Below, one piece after another: positions 1-52,947 of a stretch of DNA of 52,947 nucleotides (the first letter of the stretch is position 1; each line of letters begins with the position of its first letter). The notes under the pieces were generated by a model. The model was not told where the DNA came from. It made no database searches and was given only the letters and a program-made list of their open reading frames with translations. A program made the translations under genes and the position numbers. This DNA is from a bacterium (GTDB taxonomy: Bacteria > Cyanobacteriota > Vampirovibrionia > Gastranaerophilales > Gastranaerophilaceae): assembly GCA_017942035.1 (NCBI GenBank), contig JAGAVG010000024.1:1-52947 (forward strand). The letters run 5' to 3'.

Positions 1-1
1 C

Positions 2-727
2 CATCCGTCCGCAATTTCGCTCTCACAAAGAGAGAGGGTAAAACATGCCTTTACCTTGGCGGAGGTCTTTTCATCACACTTTGCTGGTCATCGTAAAACC
101 GCCTTTACATTGGCGGAAGTTTTAATCACCCTCGGCATAATTGGCATTGTGGCGGCGATGACATTGCCGGCAGTGATTAACAAGATTAATGATAGAGAAA
201 ATCTTCAAAAGTTTAAAAAGGCATACTCGGAGCTTTCGCAGGTGAAGCAATTACTTGACATGGAATATGGCGGTTCGTTCACCATGGCTTGCAATACTTT
301 TGATGATGTTTGTCTGCGAGATTTATTTGCGGAAAAAATGAAGGTTATTAAAACTTGTCGTTCCAATGCTCCTAATGAATGTCAGGAAAAATCCTATTTC
401 CAAAATGGGAAGCAACAGTTTTATGATACGAATATTAATCACCCATGGCCCATGCTTATAACAAACAGTGGATATTCAGTTAAGTTTAGGTTTCATTTCC
501 CAGATTGTGCATCTTATAACTCAGGCTGGACTGATAAAGATGGAAATTTAAAAGAACTTAAAACATGCGGCTGGATGCAGATTGATACCAATGGGAAAAA
601 GAAACCAAACGTTTCCGGTAAAGACATATATTTCATTTTAATTTATAAAGACAAACTTATCCCAGTTGATTCCAAAAATTGCTCAGATGAAGCCCCACTA
701 GATGATTGTGAACCTTTACAATGGTAA
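2..727 (+). CDS. Prepilin-like protein, 5' end outside the window, doubled prepilin signal
   Basis: Type IV pilin/pseudopilin-like protein: a hydrophobic N-terminal helix (AFTLAEVLITLGIIG, then IVAAMTLPAVI) with Phe+1 and Glu+5 of the N-methylation motif, then a globular Cys-rich domain. A start at TTG 56 is possible, but the frame is open to the left edge and the translation before it reads LSQRERVKHAFTLAEV, exactly as in the leaders of the prepilins at 26407 and 52736, so the true start is probably upstream of the window. The motif AFTLAEV occurs twice, about 20 residues apart; only the second is followed by the full hydrophobic helix. Expected at the inner membrane, processed by prepilin peptidase. 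Which filament or secretion machine it serves cannot be told. It converges on aroA with 1 nt between. Confidence 0.82.
   Translation, partial: HPSAISLSQRERVKHAFTLAEVFSSHFAGHRKTAFTLAEVLITLGIIGIVAAMTLPAVINKINDRENLQKFKKAYSELSQVKQLLDMEYGGSFTMACNTFDDVCLRDLFAEKMKVIKTCRSNAPNECQEKSYFQNGKQQFYDTNINHPWPMLITNSGYSVKFRFHFPDCASYNSGWTDKDGNLKELKTCGWMQIDTNGKKKPNVSGKDIYFILIYKDKLIPVDSKNCSDEAPLDDCEPLQW
26..46. repeat. Dispersed palindrome CTCTC-ACAAAG-AGAGAG, copy 1
   Basis: The stretch CTCTCACAAAGAGAGAGGGT is shared with 17868-17885, 26292-26312 and 52617-52638. Here and in the last two places it is read as part of a prepilin leader; at 17868 it lies in intergenic DNA. Confidence 0.75.
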
Positions 728-728
728 T

Positions 729-2006
729 TTAGTTTATCAGGGTATTAAAAAGTTTCTCAAATTCAGGAAAAGATATATTAACCCAGTTAAAATCGTTGAT
801 AATTAAAGGTCTTTCACAAATCAAACTGGCGACATATAAACTCATTGCAAGTCTGTGATCGTGATAGGTTTCAACTTCACAGCCTCCTTTGAGTTGCTTT
901 TTGCCGGTAATTTTAAACCCGTCCGGTGTTTCTTCAATTTCTGCGCCTATTTTTTTAAGTTCGGTTACAACTGATTTTATCCTGTCGGATTCTTTATTGC
1001 GCAAGTCTTCGGCATCTTTAATTGTTGTTACACCTTGTGCTTGAGTTGCGAGAACTGCGATAACCGGCAATTCATCAATAAGCCTTGGAATTAATTCACC
1101 TTGAATTATGCAAGATTTTAGTTCTGAATAAGAAACTTTTATATCCCCGACATCTTCGCCGGAAATATTTTTCTTATCAAGAATTTCAATATTTCCTTCC
1201 ATAGCTTTTACAACGTCCAAAATTCCTGTACGGGTAGGGTTTAAGCCGACATTTTTAAGAATAATTTCGCTATTTGGAACAATTAGAGCTGCCACAATAA
1301 AATACGCTACAGAAGATATATCCCCGCAAATATTTATTTCCTGAGGTAAAAGAGCTGATTTTTTTATGGAAACGGTTTTTCCCTCTGTGATAATATCGGC
1401 TCCCATATATTTGAGCATGATTTCAGTATGGTTGCGGGAAATAAAAGGCTCGGTGAATTTTGTAATGCCATCTGCAAACAATCCTGCAAGCAAGATACAA
1501 GATTTCACCTGCGCAGAAGAAAGTTTTGAAACATAATCAATACCGTTTAAATGAGCCCCTTTGATTTCCAGCGGAGCATGAAAATCTGTTGATTTTATAT
1601 CTGCCCCCATAAGCTTCAACGGTTCAATAATTCTTTTCATCGGGCGTTTTGACAGGCTTTCATCTCCGATTAATGTGGAATTGAATTTCTGTCCGGCAAG
1701 AATTCCGGAAACAAGCCGCATTGTAGTGCCGGAATTTCCGCAATCAAGAGCTTTCAATGGTGCTGACAGCTTGCCCTCTGAAACTATTTCAAGAGTTTTT
1801 TCATCAATATATTTTGCTTTAACTCCCAGCTGTTCAAAGAGTTTAAGCGTTGAAATCGGATCCTCACCGTTTGAAAAATTTCTTATCAGCGATTTTCCTT
1901 TTGCAAGTGATGAAAGCATAACCGCTCTATGAGAAATCGATTTATCAGAAGGGATTTCAACGCATCCTTTCAGGCCGTTTTGAAGTTTTTCAACAATCTT
2001 TTGCAT
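729..2006 (-). CDS. aroA: 3-phosphoshikimate 1-carboxyvinyltransferase (EPSP synthase)
   Basis: Transfers enolpyruvate from PEP to shikimate-3-phosphate in the aromatic amino acid pathway, in the cytosol. At 425 residues it has the usual length. Visible hallmarks are the N-terminal SDKSISHRA (residues 20-28), GNSGTTMRL near residue 91, SKRPM, and the C-terminal LRNKESDRI segment with its active-site Lys/Glu/Arg. No other shikimate gene is in the window. The start ATG lies 6 nt after a TAGAAT hexamer (complement of 2013-2018), leaving no space for a Shine-Dalgarno, so the mRNA may be leaderless. Divergent from the YkgJ-type gene across 53 bp. Confidence 0.96.
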   Translation of the reverse strand: MQKIVEKLQNGLKGCVEIPSDKSISHRAVMLSSLAKGKSLIRNFSNGEDPISTLKLFEQLGVKAKYIDEKTLEIVSEGKLSAPLKALDCGNSGTTMRLVSGILAGQKFNSTLIGDESLSKRPMKRIIEPLKLMGADIKSTDFHAPLEIKGAHLNGIDYVSKLSSAQVKSCILLAGLFADGITKFTEPFISRNHTEIMLKYMGADIITEGKTVSIKKSALLPQEINICGDISSVAYFIVAALIVPNSEIILKNVGLNPTRTGILDVVKAMEGNIEILDKKNISGEDVGDIKVSYSELKSCIIQGELIPRLIDELPVIAVLATQAQGVTTIKDAEDLRNKESDRIKSVVTELKKIGAEIEETPDGFKITGKKQLKGGCEVETYHDHRLAMSLYVASLICERPLIINDFNWVNISFPEFEKLFNTLIN

Positions 2007-2059
2007 AAAAAAATTCTACCATAAATTTGACATAAACAAAAAAGTAGTATAATAAAAAT
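2007..2059. promoter_or_regulatory. Divergent promoter region with start-codon-abutting -10 boxes on both sides
   Basis: Rightward: TTGACA 2027-2032, TATAAT 2048-2053, then 6 nt to ATG 2060; the spacer is only 15 bp. Leftward: TAGAAT (complement of 2013-2018), then 6 nt to the aroA ATG; its -35 is weak. There is no Shine-Dalgarno on either side. Confidence 0.65.
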
Positions 2060-2584
2060 ATGACAATGTTAAACGATTACGAAAAATTTTTGGCAGAATT
2101 TGATGAAAAACTTGCCGCCTATTTTGAATTTGAAAAGGATGATATAAAATGTCTTGAGGGTTGTTCATACTGTTGTGAACACGGGGATTATCCTTTTTCT
2201 CGTTTGGAATTAGAGTACGCAATGTCGGGATTCATGAAATTACCCGCGGATATAAAAAAGCAGATTAAAGATAATTTTGACAAAATCAAAGACGAAAAAG
2301 ATTACGTTTGTCCGTTTTTAATCAAGAAAAAATGTTCAATATATAAGTACAGAAGTTTGACTTGCAGGACTCACGGGCTTGCTTATTTAAAATCTGACGG
2401 AGCGGCGAAACTTCCGGAATGCGCAAATTTAGGGCTAAATTTCAGCAAAACTTTTGACCCTGAAACTAAAATTTTATCGAGGGAAATTATAAAGGAAAAT
2501 CTTGATTTACCCGAAATAATAAAATCTGCGAAAGGTTATGATTTAGAGTTCGGCGAAATCCGTTCGCTTGTGAAATGGAGGTAG
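2060..2584 (+). CDS. YkgJ-family cysteine cluster protein
   Basis: A 174-residue cytosolic protein with the Cys pattern of the YkgJ/zinc- or iron-chelating CxxCxxCC family: CLEGCSYCCEHGDYPFS near residue 31, then VCPFL, KKKCSIYKYR and LTCRTHG. These cysteines probably bind one metal centre; the family has no settled function. ATG 2060 sits 6 nt after TATAAT; a second ATG two codons later is the alternative start. Confidence 0.85.
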   Translation: MTMLNDYEKFLAEFDEKLAAYFEFEKDDIKCLEGCSYCCEHGDYPFSRLELEYAMSGFMKLPADIKKQIKDNFDKIKDEKDYVCPFLIKKKCSIYKYRSLTCRTHGLAYLKSDGAAKLPECANLGLNFSKTFDPETKILSREIIKENLDLPEIIKSAKGYDLEFGEIRSLVKWR

Positions 2585-2608
2585 GGGAAAGTAAAAACCT
2601 TGCAGATA

Positions 2609-2986
2609 TTATATAGTAAAAGGGCCAAGCCATTGATTAAGTGTCGGAATCTGTTGTTGTCTCAATTCTCTTGATTCGCGCTTAACATTTTCAAGACCTT
2701 TCGTAATTACACTTTGCCACTTTTCTTTTCTTGCTTGATCAAAAAAATAAAGTTTCAATCTTAAAAATGATTCTTTAGCCTCCAAACAAATATCTAAATC
2801 ATGCGCTTTTTTGTCCTTAATTTTTGCCTTTTGGTCAAAATAATCCGTCAGTACTTCGCGAACTCTTTTCACGTTTTTCAACTCTGACTCCGTAGTTTTT
2901 ACCTGCTCCGGTGACAAAATTGTACCTTTTGGAATTTTAAGAATTTTCGCATAAGGATCATATTTTTCAATAGCTTCTAATCTCAT
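2609..2986 (-). CDS. Hypothetical charged helical protein
   Basis: I do not recognise this 125-residue protein. It is rich in Lys/Glu with heptad-like stretches and has no signal peptide or membrane segment. The start is taken at MRLEAIEKYDPY rather than four codons upstream, because TTGCAA-16-TATGAT (−10 at complement of 2994-2999) ends 7 nt before this ATG, giving a near-leaderless arrangement. It converges on the YkgJ gene with 24 nt between. Confidence 0.6.
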   Translation of the reverse strand: MRLEAIEKYDPYAKILKIPKGTILSPEQVKTTESELKNVKRVREVLTDYFDQKAKIKDKKAHDLDICLEAKESFLRLKLYFFDQARKEKWQSVITKGLENVKRESRELRQQQIPTLNQWLGPFTI

Positions 2987-3130
2987 AGTGCAAATCATAA
3001 CATAAATAAGAGCGTTTGCAAATCTTATAAAGTTTTATGAGCAATAAATTACATCTACTTGCTATAATTTCTCAATTTTTTGCAATTTTTCTAATCCCGA
3101 AATGAAATATAAAACTTGAGTAATATTTTC

Positions 3131-3198
3131 AGTTTGTAGGTTGGCATTACTATGCCAACAATTTAATTTGTCGGATTAGTAAATCCGACCTACAAACT
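3131..3198. repeat. 68-bp cloverleaf-like repeat, copy 1
   Basis: Identical over 68/68 bases to 4227-4294. The outer arms AGTTTGTAG / CTACAAACT enclose two perfect hairpins: GTTGGCAT-TACT-ATGCCAAC (3140-3159) and GTCGGATT-AGTA-AATCCGAC (3170-3189). The leftward LuxR-like gene takes part of its TAG stop from the edge of this repeat. Confidence 0.95.
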
Positions 3199-3436
3199 AA
3201 TTGAATCTATCCAAAAGCTTATTTTGTTTTAAACCTATCAAATATGCTGCATGTGTTCTGTTCTTTGCTTCAAGCTTATCTAGTATAATACATACGTGGC
3301 CTCTCACTGTATAGTGGCTTATAAAAAGTTTTTTGGCAATTTCTCGATTCGTATAACCTAATATCATAAGTTTAGCGATTTCCTCTTCTCTTTTTGTAAG
3401 ATTATTTTTTATTGAATATATTTTTTTACTAACCAT
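3197..3436 (-). CDS. Stand-alone LuxR/GerE-type HTH regulator
   Basis: At 79 residues this is essentially only a GerE DNA-binding domain: NLTKREEEIAKLMILGYTN, then REIAKKLFISHYTVRGHV with the recognition helix, then ILDKLEAKNRTHAAYLIG. There is no receiver or ligand domain, so it either acts alone or takes its signal elsewhere. An AGGG ribosome site precedes the ATG. The gene ends inside the 68-bp repeat. Divergent from the XRE gene at 3538. Related in type to the small LuxR gene at 26887. Confidence 0.85.
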   Translation of the reverse strand: MVSKKIYSIKNNLTKREEEIAKLMILGYTNREIAKKLFISHYTVRGHVCIILDKLEAKNRTHAAYLIGLKQNKLLDRFN

Positions 3437-3537
3437 ATATACCCTATTTACTTAATTGATTGCAATTATACGTTTTCGGTAAGTAATAACCTTTATGCGT
3501 TGTGGAAGGATACAAAAAAATAGCCTATCATAATAAT

Positions 3538-3873
3538 ATGGATGGAAAGCAAATTAGACATACACTAGGTGTTTCTTTAAAATGTATAAGAAAATCTAAA
3601 AAACTTAACCAAGAAGAATTGGCTGAACTTATAGGGAAACAGCCAAATTCAATAAATAGAATTGAAACAGGCTTAAATTTTGTTACCAGTGATACATTGG
3701 CTGAATTATGCAATGCATTAAATGTTCCACCTGAAACACTTTTTTCCAAAAAAATTCCTACTATTACGCAAGAAAGTCTTAATTACGTTAAGGGAATTAA
3801 TGAGTTATTACAAACTTTTTCACCGGAAGAATTAAAAATTGCATACAATGTTTTGCATGCACTCAAAATGTAA
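3538..3873 (+). CDS. XRE-family HTH regulator
   Basis: Helix-turn-helix protein (LGVSLKCIRKSKKLNQEELAELIG, recognition helix around QPNSINRIETG) with a roughly 45-residue C-terminal tail. A GTG at 3502 would add 12 residues (MEGYKKIAYHNN). ATG 3538 is preferred because MDGKQIRHTLG is the usual beginning of this fold and TATCAT sits 6 nt before it, though the -35 is poor. It lies inside the block bounded by the 68-bp repeats. Confidence 0.78.
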   Translation: MDGKQIRHTLGVSLKCIRKSKKLNQEELAELIGKQPNSINRIETGLNFVTSDTLAELCNALNVPPETLFSKKIPTITQESLNYVKGINELLQTFSPEELKIAYNVLHALKM

Positions 3874-3952
3874 TTTTACATGTTATTCTCCTTTAATTAA
3901 AGTGTAGCTTTTTTACATCACTAAATATAATAATACAAAATATGATGTAGAT

Positions 3953-4228
3953 ATGCAACAAGTAAACAAAAAAACTTTACAATTTTGGAATGCAGTTGGA
4001 GATGTCGTTAGGCAACTTAGAGAGGAAAATACTCAAAGTTCGATTAGTAAACTAGCTCGCGAATATGATATGGACAGAGGGAATTTGAGCAAACTTGAAA
4101 GAGGGTTGATTGGATGTTATCTCCTTACTGCATGGAAAATATCTGAGGCTTGTGGGATAAAGTTTTCAGAATTTGCCAAAAGACTTGAAGAAAAATTGGG
4201 AGATGACTTTATCTTAATGGATGAATAG
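3953..4228 (+). CDS. XRE-like HTH regulator
   Basis: A 91-residue HTH protein: FWNAVGDVVRQLREENTQ, SISKLAREYDMDRGNLSKLERG with the recognition helix, then a helical C-terminus. TATGAT at 3941-3946 ends 6 nt before ATG and no Shine-Dalgarno is present. The TAG stop overlaps the first bases of the second 68-bp repeat, mirroring the LuxR gene at the other end of the block. Target unknown. Confidence 0.78.
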   Translation: MQQVNKKTLQFWNAVGDVVRQLREENTQSSISKLAREYDMDRGNLSKLERGLIGCYLLTAWKISEACGIKFSEFAKRLEEKLGDDFILMDE

Positions 4229-4294
4229 TTTGTAGGTTGGCATTACTATGCCAACAATTTAATTTGTCGGATTAGTAAATCCGACCTACAAACT
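4227..4294. repeat. 68-bp cloverleaf-like repeat, copy 2
   Basis: Same sequence and orientation as 3131-3198. Together the two copies bound a 1.16-kb block of three small HTH genes. The outer stem and the two inner hairpins are all perfect. Confidence 0.95.
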
Positions 4295-4468
4295 GAAATG
4301 ACAAAGTCATTTTGTCGCCAATTACCTCTCACAAACGATACTCAATCGTTTGTTCGGCAGAGTGCCCTCTGCCGGCTCGCGCTCGAACTCTTATACAAGG
4401 CTTTCGCCTTGTGTTCTCATCTCCCTCTATCCGAATAAAAAAGAAGGAACAAGCCCTTCTTCTTTATT
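4295..4468. other. Chain of five hairpins between an HTH gene and tRNA-Ser
   Basis: Consecutive stems: AAATGAC-AAA-GTCATTT (4296-4312), ACAAACGAT-5-ATCGTTTGT (4331-4353), CGGCAGAG-TGCC-CTCTGCCG (4355-4374), ACAAGGC-TTTC-GCCTTGT (4395-4412), and a 17-bp stem with one mismatch (4431-4471). The last serves as the terminator of the leftward tRNA. Open frames crossing this stretch look like chance. No protein gene is seen between 4229 and 4719. Confidence 0.75.
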
Positions 4469-4471
4469 CGG
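4431..4471 (-). terminator. Terminator of tRNA-Ser
   Basis: On the minus strand a 17-bp stem with a 7-nt loop (4448-4454) contains CCTTCTTTTTT in its descending arm. It begins within the last three bases of the tRNA. Confidence 0.65.
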
Positions 4472-4555
4472 AGTCGGTGAGATTCGAACTCACGGTGGAA
4501 TTGCTCCCACACAACCTTTCCAAGATTGCACCTTAAACCGCTCGGACACGACTCC
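4469..4555 (-). tRNA. tRNA-Ser (anticodon GGA)
   Basis: An 87-nt class II tRNA. Acceptor arms GGAGTCG / CGACTCC with discriminator G; D-arm region TCCGAGCGGTTTAAGG; anticodon stem CAATC / GGTTG around loop TTGGAAA, giving anticodon GGA; a long variable arm; and T-arm GTGAG-TTCGAAT-CTCAC. The 3' CCA is not encoded. It reads serine UCC/UCU codons. Confidence 0.96.
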
Positions 4556-4719
4556 TTTTATTTATTTTAGCATTGTGATTTTTCATGCCGAATTACCAGC
4601 AAAATCAATCACGCTATCTATTCTATCACAAAAATTAAATATTTTGTAAAAAATTGTTGCATTTATTTGATTTTTTTTCAAAATCTGATAATATTTTATT
4701 GAAGAAAAGGAGAGTTTTT

Positions 4720-4914
4720 ATGAAATTTTTACTTATTATTCTTGTAGTTATCGGAGCCGCATGGGCTTATATGAATGTTGATTTTAACAAACTTAAAACA
4801 AATACCGCTGATGGTGTATCAAACAGCGTTAAAAATGAAAAAACTATTTTCGGGGTAAATAACTCCAGAGAACAAAATCGTCAACAAACTGAAGATGCGC
4901 TTAATCAGTTTTAA
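4720..4914 (+). CDS. Small single-span membrane protein
   Basis: A 64-residue protein beginning MKFLLIILVVIGAAWAYMNV: one hydrophobic N-terminal helix, then a polar, Asn/Gln-rich tail. AAAAGGAGAG sits just upstream of ATG 4720, which rules out the farther upstream start. Family not recognised. It ends just before a strong terminator, so it looks like its own transcription unit. Confidence 0.7.
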   Translation: MKFLLIILVVIGAAWAYMNVDFNKLKTNTADGVSNSVKNEKTIFGVNNSREQNRQQTEDALNQF

Positions 4915-4938
4915 TTAAAAAAATCAGTTTTAAATATT

Positions 4939-4976
4939 AATTTCTCCACTATTTTTATGGTGGAGAAATTTTTGTT
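4939..4976 (+). terminator. Intrinsic terminator
   Basis: AATTTCTCCAC (4939-4949) pairs with GTGGAGAAATT (4960-4970), followed by TTTGTTTT. Confidence 0.85.
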
Positions 4977-5021
4977 TTCATAAAATTTTCTTTGTGCTAA
5001 TATACTTTTGGAGAAAAACTT

Positions 5022-5813
5022 ATGCCTCAAAATTACGGAATTGCCCTATTATTAACTTTATTTGCAGGACTCGCAACTTCAATCGGTGCGACACTTGCCT
5101 TTATGTTTAAAAAAGATAACCTTAAGGCACTTTCTGTCGGGTTAGGTTTTTCCGCCGGAGTTATGATTTTTATTTCTTTTATGGAAATTCTTCCGGAAGC
5201 GCAGAACATGCTTGCCGTTAATTTTCCTAACAAAGCGCAATGGCTTACTCTCGGCGGCTTTGTTGCAGGTATTCTCATTGCAATTTTAATAGACTATTTT
5301 GTACCGGATCACATTAACGAAGAAGAACTTTTAAGTCCGGACAGCTATGACGAAACGAAACATAAAATTAAACGCGCAGGGCTTATCACTGCTATTGCAA
5401 TATGTGTCCATAACTTTCCGGAAGGTATGGCAACTTTTATGACTTCTGCCCAAAATTTAACGTTAGGCCTTTCTGTTGCTATCGCGATTGCTATTCATAA
5501 TATTCCGGAAGGTATTGCCGTTGCGCTTCCTGTTTATCATGCAACTGGAAAAAAACGCTATGCAATGCTTTATGCGTCACTTTCCGGTCTTGCAGAACCG
5601 GTCGGAGCTTTGCTCGGTATGATTTTAATCCACCTTTTTATGCCGCAAATTCTTGTCGGATTCCTGACCGCATCAGTTGCCGGTATTATGGTATATATTT
5701 CTTTTGATACGCTCCTGCCGCTGGCTAAAGAGTTTGGAGATTGGCATAAATCAATGATTGGGATTATCTCCGGAATGATTTTTATGTGGATTAGTATTTT
5801 GTTGTTAGGTTAA
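5022..5813 (+). CDS. zupT: ZIP-family metal transporter (ZupT-like)
   Basis: Inner-membrane importer of Zn2+ and probably other divalent metals. The 263-residue protein has about eight hydrophobic spans and the two ZIP signature helices, HNFPEGMATF (near residue 130) and AIHNIPEGIAVALP (near residue 162), whose His/Asn/Glu residues line the metal path. A GGAG site precedes the ATG. No Zur-type operator was seen. Followed by the riboflavin genes but probably separate from them, because ribE has its own promoter. Confidence 0.92.
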   Translation: MPQNYGIALLLTLFAGLATSIGATLAFMFKKDNLKALSVGLGFSAGVMIFISFMEILPEAQNMLAVNFPNKAQWLTLGGFVAGILIAILIDYFVPDHINEEELLSPDSYDETKHKIKRAGLITAIAICVHNFPEGMATFMTSAQNLTLGLSVAIAIAIHNIPEGIAVALPVYHATGKKRYAMLYASLSGLAEPVGALLGMILIHLFMPQILVGFLTASVAGIMVYISFDTLLPLAKEFGDWHKSMIGIISGMIFMWISILLLG

Positions 5814-5826
5814 ACCTGCACGAGTT

Positions 5827-5853
5827 TTGTATCTGTAAATTTTATGGTATAAT
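5827..5853 (+). promoter_or_regulatory. Promoter of ribE, abutting the start codon
   Basis: TTGTAT 5827-5832 and TATAAT 5848-5853 (15-bp spacer); ATG 5860 follows after 6 nt. There is no room for an FMN riboswitch or a ribosome binding site. Confidence 0.6.
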
Positions 5854-5859
5854 TCTGGT

Positions 5860-6507
5860 ATGTTTACAGGTATTATTGAAGAAATAGGAACCGTAAAACG
5901 CATTGTTTCAAACAATGACGGAATAGATTTGACTATATGCGCAAATAAAGTTCTTGAAAATACAAAAATAGGTGACAGTATTTCTATTGAGGGCTGCTGT
6001 CAGACCGTTGTAAATCTTTCAAATCAAGATTTTACGGTAAACGTTAGTTCTGAAACTCTTGAAGTTTCGAATTTTTCGCGTCTAAAAGTTAATCAAACGG
6101 TCAACCTTGAGCGGGCTTTAACTTTGACTTCAAGACTTGGCGGGCATATTGTTCAGGGACATGTTGACGGTACTGCCGTATTGTTGGAAACAAAGAAAAA
6201 TTCTCAATATTATGACATGTTGTTAAAAATTGACAATACTTTGGATAAATATATTGTTAAAAAAGGGTCAATCGCGATAAACGGAATTAGCTTAACAATA
6301 GCATCTATTGAGAATAATATACTCAGATGTACAATAATTCCTCATACTTTCGAAAATACAACTTTAAAAAATTTATGTTCAGGCGATATTGTAAACATTG
6401 AAACCGATATTTTAGGCCGTTATATTGAAAAATTTTTATCACGGAAAGATAATGGGGTTAAGAGTCGAATAGATGAGGACTTTTTGAAAGAGAACGGATT
6501 TATTTAG
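5860..6507 (+). CDS. ribE: Riboflavin synthase, alpha chain
   Basis: Dismutates two 6,7-dimethyl-8-ribityllumazine molecules into riboflavin. The 215 residues form two lumazine-binding barrels: MFTGIIEEIGTV and later GGHIVQGHVDG, the repeat signature; NVSSETL and GISLTIA are also present. First gene of ribE-ribBA, with ribBA starting 2 nt after its stop. ribD and ribH are not in the window. Confidence 0.95.
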   Translation: MFTGIIEEIGTVKRIVSNNDGIDLTICANKVLENTKIGDSISIEGCCQTVVNLSNQDFTVNVSSETLEVSNFSRLKVNQTVNLERALTLTSRLGGHIVQGHVDGTAVLLETKKNSQYYDMLLKIDNTLDKYIVKKGSIAINGISLTIASIENNILRCTIIPHTFENTTLKNLCSGDIVNIETDILGRYIEKFLSRKDNGVKSRIDEDFLKENGFI

Positions 6508-6509
6508 GT

Positions 6510-7718
6510 ATGGAAAATTTTAAATTTGATAGAATTGAAGATGCAATAGAAGATTTTAAACTGGGGAAACCTATTATTGTCGCTGATGATGAAGATAGAG
6601 AAAACGAAGGCGATTTGATTTGTTCAGGTCAAATGACAACTCCGCAGATAATAAAGTTTATGGCAGAAGAGGCTAAAGGACTTATTTGTCTTGCTATTGA
6701 TGCCAGTATTGCTGAGAAAATGCAATTGCCTCAAATGGTTGAACAAAATACTGAGGGGATGAAAACGGCATTTACAGTAAGTATTGATGCGGCGGAAAAA
6801 TATGGTGTTACTACAGGAATTTCGGCATTTGACAGAGCAAAAACTATTGAAGTTTGTCTGGCACCGGATGCTGTACCCTCTGATTTGCGCCGTCCGGGAC
6901 ATTTGTTCCCTTGTGTAGCAAGAAAAGGCGGGGTTTTAACAAGAACAGGGCACACCGAAGCCGTTGTCGATCTTGCAAGACTTGCAGGTCATGTTCCGGC
7001 AGGGCCGATGTGCGAAATTATGGCAAAAGACGGTCACATGGCAAAACGCGATGAATTATATGAATTTGCAAAAAAACATAATCTAAAATTTATCTCAGTT
7101 GCCGATTTGATTGCTTACAGATTAAAAACAGAAAATATTGTTACCAGAGAAGCGGAAGCTCATCTTCCAACCCAGTTCGGAGAATTTGAAATTTACGGAT
7201 ACTTAAATCAAATTACGGGTCAGGAATGTGTTGCGCTTGTTAAAGATGACAAGTCAGATAAAATCCCTCTCATAAGAGTACATTCAGAATGTTTGACAGG
7301 GGATATTTTTCACAGTCTGAAATGTGATTGCAATTATCAGCTTCACTCTGCGATGAAAATGATTAATGAATACGGCCGCGGAGCACTTGTTTATATGAAA
7401 GGCCATGAAGGCAGAGGTATAGGATTAATTAATAAAATTAAAGCTTATCATCTTCAAGAATGTGGTCAGGATACGGTTGATGCGAATATTTCTCTGGGAT
7501 TTAAACCGGATTTGAGAGACTACGGAATGGGTGCGCAGGTTATACGAGACTTAGGATTTAATAATTTTAACTTGATTACAAATAACCCTAAAAAAATCAT
7601 AGGTTTAAAGGGGTACGGATTAACTGTTAATGATATAATAAAAATAGAACCTCAGATAAACCAATACAATGGCCGCTATATGGAAACTAAGCGCGATAGA
7701 ATGCACCACATGATATAA
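6510..7718 (+). CDS. ribBA: Bifunctional DHBP synthase / GTP cyclohydrolase II
   Basis: Supplies both precursors of riboflavin. Residues 1 to about 200 are the 3,4-dihydroxybutanone-4-phosphate synthase domain (ADDEDRENEGDL near residue 26, HTEAVVDLARLAG near 150). The rest is GTP cyclohydrolase II, with zinc ligands in SECLTGDIFHSLKCDC and the GRGIGLINK loop. At 402 residues it is a full-length fusion. The start lies 2 nt after the ribE stop without a clear ribosome site, so translation is probably coupled. Confidence 0.96.
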   Translation: MENFKFDRIEDAIEDFKLGKPIIVADDEDRENEGDLICSGQMTTPQIIKFMAEEAKGLICLAIDASIAEKMQLPQMVEQNTEGMKTAFTVSIDAAEKYGVTTGISAFDRAKTIEVCLAPDAVPSDLRRPGHLFPCVARKGGVLTRTGHTEAVVDLARLAGHVPAGPMCEIMAKDGHMAKRDELYEFAKKHNLKFISVADLIAYRLKTENIVTREAEAHLPTQFGEFEIYGYLNQITGQECVALVKDDKSDKIPLIRVHSECLTGDIFHSLKCDCNYQLHSAMKMINEYGRGALVYMKGHEGRGIGLINKIKAYHLQECGQDTVDANISLGFKPDLRDYGMGAQVIRDLGFNNFNLITNNPKKIIGLKGYGLTVNDIIKIEPQINQYNGRYMETKRDRMHHMI

Positions 7719-7754
7719 AACGATGGAATTGAGAAAAAATATAAGGAAATAGAA

Positions 7755-8744
7755 ATGCCGGAAGCAATATTGGAAACCAAAATATTAGGCCCAAATGATT
7801 ACAAAATATTTAAGCCCATTTATACAGATTTTAAAAATAAAGCGTATTCAGAATACAAATTTGAACTTGAACCGCTTGACTTTGAGGATTTTATACAAGC
7901 ATTAGAGAAAAATTTAATTAATTGTATTGTGCTTTTTGAAGATGAAATTCCGGTTTCTTTTCTTGTTTACACAACTGCGATATCTGAGGCTATCGAATTA
8001 AATATTATTCACTCTTTAAGCGGTGATAACAGATATAAGCGTAATAGAACACTCATTAAAGCTTTTTTAGAAGAAACAAAAAAAGCAAGAATGGAAAAAG
8101 TTGTATGTTATCCTATGTTAGGTTCGCAAAAAGATTTGATAACCGAGACTGCGCGTTTTGGATTTAAATTTATCGGAATTGCAGTATTAAGACTGTTAAC
8201 AGAAAGCACCAACTCTAAAGATATTTTAAAAATGGCTAAACTGGATCCAATAAATGAAGCTTATACTTTGGCAAGCTGGAATGATGAATATTTTAATGAT
8301 GCGGTTTATATTATAAATGAAACATTTAAAAATAGTTCGGATGCACTTTTTGACCCCCGTTTCAAAACAATAGAAGGAACAGCAGATATTTTGACAAAAA
8401 TTACCGAGAATATATATGCTGAATTTCTTCCGGAAGCTTCAACAGTATTGTTATATGAAGGCAAACCTGTTGGTTTCTGTTTTATGAATTTAACGGGTGG
8501 AAAAATTGCAAATATTCCGATTGTCGGACTATTACAAAACCATCAGGGACGCGGACTTTCAAAACACATGCTTAAACGGTCGCTTGAAAAAATTATAGAA
8601 TGGCATGATAACGGTGAAAAACCTATTAGTGAAGTTAATACGTGTACAGAGACAAATAATTTTCAAGCTCTGAAATTATACAGACATCTCGGATTTAAAG
8701 AAGATTATAATTACCCTCAAGCTTATATTCCTGTAAAAAAATAA
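7755..8744 (+). CDS. GNAT-family acetyltransferase, probably two-domain
   Basis: Probable acyl-CoA-dependent N-acetyltransferase of unknown substrate, 329 residues, about twice a single GNAT domain. The C-terminal half shows the fold best: a pantetheine loop in NHQGRGLSKHMLKRSLE (near residue 262) and NTCTETNNFQALKLYRHLGF near the end. The N-terminal half (residues 1-150) resembles a degenerate second domain. GGAAATAG precedes the ATG. It follows ribBA after 36 nt and may be cotranscribed. Confidence 0.78.
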   Translation: MPEAILETKILGPNDYKIFKPIYTDFKNKAYSEYKFELEPLDFEDFIQALEKNLINCIVLFEDEIPVSFLVYTTAISEAIELNIIHSLSGDNRYKRNRTLIKAFLEETKKARMEKVVCYPMLGSQKDLITETARFGFKFIGIAVLRLLTESTNSKDILKMAKLDPINEAYTLASWNDEYFNDAVYIINETFKNSSDALFDPRFKTIEGTADILTKITENIYAEFLPEASTVLLYEGKPVGFCFMNLTGGKIANIPIVGLLQNHQGRGLSKHMLKRSLEKIIEWHDNGEKPISEVNTCTETNNFQALKLYRHLGFKEDYNYPQAYIPVKK

Positions 8745-8777
8745 TGTCAGCTATGCTGATATTTGTAATGGAAATAA

Positions 8778-9533
8778 TTACAGGTAATTTGCGAGAATGC
8801 TTTTTACGTAGTTTTGGGTTTCTGCATAAGGCGGAACGCCGGAATATTTATCAACAGCGTTCGGGCCGGCATTGTATGCGGCAAGAGCAAGAATAACATT
8901 ACCATTATATCTGTTTAGCATTGATTTTAAATATTTAACGCCGCCTTCAACATTTTGCATAGGGTTATAAGGATCAGTAACCCCTAAACTTTTTGCTGTT
9001 GCCGGCATTAGTTGCATAAGCCCCATTGCTCCGGCTTTTGATTTTGCTTTGGAATTAAATCCTGATTCCTGTTTTATCAGTGCATTCACAAGCTTTTCAT
9101 CAACTCCGTGCTTCTTTGAAACTTTAGATACTATATCAAGCACCTGAGCCTTTGGAGCTTTGGCGTTTGCACTGGCGGCAGCGGAGGAATTGATTATTGC
9201 AGCAGCTTCATTCAGTGCGTTGTTTAACATTTGAGATGAACTCGTTGTGTTTTGCGGTGCCAACTCCGCATTAACATTCATTAGAGCCGGATTTCTCAAA
9301 AGCGTTCCAAAATTAGCTTTTGTTGAAGCTTGTAATACACTTTCAAAAGATTTCGGGTTAACTTTTCCTACGTTCGGATAAATCGCATCCAGCGGGTTTT
9401 GACCTTGAATAGGTGATTGGGTACGAGATACTCCATTTCTGTTAGCAGTTTTCTGAGAAAGCTCAACATATCTTTGCATAGCCGATGCTTGACCGCTTGA
9501 TGATAACATTTTTTGGATAAATTGTGAAAACAT
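8778..9533 (-). CDS. Lytic transglycosylase, SLT domain
   Basis: Cleaves the glycan strands of peptidoglycan. The last 120 of 251 residues are a Slt70/MltC-type catalytic domain: LVNALIKQESGFN with catalytic Glu156, SKAGAMGLMQLMPATA, then VILALAAYNAGP. The first 130 residues are low-complexity and Ala/Asn/Gln-rich, with no evident signal peptide, so how it reaches the wall is unclear. A GGTGGAGAGGG site precedes ATG 9533. Confidence 0.92.
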   Translation of the reverse strand: MFSQFIQKMLSSSGQASAMQRYVELSQKTANRNGVSRTQSPIQGQNPLDAIYPNVGKVNPKSFESVLQASTKANFGTLLRNPALMNVNAELAPQNTTSSSQMLNNALNEAAAIINSSAAASANAKAPKAQVLDIVSKVSKKHGVDEKLVNALIKQESGFNSKAKSKAGAMGLMQLMPATAKSLGVTDPYNPMQNVEGGVKYLKSMLNRYNGNVILALAAYNAGPNAVDKYSGVPPYAETQNYVKSILANYL

Positions 9534-9633
9534 TATACCCTCTCCACCTTGTCTGTAATTTTATACTACTACTATCTTTTATATTTGTTATCCTCTATTT
9601 GAATTAATGATAAAAAAAATAAAGTCAAATTGT

Positions 9634-10368
9634 TTAGTAGCTTTTTCCGATAAGTGAATTGTGAGTAAGAATTTCAAATTTATCATCAAGAGGAGAAAGC
9701 TCTATTTTTTCTCCGTATCTTTTTTCAAGAGCAAGTCCAATCAGATAATCTGCAAAATGCGGATTTTTAGGTAACAAAGAACCATGAAGATATGTTCCGA
9801 AAACGTTTCTATATCTTGCACCTTCAAACTTGTCTACTCCGTTATTGCCATTGCCTGTTATAATTTCACCGAGTGGGACAGTTTCCCCCTGTAGATATGT
9901 AAGACCGCTGTGATTTTCAAATCCGACAAGGGTTTCTACAGGTAAAAAGTTCGTTTTAACTGTGACATTACCGATAAATCTTTTTTTACCGGCTACGGTA
10001 TATGCATCTAATAAAGATATTCCCATTAATTTTTCTTTGTTGTGCGGCTGATAATAGTGCCCGAAAAGCTGGTATCCTCCGCAAATTCCGAGAAATACAG
10101 AATTTTTATCGCGTTCTTGTGTTAATTTTTCTTTGTTTTTATAAAGTTCGGCCGCAACTTCTTCCTGCTGTTTGTCCTGTCCTCCGCCGATAAAGTACAA
10201 ATCAAATCCGGAAACTTCATCGCCGATATTAATTTCTTTAAATTCAACCTGAATTCCGCGCCATTCACAGCGTTTTTTTAAGGTAATAATATTCCCCGCA
10301 TCCCCGTATAAATTCAATAGTTTGGGATATAAATGTGCTATTGAAATTTGTAAATTTTCATTTTTCAT
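9634..10368 (-). CDS. gatD: GatD-like glutamine amidotransferase (lipid II isoglutaminyl synthase subunit)
   Basis: A CobB/CobQ-type class I glutaminase of 244 residues. Visible features are the start HLYPKLLNLYGDAGNI, GGGQDKQQEE, the nucleophile in GICGGYQLFG (Cys96) and a His in GTYLHGSLLPKNP (His195). Size and motifs fit GatD, which passes ammonia to MurT for amidation of lipid II glutamate. A partner murT is not in the window. TATAAT (complement of 10375-10380) ends 6 nt before ATG, so translation is probably leaderless. A short stand-alone cobyric acid amidotransferase-like protein is the alternative. Confidence 0.85.
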   Translation of the reverse strand: MKNENLQISIAHLYPKLLNLYGDAGNIITLKKRCEWRGIQVEFKEINIGDEVSGFDLYFIGGGQDKQQEEVAAELYKNKEKLTQERDKNSVFLGICGGYQLFGHYYQPHNKEKLMGISLLDAYTVAGKKRFIGNVTVKTNFLPVETLVGFENHSGLTYLQGETVPLGEIITGNGNNGVDKFEGARYRNVFGTYLHGSLLPKNPHFADYLIGLALEKRYGEKIELSPLDDKFEILTHNSLIGKSY

Positions 10369-10430
10369 AATTTTATTATATTATAAATTCGTAGTTTGAC
10401 TAATTTGTAAAAATATTTCATAATTTGATT
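10369..10430. promoter_or_regulatory. Overlapping divergent promoters of gatD and the Y-family polymerase
   Basis: Rightward: TTGACT 10396-10401, 17-bp spacer, CATAAT 10419-10424, 6 nt, ATG 10431. Leftward: TATAAT (complement of 10375-10380), 6 nt, ATG 10368. The whole intergenic space is 62 bp. No obvious LexA-type palindrome was seen. Confidence 0.7.
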
Positions 10431-11612
10431 ATGCTTAAAGAAAAATATATAGCACTTGTGGATTGTGACAGCTTTTTTGTTTCCTGTGAACAAAAAAGAA
10501 ATCCAGAATTAAAAGGTAAACCGGTAAGTGTGATTTCAAATCCTAACGGATGTGTAATTTCACGCTCTAAGGAGGCTAAAAAACTCGGGGTAAAAATGGG
10601 CGAACCGCTTTTTCTGGCTAAAAAAGACCATCCGCAGGGAATTTATATTGTCGCAGATCACGATTATTATGATGCTGTATCAAAAGAAGTCATGAATATT
10701 TTGAAAAATTTCAGCCCTTATGTTCAAATTTATTCTATTGATGAAGCGTTTGTTGATTTTACAGGCCTGAAAAGACTTTACAAAAAGAATTACTATAGTC
10801 TAGCAGTTATGCTGAGAGAAAAGATTGCGCAAGATGTTGATATTCCTGTTTCAATCGGGGTAAGCAAATCTAAGACGCTGGCAAAATTAGCTTCGGATAA
10901 GGCGAAAAACACTAAAGACGGAGTTTATTTGATTGGCCGAAAAAAGATACAGAAAGAGTTAAAACATACTAATATTGAAGAAATATGGGGCATCGGGCGT
11001 CGTTTGACAAATTTTTTCCACAAATCCGGGATATTAAAAGCCGACGAACTTGTTAAAAAAGATGACAAATGGCTTAACGATAAAATAGGGATTAACGCAT
11101 CAGAAATGAAGCATGAACTTCTCGGAGAGTGCATTTCGCCTGTTATAAACGAAATTAAACTCCCAAAATCCATCCAGCAGACAAAAGCTTTAAACGAATT
11201 CACAAATGATAAAAATCATTTAAAAAATGCAATAAACTATCATATTCACACCGCATGCCGGAAATTAAGACAGATAGAATGCAAAGCCTCGGTTATAATT
11301 TTATTTTTAAGGACAAAAGATTTCAGAATAATAACTGCAAAAAAAATTTTGGATGAACCCTGCGATTTTGAATTGAAAATTTCAGAAGAATTGCTAAAAA
11401 TGCTGGAAAATATCTATGACAAAAACATTTTATACCGCAGTACCGGAGTTATTTTGGAGCATTTTACGCGCAACTCCGAGGTTCAATTGATGCTTTTCGG
11501 CAACGACAAGGAAACTCAAAAACACAAAAATCTCACAAAATGTTTTGATAATATAGAACGCCGCTTTGGAAAAAACGCAATCCAAACCGGTTTTGATACG
11601 AAAAAGAATTAA
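10431..11612 (+). CDS. Y-family DNA polymerase (UmuC/UvrX/DinB-like)
   Basis: Translesion polymerase of 393 residues. The catalytic palm shows ALVDCDSFFVSCEQ near the N-terminus (Asp metal ligands) and YSIDEAFVDFTGL (Asp-Glu); then the thumb VSIGVSKSKTLAKLASDKAK, a helix-hairpin-helix IEEIWGIGRR, and the little-finger domain. The tail QLMLFGNDKE followed by IERRFGKNAI is typical of UmuC/UvrX-like members. No umuD lies next to it. ATG 10431 is preferred to TTG 10425 because -10 CATAAT is 6 nt before it. Confidence 0.93.
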   Translation: MLKEKYIALVDCDSFFVSCEQKRNPELKGKPVSVISNPNGCVISRSKEAKKLGVKMGEPLFLAKKDHPQGIYIVADHDYYDAVSKEVMNILKNFSPYVQIYSIDEAFVDFTGLKRLYKKNYYSLAVMLREKIAQDVDIPVSIGVSKSKTLAKLASDKAKNTKDGVYLIGRKKIQKELKHTNIEEIWGIGRRLTNFFHKSGILKADELVKKDDKWLNDKIGINASEMKHELLGECISPVINEIKLPKSIQQTKALNEFTNDKNHLKNAINYHIHTACRKLRQIECKASVIILFLRTKDFRIITAKKILDEPCDFELKISEELLKMLENIYDKNILYRSTGVILEHFTRNSEVQLMLFGNDKETQKHKNLTKCFDNIERRFGKNAIQTGFDTKKN

Positions 11613-11621
11613 ATTTACAAT

Positions 11622-11656
11622 AAAAAAGGGCCTTAGTTAAGCGGCCCTTTTATTTT
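11622..11656 (+). terminator. Terminator after the polymerase gene, possibly bidirectional
   Basis: AAAAGGGCC (11624-11632) pairs with GGCCCTTTT (11643-11651), with A-rich and T-rich flanks on both sides. It lies between convergent genes. Confidence 0.88.
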
Positions 11657-11661
11657 AAATA

Positions 11662-12348
11662 TTATAAATCCTCAAATCCCGGTGAGGTTGATTTTAAATT
11701 TTTGTATCCCTCATTAGCCATAACTGTTTTTTTGATGTACTTATTTGAGTAATTCCCTTTTACGAAAAGTTTTTTCAGGGTGTTTTCTCTTGCTACAAGT
11801 GGATGAATGCTGTCATCTGTATGTTCGGGGTATAACTTTGAAATTTCTGTCCAAACTGCAGCTTCCATTGTCCAAGCGTATGTTTCTTCTGCAAGTGAGT
11901 TGTATTCATCCTGATGCAGAGCCTCATGGCTTAACAATGCGGCAAGAGCCGCAGGCGGTGCATCATAGTGGCGCGGATTTATATAAATAAATAAATTCTT
12001 GCCTTTTTTCCAGCCCAATGCGTCAAAGCTTGCATAATCCGGATTAATTTGCCCTAAATCCTTAAATTCAACTTTCATCGGATTGCCGGATAAGTTATTT
12101 CCTAAAATTGCCCCTCTTGAAAACTCGCCGGTCGTTCCTTTCAGCATTTCCAGCGCAACCGCTATAACAGGCTCTTTGGAAACCTTTTTATATACCGGAA
12201 GTATTTCTCTGACTTTCTCTTCATTATACTGTTTTGGATAATTATCAGGAATATACAACGCTTGTGATGCGGCCAAGGCTGGCGAAATCAACAAGCCGCC
12301 GGCTACTATACTTATCCCCAGTAATCTTTTCAATTCTTTCTTTACCAA
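11662..12348 (-). CDS. Secreted protein with an HExxH zinc-peptidase-like motif
   Basis: A 228-residue exported protein: signal peptide LLGISIVAGGLLISPALAAS with likely cleavage near residue 27. The motif HEALHQDEYNSLAEE has His141-Glu142-x-x-His145 with a downstream Glu pair, as in gluzincins, so a metallopeptidase-like activity outside the inner membrane is plausible but unproven. The rest is not recognised. The start is a TTG with GGGAGAG just upstream. First gene of no clear operon. Confidence 0.72.
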   Translation of the reverse strand: MVKKELKRLLGISIVAGGLLISPALAASQALYIPDNYPKQYNEEKVREILPVYKKVSKEPVIAVALEMLKGTTGEFSRGAILGNNLSGNPMKVEFKDLGQINPDYASFDALGWKKGKNLFIYINPRHYDAPPAALAALLSHEALHQDEYNSLAEETYAWTMEAAVWTEISKLYPEHTDDSIHPLVARENTLKKLFVKGNYSNKYIKKTVMANEGYKNLKSTSPGFEDL

Positions 12349-12446
12349 CTTTTCTCTCCCTAAATCTATTACACTTATAGTAATATTATAATTATATATT
12401 TTCTTTCGTCAAATATTATTCTCAAAAATCCTAAAAGGCTGAAAAA

Positions 12447-14030
12447 TCAATTGTTTTTCCGTTTTATTGCGGCAAGCTGTGCAAATTTTGATTTGTAAAG
12501 TGAAGAATTATCAAGTTCTGCCGCTTCTTTAATATATTCAAAAGCGTAGTCATAATTTTTGTTTTTTGCGTATAAATCACTTGTTTTCGCGTAATAGAAA
12601 GCATTATTTAAATCCAATAAGATTGCTCGTTTCATACATTCTATAGCCTCGTCGTAATCGTTTTCTTCTTCTCTGACCAGTGCCAAATAGTAATATGAAG
12701 GAGCGAAATTCATATCAAGTGAAATTGCTTTTTGAGCATAAAGTTTTGCCTCTTCAAAATTTTTCTTGTCTAATTCGCAAGCGCACAACAGCGGATATGC
12801 CTTTATATAGTCTTCGTTTTGCGCAATTATATCTTTTAAAGTGTTATAGGTCTTATCTATATTTTTTTCTCTATAGTACAAATCAGCAAGTTCATATTTA
12901 TAATCATTTCCCTGTGGGTTTTTCGCTGAGATTTCATTTAAAAGTTCAGCGGCTTTTTCGTAATTGAAGAGTTCTTTATAAACTTTTGCAAGCGAAAGTT
13001 TTGTGAAATCGTCATCAAATCCGAGTTTTATGTTGTTTTCAAGAATATTTTGAGCGCCGAGGTAATCTTTTTCTTCAAACTTTAACAATGCCTCCAAGCA
13101 TCTGGTTTTATAATGATTTTCATCTAATGAAAGAATGTAATTCACTTCATTTTGCGCTTTTGAAAACTCAGATGTTTTATAATATAAATACGCAAGCGAG
13201 TATCTGTAATCCGCATTATCATCATCTAATCTTATAGCTTGAAGGTAAGCATTTGCGGCCTCTTTCATCCAGCCGTTTAGAAAATATGCATTGGCGAGAT
13301 TGTAGAAATATTTATGGTTAGTTTTATCTATTGATGCGGCTTTTGAGAAATTTTGTATTGCATCTGTGAATTTCAAATCTTCCATTGCAAACAATCCGAT
13401 ATAGTTCAATATTTCGGGATTTTCGGTATCATATTTAATCTTGTCAAATATGTCTCTGGATTTTGCAAGGTCTCCTTGATCAAAAGAAATTTTACCGGAG
13501 ATTAACAGCGCATTTTCATTTTCAGGATTTTCAGAAAGTATTTGTGACAAATATTTTTGAGCCTCTTCAAGGTTTCCAAATTCATAAAAAGCTCTTGCGA
13601 GTTCTTCCTTCACCTCAATGTCCTCACAATCCGAGAACTGTAAAATTTGTTTTTCATCCTTTAGTGCTTTATAAATTTCAATTGCGGATATGATATTTTT
13701 AGGATTTTTTTCAATTTCAAGCAATTTTTGTGCATATTTTAAAGCCTTTTCATACTTTCCTTCAATTTTTGAAATATCTTTCAGAAGCCTGAGAGTCTGA
13801 ATATGTGCCGGATTTTTTTTGAGCACCTGTTCAAGATAGTTTTCTGCTCGTTTATAATCATGCATAAGAAAATATAATTCACCTATTTGAAAAATAACTT
13901 CTTCATTGTCATTTTCTATTTCAATGGCTTTATATAACATTTCAACAGCTTGTTTGTAGCATTTTTCATTTTTCAAATCAAATGCTTGCTTGATATATGC
14001 GAATATTTTTTCATCAGTCATTTGCCCCAT
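12447..14030 (-). CDS. Large TPR-repeat protein
   Basis: 527 residues built almost wholly of tetratricopeptide repeats of about 34 residues (for example FNLGNAY/YYLALVREE-type helices, AAELLNEI, AIECMKRAILLDLNNA), starting near residue 5. There is no signal peptide or membrane segment, so it is likely a cytosolic scaffold. It overlaps the end of the DivIC/FtsB-like gene by 17 nt (or 8 nt if the internal ATG at MTDEKIF is used), implying coupled translation and perhaps a role in division or envelope assembly. Confidence 0.85.
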   Translation of the reverse strand: MGQMTDEKIFAYIKQAFDLKNEKCYKQAVEMLYKAIEIENDNEEVIFQIGELYFLMHDYKRAENYLEQVLKKNPAHIQTLRLLKDISKIEGKYEKALKYAQKLLEIEKNPKNIISAIEIYKALKDEKQILQFSDCEDIEVKEELARAFYEFGNLEEAQKYLSQILSENPENENALLISGKISFDQGDLAKSRDIFDKIKYDTENPEILNYIGLFAMEDLKFTDAIQNFSKAASIDKTNHKYFYNLANAYFLNGWMKEAANAYLQAIRLDDDNADYRYSLAYLYYKTSEFSKAQNEVNYILSLDENHYKTRCLEALLKFEEKDYLGAQNILENNIKLGFDDDFTKLSLAKVYKELFNYEKAAELLNEISAKNPQGNDYKYELADLYYREKNIDKTYNTLKDIIAQNEDYIKAYPLLCACELDKKNFEEAKLYAQKAISLDMNFAPSYYYLALVREEENDYDEAIECMKRAILLDLNNAFYYAKTSDLYAKNKNYDYAFEYIKEAAELDNSSLYKSKFAQLAAIKRKNN

Positions 14031-14610
14031 CCTTCAATGCGTTTTTGGCAGATTTTTTTACTTTAATTTTTTCTTTTTTTTCAGAAACATGATTCTTTTT
14101 CGTAGATTTTTTAACAGTTGAAGATTTCTCTTTTTTCTTTTTATTTTTATTATTAATCTTGGTTTTCTTTTTCAAAGCAATCATTTCTTCTTCTGTAATT
14201 TCATCCTGCGGATTGTTAATAAGGATAAGAACTTCCCCTTCGCCGGCCATTTTAAGATTATTTCTGGCAATACCCTCAAGACTAGAAGATGTTGAAAATC
14301 TGTTTATATCCTGTTTTAAGTCTTTATTTCTTGTTTCTGCTCTGTTTTTAATTTTTTCAAGCGTTGCTATTTTGGAGCGGTAAGAAATTGTCTTTGAAAT
14401 ATTTAATATTACGCTAAATCCGACCTGAACAAGACAAAACAGGAGCAATAGAGTTAAAAAAGAATAGTAAAATTTAGTTTTCTTTTTTTCTCGTTTTGCC
14501 TTAGTTTCCATTTTAGCAACCAGAGAGTCAACCTGCTGTTTTGCAAGTGATTCAACAAGTCCGGCTTTATTATCATTGCTATTTAATTTATCTTTATTAT
14601 CTTCTTGCAA
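14014..14610 (-). CDS. DivIC/FtsB-like septum formation initiator protein
   Basis: Bitopic division protein of 198 residues. Cytosolic N-terminus, one membrane span (about residues 48-70, YYSFLTLLLLFCLVQVGF), then a coiled coil (residues 76-104) and the family motif LEGIARNNLKMAGEGEVLI. The family recruits septal peptidoglycan synthesis with FtsL/FtsQ. Unusual is the long Lys-rich tail (last ~50 residues), which most family members lack. The start is TTG with GAGG eight bases upstream. Upstream gene of the TPR protein. Confidence 0.82.
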   Translation of the reverse strand: MQEDNKDKLNSNDNKAGLVESLAKQQVDSLVAKMETKAKREKKKTKFYYSFLTLLLLFCLVQVGFSVILNISKTISYRSKIATLEKIKNRAETRNKDLKQDINRFSTSSSLEGIARNNLKMAGEGEVLILINNPQDEITEEEMIALKKKTKINNKNKKKKEKSSTVKKSTKKNHVSEKKEKIKVKKSAKNALKDGAND

Positions 14611-14674
14611 AATTATACCTCATCTACCTTATTATATTTAAAATAAGCAGGTATGACAAAAAATTCTTATAAGT

Positions 14675-15643
14675 TTACAATTTAAACATAGTCGAAAATC
14701 TCAAACGGGTTCGATACATTTCGTTGGTGCTGTCAAAATACTGCTTTGTACCGATTTCGAAATTCAGCCTGTCGTTACCTTTATGAGCAAGCGGGGAGTA
14801 TTGCAAAACAAGTTCGCTTGTTTTTCTGCTGTTTACAATGTCAGCACCCAAAACGCCTTTTATGGAAACATTTTCGTTTAACTTGTAGGTTGGAATGAAA
14901 TAATATGTGTCGTAATATTTTCCGCCGTACATGTCGCCTGAATATCTTTCAAAAGTTGTGCCAAGAGAAAGTTTTTTATATCTGTATTCAGCAAAAAAGC
15001 TTGTGGTTTTCTCCAATTGTGAACGTGAAAGACCTGAATCATAGCCTGTTCCGAACGAAAAATTGCTGTTAATATTTGAACGAATTTCCACATTATTTGA
15101 CGCAATACGGTATTCATCACTAGTGTATTTCGACAAATCTGTATATCGTTGTTGAAATATATTTGATTTTTTCAAATCAATATTTGTTGAAGTAATAGTC
15201 TGCGGTTTTCTTATATTCAGAATGAATTCATCGTTATCATCCTTCAAATATACCGCATCGGCTCCCTCTTTATACTCTGCATAACCCTTCAAAACTCCGG
15301 CGGCAATCGTGTCTTCATCTTTTATTTGAATAAGTTTTAATTGTTCGGATTCTTCAAGAGCTTTTTTCTCTTTTTTGGACATTTTTTTCTGCTTAACGGA
15401 GTCTTCCTGCTCTTTTAGAAGCTTTGCATCACGTTCCGCCGCAAGTCTTTCAACCTCTTCATCCGAAAGATATTCATCTTCTGAGGCATCAGAATTTTTA
15501 TTATCTTCAAGTTCACCATCATCTGTTTGAGTTAAAGATGGGGTACTCCAAATAAAAATATTCGGGAGTTTTTCACTGTCCTCAGCTAAAACAGGCCATG
15601 TGGTAAAAGTTATCAATAATAGTATCAGAAAAGCTCTTCTCAT
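14675..15643 (-). CDS. Exported protein, probably outer-membrane beta-barrel
   Basis: 322 residues from MRRAFLILLLITFTTWPVLA, a clear signal peptide. An acidic linker and a Lys/Glu coiled-coil stretch (about residues 50-110) follow. The last 170 residues alternate polar and aromatic residues like beta strands, ending TRLRFSTMFKL, close to the terminal signature of outer-membrane barrels. Function not recognised. The start is set at ATG 15643, whose ATGA overlaps the upstream stop; TTGACC-16-TACAAT also lies 6 nt before it, inside the upstream gene. Confidence 0.72.
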   Translation of the reverse strand: MRRAFLILLLITFTTWPVLAEDSEKLPNIFIWSTPSLTQTDDGELEDNKNSDASEDEYLSDEEVERLAAERDAKLLKEQEDSVKQKKMSKKEKKALEESEQLKLIQIKDEDTIAAGVLKGYAEYKEGADAVYLKDDNDEFILNIRKPQTITSTNIDLKKSNIFQQRYTDLSKYTSDEYRIASNNVEIRSNINSNFSFGTGYDSGLSRSQLEKTTSFFAEYRYKKLSLGTTFERYSGDMYGGKYYDTYYFIPTYKLNENVSIKGVLGADIVNSRKTSELVLQYSPLAHKGNDRLNFEIGTKQYFDSTNEMYRTRLRFSTMFKL

Positions 15644-16797
15644 ACTAATATTGTATAACATTCCCCGCTATGGTCAAGTGTATTATTTTTTGCTAACAGG
15701 GAACTATCAAAAGGAATATCAAGCTTATCCTTTGCTTCACGGGAAACCACCTGCAAGTTCTCGCATAAAATACTTTTTATGTAATCGGCAGCATCTTCAA
15801 CACCAACCGGTTGTCCGCCTCTGGTTATCGGAACATTTTCCACCCCTTCGTTTTTGTTGAAAAATTTTACAAAACCTTCATCTGCATATTTTGAAGAAGT
15901 GAGCGAACCGGCCGTTGTTGTCGTAACACCGCTATCGCGCGTGAATGTCACGGGAGTGCCGATTTGCATGCCGTTTAAAAGTTTGCTTTCGCCTTTTCCG
16001 TATGAAAAACCAACAGGAACAACCGTCACAGATTTTTTAATTCCGAGAACTTTGTTTACAAGTTCCGCAACTCCGGGCTGAAACCTTTCTTCAAGCGGTA
16101 AAGTCTTCTTTACGGCAAGTTTTCCTTCAGGGAAAATAAAAATATTACATTTATTTCTGATAAAATCTTTCATTAACGGTAAAAACGCACGCGCATTAGT
16201 TTTTTTATCTGCGCTAAGAACGTTTGCATCAATTCCGACTGCTCCAAAAGCCTCAAAAGCCTTGCGTTTTGTCGGGTTCATTGTTGTTAAAATATCCTGA
16301 TTAAGAATTATTTTCGGAATTTGGAATGAATCTTCTTTGCCAGCTGATTTGTAAGCATCTGTTAATAATGAATTCAAAACCGCCAGCATCTGTGGATCTT
16401 CGGCTTGATTAGAATGGTTCATGATAAAAATTACACCTTCATTTTTAGAGGCAATTTTTTCCAGAATTTTATCTTCAACATTTACATCAATACATTTTTT
16501 AGATGCATAATGCGAGCTGATTTCTTCAAGCTGTGAAAGATATTTCGCGTTATTGTTCGGAGTAACAGCGGCAATAAGATTTGTGATAGCTTTTGATGTC
16601 TTGCTTTCAAACATATCACCGATTTTATTAGCGGCAACTCTCAATGCGTATTCGCATTTTTGCATTCCAATCTCGCTTGCGGTGTCAAGCTTACCCGTGA
16701 AAGCCTGATTATAAGCTCTATTTTCAAGGTTTGCTCCAGTATTATTACGGTATTGACCACTATACTGGCTATAATTAATAACCGGACTTATGTTCAT
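15640..16797 (-). CDS. PlsC-like glycerolipid acyltransferase with an N-terminal extension
   Basis: Probable 1-acylglycerol-phosphate-type acyltransferase, 385 residues against about 200-250 for a minimal PlsC. Motif I is IFIMNHSNQAEDPQML, in which His and Asp are separated by five residues rather than the usual four. Motif III is IFIFPEGKLA and a later region VTVVPVGFSYGKG fits motif IV. The first ~100 residues (with NQAFTGKL near residue 30) are outside the family. A GGAG site precedes ATG. The gene overlaps the next by 4 nt. Confidence 0.78.
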   Translation of the reverse strand: MNISPVINYSQYSGQYRNNTGANLENRAYNQAFTGKLDTASEIGMQKCEYALRVAANKIGDMFESKTSKAITNLIAAVTPNNNAKYLSQLEEISSHYASKKCIDVNVEDKILEKIASKNEGVIFIMNHSNQAEDPQMLAVLNSLLTDAYKSAGKEDSFQIPKIILNQDILTTMNPTKRKAFEAFGAVGIDANVLSADKKTNARAFLPLMKDFIRNKCNIFIFPEGKLAVKKTLPLEERFQPGVAELVNKVLGIKKSVTVVPVGFSYGKGESKLLNGMQIGTPVTFTRDSGVTTTTAGSLTSSKYADEGFVKFFNKNEGVENVPITRGGQPVGVEDAADYIKSILCENLQVVSREAKDKLDIPFDSSLLAKNNTLDHSGECYTILV

Positions 16798-16882
16798 ATT
16801 TACTCCAAAATTTTACACACTGCCATAATAAAACAGGTGAATTCTTAAAATTGCTTTATTGTAACAGTATGTAAATTTTGTT

Positions 16883-17548
16883 TTAATCCGGAATGTTCTT
16901 TGCGATTTTGTTAGCCTTGTTATAGTTTATACGTGCGCCGGAATATTGAGAGCTTCCGCCCAGTGCAGAATATCCTGAAGAGAGTAATCCTGCAGCTTTT
17001 GCGTTATACGGCTGAGATGTAAGTCGTACTACTTCATGATTTGTAGCGGCAAGTAAATCTCCCATTACTGCATCAGGAACGACATTAATACTTGAAATCG
17101 GAGACATTTGTACTGACAAATCTAAAGCTGTACTTCCACCTAAGGATGAATTATATGTACCATAATCGTTAGAGATATCGCCTTTTATATCATTCATTTT
17201 AGCTGAACATAATTCAGATACGTTTCCTTCGCTAAATGAGCTTGTACTTGATTTTGTTTGCATATTTGAAGGTTTATCCGTAATTTTGGACAACGCACTA
17301 TTCCTTTGTTTTATATCCGAAATATCAAGTTTCAAATTCTGTAATGCTCCTTGGGTGTATTGAAATGCAGCTTCTTTTGCTCCAAGTCTATATGGAATTG
17401 CTGTAGAATCTACAACTGTAGCGACTGGTAATGAAGAACTGACTGTACCGCTTGTAATACTATCAATTGTATTTTCAGCCAGATTTTTAAATCCTCTTTT
17501 ATTTATAACTATTCTCGCACCGAATGCCGGTGTTTTCTCTACTCGCAT
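16883..17548 (-). CDS. Hypothetical protein, Ser/Ala-rich
   Basis: 221 residues, no signal peptide or membrane segment, rich in Ser, Ala and Asn. It begins MRVEKTPAFGARIVINKRGF; an N-terminal Phe-x-Gly motif also occurs in the acyltransferase just downstream (NQAFTGKL). Family not recognised. AAAGAGG precedes the ATG. Alone between the repeat mosaic and the acyltransferase gene. Confidence 0.65.
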   Translation of the reverse strand: MRVEKTPAFGARIVINKRGFKNLAENTIDSITSGTVSSSLPVATVVDSTAIPYRLGAKEAAFQYTQGALQNLKLDISDIKQRNSALSKITDKPSNMQTKSSTSSFSEGNVSELCSAKMNDIKGDISNDYGTYNSSLGGSTALDLSVQMSPISSINVVPDAVMGDLLAATNHEVVRLTSQPYNAKAAGLLSSGYSALGGSSQYSGARINYNKANKIAKNIPD

Positions 17549-17667
17549 ATAATACCTCTTTCTTTTTAGTGAGCATGTTATTCAATTATTTCATTAAAAG
17601 GTTTGAACATATATTTTTTTGCTAATTTGTAACAGAATTGTAACAGAGTTTATGCAAAATCTATAGT

Positions 17668-17702
17668 CATTGCGAGGAGCGCAAGCAACGTAGTAATCCT
17701 CT
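17668..17702 (+). repeat. GTCATTGCGAGGAGC-type dispersed repeat
   Basis: Begins GTCATTGCGAGGAGCGCAAG and ends AGTAATCC. A divergent copy in the opposite orientation lies at 17923-17952. Sequences of this look recur in many bacterial genomes, but their mover is not visible here. Confidence 0.75.
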
Positions 17703-17814
17703 TTATTAAAGGTACAGAGGGCAAGAATACAAAAAGGCAAGTCTGTATCGTTATTTAAATTCCCTCTCCCCTTGTGGAAGAGGGCAGGGTGAGGGGTCAA
17801 AATCATTACATAAA

Positions 17815-17888
17815 ACCCTCTCCCGAATTTGTAAGTTCGCATTCTGCTCACTAACAAATTCAACCCTCTCACAAAGAGAGAGGGTAAA
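17815..17888 (+). repeat. 74-bp repeat, intergenic copy
   Basis: Matches the complement of 26289-26362 at 73 of 74 positions. It includes GAATTTGTAAGTTCGC, CTCACTAACAAATTC and the CTCTCACAAAGAGAGAGGGT palindrome. In the other copy the same sequence is translated as a prepilin leader. Confidence 0.93.
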
Positions 17889-17922
17889 TAGTAGGGTAGA
17901 CTTCAGTCTACCGGAAAAACTG

Positions 17923-17952
17923 GATTGCCGCGCTTCGCTCGCAATGACGAGA
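17923..17952 (-). repeat. GTCATTGCGAGCG-type dispersed repeat, inverted
   Basis: On the minus strand it reads CGTCATTGCGAGCGAAGCGC, then GGCAATCC. It pairs in inverted orientation with 17668-17702. Confidence 0.75.
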
Positions 17953-18115
17953 GATATTAGCCCCCTTGTCAAGTGGGGAAGAGAAGGGGAATTATACTTT
18001 TGTTAGAGCTCCTGAAACATTGACATATTTAGCGGTTGAAAAACATTTTTGCGCGTGGTATCCTTTTAATGCGAAATATAAGTAGAATTTACAATTAATA
18101 AAGAAAAGAGGAAAT

Positions 18116-19585
18116 ATGTCAGAAGTTAGAGTAAGAATAGCACCGTCACCGAGCGGAAACTTACATGTAGGTACGGCTAGAACCGCACTTTTCAATTATT
18201 TGTTTGCAAAGAAAAATAACGGAAAATTCGTTTTAAGAATTGAAGATACCGACGCTGAAAGAACAAGTCAGGAATACATTGACAATATTTTTGACAGCTT
18301 GAAAGCTTTAGGTCTTAACTGGGATGAAGGCCCTGACGTAGGCGGCGATTACGGCCCTTACACTCAATCTGAAAGATTTGATATTTACCCAAAATATGCT
18401 CAAATTCTTTTGGAAAAAGGGTTTGCTTATGAGTGTTTCTGTACACCTGAAGAGCTTGAACAAGAAAAAGCTCAGGCTACAGCAAATAAAAAACCTTATG
18501 TTTACACTAAAAAATGCGAAAATTTAACAGAAGAAGAAAAAGCAAAACTTAGAGCAGAAGGAAGAAAACCTGCTATCAGATTTAACATTGCAAAAGCTCA
18601 AAAAGCTTTCCACGAAACTTCAATGTTAACTTTTGATGACCTTGTAAAAGGTGAATTGCACGTAGATACAAACCTTTTGGGTGATTTCGTTATTATGAAA
18701 TCTAACGGAACTCCAACTTACAATTTTGCTGTTGTAATTGATGATATGCTTATGAAAATCTCTCATGTTATAAGAGGTGAAGATCATATTTCAAACACAT
18801 TTAAACAAATTTTGATATTTGAAGCTTTGGGCGCAGAAGTTCCGAGATTCGGGCATTTGGGAATGATTTTGGCGCCTGACAGAAGCAAACTTTCAAAACG
18901 TCACGGTGCAACTGCTGTATCTGAATTCGTTGAAAAAGGATATTTGACTGATGCGCTAATAAATTTCGTTGCGCTTCTCGGCTGGTCGCCTTCTGACGGA
19001 GAAGAAATCAAGTCCGTAGATAAGATTGCGGAAGATTTCAGAATCGGTGAAGTTTCATCATCAAACTCAATCTTTGAATATGACAAATTAAACTGGATGA
19101 ACAGCCATTATATCAAAATGCTTGATATGGAAGATTTGAAAGAAAGATTGAAACCGTATTTGACAAAATATAATCTTAACGAACTCACAGATGCTGAATA
19201 CACAAGGATGGTAGAGGTTACAAGAGAACCTTTGACACTTCTTTCTGATATTACAGATGCTGTTCCGTATTTCTTTGGTGAAGATGTTGAAATTGACGAA
19301 AAAGCACGTGAAACACTTGATACGGAAGTTTCACAGGAAGTTTTAAAAGATTTTGTTGAAAGAGCTGAAAACTGGGAATGGACTGAAGAAAACCTTCACG
19401 AAAAACTCGAAAAATTCAGAGCTGATTACAAAGAAAAAGGTATCAAGCCGAAAGTTACTATGTGGGCAATCAGAGCCGCTGTTACCGGAAGAATTTGCGG
19501 GGCTGATATGACTGCAATTCTTGCTATAATCGGCAAAGAAAAATCTTTAAACCGCGCTAAAAAAGCAATTAAATGTCACGCGTAA
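18116..19585 (+). CDS. gltX: Glutamyl-tRNA synthetase
   Basis: Charges tRNA-Glu. A full-length class I enzyme of 489 residues: RIAPSPSGNLHVGTARTA contains the HIGH-type site (residues 6-23) and KLSKRHGA the KMSKS-type loop near residue 258. The C-terminal anticodon-binding domain ends GKEKSLNRAKKAIKC. Many cyanobacterial-type GltX enzymes also charge tRNA-Gln; the sequence alone does not decide this. An AGAGGAAAT site precedes the ATG, and a terminator follows, so it is a single-gene unit. Confidence 0.96.
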   Translation: MSEVRVRIAPSPSGNLHVGTARTALFNYLFAKKNNGKFVLRIEDTDAERTSQEYIDNIFDSLKALGLNWDEGPDVGGDYGPYTQSERFDIYPKYAQILLEKGFAYECFCTPEELEQEKAQATANKKPYVYTKKCENLTEEEKAKLRAEGRKPAIRFNIAKAQKAFHETSMLTFDDLVKGELHVDTNLLGDFVIMKSNGTPTYNFAVVIDDMLMKISHVIRGEDHISNTFKQILIFEALGAEVPRFGHLGMILAPDRSKLSKRHGATAVSEFVEKGYLTDALINFVALLGWSPSDGEEIKSVDKIAEDFRIGEVSSSNSIFEYDKLNWMNSHYIKMLDMEDLKERLKPYLTKYNLNELTDAEYTRMVEVTREPLTLLSDITDAVPYFFGEDVEIDEKARETLDTEVSQEVLKDFVERAENWEWTEENLHEKLEKFRADYKEKGIKPKVTMWAIRAAVTGRICGADMTAILAIIGKEKSLNRAKKAIKCHA

Positions 19586-19603
19586 TAAAGAGATGAAGAT
19601 ATT

Positions 19604-19641
19604 AAGGCACTAAGGATAATTATTCTTAGTGCCTTTTTTGT
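19604..19641 (+). terminator. Terminator of gltX
   Basis: AAGGCACTAAG (19604-19614) pairs with CTTAGTGCCTT (19625-19635), followed by TTTTG. Confidence 0.92.
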
Positions 19642-19748
19642 TACAGAGGCTTAGTAATAATGTTTTACAGCCTAAAAAAGGCTCTTGAATTTGATTTATG
19701 TTCCTGATAAAATCCATATATTGTGTTATAGAAAAAAGGATTAAAAAT

Positions 19749-21284
19749 ATGTCAAAAAGAGTTTTATTATGTATTATGGATGGATGGGGAATAAGTAAGG
19801 ACCATCCCGAATCAGATGCAACAAAACTTGCAAATCCGATTCATGTTGATAAATTAATTGCAGAATATCCGTCAATCAGAATTCATGCTGATGGTGAATA
19901 TGTAGGGCTTCCGGAAGGTCAAATGGGTAACAGCGAAGTCGGCCATTTGAATTTAGGCGCCGGAAGAATTGTTTATCAGGATTTATCAAAAATTAACAGG
20001 GCAATTAAAGATGGTTCATTCTTTAAAAATGAGCGTTTTTTAATGGCTATTAACCATGCAAAACAAAACAATTCAGCACTTCATATTTTTGGACTTGTAT
20101 CTACAGGCGGCGTTCACTCTTCACTTGAACATCTTCTTGCGCTTATTAAGCTTGCTGCTGATGAAGGACTGAAAAAAGTGTACATTCATGCTTTCCTTGA
20201 TGGCCGTGATACTCCACCTCAAAGCGCTTGTACATTTATTGAAAAAGTTGAAGATGAACTTAAAAAATATAATCTTCCGCCGGTTGCAACAATTATTGGA
20301 AGATATTACATTATGGATAGGGATAATCGTTGGGAAAGAGTTGAAAAAGGTTACAATGCACTGCTTTTGGGTGAAGGTGAACACAGTTCTTCCGCTGTAG
20401 AAGGCGTAAAGGCTTCCTATGCAAGAGGAGATAACGATGAATTTGTTCTTCCGACAGTTATCGGAGGAGAAGAAAGCCGTATTCACGATAATGATGCTGT
20501 TATTTTCTTTAACTACAGACCTGATAGAGCAAGAGAAATTTCTAAAGCTCTTAACTTCACAGATTTTGACGGTTTTGATAGAAAAAAAGTTCTGAAAAAC
20601 CTTTGTTATGTCACAATGACAAGTTATAACGAAGATTTTACATTCCCGGTTGCGTTTCCGAAAGAAAAGCTTGTAAATATTCTGGGTGATGTGCTTGAAA
20701 ACAACGGAATCAAACAGTTTAGAACTGCTGAAACCGAAAAATATGCTCACGTTACATTCTTCTTTAACGGTGGAATAGACGAACCGCAAGCGCACGAAAC
20801 CAGAGTTCTTGTACCGTCTCCGAAGGTTGCGACTTACGATATGCAGCCTGAAATGAGTGCTCCGGAGGTTTGCGAAAATGTTTTAAAAGCAATTGATAAT
20901 CCTGAATACGGATTTATCCTTGTTAATTTTGCAAACCCTGATATGGTAGGTCATACAGGAGTATTAGAAGCGGCTGTAAAAGCTTGTAAAGTTGTAGATG
21001 AATGTGTCGGAAAGATTGCTGATGCTTGTGTCAAAAACGGAATCACAATGCTTTTGACTGCGGATCACGGTAATTCGGAAATGATGGTTAATGCTCAAAC
21101 CGGCAAACCACAAACCGCTCATACAACAAATGAAGTTCCGTTCGTACTTATTAACGCGCCATCTGATACAAAGTTAAAAGAAACTGGTGCGCTGTGTAAT
21201 ATTGCGCCGACCGTTTTAGAACTTCTTGAGATTAAAAAGCCGGAAGAAATGGATTGCGAATCATTGATTGACAAAATATGCTAA
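19749..21284 (+). CDS. gpmI: 2,3-bisphosphoglycerate-independent phosphoglycerate mutase
   Basis: Glycolytic interconversion of 3- and 2-phosphoglycerate with two Mn2+ ions. 511 residues, normal for the family. It shows LCIMDGWG at the N-terminus, the phosphorylated Ser in MGNSEVGHLNLGAGR (about residue 62), and C-terminal metal ligands in NFANPDMVGHTG and LTADHGNSE, then TAHTTN. ATG 19749, with AAAAAGGA upstream, is chosen over an in-frame start 17 codons earlier. Confidence 0.96.
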   Translation: MSKRVLLCIMDGWGISKDHPESDATKLANPIHVDKLIAEYPSIRIHADGEYVGLPEGQMGNSEVGHLNLGAGRIVYQDLSKINRAIKDGSFFKNERFLMAINHAKQNNSALHIFGLVSTGGVHSSLEHLLALIKLAADEGLKKVYIHAFLDGRDTPPQSACTFIEKVEDELKKYNLPPVATIIGRYYIMDRDNRWERVEKGYNALLLGEGEHSSSAVEGVKASYARGDNDEFVLPTVIGGEESRIHDNDAVIFFNYRPDRAREISKALNFTDFDGFDRKKVLKNLCYVTMTSYNEDFTFPVAFPKEKLVNILGDVLENNGIKQFRTAETEKYAHVTFFFNGGIDEPQAHETRVLVPSPKVATYDMQPEMSAPEVCENVLKAIDNPEYGFILVNFANPDMVGHTGVLEAAVKACKVVDECVGKIADACVKNGITMLLTADHGNSEMMVNAQTGKPQTAHTTNEVPFVLINAPSDTKLKETGALCNIAPTVLELLEIKKPEEMDCESLIDKIC

Positions 21285-21291
21285 GAAACAA

Positions 21292-21336
21292 AGGACACTA
21301 AGTTTCAGTGTGTATAACTATATTTCTTAGTGTCCT
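21292..21336 (+). terminator. Hairpin after gpmI
   Basis: AGGACACTAAG (21292-21302) pairs perfectly with CTTAGTGTCCT (21326-21336) around a 23-nt loop. No T-run follows directly, so termination is uncertain. Short repeats of GTCTTAGAGTCTTAAAGTCTT come next. Confidence 0.5.
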
Positions 21337-21378
21337 AATGTCTTAGAGTCTTAAAGTCTTTATAAAAAAAGGAAAGCT

Positions 21379-24357
21379 ATGACAGATATAAAAAATTTAG
21401 ATATTGATTTTTCATTAAAAAAGAATAATGTGGATGAGTTGTTTTTTAATCTTTCCGAAAATCCGGATGGATTTAAAAACAAAGATTTCCGATATACATT
21501 AAGCCTCATTTATCAAACAATAGAAGATGAATTTGAGGGAATTTTTTCAAACCCTCATCCGCCGGTGAGAAACACCAACTTTTTTCTTGTAAATAACAAT
21601 GATAAATTGTCCTTTTTTGTCACTCCGACCAACAATTTTGAGTATTATTTGAAATCTAAAGGGTCGCTTTTCCGTTTTAAATCTGAAATTCTTGGTAATG
21701 ATATCGGATATTCGATGTCACTAGACCTTGTAATGGATTATTTCGGCGGATTTACAGATACTGTTGATATTGAGGCTATGAGTCCGACTTTCATTTATTT
21801 CAACAAGCTTACTTATTTTGTTATGAAATTGGTTGAAAAAATGTATTTTATTCCGGTCGTTAAAAAAAGTAAATCGGGTTCAATGTTCAGAATTGTTTAT
21901 GAACCGATTATTTCAAGCAGTCATCTGGCAAGAATTATAAATCTTTTTGAAGAAAACATTCCGGAAAATTTGTTTATTAAAGGCGAAAAACCGGCGAATT
22001 TTGTAAAAGATTTTATTTACAATTATTTAAATTACGTAATATACAAATTCCTTGGTATTAAGGCGTATAAATTTAAAGATGTGAAATCCGGAACATATCT
22101 TATAAAAGATTTGGAACAGCGTTCTGTAATGCGCGGTGTTGATATTGCAGAAAATTTCTCTCAATGGTTTGACGAGCTTTATCTTGGTAAATATGACGTT
22201 ATTCCGTTCTTTAAGATTGAAAAAATTGAAGATGAGCTTTTTAGATTAAAAGTTCATATCAAAAACCGCAAAACCAGCGAAAGTGTGCTTATTGATGAAT
22301 TGTATGACGATGATAAAATTGTCTTTGGCGCACCGGCAAGCGATATTGCAAGAATAGTTGAAAAACAGCTTAATTATGCAATCAGATATATGCCGGAATT
22401 AGAAACTCTTTTTGAAGATGAAGAAAATCTTTCTCTTGATCTAAATCTAAATGAGGTTTATAAAATTATAACTCAGACGGCTTATTATCTTCAAAAAGCT
22501 CAAATTGAAGTTGTTCTGCCTAAAGAGCTTGTTAATATAATTATTCCGCGTGCATCAATTAACGCAAAAGTAAAAGCTTCCCGCTCGGCAGAGCTTGCTG
22601 ATATATTTAATAACAATTCTTCCGGTAAAATTTCGCTTGATGATATTCTTGATTTTTCATACGAAATCGCTCTGGGCAATGAGAAAATATCTCTTGAGGA
22701 ATTCAATGAACTCGTTAAGAATAATTCAGGGCTTATAAAATACAAAAATAAGTATGTACTTATTGATCAGGAAGAAAGCAAAAAAATCTTTGAACAAATT
22801 GCTAAATCAAACCTCAAATCAATGTCCAGAATGGAACTTATTCATGCTTCAATGTCCGGACAGCTCCAGCAGTATGATTTTGATTATGATGAAGCGTTTG
22901 CGAAAGTTATTCAGGAATTCAACAAGCCGGTTGATGTAAGTGTTCCACAAACCTTAAAAGGTGAATTGAGACCTTATCAAATTACAGGTTTAAAATGGTT
23001 ATGGACAAATATTAGCAAAGGTTTCGGCGCTTGTATGGCTGACGATATGGGACTGGGTAAAACTATTCAGGTTATTTCACTTATTCTAAAGATGAAAGAG
23101 GAAAATAAACTTGATAAACCCGTTCTTGTTGTATGTCCAACCACATTAATGGGTAACTGGATGAAAGAGTTACAGATTTTTGCACCGAATCTTGACGCTG
23201 TGATTTATCATGGAACAGAAAGAAAACTTGACCTGAAACACGATGTAATTCTTACGACCTATGCCATAATGAGAATTGACATAGAAGAGCTTAAGAAAAA
23301 TACCTGGGGCATGATTATTGTGGATGAAGCCCAGAATATTAAAAATCCGGATACAGCCCAAACTCTTGCGATAAAAATGCTGAAATCAGATGTTAAAATT
23401 GCTATGACCGGTACTCCGGTTGAAAACAGATTAACTGAGTTGTGGAGTATTTTCGATTTTATAAATAGAGGTTACTTAGGAACAATGCGCGAATTCCAAA
23501 AAAGTTATGCAATTCCTATTGAAAAATTTAAAGAGAATTCTCGCGCAGGAAAATTAAAAATGTCGATTTCGCCTTTTGTTCTCCGACGTTTGAAAACTGA
23601 TAAAAATGTTATCAGCGACTTGCCGGAAAAAATGGTACTTAACGATTACTGTTACCTATCTAAACCGCAGGCTGTGCTTTATGAAAAAACTCTTAATGAA
23701 ATGATGGAAAAAATCTCAGGATTTACCGGCGTAAACAGAAGAGGTAACATCTTTAAACTTATTACGGCCTTGAAACAGATATGTAATCACCCTTATCAGT
23801 TCTTAAAATCCGGTGAAATGTCCAGAGAATTGTCAGGTAAAATGGATAAATGTATTTCTACTGTTCAAAGCATACTTGATAACGGCGAAAAAACGCTTAT
23901 ATTTACTCAATATAAAGAAATGGGTGATATTTTGTGCAAAGTTCTTGCTCAAGAATGCAATACGGAACCGTTGTTCTTCCACGGATCTTTGTCTGTTCAG
24001 CAGCGTGAAGAGCTGATTAATCGTTTCCAAACAGAAGATGAAGCAAAGATTATGATACTTTCACTCAAAGCCGGCGGAACAGGTTTGAACTTAACAAGCG
24101 CAACAAACGTTATCCACTACGATTTATGGTGGAATCCGGCAGTTGAAGATCAAGCAACAGACAGAACTTATCGTATCGGTCAGGACAAAAACGTAATGGT
24201 TCACAGAATGATTACGCTCGGAACTTTCGAAGAAAAAATAGACGAAATGTTAAAAGCTAAAAAAGAGCTGGCAGATATGGCAGTTTACGAAGGTGAAAAG
24301 ATTATCACTGAACTCTCTGATGAAGAAATCTATGAAATATTTACACTTTCAGCTTAA
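21379..24357 (+). CDS. SNF2-family DNA-dependent ATPase/helicase
   Basis: 992 residues with a large N-terminal region (about 1-520) of unassigned function, as usual in bacterial SNF2 proteins. The ATPase core follows: RPYQITGLKWL, P-loop MADDMGLGKTIQ near residue 556, DEAQNIKN near 647, TGTPVENRLTELWSIF, then the second RecA lobe with SLKAGGTGLNLT and DRTYRIGQDK. Predicted to remodel protein-DNA complexes, possibly at transcription; the substrate is unknown. AAAAGGAAAG precedes ATG. It overlaps the convergent prepilin gene by 4 nt. Confidence 0.94.
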   Translation: MTDIKNLDIDFSLKKNNVDELFFNLSENPDGFKNKDFRYTLSLIYQTIEDEFEGIFSNPHPPVRNTNFFLVNNNDKLSFFVTPTNNFEYYLKSKGSLFRFKSEILGNDIGYSMSLDLVMDYFGGFTDTVDIEAMSPTFIYFNKLTYFVMKLVEKMYFIPVVKKSKSGSMFRIVYEPIISSSHLARIINLFEENIPENLFIKGEKPANFVKDFIYNYLNYVIYKFLGIKAYKFKDVKSGTYLIKDLEQRSVMRGVDIAENFSQWFDELYLGKYDVIPFFKIEKIEDELFRLKVHIKNRKTSESVLIDELYDDDKIVFGAPASDIARIVEKQLNYAIRYMPELETLFEDEENLSLDLNLNEVYKIITQTAYYLQKAQIEVVLPKELVNIIIPRASINAKVKASRSAELADIFNNNSSGKISLDDILDFSYEIALGNEKISLEEFNELVKNNSGLIKYKNKYVLIDQEESKKIFEQIAKSNLKSMSRMELIHASMSGQLQQYDFDYDEAFAKVIQEFNKPVDVSVPQTLKGELRPYQITGLKWLWTNISKGFGACMADDMGLGKTIQVISLILKMKEENKLDKPVLVVCPTTLMGNWMKELQIFAPNLDAVIYHGTERKLDLKHDVILTTYAIMRIDIEELKKNTWGMIIVDEAQNIKNPDTAQTLAIKMLKSDVKIAMTGTPVENRLTELWSIFDFINRGYLGTMREFQKSYAIPIEKFKENSRAGKLKMSISPFVLRRLKTDKNVISDLPEKMVLNDYCYLSKPQAVLYEKTLNEMMEKISGFTGVNRRGNIFKLITALKQICNHPYQFLKSGEMSRELSGKMDKCISTVQSILDNGEKTLIFTQYKEMGDILCKVLAQECNTEPLFFHGSLSVQQREELINRFQTEDEAKIMILSLKAGGTGLNLTSATNVIHYDLWWNPAVEDQATDRTYRIGQDKNVMVHRMITLGTFEEKIDEMLKAKKELADMAVYEGEKIITELSDEEIYEIFTLSA

Positions 24358-24959
24358 AATTTTTGCGGGTAATCAGATTTAAATTCCCAATTATCAATTT
24401 GCAAGAGTCTGGAACAATATAGCGGAGAGTTTTTACATAAAGTAATTGCTTCATCTCTTGTTTTGGCTCTGCCTTCATAAGTTCCAAACGCTTGATCCGG
24501 ATTTCCGTGCCAAAACTTTCTATCAGATTCAGACATACACAAAGGAAAGTAAAGGCGATCTATTCCATTTTTATTTGGCGGTTTAATGCCATTTACATCA
24601 AAACAAAAATCTAAGCAGCCGCCATCGTGCAATCCAAAAAAAGAACCATCGGAAAAATATACAATTGGCACAGTTCCATTTTTAATTTCCTGATACTTCA
24701 TATAAGGCGCAAAATATGTCATAAAGGTTTCTGTAGCATTTTGGCCACGAACCCAATCTTTAGCCGGGCCAAAATCATTTTCAGCCATTACAATTGCCTG
24801 TAACATTGTTGTATAGAATTTCTTCGTTCGCGCACTGGCTTCCTGCTTTCTATATGATGCTGTAATTGCAGGTAATGTCATTGCCGCCACAACTCCGATT
24901 ATACCCAATGTAATAAGAACTTCTGCAAGTGTAAAACCAATTTGAAAAGTCTTTTTCAT
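24354..24959 (-). CDS. Prepilin-like protein with canonical Gly cleavage site
   Basis: 201 residues. Short leader MKKTFQIG, then FTLAEVLITLGIIG: Gly at -1, Phe at +1 and Glu at +5 fit prepilin peptidase best of all six prepilins here. The mature part has Cys pairs (CLDFCFDVNG; CKNSPLYCSRL) suggesting disulfides. AGAGGGGAA precedes the ATG. The gene is divergent from an XRE regulator across 64 bp carrying two palindromes, so it is probably under that regulator's control. Confidence 0.88.
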   Translation of the reverse strand: MKKTFQIGFTLAEVLITLGIIGVVAAMTLPAITASYRKQEASARTKKFYTTMLQAIVMAENDFGPAKDWVRGQNATETFMTYFAPYMKYQEIKNGTVPIVYFSDGSFFGLHDGGCLDFCFDVNGIKPPNKNGIDRLYFPLCMSESDRKFWHGNPDQAFGTYEGRAKTRDEAITLCKNSPLYCSRLLQIDNWEFKSDYPQKF

Positions 24960-24975
24960 AAAATTCCCCTCTTGA

Positions 24976-25024
24976 CACCTTTAGGTGGTAGTAATTTTAT
25001 TATAATGTACCACAATAGGTGGTA
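24976..25024. promoter_or_regulatory. Paired operator-like palindromes between prepilin and XRE genes
   Basis: Site 1: CACCT-TT-AGGTG (24976-24987). Site 2: TACCAC-AATAG-GTGGTA (25008-25024), which includes the A of the regulator's ATG. Both contain TAGGTGGTA, at 24982 and 25016, 34 bp apart. TTGACA (24972-24977) overlaps site 1; TATAAT is at 25001-25006 but with a 23-bp spacer. Confidence 0.65.
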
Positions 25025-25257
25025 TGAGTCAAGTTGATAAAGTTGCCATTTTAGAAAAGCTAGGGATGAATATTCGCAGATTGCGCCAGGAAAGAAATAT
25101 GTCGCAAGAAGAATTAGCCTTCAATGTGAATTCGGCAAGAAATTTTATTGGCTGCATTGAGCGTGCGGAAAAATCGTCCTCAATAATAACCCTATGCCGT
25201 ATCGCAAAAGCATTTGATGTATCAATTGAAGAACTTGTAAAAGGCATTGATACTTGA
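25024..25257 (+). CDS. XRE-family HTH repressor-like protein
   Basis: 77 residues forming one lambda-repressor-like HTH: LGMNIRRLRQERNMSQEELAF, recognition helix NSARNFIGCIERAEKS, then TLCRIAKAFDVSIEELVKG. Size and fold fit SinR/phage-type regulators. Its start codon lies inside a palindrome and it lacks a well-spaced ribosome site, so self-repression is likely. Divergent from the prepilin at 24959. Confidence 0.88.
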   Translation: MSQVDKVAILEKLGMNIRRLRQERNMSQEELAFNVNSARNFIGCIERAEKSSSIITLCRIAKAFDVSIEELVKGIDT

Positions 25258-25282
25258 ATTTTATTTTTGTTTGTTTTATAAT
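25254..25282 (+). promoter_or_regulatory. Promoter of rpsU
   Basis: TTGAAT 25254-25259, 17-bp spacer, TATAAT 25277-25282. The -35 overlaps the stop codon of the XRE gene. Confidence 0.7.
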
Positions 25283-25326
25283 AGTTATAGATTGTACAAA
25301 AAGCCTTGAAGGTGGTGAAAATATAA

Positions 25327-25500
25327 ATGGCAGAAGTTAAAGTTGGCGAAAACGAATCAATTGAAAGCGCACTTAGACGTTTCAAGAAAAAAATTCAAAA
25401 GGCCGGAATTCTTTCAGAAGTAAAAAAACGTGAAAGATACGAAAAACCAAGCGTTAAAAGAAAACGTAAATCTGAAGCTGCTCGTAAGAGAAAAGTTTAG
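25327..25500 (+). CDS. rpsU: 30S ribosomal protein S21
   Basis: 57 residues, [19 protein letters not shown] then [20 protein letters not shown] and a Lys/Arg-rich tail ending AARKRKV, the S21 pattern. It binds near the 3' end of 16S rRNA and helps initiation. GGTGGTG lies upstream of ATG 25327 and a terminator follows, so it is a single-gene unit. Confidence 0.95.
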
Positions 25501-25530
25501 GATTAATATAAAATAACTAAATATTTAAAA

Positions 25531-25567
25531 AGCACGGAATTTTAAAATTAAGGTTCCGTGTTTTTTA
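25531..25567 (+). terminator. Terminator of rpsU
   Basis: CACGGAA (25533-25539) pairs with TTCCGTG (25554-25560), followed by TTTTTT. Confidence 0.85.
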
Positions 25568-25642
25568 TGCAATATCTTAAATATAAAAATAAAATTTAAA
25601 ACCACAAATTTGTAACCAGAACAAATGCGCTAAGCAAACCAG

Positions 25643-26407
25643 CTATTTTTTCAGATAATCCATATTGCCTTTTTCGAGAATCCAGCTGGAACAGCCCCAG
25701 CCTCTTGATTGGGCATTGCAATCGTCAGTTATATTTGCTTTAATACTATTTTTAACAATTAAAAAATGAAAAACATCCCGTCCTAGCGTATTAGGCGGAT
25801 TTTTACCATTTATATCAATCCATAAAGCTCCGCAAGTATCCGGGACGACATCAAAATATGCGCAGTAATTGGGTACTGTCCGCAGCCACATATAACTTCC
25901 ATCAACTAAAATCATTTTGTAATAGGCGACATTATTTTCATAAGCCCAAGTATATCCGTTTCCGTTAAGGTTCTTAGCGCCTCCGGAATATTGAAGACAT
26001 CCGCTTGAAACACCACAATCTTTGGCAATTTTAAGATACGGTTTAAGATAACTCATAAATTTTTCAGCATTTTCTTTTGTAATTCCATCCGGTATACCCC
26101 ATTCATCTAAATAACCATGATCCTTGATTGCCAACAATTGTGCCTGAGACATGACAGAATAGAACTTCTTAACCTTGTTAACCGTAACCCGCTCCTGATG
26201 CTTTTGAATTAAAGTTGGCATGGTCATCGCTGCAACAACCCCGATTATTCCGAGGGTGATTAGAACCTCCGCCAAAGTGAACGCATGTTTTACCCTCTCT
26301 CTTTGTGAGAGGGTTGAATTTGTTAGTGAGCAGTATGCGAACTTACAAATTCGGGAGAGGGTATTTAATGACGTTTCTTGTTTGTCCTCTTGTCTTCTGG
26401 CCTTCAT
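25643..26407 (-). CDS. Prepilin-like protein with repeat-encoded leader
   Basis: 254 residues. The leader of 42 residues is far longer than usual; residues 17-42, ending LSQRERVKHA, are encoded by the 74-bp repeat that also occurs as intergenic DNA at 17815. Then FTLAEVLITLGIIG and a mature domain with Cys pairs (CGVSSGCLQ, CDVNG-like CGALWIDINGKNPPN, CNAQSRGWGCSSW). A close paralogue is the prepilin at 52736 (shared IQKHQERVTVNKVKKFYS and the C-terminus NWILEKGNMDYLKK or a near match). GGAGGAC lies 19 nt upstream of the chosen ATG. A 165-bp element lies upstream. Confidence 0.85.
   Translation of the reverse strand: MKARRQEDKQETSLNTLSRICKFAYCSLTNSTLSQRERVKHAFTLAEVLITLGIIGVVAAMTMPTLIQKHQERVTVNKVKKFYSVMSQAQLLAIKDHGYLDEWGIPDGITKENAEKFMSYLKPYLKIAKDCGVSSGCLQYSGGAKNLNGNGYTWAYENNVAYYKMILVDGSYMWLRTVPNYCAYFDVVPDTCGALWIDINGKNPPNTLGRDVFHFLIVKNSIKANITDDCNAQSRGWGCSSWILEKGNMDYLKK
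26289..26362 (-). repeat. 74-bp repeat, copy translated as prepilin leader
   Basis: Complement of 17815-17888 with one mismatch. Translated in frame it yields a leader segment ending in STLSQRERVK immediately before HAFTLAEV. Confidence 0.93.
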
Positions 26408-26457
26408 TTATCATATTTTGTCCTCCATGTTTTCTTCAATTATCCTTTAAATTCATG

Positions 26458-26622
26458 CACCATAATTTATATTTTGGTGCGAGTCTGCCTGAAACTCACT
26501 AAAACATACCTTTTTAAAATTCAAAAAATCATCAAAAAACAACAAAAGACCACTTGAAAATTGGTGGAAAATATTGTATAATAAGGCTATAAAAAACTCG
26601 CACCAAAATATAAAATTTGGTG
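26458..26622 (-). repeat. 165-bp prepilin-upstream element, copy 1
   Basis: Ends are 27-bp inverted repeats (26458-26484 and 26596-26622, 25/27 matches) starting CACCA and containing TATATTTTGGTGCGAGT. Same length as the copies at 27036 and 52781. Inside, TTGAAA-17-TATAAT (26554-26582) points away from the prepilin, and about 20 nt later comes the hairpin CACCAAA-8-TTTGGTG with T8 (26601-26632). Confidence 0.88.
26554..26582 (+). promoter_or_regulatory. Outward promoter in 165-bp element, copy 1
   Basis: TTGAAA 26554-26559, 17-bp spacer, TATAAT 26577-26582. The same boxes and spacing occur in the other two element copies. Transcription would run away from the prepilin and meet the hairpin and T-run at 26601-26632. 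Confidence 0.7.
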
Positions 26623-26631
26623 TATTTTTTT
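26568..26631. repeat. 64-bp perfect inverted repeat, left arm
   Basis: Exactly complementary to 27027-27090. The arms enclose the small LuxR gene and about 395 bp of DNA. Confidence 0.95.
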
Positions 26632-26632
26632 T
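26601..26632 (+). terminator. Terminator-like hairpin in 165-bp element, copy 1
   Basis: CACCAAA (26601-26607) pairs with TTTGGTG (26616-26622) around an 8-nt loop, followed by TA and eight T. With the promoter just before it, the predicted transcript is only about 40-45 nt. Confidence 0.6.
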
Positions 26633-26674
26633 GTCAATAATATATACCATAAAAACAAATATTTAGGATAAATA

Positions 26675-26887
26675 TTATTCTAAATGAGGAATAGTAGTAA
26701 TACCGAGTTCAATAGATTGTAAAATAGCCGGAATTCTTTTTTGGACGCCTAATTTTCGATAAACACTGCTTAAATGAGCCTTGACCGTATCTCTTTTAAT
26801 TCCTAATTTTTCAGAAATTTCACGATTATTTAATCCGAGAATTGCAAGATTCAAGACTTCCTTTTCTCGTTTTGTTATGTTTTCCAT
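26675..26887 (-). CDS. Stand-alone LuxR/GerE-type HTH regulator between inverted repeats
   Basis: 70 residues consisting only of the GerE domain: NITKREKEVLNLAILGLNN, REISEKLGIKRDTVKAHLSS with the recognition helix, then VYRKLGVQKRIPAILQSIELG. ATG 26887 is chosen because GTGGAGTAGG lies just upstream; six more codons would be possible. It sits between two inverted 165-bp elements that each precede a prepilin, so control of those prepilins is likely. Similar in type to the LuxR gene at 3436. Confidence 0.88.
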   Translation of the reverse strand: MENITKREKEVLNLAILGLNNREISEKLGIKRDTVKAHLSSVYRKLGVQKRIPAILQSIELGITTIPHLE

Positions 26888-27026
26888 AGTTAGCCTACTC
26901 CACATCTATTCTTTAATTAATCTTATTCTTACAATTCTAAAACGTAATTAATTTCTGTCTATTGACTACTTGTCTATTAATTTTCAAATGCGGAGTTAGA
27001 CAAATGTACTAGTTAAAGAATTTAGT

Positions 27027-27090
27027 AAAAAAATACACCAAATTTTATATTTTGGTGCGAGTTTTTTATAGCCTTATTATACAATATTTT
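27027..27090. repeat. 64-bp perfect inverted repeat, right arm
   Basis: Exact complement of 26568-26631. It covers one terminal inverted repeat of the 165-bp element and its TATAAT box. Confidence 0.95.
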
Positions 27091-27200
27091 TAGACACTTT
27101 TCAAGTGGACTTTTGACATTTTTTGATAATTTTTTGAATTTTAAAAGGGTATGTTTTAGGGAGTTTCAGACCCACATGCATCAAAATATAAATTATGGTG
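27036..27200 (+). repeat. 165-bp prepilin-upstream element, copy 2
   Basis: Inverted relative to copy 1. Left end 27036-27062 is identical to the matching end of copy 1; the right end (27174-27200) is more diverged. On the minus strand TTGAAA (complement of 27099-27104), 17 bp, TATAAT (complement of 27076-27081) points toward the LuxR gene, followed by the hairpin and T7. Confidence 0.88.
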
Positions 27201-27243
27201 CATGAATTTAAAGGATAATTTAAGAAAAATGGAGGATAATAGT

Positions 27244-27948
27244 ATGAATATAGAGGACAAGAAGGTCGCATTTACCCTTGCAGAGGTCTTAATCACCCTC
27301 GGTATCATTGGTATTGTGGCGGCGATGACGCTGCCGGCGCTTATTCAAAATCATAGAAATCATGTGGCTGAAACAAGGCTTAAGAAGTTCTATTCTGCAA
27401 TCAATCAGGCGATTATTGCGTCTGAAGCTGTTAACGGCGACAGGACAGAATGGCATAATTCTGATGCTTATGAGCTTACGGAAAGCGGGCGCAATGAATA
27501 TGCTAAAGTATGGTTTGATACTTATTTAAAACCTTATATGAAAATTATAGATGAAGATTATAAAAACAATAGGTTTACAGTCTATTTCTCCGATGGTTCA
27601 GCTTTAGAATTAATGAATCGGGATTGTTTACGCGATTGGATATTTTATATAGGTAATTCGGATAAATGTAATAACAAAATATCTAATCCGTATGGACGCT
27701 GCAAATTTGCTTTTCTTTATGCTCCCGGGTTTTCAAATCATCCTTCTTATATCTATTCAGGCAGAAATTTTGAACCATATAAATTTACCTGGAACGGAGA
27801 CTTAACTTCATTATATACAGGTGAAGGAGCATATAGCAGTACTGCTTGTAATTTGGGGCAACATGGTGATGGACGTTATTGTACAGCTATTATTCAATAC
27901 AACAACTGGAAGATTCCGAAAGATTATCCGAGAAAAATTTTATATTAA
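27244..27948 (+). CDS. Prepilin-like protein
   Basis: 234 residues from ATG 27244, placed by GGAGGATA upstream; an in-frame ATG 14 codons earlier lacks such a site. The leader is short (MNIEDKKVA), then FTLAEVLITLGIIG with Ala at -1. The mature domain has paired cysteines (CLRDW, CNNK, CKFAF, CNLGQHGDGRYC) and ends WKIPKDYPRKILY, similar to the ends of the prepilins at 24959 and 35544. Preceded by the second 165-bp element. Confidence 0.88.
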   Translation: MNIEDKKVAFTLAEVLITLGIIGIVAAMTLPALIQNHRNHVAETRLKKFYSAINQAIIASEAVNGDRTEWHNSDAYELTESGRNEYAKVWFDTYLKPYMKIIDEDYKNNRFTVYFSDGSALELMNRDCLRDWIFYIGNSDKCNNKISNPYGRCKFAFLYAPGFSNHPSYIYSGRNFEPYKFTWNGDLTSLYTGEGAYSSTACNLGQHGDGRYCTAIIQYNNWKIPKDYPRKILY

Positions 27949-27979
27949 CCTCAAATATTGATAAATTTATTCTGTTATA

Positions 27980-28474
27980 TTAAACAAGTTTGAAATCGCC
28001 GTTTTTCTTTATATGTTCAACAAGTCCGCCATCATTCAATAATTTAATCATAACCGGCGGGAGCGGTTCTATTTGGGTAATAGTTCCGTTTGTAAGATTT
28101 TTTAAAATTCCTTTTTCAATATCTAATTCAAGTTCGTCACCGGCATCAATTGAATCTGTATCACATTCTATCGCTAAAAGTCCGATATTTATGGCATTTC
28201 GATAAAATATACGTGCAAATGATTTTGCTATAACTGCTCCAACTCCTGCAAGTTTAATAATTTGAGGGGCGTGTTCACGTGAAGAGCCAAGACCGAAGTT
28301 TTTTCCGGCAACTACGAAATCACCTTTTTGCATTTTTGACGCAAATTCAGGGTCTGCATCTTCAAGTACGTGTTTGGCAAACTCCGGCAGATTTGACCTT
28401 AAATGAAACAAACGTCCCGGTGCTATATGGTCTGTTGAAATGTTATCCCCGAATTTAAATGCTTTTCCTCTCAT
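27980..28474 (-). CDS. leuD: 3-isopropylmalate dehydratase small subunit (LeuD/HacB-type)
   Basis: Swivel-domain subunit of an aconitase-like enzyme; with LeuC it isomerises isopropylmalate in leucine synthesis. 164 residues, the short LeuD type. Motifs: NISTDHIAPGRLF near the start, then AGKNFGLGSSREHAP and FARIFYRNAINIGL. ATG 28474 with AGAGGT upstream replaces an upstream start with 23 unlike residues. The large subunit is not in the window, so a homoaconitase-type role is also possible. Confidence 0.92.
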   Translation of the reverse strand: MRGKAFKFGDNISTDHIAPGRLFHLRSNLPEFAKHVLEDADPEFASKMQKGDFVVAGKNFGLGSSREHAPQIIKLAGVGAVIAKSFARIFYRNAINIGLLAIECDTDSIDAGDELELDIEKGILKNLTNGTITQIEPLPPVMIKLLNDGGLVEHIKKNGDFKLV

Positions 28475-28566
28475 ATTAAACCTCTTTTTCTCTATTGAAT
28501 ATACTTTAATTATACTACAACAAAATAAATTTATATGATACAATGAATAAAAATAAGGAAAATAAT

Positions 28567-29190
28567 ATGTATTTTGATAGAAAATGTAAAATTACTTTTA
28601 TTGCTCATGGGGCAACAATTTATACTGATGAAAATCGTTTTTCTGATGTGGAGAATTATCCGCCATTAAGCGAGGCTGGAGCTGAAGAAATCGAGAAAAT
28701 CTGTCAGTTTTTAAAGATTAGAAGGATTAAAAATAATAAAATTATAGCATCACCGGCTTTAAGGACTATTCAGACAGCAAAGATGATTTCTAAAGTTTAT
28801 AAACAGGATTTTGAGATTTTAGATGAACTTAAAACGCGTAATTACGGCTCTCTTAACGGTATGACGTTTGTACAGTTGGAAGAAGAGCATCATGATATGC
28901 TTGATAAACTTATAAATCATCCGGAAATTCCTGTTCCTGAAGATTCAGAAAGTGTTTCTGATTTTGTTTTAAGGATTTCTGATTTAATTGACAAAATTGT
29001 TAATGAAAATATTGGAAATCGAATTATTATTGTAACTTATCCGGATGTGATTAAAGCCGCTATATGCAGCGCATTGAATATTCCGCATACATCTTTGCCG
29101 CATATATATATTAAAACCGGCAGTGCTACTCAGATTAGCTACTACGAAGGCTGGAAAAGCCTGGTTTATTCGGATTACACACCTATATAG
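28567..29190 (+). CDS. Histidine-phosphatase fold protein with altered active site
   Basis: 207 residues with the phosphoglycerate-mutase/histidine-phosphatase fold: KITFIAHGATIYTDENRF, ASPALRTIQTAKMI, YGSLNGMTF. The usual RHGxT reads AHGAT (Ala13-His14), losing the Arg, and the usual second catalytic His (SHGxVI) is Tyr158 in VTYPDVIKAA. It may be inactive or act on an unusual ligand. ATG 28567 with AAGGAAA upstream is preferred to ATG 28543. Its 3' end overlaps the convergent radical SAM gene by 16 nt. Confidence 0.85.
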   Translation: MYFDRKCKITFIAHGATIYTDENRFSDVENYPPLSEAGAEEIEKICQFLKIRRIKNNKIIASPALRTIQTAKMISKVYKQDFEILDELKTRNYGSLNGMTFVQLEEEHHDMLDKLINHPEIPVPEDSESVSDFVLRISDLIDKIVNENIGNRIIIVTYPDVIKAAICSALNIPHTSLPHIYIKTGSATQISYYEGWKSLVYSDYTPI

Positions 29191-30728
29191 ACGGTTGAAT
29201 TTAGCAATCTTTGATTTTCTTTTATTAAATGTTCTTTACCAGGATGAATTTTGATGAAATCCCAAGGCAGTATTTTTTCAAAATCATAATTTTCAAGTGC
29301 ATAGTAATCCGTATTAATCTTGTATTTTTTTGCAGCACTGGAGAATGCACCGAGTTTTCCGCCATTTTTGTAAACATCAATCAGAAAATCACAAATTGTG
29401 CTGTCCCCTCTTGAAATAACGGCCTGCCAGTAATCCCATTTTGCACTTGAAACAGAGGCTTTTATACCTATCTTATGCAATTCTTTTTTTATATATTGAG
29501 CTTTTTTTTCAAGATTTTTTGTGCTTTCACGACCAAACCATTGAAAAGGAGTGTGCGGTTTAGGAACAAACGTTGAAAATCCAAAGTTTATCTCAAAACC
29601 TTTGTTTTCTGATTTTATTCGTTTAGCAAGCCTTACAAGCTCGTCAAGGTCGTCTTTTGTTTCTGTAGGTAATCCCAGCATTCCATAGAATTTCAATCCT
29701 TTTAGACCATTTTCGCGCGCTATTTTTACAGCTTTTAATATCTGTTCTTCTGTTATATTTTTATTTATAATCTTTCGTAAACGCTCGCTACCGGCTTCTA
29801 TGGCCAGCGTTGATGTTTTTTGGCCGCTTGCAGCAAGAGTTTTTATAATCTTTTCATTTACTGCATCAACTCGAAGAGAAGAAAGCGTCATTTCTATATT
29901 TTCACCGTTTTGAATTCGAGAATAAATATATTCGCAAATATTCTCAAAATTTGGATGGGCTGATATTTGAGCTCCGAGAAGAGCAATTTTATTTGTGTTT
30001 TTTAAGCCCAACTCAACGGTTTTCAGTAATTCATCATTATTAATGAATCTTACCGGCAAATTCAGGTAAGAAGCTAAACAAAAACCGCAGCAATTTGCAC
30101 AACCGCGTTCAACTTCTATGATAAATGTATTTTTAAAATAAGCCCTATCGCTTAAAATCGGTGTATAAATACAATCCAGCGGACTTTTAGTTAACTTTTT
30201 CACATTATTTTTTAGTGCCGGAACATAAATTCCATCAACTTTTGCAAGCAGTTCAAGCAGTTCATTTTTTGATTTATCTTTATTTTCGTTAATAATATGA
30301 ATAATTTTTACGTTTATATCTTCACCATCTCCAATTATAAAAAAGTCAAAAAAAGCACTGTAGGGTTCAGGATTACAACTTACAACCGGCCCGCCGGCAA
30401 AAATCAGCGGGTAATTTTCGTCCCTTTCTTCTGCTTTATATGGAATTTTGTACTTGTCAAACATCTGAAATATCGTCAAAAAGTCCAGATCAAACGAAAA
30501 TGAAAAACCTATTAAATTGAGTTGATTAACACAATATTTTGTCTTTTCCGTATCGGAGGCAATGCGTTCAACATCCACAAAATCAAGCTCGTCAATAGTT
30601 TTAAACATATATAAATATCCTAAAGAAGACATCGCAAACGATTCAATTCCGGCAAATGCCATCCACATGCGGAAATTTATTTCTTTTTTATCTGTTTGAT
30701 AAAGATATTTGTCAGTTGTTTTGTTCAT
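29175..30728 (-). CDS. B12-binding radical SAM protein
   Basis: About 517 residues. The N-terminal half resembles a cobalamin-binding domain (FAGGPVVSCNPEPY then FIIGDGEDI near residue 130). The radical SAM core has Cys-x3-Cys-x2-Cys in VERGCANCCGFCLASY for the 4Fe-4S cluster, then IEAGSERLRKIINKN and GLKFYGMLGLPTET. Substrate unknown. The start is taken at MNKTTDKYLY, overlapping the stop of the upstream gene by 17 nt; an in-frame ATG six codons upstream is possible. Confidence 0.9.
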   Translation of the reverse strand: MNKTTDKYLYQTDKKEINFRMWMAFAGIESFAMSSLGYLYMFKTIDELDFVDVERIASDTEKTKYCVNQLNLIGFSFSFDLDFLTIFQMFDKYKIPYKAEERDENYPLIFAGGPVVSCNPEPYSAFFDFFIIGDGEDINVKIIHIINENKDKSKNELLELLAKVDGIYVPALKNNVKKLTKSPLDCIYTPILSDRAYFKNTFIIEVERGCANCCGFCLASYLNLPVRFINNDELLKTVELGLKNTNKIALLGAQISAHPNFENICEYIYSRIQNGENIEMTLSSLRVDAVNEKIIKTLAASGQKTSTLAIEAGSERLRKIINKNITEEQILKAVKIARENGLKGLKFYGMLGLPTETKDDLDELVRLAKRIKSENKGFEINFGFSTFVPKPHTPFQWFGRESTKNLEKKAQYIKKELHKIGIKASVSSAKWDYWQAVISRGDSTICDFLIDVYKNGGKLGAFSSAAKKYKINTDYYALENYDFEKILPWDFIKIHPGKEHLIKENQRLLNSTVYIGV

Positions 30729-31776
30729 TTTTTTGTAAATCCACATTCTGATTTATCGGTATTATATACAATTCATCTATCAAAATACAGATGGTTGCGG
30801 CTATTGCAGGAGATAAAAGCACTCCCCAGAACCCTAAAAATTGATCTGCTAAAAACAATGCCAGAAATATAGTAAGAGGGTGTAAAGCCATAAATTTACC
30901 GAACAATAAAGGCCTTATCAGATAATTAGAAAGCTGTTGTATAAGAAGGAACAAAGCTATAATTAATACAATTTTAATCCATCCGATATGATAAGCAGAT
31001 ATTAAAATAAGGATTAAAGCAATTGTCGGACCTAAAAGCGGTATTATATCCATGATTCCGCTGATTAAGCCTAATACAAGCGGATATTCAACCCCCAGTA
31101 TTAACAGCATAATTGAAACCATGATTCCGATAGATACCATAGAAAGTATTTGCGCTCTGACGTAACCGCCGACACGTTCACTTATTGATGTTAAGATATT
31201 TTTTGCTTTTCCTTTCAAATCCGGCGGAAATAATTCCAAAAATTTTGCCTGTAAATATTCCTTATCAGTAAGAATGTATAATACAATCATAGATACAGCA
31301 ATTATCATAACGATAAATTGGAATATACCCATTGTAAAATTCATTGATTGGTTAAATATTCCCTGCGCAAGCTCCGAACTGTTTCCGATTAATGACCCGT
31401 AATCTATAGAATCAAAATCCACCAAATTTATCAACTTTTGTCCGAAAATAGTGCCATTATGCACGAAATTTTGTACAATAATAAGCTTATGCGGTATTGT
31501 GTTAATAAAATTTCTAACTTCATTTATTCCGATTACAAGTATAGGTACAAAAACCGCAATTATTCCCATCAAACTCGCTGTGAGAACTGTTATTACCGCC
31601 AATTTTCTGTTCATTTTCTTTGAAAGTTTGTTTACGTAAGGGTTAAGCGCACACGCAAGAACATACGATGCAAAAAATAACAGCAAAACTCCCGTTATTT
31701 TAGGTATGATAAGCAATAATATTACTGTAAAAATCAAAAATGAAATGTTCTTTATTGTAAAAAATTTCTTTAACAT
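30712..31776 (-). CDS. AI-2E family transporter-like membrane protein
   Basis: 354 residues with about eight hydrophobic spans and the family pattern: paired N-terminal helices, a soluble segment with FPPDLKGKAKNILTSISERVGGYVRAQ, and near the end PLTIFLALFLADQFLGFWGVLLSPAIAA in separated helices. Members move autoinducer-2, Na+/H+ or other solutes, so no substrate is assigned. AAGGGA precedes ATG. First gene of a two-gene unit with the radical SAM protein. Confidence 0.88.
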   Translation of the reverse strand: MLKKFFTIKNISFLIFTVILLLIIPKITGVLLLFFASYVLACALNPYVNKLSKKMNRKLAVITVLTASLMGIIAVFVPILVIGINEVRNFINTIPHKLIIVQNFVHNGTIFGQKLINLVDFDSIDYGSLIGNSSELAQGIFNQSMNFTMGIFQFIVMIIAVSMIVLYILTDKEYLQAKFLELFPPDLKGKAKNILTSISERVGGYVRAQILSMVSIGIMVSIMLLILGVEYPLVLGLISGIMDIIPLLGPTIALILILISAYHIGWIKIVLIIALFLLIQQLSNYLIRPLLFGKFMALHPLTIFLALFLADQFLGFWGVLLSPAIAATICILIDELYIIPINQNVDLQKNEQNN

Positions 31777-31985
31777 AAATTATCCCTTCTACTTATTGTG
31801 AGAATACAATATAATAACCTAAATTGCAAGTAAACACGTAGATATTTCTTATCATACTGCTGATTTTGACGATATTACATTTTGAATTGTAAATTTTTGT
31901 TAAGTGTTTTTTTAAAGAAAAGGCAATAATTGAAATAAAAAATACTTTATATAAATACGAGGACTAACATAAGGACGAGAAAGAC

Positions 31986-32486
31986 ATGGGTTTCCTATCA
32001 GGAGCATATGGAAAATTGATTGCCGGCAGGCGAGTGCGTCAGATTCAAAACGAATTGACGTCCGTGCAGATGCAGCTCACAAGAGCGACGCGTCAAGTCG
32101 GTAATATGGAAAAACAATTGACCGCTCAAGAAAAATCTATGAATACTATGTTAAAAATGCAACAGTCCGCTTGGAATACTGGTATTTACAAAGCCTTTGC
32201 TGATTGTGGCGGTATGAAAAATGAAGCTGCATATGAAAAATATATGACCAAACAGCAAGAAATACAATATCAAGCAGCAATGGCAATGGAATGTCTAACA
32301 CAAGTATTTGAGCAGCAGCGAGCAATGATGTTAGAACCGCTGAAAGATTTAGAAGATTCACTTACATTACGAAAAGACTCACTTGAATCGCAATTGAAAC
32401 TGGCAGAACAACAATACGAAGCTAAGAAGAAAGAAGAAGATGCCGGTGCCAAGACAATGACACCTCAATACACAAGTCAAGGATAA
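31986..32486 (+). CDS. Hypothetical coiled-coil protein
   Basis: 166 residues, mostly helical, with Gln/Met-rich heptads (QNELTSVQMQLTRATRQVG; MEKQLTAQEKSMNTMLKM) and a second helical region (SLESQLKLAEQQYEAKKKEE). There is no signal peptide or membrane span. Family not recognised; the shape is that of a filament-forming or chaperone-bound protein. GGACGAGAAAG precedes ATG; a terminator follows. About 200 bp upstream (31777-31985) holds no gene. Confidence 0.7.
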   Translation: MGFLSGAYGKLIAGRRVRQIQNELTSVQMQLTRATRQVGNMEKQLTAQEKSMNTMLKMQQSAWNTGIYKAFADCGGMKNEAAYEKYMTKQQEIQYQAAMAMECLTQVFEQQRAMMLEPLKDLEDSLTLRKDSLESQLKLAEQQYEAKKKEEDAGAKTMTPQYTSQG

Positions 32487-32494
32487 AAAATTTG

Positions 32495-32525
32495 AAGGCT
32501 CTCGATTATATCGAGGGCCTTTTAG
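32495..32525 (+). terminator. Terminator between convergent genes
   Basis: AAGGCTCTCGA (32495-32505) pairs with TCGAGGGCCTT (32511-32521) around TTATA, followed by TTT. Its tail overlaps the last codon of the ferredoxin gene. Confidence 0.88.
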
Positions 32526-32704
32526 TATAATTTAATCGCACCAACCGGACAGAATAGAGCCGCATCAATACAACTTTCTTCATGACCGGAAATTTTATCA
32601 TAATTTATTGTTGCAAAATTTCGGTTAATCTCGAAAACTTCAGGACTTAACGTCGAACATGCCCCGCATCCTATACAATTATCCAATACTTTTATATCTA
32701 TCAT
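32522..32704 (-). CDS. Ferredoxin, single [4Fe-4S] type
   Basis: 60-residue electron carrier. CIGCGAC (residues 10-16) and CPVGAI near the end supply the four cluster cysteines; an extra Cys in EESCIDAALF may form a disulfide, as in monocluster ferredoxins. The start has TAATAC about 7 nt upstream and no ribosome site, so it may be leaderless. Partner enzyme unknown. Confidence 0.9.
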   Translation of the reverse strand: MIDIKVLDNCIGCGACSTLSPEVFEINRNFATINYDKISGHEESCIDAALFCPVGAIKLY

Positions 32705-32762
32705 AATAAAAGTATTAACGTATTTTTTGATTTTTCATTATCAATACGGATAATTTTTAAAG

Positions 32763-33701
32763 CTATTCTATAATCTGAGCGCCGTTGACTTCCGGTGTAA
32801 GCGTCATAATATCGCATTTAACGTTCAAATTTCCCCAAATTTCTTTTACGGTAGATTTAATTTTTTCTAAATTGTCTTTTTTAGAAACAACCAAAACAGA
32901 AGGACCGGCACCACTGAGAACACAACCGAGAACACTTTCCTCATTTTTAAGTACTTCTGTAATTTCATCTAATCCTGGGATTAATTTCATTCTATATGGC
33001 TGATGCAATCTATCTTTTAGAGCTAATTTCATCAAAGCTTCATCCTTCTGATTTATAGCTTGAACAAACATCGCCATATGTTTTACGTTGAATACAGCAT
33101 CGGCCATTGAAACATTTGCCGGTAATACCGAACGAGAAATATCGGTTGCCAGCTCAAAATCCGGGATACATACAGTAATAAGCCAATCTTGTGGCCAATC
33201 AAGCTTTGAATAAACAATACTTCCATCATCTTCAACACTGGAAATACATAGTCCGCCGACAATTGCAGGAGTAATATTATCCGGATGCCCTTCAACTTCC
33301 GTTGCGATAGATAAAAGCGCCATTTCATCAGCAGGATCACCAAGAAGTCTGTTTGCGGCGAGCAATCCTCCGACAATAACAGATGCACTGCTACCAAGCC
33401 CTCTTGCAACCGGAATTTGAGATTGAATAGTAATTTTTAATTCGCTCGGAGTTTGCCCGATTGAATTATACAAAAGCTCTACAGCCTTGTAAACAATGCT
33501 GTTTTCATCCATCGGAATATGTTCCAGCGACAAATCGTCAATTGATACGTCATCCGCCATAACATTAATCTCAATACCGGTACCCGGAAGTACTGTCTCC
33601 TCAATGGTTACAGTGTTATACAGCGGTAACGCCATACCTACACAATCAAATCCCGGTCCCATATTCGCCGTTGTTGCCGGCACTTTTACGCTAACTTTCA
33701 T
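32763..33701 (-). CDS. thrB: Homoserine kinase
   Basis: Phosphorylates homoserine in threonine synthesis. A GHMP kinase of 312 residues: VKVPATTANMGPGFDCVGMAL at the N-terminus in adjacent segments, the ATP loop PVARGLGSSASVIVGG near residue 90, and VLSGAGPSVL near the end. ATG 33701 with GTGAGGAA upstream is preferred over an extended start. thrA and thrC are not nearby. Confidence 0.95.
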   Translation of the reverse strand: MKVSVKVPATTANMGPGFDCVGMALPLYNTVTIEETVLPGTGIEINVMADDVSIDDLSLEHIPMDENSIVYKAVELLYNSIGQTPSELKITIQSQIPVARGLGSSASVIVGGLLAANRLLGDPADEMALLSIATEVEGHPDNITPAIVGGLCISSVEDDGSIVYSKLDWPQDWLITVCIPDFELATDISRSVLPANVSMADAVFNVKHMAMFVQAINQKDEALMKLALKDRLHQPYRMKLIPGLDEITEVLKNEESVLGCVLSGAGPSVLVVSKKDNLEKIKSTVKEIWGNLNVKCDIMTLTPEVNGAQIIE

Positions 33702-33772
33702 ATATTCCTCACTTGCTACATATAATACCAGAAACATAAAAAAAATGCTATTTTATAAGAATCGTTAAGAAT

Positions 33773-33800
33773 TTGTACCCCTCAAAATTCACGCTATAAT
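33773..33800 (+). promoter_or_regulatory. Promoter of mnmD, abutting the start codon
   Basis: TTGTAC 33773-33778, 16-bp spacer, TATAAT 33795-33800; ATG 33807 follows after 6 nt. Confidence 0.65.
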
Positions 33801-33806
33801 TGTACT

Positions 33807-35132
33807 ATGTATGACTTGTACCCTTATTTTACTAACGATGGCTCTGTTGGGCTCTATTCACCACAGGCCGATGATATATACCATTCCGTCTATGGCGCCT
33901 TAACGGAAGCTTATCAAAAGTTTATTCTTCCGGCAGATTTCGAAAATTATTTCCTAAATAACAACCAAATAAAAATTCTGGATATTTGCTACGGAATTGG
34001 GTACAACTCAAAAAGTTTTCTGAATTATTTTTTTGAAAATATTTTTAAAAATAAAAAATTTTTTAATGATAAAAAAATGTGTACCGAAACGATATATACC
34101 GATAATAATTTAACAAATAAAAAATCTTGTTTTAGTTCTAATAGTACAACTTATAACGTGTCGTTACATACCGATAAAATTTTTGGCAATAAAAATATAA
34201 ATTCATCAGAAAATTATAAGATTTATATTAAAACAATTGATACCGATAAAAATTTAGTTTACCTTTCACCATTTTTCAAAAATTTCGGAAAAAATAAAAA
34301 AATGCTTTTTAGCAACGAAAAAATAGAGAAATTTCAAAAGGTTAAAGTTGAGAGAAAATATAAACTAAAAAAATATATAAATCATATAATATTTGAAAAT
34401 CTCATTAAAAATTTCGGATTGGATTTGTTTTCAAAAGAACTTGAGGATATTTTATTTGATAAAAAGTATACCAGTTTTTTTGACCCAAATATTTGCCGTT
34501 TGTACAAAAGTTATAAATTTACAAGGTATCCTAAGACCTCTAAAGGCTTACAACCAGCCTTCTTACATAATATATATTATAGGTATATTACTAAGCGCCA
34601 TAAAAAGGCCTTAAATGGCCTTAAAATCGATAATATTAATATTGAGTATAAAATCAATGATGCGCGCAATGTTTTATTAGAGGATAAAAACACATATAAT
34701 TTTGTTTTTCTTGATGGATTTACACCGGCAAAATGCCCTATGCTATGGACTGAGGAATTTTTTAAGCTTTTATACGAGCATTTGGATGAGGGCGGAATGA
34801 TTTTGACATATTCTTGCTCTGCAAACGTCAGAAATGCGCTTTCAAAAGCCGGATTTAATATCGGAAAAAATTATTCGGCGGAATTAAATAAAGATATTGG
34901 CACAATTGCCGTCAAAAATTCTGACGTTAAATACCCGCTTTCAGAATTCGATTTAGGGCTTATGAAAACTCGTGCAGGTATAATTTACCATGATAAAAAT
35001 TTCACGCTCACTAATGAGCAAATACTCGCGGCTCATAAAAAAGAGGTTGAAAATTCAACACTAATGAGCTCAACGAGTTATTTAAAAACTAAAAACAGAG
35101 AAACATTATGCAAAAATCATGAGAACAAGTAG
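33807..35132 (+). CDS. mnmD: tRNA U34 methyltransferase MnmD-like with a large low-complexity insertion
   Basis: SAM-dependent methyltransferase of the MnmC N-domain type (methylaminomethyl modification of tRNA wobble uridine). It starts LYPYFTNDGSVGLYSPQADDIYHS, has the SAM loop ILDICYGIGYNSKSF near residue 52, and LDGFTPAKCPMLWTEEFF near residue 305. At 441 residues it is about 180-200 longer than a minimal MnmD. The extra part, roughly residues 71-265, is A+T-rich, Lys/Asn-rich, and contains three copies of a repeated motif. No FAD domain is fused. Leaderless start after TATAAT. Confidence 0.85.
   Translation: MYDLYPYFTNDGSVGLYSPQADDIYHSVYGALTEAYQKFILPADFENYFLNNNQIKILDICYGIGYNSKSFLNYFFENIFKNKKFFNDKKMCTETIYTDNNLTNKKSCFSSNSTTYNVSLHTDKIFGNKNINSSENYKIYIKTIDTDKNLVYLSPFFKNFGKNKKMLFSNEKIEKFQKVKVERKYKLKKYINHIIFENLIKNFGLDLFSKELEDILFDKKYTSFFDPNICRLYKSYKFTRYPKTSKGLQPAFLHNIYYRYITKRHKKALNGLKIDNINIEYKINDARNVLLEDKNTYNFVFLDGFTPAKCPMLWTEEFFKLLYEHLDEGGMILTYSCSANVRNALSKAGFNIGKNYSAELNKDIGTIAVKNSDVKYPLSEFDLGLMKTRAGIIYHDKNFTLTNEQILAAHKKEVENSTLMSSTSYLKTKNRETLCKNHENK
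34090..34254 (+). repeat. Repeated ACCGATAA-core motif within mnmD
   Basis: CGATATATACCGATAA (34090-34105) and CGTTACATACCGATAA (34162-34177) fit CGNTAYATACCGATAA; ATACCGATAA also ends a third, looser copy (34240-34249). All three are in one reading frame, encoding IYTDNN, LHTDKI and IDTDKN. Confidence 0.8.
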
Positions 35133-35165
35133 ATAATAATAAAAGTTTAACGTAAATATTATCAG

Positions 35166-35186
35166 TATATATCGAAACGATATATA
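35166..35186. repeat. Perfect hairpin sharing 14 bp with the mnmD motif region
   Basis: TATATATCG-AAA-CGATATATA. The segment CGAAACGATATATA also occurs at 34085-34098, directly at the first motif copy inside mnmD. Between mnmD and the convergent HTH gene. Confidence 0.8.
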
Positions 35187-35191
35187 ATAAA

Positions 35192-35407
35192 TTATTCTTC
35201 GGGATTTTTTTTCAAAACAATTTCGTACCCTAAAATTTTTGCAAAAAATTCAAATTCTTCAAAATCTAATGTTCCGCGTCCTAATTTATGCGAAAGACCG
35301 TCAAGAGTATATTTACGGCCACCTTGTTCTGTTGCGATTTTAGCAAGCTCCTTAAGTGTTAAACATTCTTTTGCCAATAATATTTTTACATATTCTTTTG
35401 CTGTCAT
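35192..35407 (-). CDS. Small HTH-like protein divergent from a prepilin
   Basis: 71 residues. LTLKELAKIATEQGGRKYTLDG, then LSHKLGRGTLDFEEFEFFAKILGYEI resembles an XRE-like helix-turn-helix with an insertion before the recognition helix. DNA binding is inferred. TAAGGAAT precedes the ATG. It is divergent from the prepilin at 35544 over 136 bp, and the same prepilin-plus-small-HTH pairing is seen at 24959/25024. Confidence 0.7.
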   Translation of the reverse strand: MTAKEYVKILLAKECLTLKELAKIATEQGGRKYTLDGLSHKLGRGTLDFEEFEFFAKILGYEIVLKKNPEE

Positions 35408-35446
35408 GATAATTCCTTAGATATATTTTACAAATTATTGACTATA

Positions 35447-35475
35447 TTGACAATTCTAGAAAAACAAGTTATAAT
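35447..35475 (+). promoter_or_regulatory. Consensus promoter of prepilin at 35544
   Basis: TTGACA 35447-35452, 17-bp spacer, TATAAT 35470-35475: a perfect sigma-70 consensus. It leaves an untranslated leader of about 60 nt ending in TGGAGGGAT. A strong promoter of this kind is expected to need a repressor. Confidence 0.8.
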
Positions 35476-35543
35476 TATTGATGTAATCGTCTATATATTG
35501 AAGTTACATTCAATTAATTATTAATAAAACTTTATGGAGGGAT

Positions 35544-36203
35544 ATGAAAAAAAGTTTTTTAACACATTATGCGGTTCGATGTAAACACGCATTCACTTTG
35601 GCAGAAGTTCTTATCACTCTCGGGATAATTGGTATTGTGGCCGCGATGACGTTGCCTGGGGTGATTAGCAATCATAAAAAATATGTTACGGCACAAAAGT
35701 TGAAAAAGGCATCTACTGTGCTTCTTCAGGCTAACAGAATGTCTTATGCAGCAGAAGGTACAGCTGACAGGCCCGGTTTTACTCCGTTTAACGCGGATGA
35801 AGCTTTAGAAATGTTTAATAGGTATTACGTTCCGTATATTAAATTTGATGAGGTTGTAAAGGGAACAAAAGGGGTCTTTGGTTACATGCAAGATGACATG
35901 GCCTTTTATTTTATAAAAGATGGACAGCCAGACTCTTGGGGAAGTACTTATATGTTAGTATGCACTTCTCATAAAGCATGTAAAAACATTGACGAAAGCC
36001 AGGGTGCCATAAGACAAATTGTTAACGGCAAGGACATATTTACATTCTACACCTCCGGCACTATACCTACTTATGTTTTGGAACACGAATCACGTGAACA
36101 ACGATACTCTGATTGTAAAAATCATACGGGTAAAGAAGCTTGTACAACTCTTATATTCGAGGCGGGATGGACTTTCCCGAAAGACTATCCGATAGGATTT
36201 TAA
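35544..36203 (+). CDS. Prepilin-like protein
   Basis: 219 residues. Leader of 16 residues ending CKHA, then FTLAEVLITLGIIG (Ala at -1, Phe +1, Glu +5). The mature domain includes CTSHKAC and CKNHTGKEAC, likely disulfide pairs, and ends WTFPKDYPIGF, like the ends of two other prepilins here. TGGAGGG precedes ATG. It has a perfect consensus promoter and a divergent small HTH gene. Confidence 0.88.
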   Translation: MKKSFLTHYAVRCKHAFTLAEVLITLGIIGIVAAMTLPGVISNHKKYVTAQKLKKASTVLLQANRMSYAAEGTADRPGFTPFNADEALEMFNRYYVPYIKFDEVVKGTKGVFGYMQDDMAFYFIKDGQPDSWGSTYMLVCTSHKACKNIDESQGAIRQIVNGKDIFTFYTSGTIPTYVLEHESREQRYSDCKNHTGKEACTTLIFEAGWTFPKDYPIGF

Positions 36204-36217
36204 TTAAACTTAATGAG

Positions 36218-36245
36218 TTGCCCACTTTTCAAAATATTTTATAAT
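36218..36245 (+). promoter_or_regulatory. Promoter of the FAD oxidoreductase gene, abutting the start codon
   Basis: TTGCCC 36218-36223, 16-bp spacer, TATAAT 36240-36245; ATG 36252 follows after 6 nt with no ribosome site. Confidence 0.65.
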
Positions 36246-36251
36246 TAAAAT

Positions 36252-37553
36252 ATGCAAAAATATGATATTATAGTTGTCGGCGGCGGAACTGCCGGATGTG
36301 CGGCCGCTTATACCGCAGGAAAACTCGGGTTCAAAACACTTTTAATAGAAAAAAATATTCATCTTGGCGGAACTATAACCTCCGGACTTGTTGTTCCGGT
36401 GATGAAATCCGGCGACAATCAGATAAATACGGATTTTTACAATGATTTTACCGCCGAAATGAAGGCCGCAGGCGGTCAAATTACCTATCAAAATAACTCC
36501 GGATGGTTCAATCCCGAGCTTGCGAAAATCGTTCTCGATAGCGTGATGGCAAAAGCTAATGTGGAAGTACTTTTCGATACTCATATTATAGATGTAAAAC
36601 TTTCAGGACGTACAATTGATTATATCGAAATTTCAAAAGAAATCTTATCGGTATATAGCGATACGTTACAAGATAACAAAGATAAGTTATCGGTATGTAT
36701 CGGGGCGAAATACGTAATTGATGCAACAGGAAATTGCGAAATCGGAAAAATTTGCGGATGCAATTTTTTAGAAAATTCTGATGAAAATCAGCCGGTATGT
36801 TTGCGTTTTATGATGAGCGGAGTTGATGTGGAAAAGTGCGGCAATTGGCTTTTAGACATTGATAAAGACCGAAATGTTACAACGGTTGAACGCATTGAGG
36901 GCGAAACACATTTTTCCACGGCTTATACATGGGATAAAGACAAGAACTGGGCTTTAACCCCTTTATTTGAGGATGCTGTAGCAAAGGGGATACTAAAAGA
37001 TCACGACAGAAACTATTTTCAGATATTTACAGTGGCCGGAATGCCTGATACTGTGGCTTTTAACTGCCCGAGAATAATTGATTATACTCAAACCTTAGAT
37101 GTTAAAAGTATGTCAAAAGCCCTGCAATCAGGACGTGAGGCAATTTTTAGACTTGCTGAATTTTGCAGAAAATACCTTCCGGGATTTGAGAATGCATTTA
37201 TCTCAAATATTGCGGATATGCTAGGTGTAAGGGTTTCACGACGTATTAAGGGTAAATATATTTATACAATTGATGATATTAAAAGCGGAAAAACTTTTGA
37301 AAATCCGGTTGTAATTTCAAATTATCCGGTGGATGTGCATTCAAATAAGAAAAATTCTTCGACCTTATCAAATTTAGGGGAATACCAAATGCCAGTTGAA
37401 TGCTTGATTTCAGATGATATTGACAACCTTTTCGTTGCGGGGCGTTGCGTTTCTGCAGATTTTATGGCACAAGGAGCCTTACGGGTTCAAGCAAGCTGTT
37501 TTTCCATGGGGGAAGGATTAGTAAAGTATATAAAACAATTAAATAAAATTTAA
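36252..37553 (+). CDS. FAD-dependent oxidoreductase
   Basis: 433 residues. Dinucleotide-binding fold at the N-terminus (YDIIVVGGGTAGCAAAYTAGKLG) with Glu at the end of the second strand (TLLIEKN); then HLGGTITSGLVVPV, YVIDATGNCEIGKICG, and near the C-terminus LFVAGRCVSADFMAQGALRVQ. This fits the FAD_oxidored group; substrate unknown. An extra segment, ILSVYSDTLQDNKDKLSVCIG in two halves before AKYVIDATG (residues about 133-153), is encoded by two inverted copies of the ACCGATAA-core motif. Leaderless start. Confidence 0.88.
   Translation: MQKYDIIVVGGGTAGCAAAYTAGKLGFKTLLIEKNIHLGGTITSGLVVPVMKSGDNQINTDFYNDFTAEMKAAGGQITYQNNSGWFNPELAKIVLDSVMAKANVEVLFDTHIIDVKLSGRTIDYIEISKEILSVYSDTLQDNKDKLSVCIGAKYVIDATGNCEIGKICGCNFLENSDENQPVCLRFMMSGVDVEKCGNWLLDIDKDRNVTTVERIEGETHFSTAYTWDKDKNWALTPLFEDAVAKGILKDHDRNYFQIFTVAGMPDTVAFNCPRIIDYTQTLDVKSMSKALQSGREAIFRLAEFCRKYLPGFENAFISNIADMLGVRVSRRIKGKYIYTIDDIKSGKTFENPVVISNYPVDVHSNKKNSSTLSNLGEYQMPVECLISDDIDNLFVAGRCVSADFMAQGALRVQASCFSMGEGLVKYIKQLNKI
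36645..36702 (-). repeat. Two further copies of the ACCGATAA-core motif
   Basis: On the minus strand CGCTATATACCGATAA (complement of 36645-36660) and CGATACATACCGATAA (complement of about 36687-36702). They are in frame and flank the extra segment of the FAD oxidoreductase. Confidence 0.8.
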
Positions 37554-37555
37554 TA

Positions 37556-38113
37556 TTATTCCTGTATAAATTTAATCACTTTGCAAGGATTACCAGCCGC
37601 CACACAATTGGACGGAATATCTTTTGTTACAACGCTTCCGGCACCGATTACCGAATTATCACCGATATTTACACCGGGTAATACAACAACATTGCCGCCA
37701 AACCATACATTATTACCGACCGTTATCGGAGAAGCGCTTTCTATTCCGCTGTTTCGTTTTTGGTAATCAAGCGGGTGGGAAGCGGTATAAAATCCGCAAT
37801 TTGGCCCGATAAAAACGTTATCGCCAAAAGTTACCTTAGCCGGATCCAGAATTACAAGATTGTGATTTGAATAAAAATTCTCACCTATTTTGATATTAAA
37901 TCCGTAATCACAAAAGAAATTTGGCTCAATCCACATATTCTTTGCGGTTTTACCAAAAAGTTTTTTAATAAGTTTGTGTTTCTTTTCAATTTCATTTGGC
38001 AAACATTTGTTATATTTCATGCAATGAGTTTTTGCATGAATTCTTGCGGCATACAATTCTGGATCAAGAGGATTGTAGGGTACACCGGCAATCATTTTTT
38101 CTTTTTCGCTCAT
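37556..38113 (-). CDS. Maltose/galactoside O-acetyltransferase-like (left-handed beta helix)
   Basis: 185 residues from MSEKEKMIAG. N-terminal Maa domain (VPYNPLDPELYAARIHAK), then hexapeptide repeats (IGENFYSNHNLVILDPAKV; VWFGGNVVVLPGVNIG; NSVIGAGSVVTKDIPSN) forming the trimeric left-handed helix. Catalytic His in TASHPLDYQ. It acetylates sugars, exact substrate unknown. An in-frame ATG eight codons upstream is the alternative. It converges with the FAD oxidoreductase after 2 nt. Confidence 0.9.
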   Translation of the reverse strand: MSEKEKMIAGVPYNPLDPELYAARIHAKTHCMKYNKCLPNEIEKKHKLIKKLFGKTAKNMWIEPNFFCDYGFNIKIGENFYSNHNLVILDPAKVTFGDNVFIGPNCGFYTASHPLDYQKRNSGIESASPITVGNNVWFGGNVVVLPGVNIGDNSVIGAGSVVTKDIPSNCVAAGNPCKVIKFIQE

Positions 38114-38166
38114 TTTTACTGATTTTACTTGTAACATTTTACCAAAACTTCTTTTTAAGTACAGAA

Positions 38167-39099
38167 CTAGCTCATCTGGGCATTTGCACCTGATACAACT
38201 TCAATAATCTCTTGAGTAATCATAAATTGACGTGATTTATTATATTGAATTGATAGTTCCGCAATCATTTTTTCTGCATTAGAAGTCGCGGCAGACATAG
38301 CGGTCATTCTGGATGCAAGTTCGCTTGCCTGCGCCTCTAACAAGGCTTGATAAACGATATTAACTATATACATAGGAACAATTTTTTGCAAAATATTATG
38401 CATATCAGGTGTGAATTCCATCAATGGTTCTATTATATTATCATGAAGTCTTTCGTAATCGTCATTCACGCCCTTTAGCGGCAAAATTTCCCAATCATCA
38501 ACTTTATAGGTCATCATATTTTTGAAACGTGTTGTGATAATTTCAATTTTGTCGATTTTTTTGCCTACGTAATATTCTGCAATGTCCTCTATAATCATTT
38601 TAGCGCCCTCAGGTGATGGCGTTGAGGCAACTGAAAGATAATTTTGTACAATCTCAAAACCTAACTCTTTTGCCTGTTTTTTTAAAGGAGACATTCCCTT
38701 TTGACCGACAACAAAAAGAGTGCATGAAATACCCTGTTTTTTATACTCTTTAATTTTAGAAATAGTATGTCTGATAACATTTGCATTATATGCGCCTGCA
38801 AGGCCTTTATTTGAGGTTATAACAAGTAGTCCTACAGATTTTATTTCTCGAACCTGCAAAAGTTCGGGATAATTATCTATTGCCGATTTGATTTTTAATG
38901 TTGCGGAACTGTAACTTCCGACAGATTTTAAAAGCTTTGCAAACATATAACAGAGCTCTCTGGTGAACGGTCTAGACGCCTTTACAGTATTTTCGGCTTT
39001 TTTAACCTTTGCCGCCGCAACCATTTTCATTGCACGAGTGATTTTTTTCGTGCTTTGAACGCTCTGTATTCGTGTTTTTATATCTTTTAAATTTGCCAT
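38167..39099 (-). CDS. atpG: ATP synthase gamma subunit
   Basis: Central rotor shaft. 310 residues: N-terminal helix ANLKDIKTRIQSVQSTKKIT-type start with ITRAMKMVAAAKVKKAE, and the C-terminal helix ASELASRMTAMSAATSNAEKM. Last gene of the cluster. It follows the zinc-binding membrane protein after 7 nt. Whether it contains the redox-sensitive insertion of photosynthetic gamma subunits: no Cys pair is visible. Confidence 0.95.
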   Translation of the reverse strand: MANLKDIKTRIQSVQSTKKITRAMKMVAAAKVKKAENTVKASRPFTRELCYMFAKLLKSVGSYSSATLKIKSAIDNYPELLQVREIKSVGLLVITSNKGLAGAYNANVIRHTISKIKEYKKQGISCTLFVVGQKGMSPLKKQAKELGFEIVQNYLSVASTPSPEGAKMIIEDIAEYYVGKKIDKIEIITTRFKNMMTYKVDDWEILPLKGVNDDYERLHDNIIEPLMEFTPDMHNILQKIVPMYIVNIVYQALLEAQASELASRMTAMSAATSNAEKMIAELSIQYNKSRQFMITQEIIEVVSGANAQMS

Positions 39100-39106
39100 T
39101 TGTGTA

Positions 39107-39436
39107 TTAATATCCTTTAATTAAATTCAATCCTATCAAAAGCGCAACTATAGCAAAAAATGCCCTTCCGAATTCAAAATCAAAAGCTGATGATACCAAA
39201 CCTATAGCTCCGACAACCGCAAACAAAACTCCGGCATAGTAGCCAATATTTAATGATTTTGCAAGCTGCCCATTATTATGGTTATGTTTGTGACATCCAC
39301 AGCCTTTATGACAAGCTTCACTGTCTTTGCATAAGACTTTGCCATTCTCTATTGTCATACATTCAAGGCACAATGCCTTTCCGCAGGATTTACAAATCCC
39401 AAATGCGTCTCTGTCATGATGATTAAAACATTTCAT
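39107..39436 (-). CDS. B-box-like zinc-binding membrane protein inside the atp operon
   Basis: 109 residues. The first 50 carry many metal ligands: MKCFNHHDRDAFGICKSCGK, ALCLECMTIE, VLCKDSEACHKGCGCHKHNH, resembling a B-box zinc finger (Cys3, His6/7, Cys15, Cys18, Cys23, Cys26, Cys36). Two hydrophobic segments follow (about residues 65-83 and 92-107), so it is probably anchored with the finger in the cytosol. It lies between atpA (19-nt gap) and atpG (7-nt gap) with GAAAGGAG upstream, so it is cotranscribed. No standard ATP synthase gene occupies this spot. Confidence 0.82.
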   Translation of the reverse strand: MKCFNHHDRDAFGICKSCGKALCLECMTIENGKVLCKDSEACHKGCGCHKHNHNNGQLAKSLNIGYYAGVLFAVVGAIGLVSSAFDFEFGRAFFAIVALLIGLNLIKGY

Positions 39437-39454
39437 AAAATTTCTCCTTTCAAC

Positions 39455-40966
39455 TTAAAAAGATTTTTTAAAGTTTTCCAAAGCCTTTTTCAATGCTTCC
39501 TTATCCTCATCACTTAAAGCAGAACCTTCATTCAGCCTTTGAGCTAAATCGGAGAGATTTGCTTCAAAATAGTTAAACCAGTCTATTTTAAACTGTTTAA
39601 TTTTTGAATTATCCACATCATCTAAGTAGCCTTCGTTTGCCGCAAACAATATTGATACTTGCTGAGCTACTGATAACGGGTTATATTGCGGCTGTTTTAA
39701 AACTTCAGTAAGTTTTTCACCTTTTCTCAACTGGTTTTTGGTGGCCTGATCCAAATCTGATGCAAACTGAGCAAAGGCTTCTAACTCTCTATATTGAGCT
39801 AAATCAAGTCTCAATTGTCCGGCAACCTGTTTGATAGCTTTTGTTTGTGCCGCACCACCTACACGAGAAACCGAAATACCAGCATTAATTGCCGGACGAA
39901 CACCGCTGTTGAACAAGTTGGTTTCAAGGAAAATTTGTCCGTCAGTAATTGAAATTACGTTAGTTGGAATGTACGCAGAAACATCACCTGCCTGAGTTTC
40001 AATAATCGGCAGTGCTGTAATACTTCCGCCGCCTAACTGGTCATTAAGCTTAACGGCACGTTCAAGAAGTCTTGAGTGAAGATAGAAAACATCTCCCGGA
40101 TATGCCTCACGTCCCGGCGGTCTTTTTAGAAGCAAACTCATCGCACGATATGCCTGAGCGTGTTTTGACAAATCATCATAGACAATCAAAACATCTTTAC
40201 CTTCTTCCATGAATTCTTCGCCGATTGCAACACCGGCAAAAGGTGCAATATATTGAAGCGGTGCAGATTCATTGGCTGTTGCGGAAACTATAATTGAATA
40301 TTCCATCGCGCCGCGCTCTTCCAAAGTTTTAGCTAATTGAGCAACAGTTGAGGCTTTCTGACCGATTGCAACGTAAATACAGATAACATTTTTACCTTTT
40401 TGGTTGATAATTGTATCAATGGCAATCGCGGTTTTACCTGTCTGACGGTCTCCGATAATCAATTCTCTCTGGCCTCTTCCGATAGGAGTAAGACTGTCTA
40501 TCGCGGTCAACCCTGTTTGAAGCGGCTGGTGGACTGATTTTCTTGTAACAATTCCCGGTGCAACCCTTTCAATCGGACGGTTTTTAGTATATTCATAATC
40601 GCCTTTTCCGTCAAGCGGTCTGCCTGTCGGATCAATAATTCTTCCGATAAGTCCGTATCCGACCGGCACAGATGCAATTTGACCGGTTGTTTTAACTGTC
40701 ATACCTTCTTTAATCTTTGTGTAATTACCGAGAACTACAATACCAACGTTATCTTCTTCGAGGTTCATTGCAATTCCAAGAGTGCCTTCACCGTCTTCAA
40801 ATTGAACAAGTTCATTTGACATTACATTTCTCAAACCGTAAACCCTTACGATTCCGTCACTGACTTCCAAAACCGTTCCGGTATTTGAAATATCGGCCTG
40901 TAAGTCGTAATTATCTATACGGCTTTTTATAATTGAACTAATTTCATCTGGTTGTATAAGTGCCAT
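39455..40966 (-). CDS. atpA: ATP synthase alpha subunit
   Basis: Non-catalytic nucleotide-binding subunit of F1, 503 residues. P-loop GDRQTGKT at residues 172-179, then [29 protein letters not shown] in two segments near 265-290, and the family signature [24 protein letters not shown] lies upstream of ATG. Follows atpH by 13 nt. Confidence 0.97.
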
Positions 40967-40979
40967 AAATCTGCGCTCC

Positions 40980-41522
40980 TTATCTTATGTTTTTACTCAA
41001 ACTTTTTAATTTTGTATCCACCGACAAATCAATAACATCATCATCAATTTTTATTACTAAGCCGGCTATTATACTTTCATTTACATTCCACAAAGGTTTT
41101 ACATTTTTTTTGATTTTGTTTTGTAATTTTTCAACAATTTCAGACTTTTGTGACTCTTCAAGCTCTACTGCAGAAGTAATTTCAACATTTTTAATGTTAT
41201 TTATCAAATCAAGTTCATCAAAATAAGCATTAATTATGTTTTCAAACTCATTAAACCTTGATTTTTTAATAATTATAGTAAAAAATTTCAAAATATTTTC
41301 ATCAATTTTTCCTGAAAAAACATCTGAAAAAACAAGAACTTTTTTATCATCGGCAATTGTCGGTGACACCAAAACATCATACAATTCCGGAGTCATTGAG
41401 GATTTAACAATATTTAAGTCCTCGGAAATTTTTTCAAAATCAGGAGTTTTGGCATACCCCAAATCAATTAGAGCATGCGCATAATTTTTTGAAATTTTTG
41501 TTATTTTCGTAATTTTATCCAT
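40980..41522 (-). CDS. atpH: ATP synthase delta subunit
   Basis: Peripheral-stalk subunit (OSCP homologue), 180 residues from [22 protein letters not shown]; this start lies 1 nt after the atpF stop and discards 36 upstream residues that overlap atpF. The C-terminal part shows the family's [19 protein letters not shown]. Confidence 0.92.
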
Positions 41523-41523
41523 T

Positions 41524-42024
41524 TTACAAATTAATCCTGTCAAGTTTGTCAATGCTTTCGCGTATAAATTTTTCGTGCAAATCTCTGCATTTTGCAAGTT
41601 CACTCTTAAGATATTCACGAGAAAGCTCAATTGCTTTTTCTGAGGCCTTTTTAAGCATTTCCGAGGACATTGATTTTTCTTCTGATGAAATAATATTTTC
41701 GGAATTTTTTAATATACCTTCAATATCATTACCCGTTTCTTCTTGAATTTTAGCGGCGACATTACCGGCCGAAACTTTTGCTCCGGATAGCTTTTCCTCT
41801 ATTTCTTGAGCAAGATTTGCGACTGCATTTTTCGCGCTGTTAAGATTATTAATGGCATTTTCTCTTTCAAGTTTTGCATCCTCGATTTTCTTAATAATGG
41901 CATTTTTCAGTCCCTCAAATTTGTCGCCTAATTTGAGATAATGCGCGATTAGGGCTATACATAAAAAAAGTATAGCAAAATTGAATGTATTTGTTTTTAA
42001 TATAAAATCAAAAATCTCGCTCAT
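41524..42024 (-). CDS. atpF: ATP synthase b subunit
   Basis: 166 residues: an N-terminal membrane helix (FNFAILFLCIALIAHYL, about residues 14-30) and a long charged helix, the peripheral stalk. Overlaps the b' gene by 1 nt. With b' it forms the heterodimeric stalk typical of Cyanobacteria and plastids. Confidence 0.9.
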   Translation of the reverse strand: MSEIFDFILKTNTFNFAILFLCIALIAHYLKLGDKFEGLKNAIIKKIEDAKLERENAINNLNSAKNAVANLAQEIEEKLSGAKVSAGNVAAKIQEETGNDIEGILKNSENIISSEEKSMSSEMLKKASEKAIELSREYLKSELAKCRDLHEKFIRESIDKLDRINL

Positions 42025-42485
42025 TATTTTATAACCCTGCTTATTAACTCACCATCAGAAATTTTGACATTTTCGCCTAAAATTTTTGATGATATACTCT
42101 CTGCAAGTTCAACTGTCACAGCATTTATCCTATCAGTCATATTATTTTTTTCATGTGATAAACTTAATTTAGCTTCATCAATTCTGCTTTTTGCTGAATT
42201 TCTAGCCTCAGAAATTTTCTCATCACGCATTTTATTTGCGGATGTAACTATTTCTGTCATAATATTTTTTGTAGTTTTATCTGTTTCAGCTAACCTGTAT
42301 TCCTTATCTTGTATAAGGCCGTCGGCTTTTTCGTTGGAATTTTTGGCATCAGAATATGCGTCATCAATAAATTTCTGACGCTCATTTACAATTCTCTCAA
42401 TCGGCCTGTAAAAAACGGCATTCATAATTACCGTAAATATTACAAAACTGATTGCTGATACTATAAATGTTGCATTAAATTCCAT
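42024..42485 (-). CDS. atpF2: ATP synthase b' subunit
   Basis: 153 residues: membrane helix ATFIVSAISFVIFTVIMNAV at the N-terminus, then FYRPIERIVNERQKFIDD, typical of b/b', and a long coiled helix. The presence of two different b-type genes in tandem (b' first) points to a cyanobacterial-type enzyme. Confidence 0.9.
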   Translation of the reverse strand: MEFNATFIVSAISFVIFTVIMNAVFYRPIERIVNERQKFIDDAYSDAKNSNEKADGLIQDKEYRLAETDKTTKNIMTEIVTSANKMRDEKISEARNSAKSRIDEAKLSLSHEKNNMTDRINAVTVELAESISSKILGENVKISDGELISRVIK

Positions 42486-42500
42486 ATATACCGCCTGTTA

Positions 42501-42743
42501 CTAGAACAATCCTACCAATTTAGCCGCAATAACGAATGCGTAAAGTGCACAAGCTTCTGATAATGCAGCACCAAGAAGGAAGAAACCGAAAGCTTTTCCG
42601 GCAACTTCAGGCTGTCTTGAAACTCCATCCATCAAACCTTTAGTTGCAACACCGATACCAAGTCCGGCACCGATTGCGCCAAAACCCATTGCAATACCTG
42701 CACCTAATTTTGCAAATTCTGTAATTGTTGTAACTTCTGTCAT
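42501..42743 (-). CDS. atpE: ATP synthase c subunit
   Basis: 80-residue hairpin of the rotor ring. Loop SRQPE and carboxylate Glu63 in GAALSEACALYAF. The residue after Glu is Ala rather than Ser/Thr, and the position taken by Gln in Na+-binding rings is Ile30 (GLGIGVATKG), so proton coupling is inferred. AAAGGAGAA precedes ATG. Confidence 0.95.
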   Translation of the reverse strand: MTEVTTITEFAKLGAGIAMGFGAIGAGLGIGVATKGLMDGVSRQPEVAGKAFGFFLLGAALSEACALYAFVIAAKLVGLF

Positions 42744-42777
42744 ATTTTTCTCCTTTATTTAATAATTAATAAGTTTT

Positions 42778-43470
42778 TTAATGTTCTTCAGTTTGAGCCG
42801 CTGATGATACGTAGGCAATCGTCAGCATCATAAACACAGTTGCCTGAATAAACGCAACTATGAGTTCAAATATCATAACCGGAATCGGTAAAAAAGCCGC
42901 TGAAATTCCGAGACAAATAGCAACCAGAACTTCTCCTGCAAATATATTTGCAAAAAGTCGAATTGCTAGGCTCAACGGTCTTGTGAACATTTCCAAAAGC
43001 TCTACCAAAAACATTATGATACCTTGAAAGCTGAATTCGTGGATAAAGAATTTTCCTTTTTTAGCTTTTAATCCGGCCGTAATATAATATATCAAAACTA
43101 ATATCGCAAGCGCCGCCGTTAAATTTATATCATTTGTCGGAGATGCAAGTTCTCCATGCTTTAAATGTATAATTCTCAACGGTAATTGTCCCATTAAATT
43201 AGCCGTTAAAATGAATAAAAAAAGTGATGCAACAAAAGGAACATGCTGGCGATTTTTTCCCGGCATCATAGTGTCCATGACACCCCAAAAAAATTCCATT
43301 ATTTTTTCACAAGCAGCTTGAGTTCTTGAGGGAACCATTTGCGCTTTTCTCGTAACGATTAATGAAATTACAATTAGAAAAGCCATTGCAAGCCACATTG
43401 TAATAATTGTGTCGAGATTAACACTAAATGTATGTCCCGCGATATTAAAACTATAAAGCCAATGTTCCAT
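42778..43470 (-). CDS. atpB: ATP synthase a subunit
   Basis: 230-residue membrane stator of Fo. The essential Arg is in RPLSLAIRLFANIFAGE (Arg171), and the last helices ELIVAFIQATVFMMLTIAY are typical. First gene of the atp operon (atpI is absent). GAAGGAGAG precedes ATG. Divergent from birA over 132 bp. Confidence 0.95.
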   Translation of the reverse strand: MEHWLYSFNIAGHTFSVNLDTIITMWLAMAFLIVISLIVTRKAQMVPSRTQAACEKIMEFFWGVMDTMMPGKNRQHVPFVASLFLFILTANLMGQLPLRIIHLKHGELASPTNDINLTAALAILVLIYYITAGLKAKKGKFFIHEFSFQGIIMFLVELLEMFTRPLSLAIRLFANIFAGEVLVAICLGISAAFLPIPVMIFELIVAFIQATVFMMLTIAYVSSAAQTEEH

Positions 43471-43602
43471 ACACTCTCCTTCATGCGTTATGATAATTCA
43501 AATATTTTTTTTTCGCAACAAATTTTAAAAAAAATAATCTTAGCAAATTTTTTATTTTTGTTATACACTAAAACATATATGGAATTTTTAATGAGGGAGA
43601 AA

Positions 43603-44322
43603 ATGGATATAATATCCTTTGAAGAGCTTGACTCTACAAATATTTACGCCAAAAACAATCTTGAGAATTTATCCGACAGATCTGTTGTTTGTGCAAGGCG
43701 TCAAACCTCCGGCAGAGGCAGGCTTCAAAGGTCATGGCTTGATTTAGGCGGGGATAATCTTTATATGACAATTGTATTAAAACCATGCTCTGAATCTTTA
43801 AATTCTTTCCAAAATCTTACCCAATATTTATCCGTTACCCTTTGTAAACTGCTTGAATCCTATGGTTTAACCCCTCAGATAAAATGGCCGAATGATGTTT
43901 TGATAAATGGCAAAAAAATCGCCGGAATATTGTCAGAAGCTGCTTTTCAAGGTAATACAATGAAAGGAATTGTGTTAGGTATTGGGGTAAATTTGAATGT
44001 TGAGCGTGAAAACTTGTCGCTGGTTACTGATAAAGAGGTTACAAGCCTTAATTTAGAAACCGGTAAAACTATTGATTTGAGTGATTTTCAACAAAAATTA
44101 ACCTCTATGTTTTTTGATAATTATGATAAATTTTTAAAACAAGGATTTGAATTTATAAAATCAGATTATATAAGTAGAATTTATTTTCTTGATACGGAAA
44201 TTTCTGTTAAGGGATTTAATTCTACCGTGACCGGTATTGCCCGCGAAATTAATGATTGCGGTGAGCTGGTTTTAGAAAAAGATAAAAAGAAATTAGTATT
44301 GAATATAGGAGATATATTATGA
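43603..44322 (+). CDS. birA: Biotin-protein ligase (monofunctional)
   Basis: Attaches biotin to carrier lysines. 239 residues without the N-terminal HTH of the E. coli repressor type. Motifs: ISFEELDSTNIYAKNN at the start, the ligase loop RRQTSGRGRLQRSW near residue 40, and IKWPNDVLINGKKIAGIL. ATG 43603 is set by GAGGGAG just upstream. It overlaps oadG by 4 nt (ATGA) and so is translationally coupled to the biotin-dependent decarboxylase it would activate. Confidence 0.94.
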   Translation: MDIISFEELDSTNIYAKNNLENLSDRSVVCARRQTSGRGRLQRSWLDLGGDNLYMTIVLKPCSESLNSFQNLTQYLSVTLCKLLESYGLTPQIKWPNDVLINGKKIAGILSEAAFQGNTMKGIVLGIGVNLNVERENLSLVTDKEVTSLNLETGKTIDLSDFQQKLTSMFFDNYDKFLKQGFEFIKSDYISRIYFLDTEISVKGFNSTVTGIAREINDCGELVLEKDKKKLVLNIGDIL

Positions 44323-44567
44323 GTCACTTTTTACTAGGATTAGAAGAGGGCGGAACATTAATGCTTATTGGTATGGGAGTAGTGCTTTTATTCCTTTGCA
44401 CATTGATTTTTGCAATGAGCATTATGTCAAAAATTGTTATCCGTCTTAACGAAATTTTTCCGGAAGCAGTGCCGGAAGTTAAATCAAAATCATCAAAATC
44501 AGTCAACTCAATTGATGATACTATAGTTGCCGCTATTGCTGCTGCTATTGCAAGAAAAAGAGCTTAA
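44319..44567 (+). CDS. oadG: Oxaloacetate decarboxylase gamma-chain-like membrane protein
   Basis: 82 residues: one N-terminal span (GGTLMLIGMGVVLLFLCTLIF, about residues 12-32) and a tail ending VAAIAAAIARKRA, as in OadG, which joins the alpha subunit to the membrane pump. Identification rests mainly on size, topology and position between birA and oadA. Confidence 0.85.
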   Translation: MSHFLLGLEEGGTLMLIGMGVVLLFLCTLIFAMSIMSKIVIRLNEIFPEAVPEVKSKSSKSVNSIDDTIVAAIAAAIARKRA

Positions 44568-44606
44568 ATAAAATTCAGATATTAATATTAAGAAAGGATA
44601 TAAATT

Positions 44607-46403
44607 ATGGCTAAAAAACTTATTAAAGTTATGGATACGTCATTTAGAGACGGTTTCCAGTCTGTTTACGGGGCAAGAGTTCTCGTAGATGATTTTTTAC
44701 CTGCTTTGAAAGCCGCTGTTGATGCAGGCTTGAGACATTTTGAAGTTGCAGGCGGTGCAAGATTTCAGTCACCGATTTTCTACTGTAACGAAAACGCTTT
44801 TGATACAATGGATAAAATCAGAGCCGCAGTTGGTCCTGATATCAACCTTCAATCATTAGCAAGAGGAGTAAACGTTGTAGGGCTTGATTCTCAATCCCGC
44901 GACATTATTAACCTTCACGCTAAAATGTTCAAAAAACACGGCGTTACAACAGTTAGAAACTTTGATGCTTTAAACGATGTTAACAACTTGATTTATTCTG
45001 GTCAATGTATTAAAGATAACGGTTTGAACCACGAAGTAACAATCACAATGATGGAACTTCCATACGGATGTGAAGGCGCCCATGACGTTGAATTTTATGA
45101 AAGAGTATTGAGAAGTATTCTTGATGCCGGAATTCCGTTCGACAGCCTTGCATTTAAAGATGCATCCGGCACTTCAAACCCTAGAAAAGTTTACGAAACA
45201 GTTAAAAGAACACGTGAAATTTTGGGTGAAGATGCTCATATTAGATTCCATTCACATGAAACAGCAGGAACCGGCCTTGCAGCTTATTTAGCAGCACTCG
45301 ATGGCGGCGCTGACGGAATTGACCTTGCAATGAAACCGGTTTCCGGCGGAACTGCTCAGCCTGATATTGTTTCTATGTGGCATGCTCTTAAAGGAACAGA
45401 TTATGATTTGGGTCTTGATATCCAAAAAATTCTTGAAACAGAAGAAATCTTTAAGGATTGTATGAAAGATTACTTCTTGCCTCCTGAAGCTATGGCAGTT
45501 AACCCGATGATTATCTCATCACCATTGCCGGGTGGAGCTTTGACAGCTAACACTCAAATGCTTAGAGACAACAATTTGATGGATAAATATCCTGAAATCG
45601 TTGCCGCTATGAAGGAAGTTGTTATGAAAGGCGGATTTGGAACTTCTGTTACTCCGGTTTCTCAGTTCTATTTCCAACAGGCATTCAATAACGTAATGTT
45701 CGGCCCTTGGAAAAAAATCGCAGAAGGTTACGGTAAAATGGTTCTCGGTTATTTCGGAAAAACACCTTGCGAACCGGATGCCGAAGTTATTAAGATTGCA
45801 TCTGAACAATTAAACTTACAACCTACAACCGAAAAAGTTGTTGATATCAACGACAGAGACGAAAACAAAGGTATTAAAGCCGCTACAAAAAGACTTGAAG
45901 ATGCTAATCTTCCTGTTAATGACGAAAACATTTTCATCTCTGCAGCTTGTAAAGAAAAAGGTATTTTGTTCCTTGAAGGTAAAGCAACTCTCGGAATTAG
46001 AAAAAATGCCGCTCAGGCAGCTGCTTGTGCTGACAATGCAACAAAAGGCGGTAATGACTTTACTATAACAGTTATGGGCAAAAAATATTCAGTATCTGCC
46101 GGAGATGACAAAGTTGTTGTTAACGGTAAAACTTATGACGTAACTGTAAAAGACGGTATCGAAAAAGCCGCAGCATCTTCATCTGGTGACGGTGAAGCTG
46201 TAACAGCTAAATTGCCGGGTAAAGTTATCAGAGTTGAAGTTTCAGAAGGCGATTCTGTTGAAGTTGATGAAGTTATTGCAGTTGTTGAATCTATGAAGAT
46301 GGAAACTGAAATTAAATCACCAAAAGCCGGAACTATTACTTCTGTTGATATCGAAGCCGGCCAGCAGATTCAAACCGGTGATACACTGGTAACTATCGGT
46401 TAG
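44607..46403 (+). CDS. oadA: Oxaloacetate decarboxylase alpha subunit with biotin-carrier domain
   Basis: Transfers the carboxyl of oxaloacetate to its biotin. 598 residues: carboxyltransferase barrel ([23 protein letters not shown] with the carboxylated Lys, [11 protein letters not shown] with metal His), a conserved linker domain, and a C-terminal biotinyl domain with [14 protein letters not shown] (biotin Lys near residue 564). The first motif is usually DTTLRDGHQS, so this is a divergent branch. AAGAAAGGA precedes ATG. The gene context of oadG and oadB argues for the Na+ pump rather than pyruvate carboxylase. Confidence 0.93.
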
Positions 46404-46416
46404 GAGGATAAATAAA

Positions 46417-47595
46417 ATGATGAATTTATCAGAAAGTTTAATGAAATTATGGGGCTCTACTGGTATTGCAAACTTTATACAGCCGGCTGATCCTTCTATC
46501 ACAAGCGGATTTGAACAATTCCTTCATCAATTTGGTTCTCCGATTATGATTGTAATTTGTTTATTCTTGCTGTGGCTAGGAATAAAAAAACAATATGAAC
46601 CGTTGCTTTTGATACCTATTGCATTCGGCGGTTTGCTTTCAAACATTCCGGTTGCAGGTATTGCAGAGCCGGGCGGATTTTTGAATATCATCTATGAAGC
46701 AGGTATTCATCAGGGATTGTTCCCGTTGATTATCTTTATGGGTGTTGGTGCAATGACAGACTTTGGTCCGTTGATTGCAAACCCTAAGACTGCACTTCTA
46801 GGCGGTGCAGCTCAGTTTGGTATTTTCGGTGCATTGCTTCTTGCGCTTTGCGTGTTTGGATTTACCCTTCCGCAATCAGGTGCAATCGGTATCATCGGCG
46901 GTGCTGACGGCCCTACTTCAATTTATGTAACAAGTAAACTTGCGCCTGAACTTCTCGGTGCTATTGCTGTTGCGGCTTATTCATATATGGCTCTTGTGCC
47001 GGTTATCCAGCCGCCTATTATGAAAGCTTTGACCACAGAAGCTGAAAGAAAAATCCAGATGGAACAATTGAGAGTTGTTTCAAAACGTGAAAAAATCGTT
47101 TTCCCTCTTGTTGTTCTCGGACTTTGTATAATCCTTTTGCCGGATGCCTGCCCGCTAATCGGTGCGTTGACATTTGGTAACTTATGTAAAGAGTGCGGTG
47201 TTGTAGAAAGATTGTCTGACACTATGCAGAACGCTTTGATTAACATCGTAACTATTTTCTTAGGATTGTCTGTAGGTTCAAAATTGTCTGCAGGCCAGTT
47301 CTTGACAACACAGACTTTATTCATCCTAATTCTTGGTATCGTTGCATTTTCACTTGCTACAGCAGGCGGAGTTATCGTTGCTAAGATTATGAATAAGTTT
47401 TCAAAAACACCTATCAACCCACTAATTGGCGCAGCGGGTGTATCTGCTGTTCCGATGGCCGCTCGTGTTGCTAACAAAGTTGGTTTGGAAGCTAACAGCC
47501 AAAACTACCTTTTGATGCACGCTATGGGGCCAAACGTAGCAGGCGTAATCGGTTCCGGTGTTGCCGCAGGTGTATTGCTTGCACTATGTCAATAG
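46417..47595 (+). CDS. oadB: Na+-pumping decarboxylase beta subunit
   Basis: 392-residue inner-membrane protein with about nine or more spans, which decarboxylates carboxybiotin and exports Na+. Signature [17 protein letters not shown] near residue 160 holds the essential Asp; the C-terminal [20 protein letters not shown] is likewise diagnostic. TAGGAGGA precedes ATG. Last gene of birA-oadG-oadA-oadB, closed by a terminator. Confidence 0.95.
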
Positions 47596-47623
47596 TAAGA
47601 TAGTTTATAATAAATTGATAAAA

Positions 47624-47656
47624 AAAGATCGCTTTAGGGCGGTCTTTTTTTTATTT
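47624..47656 (+). terminator. Terminator of the birA-oad operon
   Basis: AGATCGC pairs with GCGGTCT around a 6-nt loop, followed by a run of T. Confidence 0.85.
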
Positions 47657-47694
47657 TATTGTTATCCTATAATAAAAATACGGAGGAAATTTTT

Positions 47695-48309
47695 ATGAAA
47701 AAACTTGCAATTATGGGGTCAAACTCAGGGGATATTTTAGAAAGCATTGTTGAATATTTTCAAGGGAAACATTTTGATATTGAAATCACTTGTCTTTATG
47801 ATACGTTAGGCGCTGATATTGCCCATAGAGCTGCAGCTTTGCAGATAAAATCACGTTACCTGCCGCAAGAACAGATTGCTGAATATTTAGGAGCAAATTC
47901 TTTTGATTTGATTGCTCTGACTGATTTTAAAGGGAATTTAACAGAAGAAATTATTGAGCTTGGTAAATTTGTGAACATTCATCCGTCGCTTTTGCCGGCG
48001 TTTAAAGGAGACGATGCAATTCAAAGGGCTTTTCTTGCAGGTGTGAAAGTAACCGGAGCTACGGTTCACTGGATTACAAATGAGGCTGACGGCGGTAAAG
48101 TTATCGCGCAATACCCGATATTAATTAATAATACGGATCATTATGATGATGTCAATGAGCATGTTTTAGAACTTGAAAACATCCTTTATCCTGCCGCAAT
48201 AAGTTCAATTCTTGAAGATAGAGTTTTTGATTTCGGCGATTTATTCCAGAACCATGGCTGTTCTGGCAGTTGTGGTGGCGGATGTTCAGGATGTCATGGA
48301 GGAGAATAA
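47695..48309 (+). CDS. purN: PurN-like formyltransferase with Cys-rich tail
   Basis: 204 residues with the glycinamide-ribonucleotide formyltransferase fold: start KKLAIMGSNSGDILES, catalytic Asn/His in VNIHPSLLPAFKGDDA (near residue 94) and Asp in TVHWITNEADGGKVI. The last 16 residues, CSGSCGGGCSGCHGGE, are not part of PurN and look like a small metal-binding tail. ATG 47695 is set by CGGAGGAAA. If active, the role is purine synthesis, but the ALTDFKGNL region differs from typical PurN, so another formyl transfer is possible. Confidence 0.82.
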   Translation: MKKLAIMGSNSGDILESIVEYFQGKHFDIEITCLYDTLGADIAHRAAALQIKSRYLPQEQIAEYLGANSFDLIALTDFKGNLTEEIIELGKFVNIHPSLLPAFKGDDAIQRAFLAGVKVTGATVHWITNEADGGKVIAQYPILINNTDHYDDVNEHVLELENILYPAAISSILEDRVFDFGDLFQNHGCSGSCGGGCSGCHGGE

Positions 48310-48314
48310 TAATT

Positions 48315-49022
48315 TTGGCTAAAAAAATTCTTCTTCTCTGTGATGAGAGTGATTTAGATAAATTTACTGCTAAATTTGCGAACGAAGACGTCGAAATCTT
48401 CTCAATTTTTGAGCATGACTTTGTTGAAAAGCTTGATTTTGAAAACTTCGAGCAATTAGCTATTGATGCAAAAAGTTTAGGGATTTATTGCGTGTTTATT
48501 TTTGATATTGAGGCTCTAAAGGCTAATGCTGCCGATATTTTCAAGAAATATGGATTTGAAACATTTGCAGTCAGTCCGAAATTTTTAAGGTTTCAACTTT
48601 CAAAATTAGATGGAAAAACTTTTTTCAAAGAAAACGGTATAAATATTCCAAAAACTTTGAATTTATTTGCGCCGATTTTTCCGGCTGTTATCAGAAAAAA
48701 TTCTGACAATAGGGCAAAAATTATCCACAATCAGAGGGAAAAAGAACAGTTATTCTGCGAATTTTCGAATGATTTCTTCCTTGAAGAATTTATAGAGGGA
48801 AAGCACGAAAAAATATCAATATTTTTTAATGGTAAAAATTTAGAAACAGACAATTTTGATAATATTAATTTAAAAATTTTCATTCAAAATTTAGAAAAAA
48901 TTTTTGCTGAGAACTCCGATGGTTACAAGTATTTTGCAGAACTTGAAATTATAATTTCACAAAATGAAATCTATTTTTACGACATTAAATTTTCTAACAT
49001 TCCAAAACACATAATAATATAA
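48315..49022 (+). CDS. ATP-grasp-like protein resembling a shortened PurD
   Basis: 235 residues from a TTG start set by GGAGGAG 10 nt upstream. Order of motifs resembles GAR synthetase: a Rossmann-like N-terminus (KKILLLCDESDLDKF), FLRFQLSKLDGKTFFKENGI, and an ATP-grasp strand FFLEEFIEGKHEKISIFFNGK. At about half the length of PurD it lacks much of the catalytic C-terminal part. It directly follows the PurN-like gene (5-nt gap) and probably works with it. Catalysis is uncertain. Confidence 0.68.
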   Translation: MAKKILLLCDESDLDKFTAKFANEDVEIFSIFEHDFVEKLDFENFEQLAIDAKSLGIYCVFIFDIEALKANAADIFKKYGFETFAVSPKFLRFQLSKLDGKTFFKENGINIPKTLNLFAPIFPAVIRKNSDNRAKIIHNQREKEQLFCEFSNDFFLEEFIEGKHEKISIFFNGKNLETDNFDNINLKIFIQNLEKIFAENSDGYKYFAELEIIISQNEIYFYDIKFSNIPKHIII

Positions 49023-49026
49023 AAAA

Positions 49027-49062
49027 AAGAACTCCGAAGCATAAGCAACGGAGTTCTTTATA
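49027..49062. terminator. Bidirectional terminator between convergent genes
   Basis: AAAGAACTCCG (49027-49037... allowing the loop) pairs with CGGAGTTCTTT (49049-49059). Runs of A before and T after let it serve both strands. Confidence 0.9.
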
Positions 49063-49076
49063 TTTGATAATGTATT

Positions 49077-50414
49077 TTACTCTTTCAGGAATGTTTCATA
49101 ATTTCTGGCCAACAGGTGTGTTCTGACCTGATTAATCAAATCAAGAGCAACCCCGACCATGATTATAAGTGATGTTGCACCAATTCCCTGAAGTGTCGTA
49201 ATACCTGTGACGTGGCTTGCAAATGATGGTACAAGTGCAACAATACCAAGTCCTAAAGCTCCAATAAAGGTTGTTTTAGTCAAGATTTTATCGAGAGCTT
49301 CAGCAGTAGGCTTACCGGGTTTGATACCTGGAATTGAAGATCCATATTTTTTCAGGTTATCTGCAATATCTTTAGGCTGCATATTCGGCATAATTGACGC
49401 ATAGAAAAATGTCAATGCAACAATTAATCCAAAATAAAGAGCATAATATACTAATCCGTCAGGGCTCATAATTTGGTTCAAATGAACAATAAAATTCTTT
49501 GCCGCAACAGATTTTATATCAGCCTGCCCAACAATACTCAATACGGTAGAAGGGAAAAGCAATATCGCAATCGCAAAGATGATAGGCATTACCCCGCCCG
49601 GATTAAGTTTAAACGGGATAAAAGAATTCATTCCGCCATAAACTTTGTTTCCGACTTGTCTTTTCGGGTTTACGATTATAACTTTTCTTACAGCTTCTTG
49701 CATGTAAACAATGAAAATCATTGTTACAAAGAATATTGCAAGAAGTGCTATCAGACCGAGCTGTAACATTGGACTGTTAACAACAATTTGAGCCGTTCTT
49801 GAGGCATATACCGGAATTCCGGAAATAATACCAACAAAGATAATTAAGGAACCGCCGTTACCAATACCTTTTTCGGTTATAAGTTCGGAAATCCACATAA
49901 CCAGAACTGCACCTGCTGTCAAAACAAGAACAGAGCTTGCATAAAACATTATATGGCTGACACCGCCGACAATTGCTCCCGGAAGATGTCTTAAGAAAGC
50001 CATAAAGACCAATGACTGAAATATTGCAAGAATTACCGTGAACACTCTGGTGTACTGCGATAATTTACGACGTCCGGCTTCACCCTCTTCTTTCTGCAAT
50101 CTTTCCAATGACGGAATAACTACAGATACAAGCTGAACAATAATCGACGCGGTAATAAAAGGCCCTATACCTAATGCGAAAATAGATACATTGCCTAATG
50201 CTCCGCCTGAAAACAGATCCAAAAATCCGATAATATTATTACCTTGAGCAATGTTAGAAAAAACCGCATTATTGATACCGAATAACGGCATTTGTGCACC
50301 TAATCTGAACGCTGCTATCATTAAAAACGTAAATAATATTTTTTGTTTTAAACCTGACGCCTGCCACATAGAGGCAATATCAGCACCAGTCGGCATTTTT
50401 ATTCCTTGAGCCAT
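49077..50414 (-). CDS. secY: Protein translocase subunit SecY
   Basis: Ten-span channel of the Sec translocon, 445 residues. Visible: GINNAVFSNI plug region, LFSGGALGNVSIFALGIGPFI, INPKR-type loop IVNPKRQVGNKVYGG, LNPGGVMPIIFA, and the C-terminal loop TRTHLLARNYETF-like end. Last gene of this spc-type cluster; adk, map and infA do not follow, and the operon ends at a terminator. Overlaps rplO by 1 nt. Confidence 0.96.
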   Translation of the reverse strand: MAQGIKMPTGADIASMWQASGLKQKILFTFLMIAAFRLGAQMPLFGINNAVFSNIAQGNNIIGFLDLFSGGALGNVSIFALGIGPFITASIIVQLVSVVIPSLERLQKEEGEAGRRKLSQYTRVFTVILAIFQSLVFMAFLRHLPGAIVGGVSHIMFYASSVLVLTAGAVLVMWISELITEKGIGNGGSLIIFVGIISGIPVYASRTAQIVVNSPMLQLGLIALLAIFFVTMIFIVYMQEAVRKVIIVNPKRQVGNKVYGGMNSFIPFKLNPGGVMPIIFAIAILLFPSTVLSIVGQADIKSVAAKNFIVHLNQIMSPDGLVYYALYFGLIVALTFFYASIMPNMQPKDIADNLKKYGSSIPGIKPGKPTAEALDKILTKTTFIGALGLGIVALVPSFASHVTGITTLQGIGATSLIIMVGVALDLINQVRTHLLARNYETFLKE

Positions 50415-50869
50415 TATACTAATTCAACCTTTCCGCCTGCTTTTTCAATTTTTTCTTTTGCTGATGGTGTTACATAAGCAGCTTTAACTGTAACTGCTGA
50501 TTTGATTTCACCGTTGCCAAGAATTCTCAAACCGTCAGCTGATGGATGAGCTTTTCTTGCTTCTTTTAAAGCTTCAAGAGAGATTTCACTCATATTAAGA
50601 GCATCAAGTCTGCCAACATTAATTGCTTCATATCTCAATTTATTGATAACCTGAAAACCTTTTAATTTTGGCATTTGTCTGTAACCAGGCATCTGTCCGC
50701 CTTCAAACCCTCTTTTTGAAGAGCTTCCAGAGCGTTGTCCTTCACCGTTATGACCACGGCAAGATGTTTTACCGTGTCCTGAAGAACGGCCTCTTCCTAC
50801 TCGTTTTCCTTTATGAGTAGACCCTTCAGCAGGTCTCAAATCTTCTAATGTTATAGTTGTTTTTGCCAT
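50414..50869 (-). CDS. rplO: 50S ribosomal protein L15
   Basis: 151 residues. N-terminal LRPAEGSTHKGKRVGRGRSS, then GHGKTSCRGHNGEGQRSG and FEGGQMPGYRQMPKLKGF, the L15 signature. Position between rpmD and secY is standard. Confidence 0.97.
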   Translation of the reverse strand: MAKTTITLEDLRPAEGSTHKGKRVGRGRSSGHGKTSCRGHNGEGQRSGSSSKRGFEGGQMPGYRQMPKLKGFQVINKLRYEAINVGRLDALNMSEISLEALKEARKAHPSADGLRILGNGEIKSAVTVKAAYVTPSAKEKIEKAGGKVELV

Positions 50870-50899
50870 AATATTTATACCTCTTTTGTTATTTTTTTA

Positions 50900-51091
50900 C
50901 TATTCAACGATTTCCAACAAATGTGAAACTTTGTTTACCATACCCATGATTGTCGGGCTGTTGTAATGTTCCACAACCTGATCTTTTTTAGTTAAACCAA
51001 GACCGGCAACAACTCTGCGCTGAGCCTCAGAAGATCCAATTAAACTTCTTACAAGTTTAATTTTAATTTGTTTATTTTCATTTTTTGCCAT
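50900..51091 (-). CDS. rpmD: 50S ribosomal protein L30
   Basis: 63 residues: IKIKLVRSLIGSSEAQRRVVAGLGLTK in two segments, the L30 pattern, ending KVSHLLEIVE. Standard position after rpsE. Cyanobacteria and plastids usually lack L30, so its presence is a mild point against a photosynthetic cyanobacterium and in favour of a basal relative. Confidence 0.93.
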   Translation of the reverse strand: MAKNENKQIKIKLVRSLIGSSEAQRRVVAGLGLTKKDQVVEHYNSPTIMGMVNKVSHLLEIVE

Positions 51092-51147
51092 AATTATATT
51101 CCTTTTTATTATCTTTTCTTACAATTATTTTTAAATTAGCTATCTGA

Positions 51148-51777
51148 CTAGTTTAAAAGTTCAGCCATAGTCAAACCGCGTTTTTTAGCAACTTCACTGA
51201 ATGGAGTAAGAGCTTTTAAAGCTTCAAGAGTAGCGTTAGCAGCATTCAAAGGTGCTTTTGAACCCAATGATTTTGCAAGAATATTTTCGATACCTGCAAG
51301 TTCAAGAACTAAACGAACAGCGCCGCCGGCGATAATACCGGTACCTTGTGAAGCCGGTCTCAACATTACAGCACCTGCTCCTGATCTTCCTGTTACAGGA
51401 TGCGGAATTGTTGTTTTGAAAATCGGTACTGTAATAAGATTTTTTCTACCATCAGCGATAGCTTTTTGAATTGCAATGATAACTTCAGCAGCTTTTGCAC
51501 ATCCAACGCCGACTTGACCTTTCTGGTTTCCAACAATAACGATGGCTCTAAAGCTTAATTTTTTACCACCTTTAACAACTTTTGTTACACGGCTGATTTG
51601 TACAACACGTTCTGTCCATTCTGACTGCGGTTTTTCTTCAACAGTTTCAATTTTTTGTTTTCTGCCGCGTCCGCGTCTAGAAGGTTTTGTATTTTCAGTT
51701 GTTTCAACTTCAGCAGTTTCAACAGTTTCTACAACTTCTGACTCAACTGTTAATTCTTCTTTGTTTTCTAAATCCAT
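51148..51777 (-). CDS. rpsE: 30S ribosomal protein S5 with an acidic/basic N-terminal extension
   Basis: 209 residues, about 40 more than E. coli S5. The core is normal: [36 protein letters not shown], and [22 protein letters not shown] across the C-terminal domain. The extra first ~45 residues are a Glu/Val/Thr-rich stretch ([18 protein letters not shown]) followed by the basic [17 protein letters not shown] precedes ATG. rplR and rplF, expected upstream, are replaced by a prepilin gene. Confidence 0.96.
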
Positions 51778-51968
51778 TGATTTTTACCTTTCATATTAAT
51801 AGTAATTTTCGTACAATTTCCTTTTTAGGGACTTTTATTCAATTGTGAATACACCAAAAATAAAGCAAATAAATGCTGTTTGAAAATGTATTCATGATAA
51901 CTTTTCTGACAGCACTTATTATCTATCAAAAAAAATTAAAAAACAAGTATCTGGTAAATATTTGTAAC

Positions 51969-52736
51969 TTATTTTTTCAAATAATCCATGTTGCCTTTTT
52001 CGAGAATCCAATTAGTGCAAGACCAACCAGCATCATTCAAGCTACAATTATTATTATCGTACAGCATAATACTATTTTTAGTTATGGCAAAACTAAAAAC
52101 ATCACGGCCTATCATATTAGGAGAATTTTTACCGTTAACATCTATAAAAACAATACCACAAGTATTTTCTATACCCTCATTTTGCGTTGCACAATATGCA
52201 CGGCTTGAAGATCTTAACCACATGTAAGTTCCATCATTTAAAATTAGTTTATAATAAGTATTGCTAGAATCATAATTTATCCAGTTATTGCCATTCAATA
52301 GTTTAACAGTTCCATTTTGTAAACATCCGCTAGATGTACCGCAATCTTTGGCAATTTTCAAATACGGTTTAATATAACTCATTAATTTTTCGGCACTTTT
52401 TTTTGTTTGTCCATCCGACACATCCCACTCATCTAAATAACCATGATCCTTGATTGCCATCAATTGTGCCTGTGACATGATAGAATAAAACTTCTTAACC
52501 TTGTTAACCGTAACCCGCTCCTGATGCTTTTGAATCAAAGAAGGCAGAGTCATCGCCGCAACAATACCGATTATCCCTAGAGTGATTAAGACCTCAGCCA
52601 AAGTGAAGGCATGTTTTACCCTCTCTCTTTGTGAGAGCAAAATTACTCCCTCGCCCCTTGTGGGAGAGGGTTGGGGTGAGGGGTTAACTAGCTTGCCTTC
52701 CTGACCTCTTCTCCTCTGTTCTTCAAATATATTCAT
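51969..52736 (-). CDS. Prepilin-like protein with repeat-encoded leader
   Basis: 255 residues. A 43-residue leader contains NPSPQPSPTRGEG and LSQRERVKHA, both translations of dispersed intergenic repeat types, then FTLAEVLITLGIIG. The mature part closely resembles the prepilin at 26407 (shared IQKHQERVTVNKVKKFYS, AIKDHGYLDEW, YLKIAKDCG) and has the same kind of Cys pairs and C-terminus. AAGGAGGATGAAAGG precedes ATG. A 165-bp element lies upstream. Lies just before rpsE on the same strand. Confidence 0.85.
   Translation of the reverse strand: MNIFEEQRRRGQEGKLVNPSPQPSPTRGEGVILLSQRERVKHAFTLAEVLITLGIIGIVAAMTLPSLIQKHQERVTVNKVKKFYSIMSQAQLMAIKDHGYLDEWDVSDGQTKKSAEKLMSYIKPYLKIAKDCGTSSGCLQNGTVKLLNGNNWINYDSSNTYYKLILNDGTYMWLRSSSRAYCATQNEGIENTCGIVFIDVNGKNSPNMIGRDVFSFAITKNSIMLYDNNNCSLNDAGWSCTNWILEKGNMDYLKK
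52616..52684 (-). repeat. Dispersed palindromic repeats translated as prepilin leader
   Basis: Two repeat types in tandem: the TCTCACAAAGAGAGAGGGT palindrome and a CCCTCTCCCACAAGGGG-type element with GGTTGGGGTGAGGGG. A relative of the second type is at 17760-17798. Confidence 0.8.
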
Positions 52737-52780
52737 CCTTTCATCCTCCTTTAAAGCTTAAACTACTCTTTAAATTCATG

Positions 52781-52945
52781 CACCATAATTTATATTTTGG
52801 TGCATGTAGGCCTGAAATCCACTAAAAAATACCCTTTCAAAATTCGAAAAATTATCAAAAAATGACAGAGGCCCACTTGAAAAGTGTCTAAAAATATTGT
52901 ATAATAAGGCTATAAAAAACTCGCATCAAAATATAAAATTTGGTG
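52781..52945 (-). repeat. 165-bp prepilin-upstream element, copy 3
   Basis: Same length and organisation as 26458-26622 and 27036-27200. TTGAAA 52877-52882, 17-bp spacer, TATAAT 52900-52905 points rightward, away from the prepilin. The end hairpin is present; what follows it is cut by the window edge. Confidence 0.85.
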
Positions 52946-52947
52946 CG

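Follow-up and report, generated by a model that had tools for sequence, protein, structure and literature searches.

The analyzed stretch of DNA (the window, 52,947 nucleotides) belongs to a 2.0 Mb genome, assigned to the Ca. Gastranaerophilales type by the company of its recombinase and prepilins, which holds about 112 copies of an element of ~167 bp. With a probability of about 0.8, these copies constitute an array of more than 100 invertible prepilin promoters that are acted on in trans, and a 181-aa tyrosine recombinase encoded on another contig (C69) is the likely enzyme flipping the cassettes. In the proposed mechanism, each cassette is composed of site A, ~118 bp with one strong sigma-70 promoter, site B and a T-run, and lies directly upstream of a prepilin gene. 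In the OFF state the promoter would fire away from the prepilin and be stopped at once by the site B hairpin and the T-run. Recombination between A and B would flip the ~167-bp segment, after which transcription from the promoter would cross site A and enter the leader of the prepilin (ON). The recombinase would probably serve all ~112 cassettes in trans; flipping would occur at each locus within a clone and would alter prepilin transcription.

The starting point was a preliminary description of a regulator gene of 70 residues lying between two outward-facing prepilins and enclosed by a perfect 64-bp inverted repeat with a promoter in each copy. This anatomy was borne out in full. The two arms are exact reverse complements (64/64), and complementarity extends beyond them over 245 nt at 84% (26394-26638 with 27020-27264). 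The gene between the arms has a GerE Pfam match; both promoters point inward, and a hairpin with a T-run follows each of them. The features of the locus, and of a further element in the window, are:

25643-26407, minus strand: prepilin assigned to element 1, with N_methyl motif
26457-26480: site A1, a 24-bp palindromic putative recombination site on the prepilin side of element 1 (GCACCATAATTTATATTTTGGTGC), inverted relative to B1
26554-26582, plus strand: promoter P1 of element 1, TTGAAA-17-TATAAT, directed away from the left prepilin (OFF)
26568-26631, plus strand: arm 1, covering element 1 in its P1 half (spacer end, -10, site B1, T-run)
26600-26623: site B1 (GCACCAAAATATAAAATTTGGTGT), a putative recombination site on the distal side of element 1, with the outer T-run after it
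26675-26905, minus strand: LuxR/GerE single-domain protein of 76 aa, or 70 aa from an inner ATG (GerE Pfam, E 8e-17)
27027-27090, minus strand: arm 2, covering element 2 in its P1 half
27035-27058: site B2, the distal putative recombination site of element 2, with the outer T-run at 27027-27033 on the minus strand
27076-27104, minus strand: promoter P1 of element 2, TTGAAA-17-TATAAT, directed at LuxR and OFF with respect to the right prepilin, from which it points away
27178-27201: site A2, the prepilin-side putative recombination site of element 2
27202-27948, plus strand: prepilin assigned to element 2, DUF6613 family with a prepilin N-terminus
52877-52945, plus strand: third element of the window, truncated where the contig ends; it lies upstream of the prepilin at 51969-52736 (minus strand) and is OFF

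The hairpin of site B1 and its T-run form a predicted terminator of P1 in the OFF orientation. No element copy was detected at the window prepilins 56-727, 24354-24959 and 35544-36203, so that switchable prepilins seem to coexist in the genome with others that are not switchable.

The inverted repeat of the window is not a product of chance, yet it is also not specific to the LuxR locus. A 29-nt core of the arm (AAAATATTGTATAATARGGCTATARAAAA) gave 112 matches in the genome at up to two mismatches (53 on the plus and 59 on the minus strand), whereas the reversed control gave none; BLAST with 87 bases of the arm returned 82 matches in the same genome, and the leader-side site type of A1 is present in 81 copies. 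Two element copies flank LuxR because two prepilin units adjoin there in back-to-back arrangement. A search of 39 genomes placed the element in its own genome only, with nothing but weak matches to ordinary promoters elsewhere, and pattern scans of genome_contigs and viral_contigs, from which the own genome was left out, gave 0 matches. An element common to the lineage was accordingly rejected.

In an alignment of 41 copies, the promoter, both palindromes and the leader were strongly conserved, while on the promoter side the sequences became unrelated right after the T-run. On the other side, among the 99 copies examined, a prepilin gene (FTLAEVLITLGIIG...) follows nearly always. The two 24-bp palindromes, site A on the prepilin side (as in A1) and site B on the distal side (GCACCAAAATATAAAATTTGGTGC), are nearly identical, inverted relative to each other and separated by ~118 bp; they may resemble Xer dif sites. 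In 84 of 85 elements, the promoter between them scores 11.5 of a possible 12.5. For promoters reading toward the prepilin the score is at most 9.5, compared with a mean of 8.8 and a 95th percentile of 10 in shuffled sequences. The predicted OFF transcript is ~45 nt long and consists of a hairpin and a U-tract, with a mean folding energy of -14.7 kcal/mol over the 85 elements (-10.7 kcal/mol for the 45-nt transcript of the window copy). The gene past the T-run has the same direction as the promoter in 32 copies and the opposite direction in 42; the outward promoter therefore has no consistent client and is not there for the neighbor.

Orientation was classified for 99 of the ~112 copies (one further row of 100 belonged to another genome). 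In 82 copies read at both flanks, the leader lies at the promoter-distal end and the distal flank at the promoter end, i.e. OFF; about 12 further copies, read from one junction, agree, giving a total of ~94 OFF of 99. Three copies are of the ON type. In two of these (C77:56935-56985 and C1:9673-9722) the promoter reads into the prepilin leader, whereas of the third, at the end of C47, only the far flank can be read, and it is the promoter-distal end that adjoins this distal flank. The site of the C1 copy, TATAAATTATGGTGCATGAATTTAAA, joins the P1-side inner half to the leader-type outer half (TTATGGTGCATGAATTTAAA), which is the expected recombinant. The C77 copy carries a distal-type outer half-site on the leader side, an arrangement that simple inversion does not explain. 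Both promoter orientations occur across loci, and no intact form of one locus in both orientations was seen in this single assembly.

Two contig ends, the start of C82 (112/112 bp) and the end of C29 (89/89 bp), are perfect mirrors through an element, and therefore the same distal flank is joined there to both ends of the segment. Such fold-backs are the assembler product expected if both orientations are present among the reads, though they may be an artifact at a palindrome. No fold-back was found at the other readable contig ends examined; false matches from short contigs reading as N runs were excluded.

The preliminary description had also stated that no invertase is visible in the window, which agrees with the list of open reading frames, and a good candidate was found elsewhere in the genome:

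C69:88163-88705: candidate tyrosine recombinase, 181 aa, FimB/XerD-like, from the PF00589 set

The genome contains five PF00589 and six PF00239 matches. The serine recombinases were set aside as the flipping enzyme, those found being large (~450-610 aa); XerC/XerD-like and larger recombinases are also present. The candidate is a minimal tyrosine recombinase (R-HxxR-H-Y, within ~180-200 aa, no N-terminal Xer domain), and the expected catalytic R/H-x-x-R/H/Y residues are invariant among seven homologs. It matched models of the XerA/XerD/FimB type, all below the curated cut-offs, and reached no curated invertase family cut-off, scoring 48 bits with the NCBIfam tyrosine-type DNA invertase model NF007371 (cut-off 222) and 31 with NF007370 (cut-off 221). 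By these matches the protein appears related to FimB/FimE and is not filed as such.

Homologs of the candidate were found in 35 of 59 relatives, with up to five per genome, and at 48 loci in a collection of named genomes, mostly Ca. Gastranaerophilales MAGs. A long inverted repeat lies beside 32 of 55 recombinase homolog loci but only 1 of 68 control loci, mostly directly downstream of the recombinase gene and with ~90-150 bp between the arms. The closest sampled homolog (G009, 67%) has no inverted repeat beside the gene.

The best evidence on mechanism comes from RGIG9312 (JAGBOW010000096 and JAGBOW010000052). It carries two recombinases, 59-61% identical, each followed by an inverted repeat, a promoter, a second inverted repeat and a prepilin; the promoter faces the prepilin at one locus (L331, ON) and faces away from it at the other (L289, OFF). 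Of the 24 site positions, 16-19 agree with those of the own genome, and an alignment of the segments spans the promoter. The two genomes share a homologous recombinase, site, promoter and prepilin target. In RGIG9312, however, the two loci lie in cis with the recombinase gene, whereas the own genome has one recombinase of this family, which adjoins none of the elements, and ~112 elements away from it. The position of the C69 recombinase relative to the RGIG9312 pair was not settled in the gene tree.

Alternatively, the elements could be static promoter/terminator repeats that were spread with the prepilins by duplication and gene conversion, the flipped copies being old rearrangements and the fold-backs assembly errors. 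The great uniformity of the copies, the predominance of the OFF orientation, the many contigs that end at elements and the synteny around leuD, which is broken at prepilin units, would all fit such a history. It is nevertheless unlikely, as 84 of 85 elements have retained a promoter that is near-perfect yet aimed off the gene, with no preference for the direction of the neighbor, which is hard to explain without flipping. The exact recombinant half-sites of the C1 copy, and the same arrangement beside a recombinase in both orientations in RGIG9312, also speak against it. The outward promoter might instead produce a hairpin sRNA of ~45 nt that regulates prepilin leaders carrying the same palindrome, with inversion being incidental. 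P1 is indeed followed by a hairpin and T-run with the predicted folding energies given above, and a near-identical palindrome is present in the prepilin leader. Yet no significant Rfam match was found in the 5 kb around the locus (elsewhere there was one sub-threshold match at chance level), so that a known RNA family was rejected, and a regulatory RNA would leave the flipped copies, the inverted orientation of the sites and the recombinase-linked homologs unexplained. This explanation is improbable to the point of being nearly negligible.

The arms were originally thought to permit inversion of the ~400-bp segment carrying LuxR, which would switch the regulator. They are perfect over 64 bp and contain the putative site as two copies, B1 and B2, in inverted orientation, so that the same enzyme could in principle flip this segment. 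The arms are, however, two members of the 112-copy dispersed family tied to prepilins. Copies of LuxR are present on C53 (the window), at C3:47689-48043 and at C29:1-313; at C3:52401-52467 and C23:3-59 the upstream end alone is found. Junctions on the upstream side can be read in the window and at C3:47.7k, which are complete, and at the contig ends C3:52.4k and C23:1, where only the upstream region is present. At every one of these junctions the adjoining element has its outward promoter directed at LuxR, and among the readable copies none is inverted relative to that element. The C29 copy is followed by a SulP-like transporter gene instead of a second prepilin unit, and therefore no second arm is needed. 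Inversion of LuxR is consequently regarded as very improbable. The idea that terminal repeats enclose LuxR as the cargo of a mobile element was rejected, since the homology runs ~175 nt past the arms into the prepilin leaders.

Under the preferred reading of invertible prepilin promoters, the likeness to phase-variable surface loci noted in the preliminary description holds in part: phase variation is supported for the prepilin promoters. In view of the flipped copies at other prepilins, the invertible unit would be not LuxR but the promoter segment of ~167 bp within each arm. LuxR would be a repeated passenger downstream of the outward promoter of one cassette, and may be expressed by read-through while the adjoining prepilin is OFF.

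A genome-wide family of promoter inversions for paralogous surface genes is known from Mycoplasma penetrans, which has 38 mpl genes (PMC10502178). The mpl/P35 inversion is carried out by a site-specific tyrosine recombinase, according to a passage of PMC9187656 citing Horino 2003 and 2009. In both systems many paralogous surface genes have an invertible promoter each (putatively so for the 112 elements here), and a tyrosine recombinase acts on mpl and is a candidate in the present genome. The mpl genes form three clusters of lipoprotein genes, whereas the present copies are dispersed (~112), have prepilin targets and occur in a host of the Gastranaerophilales type; the OFF promoter is, unlike in mpl, predicted to be capped by a terminator made from the recombination site.

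RecV of Clostridioides difficile inverts the flagellar switch (PMC8890394). As in such RecV- and Fim-type switches, a recombinase would here invert short regulatory segments, the C69 candidate being a minimal catalytic-domain protein with weak matches to invertase models. Whereas recombinases of those types serve few sites, more than 100 sites of one sequence family are present here, and the C69 recombinase falls below every curated family cut-off. A single gut genome can contain as many as 181 invertons, the figure for Mitsuokella multacida in a paper with no mention of Melainabacteria or Gastranaerophilales (PMC11892184). Like invertons of the PhaseFinder type, often near surface genes, the present elements have inverted repeats bounding the putatively invertible segment; they differ in being one repeat family before one gene family.

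The open-access library searched for prepilins, phase variation, inversion and type IV pili in Gastranaerophilales and Melainabacteria yielded nothing describing such a system and no report of phase variation in Gastranaerophilales, and a single-cell genome paper from termites only mentions type IV pili (PMC5877343). Gastranaerophilales, gut relatives of cyanobacteria, are for the most part uncultured, and their surface biology has been little studied. If true, a single switch sequence governing more than 100 prepilins would rank with the largest dispersed families of promoter inversions that serve one gene family. The element family also accounts for the near-identical repeats that break the assembly. 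In the present genome leuD (window 27980-28543) and the rpsL side (G000:C32:~6400) are on different contigs, each adjoining a prepilin element, while rpsL, a protein of ~216 aa and leuD stay together in the relatives G001, G008 and G015. The genome may have been rearranged at the element repeats.

Prepilin families of relatives are very large (111 members in G009 and 69 in G015). No invertible promoters were found at the sampled prepilins of G001, G008 and G009, where inverted-repeat scores were similar to those of shuffled sequences; G015 was scarcely covered by this test, since the motif search missed its FTMAEV prepilins. At the 12 sampled G009 prepilin genes no inverted repeat exceeded the level of shuffled sequences, and a poly-G stretch is common to two of the sampled upstream regions. 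In G008, which is of the same family and gave no match to the small recombinase, 14 of 15 sampled prepilins (L221-L249, odd numbers) have a poly-G or poly-C tract of 8-11 nt in the 5' part of the reading frame, and in every case the ATG is connected to the prepilin in the current frame or after a length change of one base. The tracts suggest slipped-strand phase variation, a different mechanism acting on the prepilin family.

A broader picture, put forward at about even odds, is that of a non-photosynthetic gut cyanobacterium with genome-wide pilin variation. More than 100 prepilins would have an invertible promoter each, and most would be OFF. One minimal tyrosine recombinase acting in trans would flip these promoters stochastically, and cells would display a small and changing subset of the prepilins; a relative would reach the same end via poly-G/C slippage, and at LuxR loci a flip would swap LuxR for prepilin expression.

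The minimal recombinase family offers a testable link to surface diversity, both of prepilins and, in relatives, of polysaccharide-type genes. At L255, L256, L290, L299, L305, L317, L320, L322, L324 and other loci, a small recombinase and a long inverted repeat are followed mostly by glycosyltransferase, glf or other polysaccharide-type genes, an order that suggests that surface polysaccharides are phase-variable throughout Gastranaerophilales. At L305 and L324 there is also, downstream, a second recombinase-like gene that has diverged. The recombinase of L297 (FR900442.1, titled Fusobacterium sp. CAG:439) was nearest to those of Ca. Gastranaerophilales in the tree, and the organism name on this record may be wrong. 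Small recombinase homologs with 46-50% identity were also found outside the Cyanobacteria-Melainabacteria line, in Halanaerobium (L327-L330) and Peptostreptococcus canis (L332), suggesting horizontal spread of the small recombinase.

Follow-up and report, generated by a model that had tools for sequence, protein, structure and literature searches.

ATP synthase is among the best-studied machines, and to our knowledge bacterial ATP synthase operons rarely hide unknown genes. The window analysed here, a stretch of 52,947 nucleotides from a Gastranaerophilaceae genome, raises the question of what a small gene for a Cys/His-rich membrane protein does between atpA and atpG. This gene, here called zf, is under purifying selection and has a conserved place at the junction and eight conserved ligand positions. 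We tentatively read it, with a probability of about 0.4, as a lineage-specific, non-essential accessory factor of F1Fo in part of the Gastranaerophilales, acting in assembly, stability or F1 tethering. If this is true, zf would be a new ATP synthase accessory factor, conserved, selected and probably zinc-binding, placed between alpha and gamma. Its hosts are gut bacteria, related to cyanobacteria but not photosynthetic, and their ATP synthase may work in reverse. The small B-box-like bacterial membrane proteins, widespread and functionally open, would gain a first concrete partner to test, and the patchy presence of zf supplies natural pairs with and without the gene within single genera.

Gene, operon and place at the atpA-atpG junction

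The 109-residue reading frame that the original prediction placed between atpA and atpG, behind a good ribosome site, is present. It has an ATG start and 109 codons on the minus strand, begins 18 nt past the atpA stop, ends 7 nt ahead of the atpG start and is preceded by AAAGGAG. The minus-strand order is atpB (a), c, two b-type subunits, delta, alpha, zf and gamma; the b-type subunit of 166 aa scored 24.8 against a Pfam cut-off of 28. The epsilon gene is located on a separate contig (C48), which splits the atp genes; the genome comprises 84 contigs and 1,994,118 bases in total. The features are as follows.

38167..39099, minus strand: atpG, F1 gamma subunit (Pfam)
39107..39436, minus strand: zf, gene for a 109-aa protein predicted to be a membrane-anchored cross-brace zinc finger (reading frame, orthologues, dN/dS)
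39113..39118, minus strand: AAAGGA in the last zf codons, likely the atpG ribosome site (suggested by sequence)
39119..39175, minus strand: predicted membrane helix 2, residues 88-106 (hydropathy; AlphaFold helix 89-108)
39182..39238, minus strand: predicted membrane helix 1, residues 67-85 (hydropathy; AlphaFold helix 64-86)
39302..39436, minus strand: predicted zinc-finger domain, residues 1-45, ligands C3, H6, C15, C18, C23, C26, C36 and C42 (alignments; AlphaFold pLDDT 90 for residues 1-48 alone)
39444..39450, minus strand: zf ribosome-binding site AAAGGAG, in the 18-nt gap between atpA and zf (sequence)
39455..40966, minus strand: atpA, F1 alpha subunit (Pfam)
40980..43470, minus strand: remaining operon, with delta, two b-type subunits, c and a, atpB being first (Pfam)

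At least 4 nt of AAGGAGG were found upstream of zf in 27 of 27 orthologues, and the ribosome-site match was stronger for zf than for atpG (mean 5.9 versus 3.5 nt). The AAAGGA motif inside the 3' end of zf makes translational coupling from zf to atpG possible. Promoter-like sites between atpA and atpG were no more numerous than in shuffled sequences. Terminator-like sites numbered 9 against 4.8 expected. Among them were one in atpA and one in zf, both on the operon strand; the two gaps flanking zf contained none. We infer that zf is co-transcribed with atpA and atpG.

We then surveyed 191 genomes of the family, 187 of which gave an AtpG match. With the zf protein as query, 38 of the 191 matched with an E-value of at most 0.1, and 28 of these with one of at most 1e-8. 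The atpA-atpG junction was read for 148 of the 187 AtpG-positive genomes (those left out include one whose atpG starts at base 41 of its contig), and 145 were measurable after three were dropped because atpA was not found in the stretch examined. An orthologue of zf occupied the atpA-atpG junction on the same strand in 27 of the 145, representing 7 of 33 genera (7/9 genomes in g14, 7/9 in g11, 4/7 in g2, 3/3 in g23, 3/8 in g25, 2/8 in g8 and 1/3 in g1). All but one of the 28 strong matches were at the junction, the exception being G092. A profile search of 286 genomes of the order matched 38 genomes of the family, 26 of them already in the first set; the 12 additional ones all had zf between atpA and atpG, so that 38 of 38 carried it at the junction. 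The closest named relatives, among the best 80 of 95 kept from a scan of named records, came from Candidatus Gastranaerophilales or Melainabacteria. In 56 of these 80 loci zf is preceded by atpA and followed by atpG, all in one orientation. Most of the 24 without that order belonged to other phyla; L248 and the Obscuribacterales locus L270 were also among them. Named loci and family genomes overlap, and their counts are not additive.

The junction is otherwise mostly closed: 104 of 118 zf-free family junctions had an atpA-atpG gap shorter than 90 bp, in agreement with the earlier statement that the alpha-gamma order is normally uninterrupted. The expectation that relatives would share the insertion was borne out in part: distant genera keep zf at the exact site, but both other genomes of the window's own genus lack it and have clean gaps of 12 and 8 bp. 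Since the other junctions, including these two, are mostly clean, zf is patchy and dispensable. No relic of zf was found in the long zf-free junctions; the best tblastn match (L041, E 0.001 over 18 residues) was discounted. An assembly error of one bin was rejected, as many separate genomes and named records carry the gene.

In 24 computable pairs among the 30 closest, dN/dS was 0.02-0.31, the other six being saturated; zf is under purifying selection. The conserved junction, the eight-ligand pattern described below and these ratios together reject a chance reading frame. On a host tree built from 171-330 AtpA residues and 33 AtpG residues, the presence of zf was clustered, requiring 13 changes versus a mean of 25.1 in shuffled data (minimum 21); a single gain would need 21 losses. 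Distances between zf proteins correlated with those between hosts (Mantel r 0.41 with the finger alone and 0.54 with the full-length protein; none of 2000 permutations reached these values). This history fits mostly vertical inheritance with frequent loss, to which local exchange of the atp operon may have added.

A predicted cross-brace finger on a variable anchor

The Cys/His-rich finger of the original prediction was recovered at the N terminus, where all 55 distinct zf sequences have an eight-ligand metal pattern. Among 51 aligned proteins, C3, H6, C15, C18, C23, C26 and C36 are invariant and C42 is nearly so; R9, D10, A11, G19, K20 and L22 are also invariant. When other phyla were included (43 sequences), M1 and the same seven ligands were invariant, with C42 at 90% or more. 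AlphaFold predicted the finger alone (a 48-residue model) with a pLDDT of 90. The closest structural neighbours of the model, all of them weak, were mostly zinc fingers of the cross-brace type, with RIM2 at Z 4.5 (rmsd 2.5 over 44 residues), FYVE at Z 4.1 and B-box chains at Z 2.8-3.1 (CONSTANS B-box, Z 3.1); no neighbour exceeded Z 5. Foldseek with the finger model gave no match at E 0.001, and the PDB contained no clear sequence relative of zf (best E 0.18).

Copies outside the operon were informative about the ligands. One is present in L059 (G092, from position 1501) and two lie in tandem in L248 (G418, from 4001 and from 4369); the atpA-atpG gaps of the two genomes are 28 and 19 bp. In all three copies C3, H6, C23 and C26 are retained, whereas the residues of ligand pairs 2 and 4 are gone. 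The joint loss of these pairs supports two separate zinc sites, formed by pairs 1 and 3 and by pairs 2 and 4. The ligand pattern thus supports a putative cross-brace finger with two interleaved zinc sites, and more than one line of evidence predicts the fold and the topology.

No NCBIfam model matched zf, and the window protein gave only sub-threshold matches in Pfam. One was to the B-box (PF00643; 17.0 bits, E 0.0069, gathering score 24.1), whose eight-ligand motif is C-C/H-C-C-C-C-H-H (PMC4506424). The first six ligands of zf (C-H-C-C-C-C) fit this motif, but the last pair, instead of His-His, is Cys-Cys in 54 of the 55 sequences and Cys-His in the remaining one. Another was to DUF2180 (PF09947; 15 bits, gathering score 22.2), an uncharacterised archaeal family, with the match confined to the first part of the finger. 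Although the window protein fell below this cut-off, 32 of 51 members of the zf family matched DUF2180 at E 0.01 or better (best 2.3e-6). Of ten scanned singly, L202, L210, L239 and L240 passed the cut-off and six failed, one of which, L246, is a distant relative.

Zinc-finger membrane proteins related to zf are present in many phyla. The B-box-like ones in L246, L253, L258 and L268 begin with a finger whose eight ligand positions match those of zf and, judged by eye, also have a C-terminal hydrophobic part. Unlike zf, they do not lie near ATP synthase genes; the atp-linked clade has in addition a one-helix form of 68-70 aa and the invariant R9-D10-A11. Among 33 loci from other phyla, with flanks of up to 4 kb, none had atp genes near the zf relative. 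Small bacterial B-box-like membrane proteins are already known as a class in broad terms, and the principal paper on binuclear treble clefs of prokaryotes is reportedly that of Burroughs and colleagues. We found no description of the conserved atp-operon place of zf in the open-access papers searched.

The two membrane segments proposed for the window protein agreed with both hydropathy and the AlphaFold helices. Across the 55 distinct proteins, zf comes in a one-helix form (30 proteins) and a two-helix form (25 proteins). The C-terminal tail was positively charged in 25 of 25 two-helix forms; in one-helix forms the flank ahead of the helix was positive in 27 of 30 and the tail in none of the 30. 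These charges put the finger on the cytosolic side in either form. Neither the sequence nor the helix number of the membrane part is conserved, which counts against an accessory role at the ATP synthase. Because the anchor varies while the finger does not, the finger is probably the working part of the protein. A PDB fold search with the whole protein returned helix hairpins only, with no clear match; hits to ATP synthase chains from eukaryotes (9b0x_H and 6zg8_H) and Chloroflexus (9itt_I), at Z 5.4-7.4, occurred amid unrelated hairpins and were taken as chance.

Possible roles beside the ATP synthase

zf lies within the atp operon and is conserved there, as an accessory or assembly factor would be. 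A membrane-bound finger on the F1 side, the place between alpha and gamma and the stronger ribosome site together suggest a helper of F1Fo biogenesis or stability. Such a protein would be anchored in the membrane through its C-terminal helix or helical hairpin, with the finger facing the cytosol, the side where F1 sits, and would be made from one message with alpha and gamma; it would probably aid F1 assembly, stability or docking to Fo. The assembly factor of the original prediction fits this anatomy, while the role itself, like any physical interaction with F1Fo, we infer. AtpI is usually encoded at the start of the operon. A search for ATP-synt_I (PF03899) in 40 family genomes found no match over the cut-off and one weak match, so AtpI does not visibly fill a membrane assembly role in the family. 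The zf protein did not match PF03899 either, and membership of zf in the AtpI family was rejected for lack of homology. zf may nevertheless be compared with CGL160, Atp1 and AtpI, which are likewise membrane-anchored with a domain on the F1 side, but to which it is unrelated, differing also in its zinc finger and its place between atpA and atpG. A passage in PMC9806626 describes how membrane-anchored CGL160 recruits soluble CF1 through its N-terminal part, a mode of action that zf would resemble; this support from the literature is indirect. The more specific proposal, that zf is a cytosolic binuclear zinc finger sitting beside Fo, produced in concert with alpha and gamma, guiding or stabilising F1 and replacing an AtpI-type factor not detected in the family, we consider rather unlikely in this full form.

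Several observations count against an accessory role. Most family genomes lack zf though their atpA and atpG are intact, and its repeated absence excludes a strictly required ATP synthase factor. No column of the AtpA C-terminal or AtpG N-terminal regions tracked zf beyond tree label rotations, of which 25 of 100 reached the observed maximum. The same facts favour the main rival, in which zf is a passenger, a general-purpose membrane zinc-finger protein that works elsewhere and exploits the strong, constant expression of the atp genes, having been inserted once and lost repeatedly. A passenger would also account for the relatives away from atp genes in other phyla (0 of 33 loci, which likewise speaks against an accessory role) and for the off-operon copies in G092 and G418, where the junction is closed. 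However, every full-ligand copy in the family, in all 38 profile-matched genomes, sits in the atpA-atpG junction, and the off-operon copies are without half their metal ligands, as if the function had changed once the link was broken. Because zf is often absent, has relatives off the atp genes and is tracked by no AtpA or AtpG position, we hold the accessory role no higher than stated above and regard a passenger as only slightly less probable.

Improbable, in our view, is a regulator of the direction or activity of F1Fo, such as one that brakes ATP hydrolysis in response to zinc or redox state in a fermenting host where F1Fo works as a proton pump. It draws on a passage of PMC5877343, which proposes ATP hydrolysis by the FoF1 of a termite-gut relative as the source of a proton gradient, and on the description of fermenters without an electron transport chain in part of PMC3787301, which also states there that ion gradients may drive ATP synthesis. 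Also in its favour, the window gamma aligns well to solved bacterial gammas and without the long chloroplast segment (query 207-220 versus chain 233-276), so gamma control of the chloroplast kind is absent. A hydrolysis brake would be sensible if FoF1 hydrolyses ATP, but the sequence gives no hint of one; no known inhibitor family matched, and the eight-ligand pattern in 55 of 55 sequences is what a structural zinc site would give. The earlier suggestion of a metal or redox sensor gained nothing in particular from these invariant ligands. Least probable, and disfavoured, is that zf is a mobile gene at a junction that tolerates inserts. In six named loci (L211, L216, L217, L221, L227 and L228) an ORF6N-domain gene of about 170-196 aa, of phage-regulator type (Pfam E 7.8e-37 in L216 and 1.6e-33 in L227), lies between zf and atpG, and the L162 junction, which is without zf, has an apparent ORF6N remnant. 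The 482-bp gap of L075 (G166) contains several copies of a tandem repeat of about 70 bp, and that of L321 (G039), about 1.1 kb, a gene that by eye looks like one for a type IV pilin. Against this, zf was the sole credible gene in the 145 junctions apart from the ORF6N gene adjoining it (among reading frames of at least 25 aa, in gaps of at least 140 bp). The junction is therefore not a general insertion hot spot, and zf follows the host phylogeny.

Two minor observations concern other genes. In G055 the atpG match is in two pieces (L326 and L323; query 1-60 and 96-307), perhaps through a frameshift or an assembly error. Within the window, positions 33807-35132 encode a 441-aa protein that by eye resembles a methyltransferase of the MnmC type interrupted by a long insert rich in Asn and Lys.
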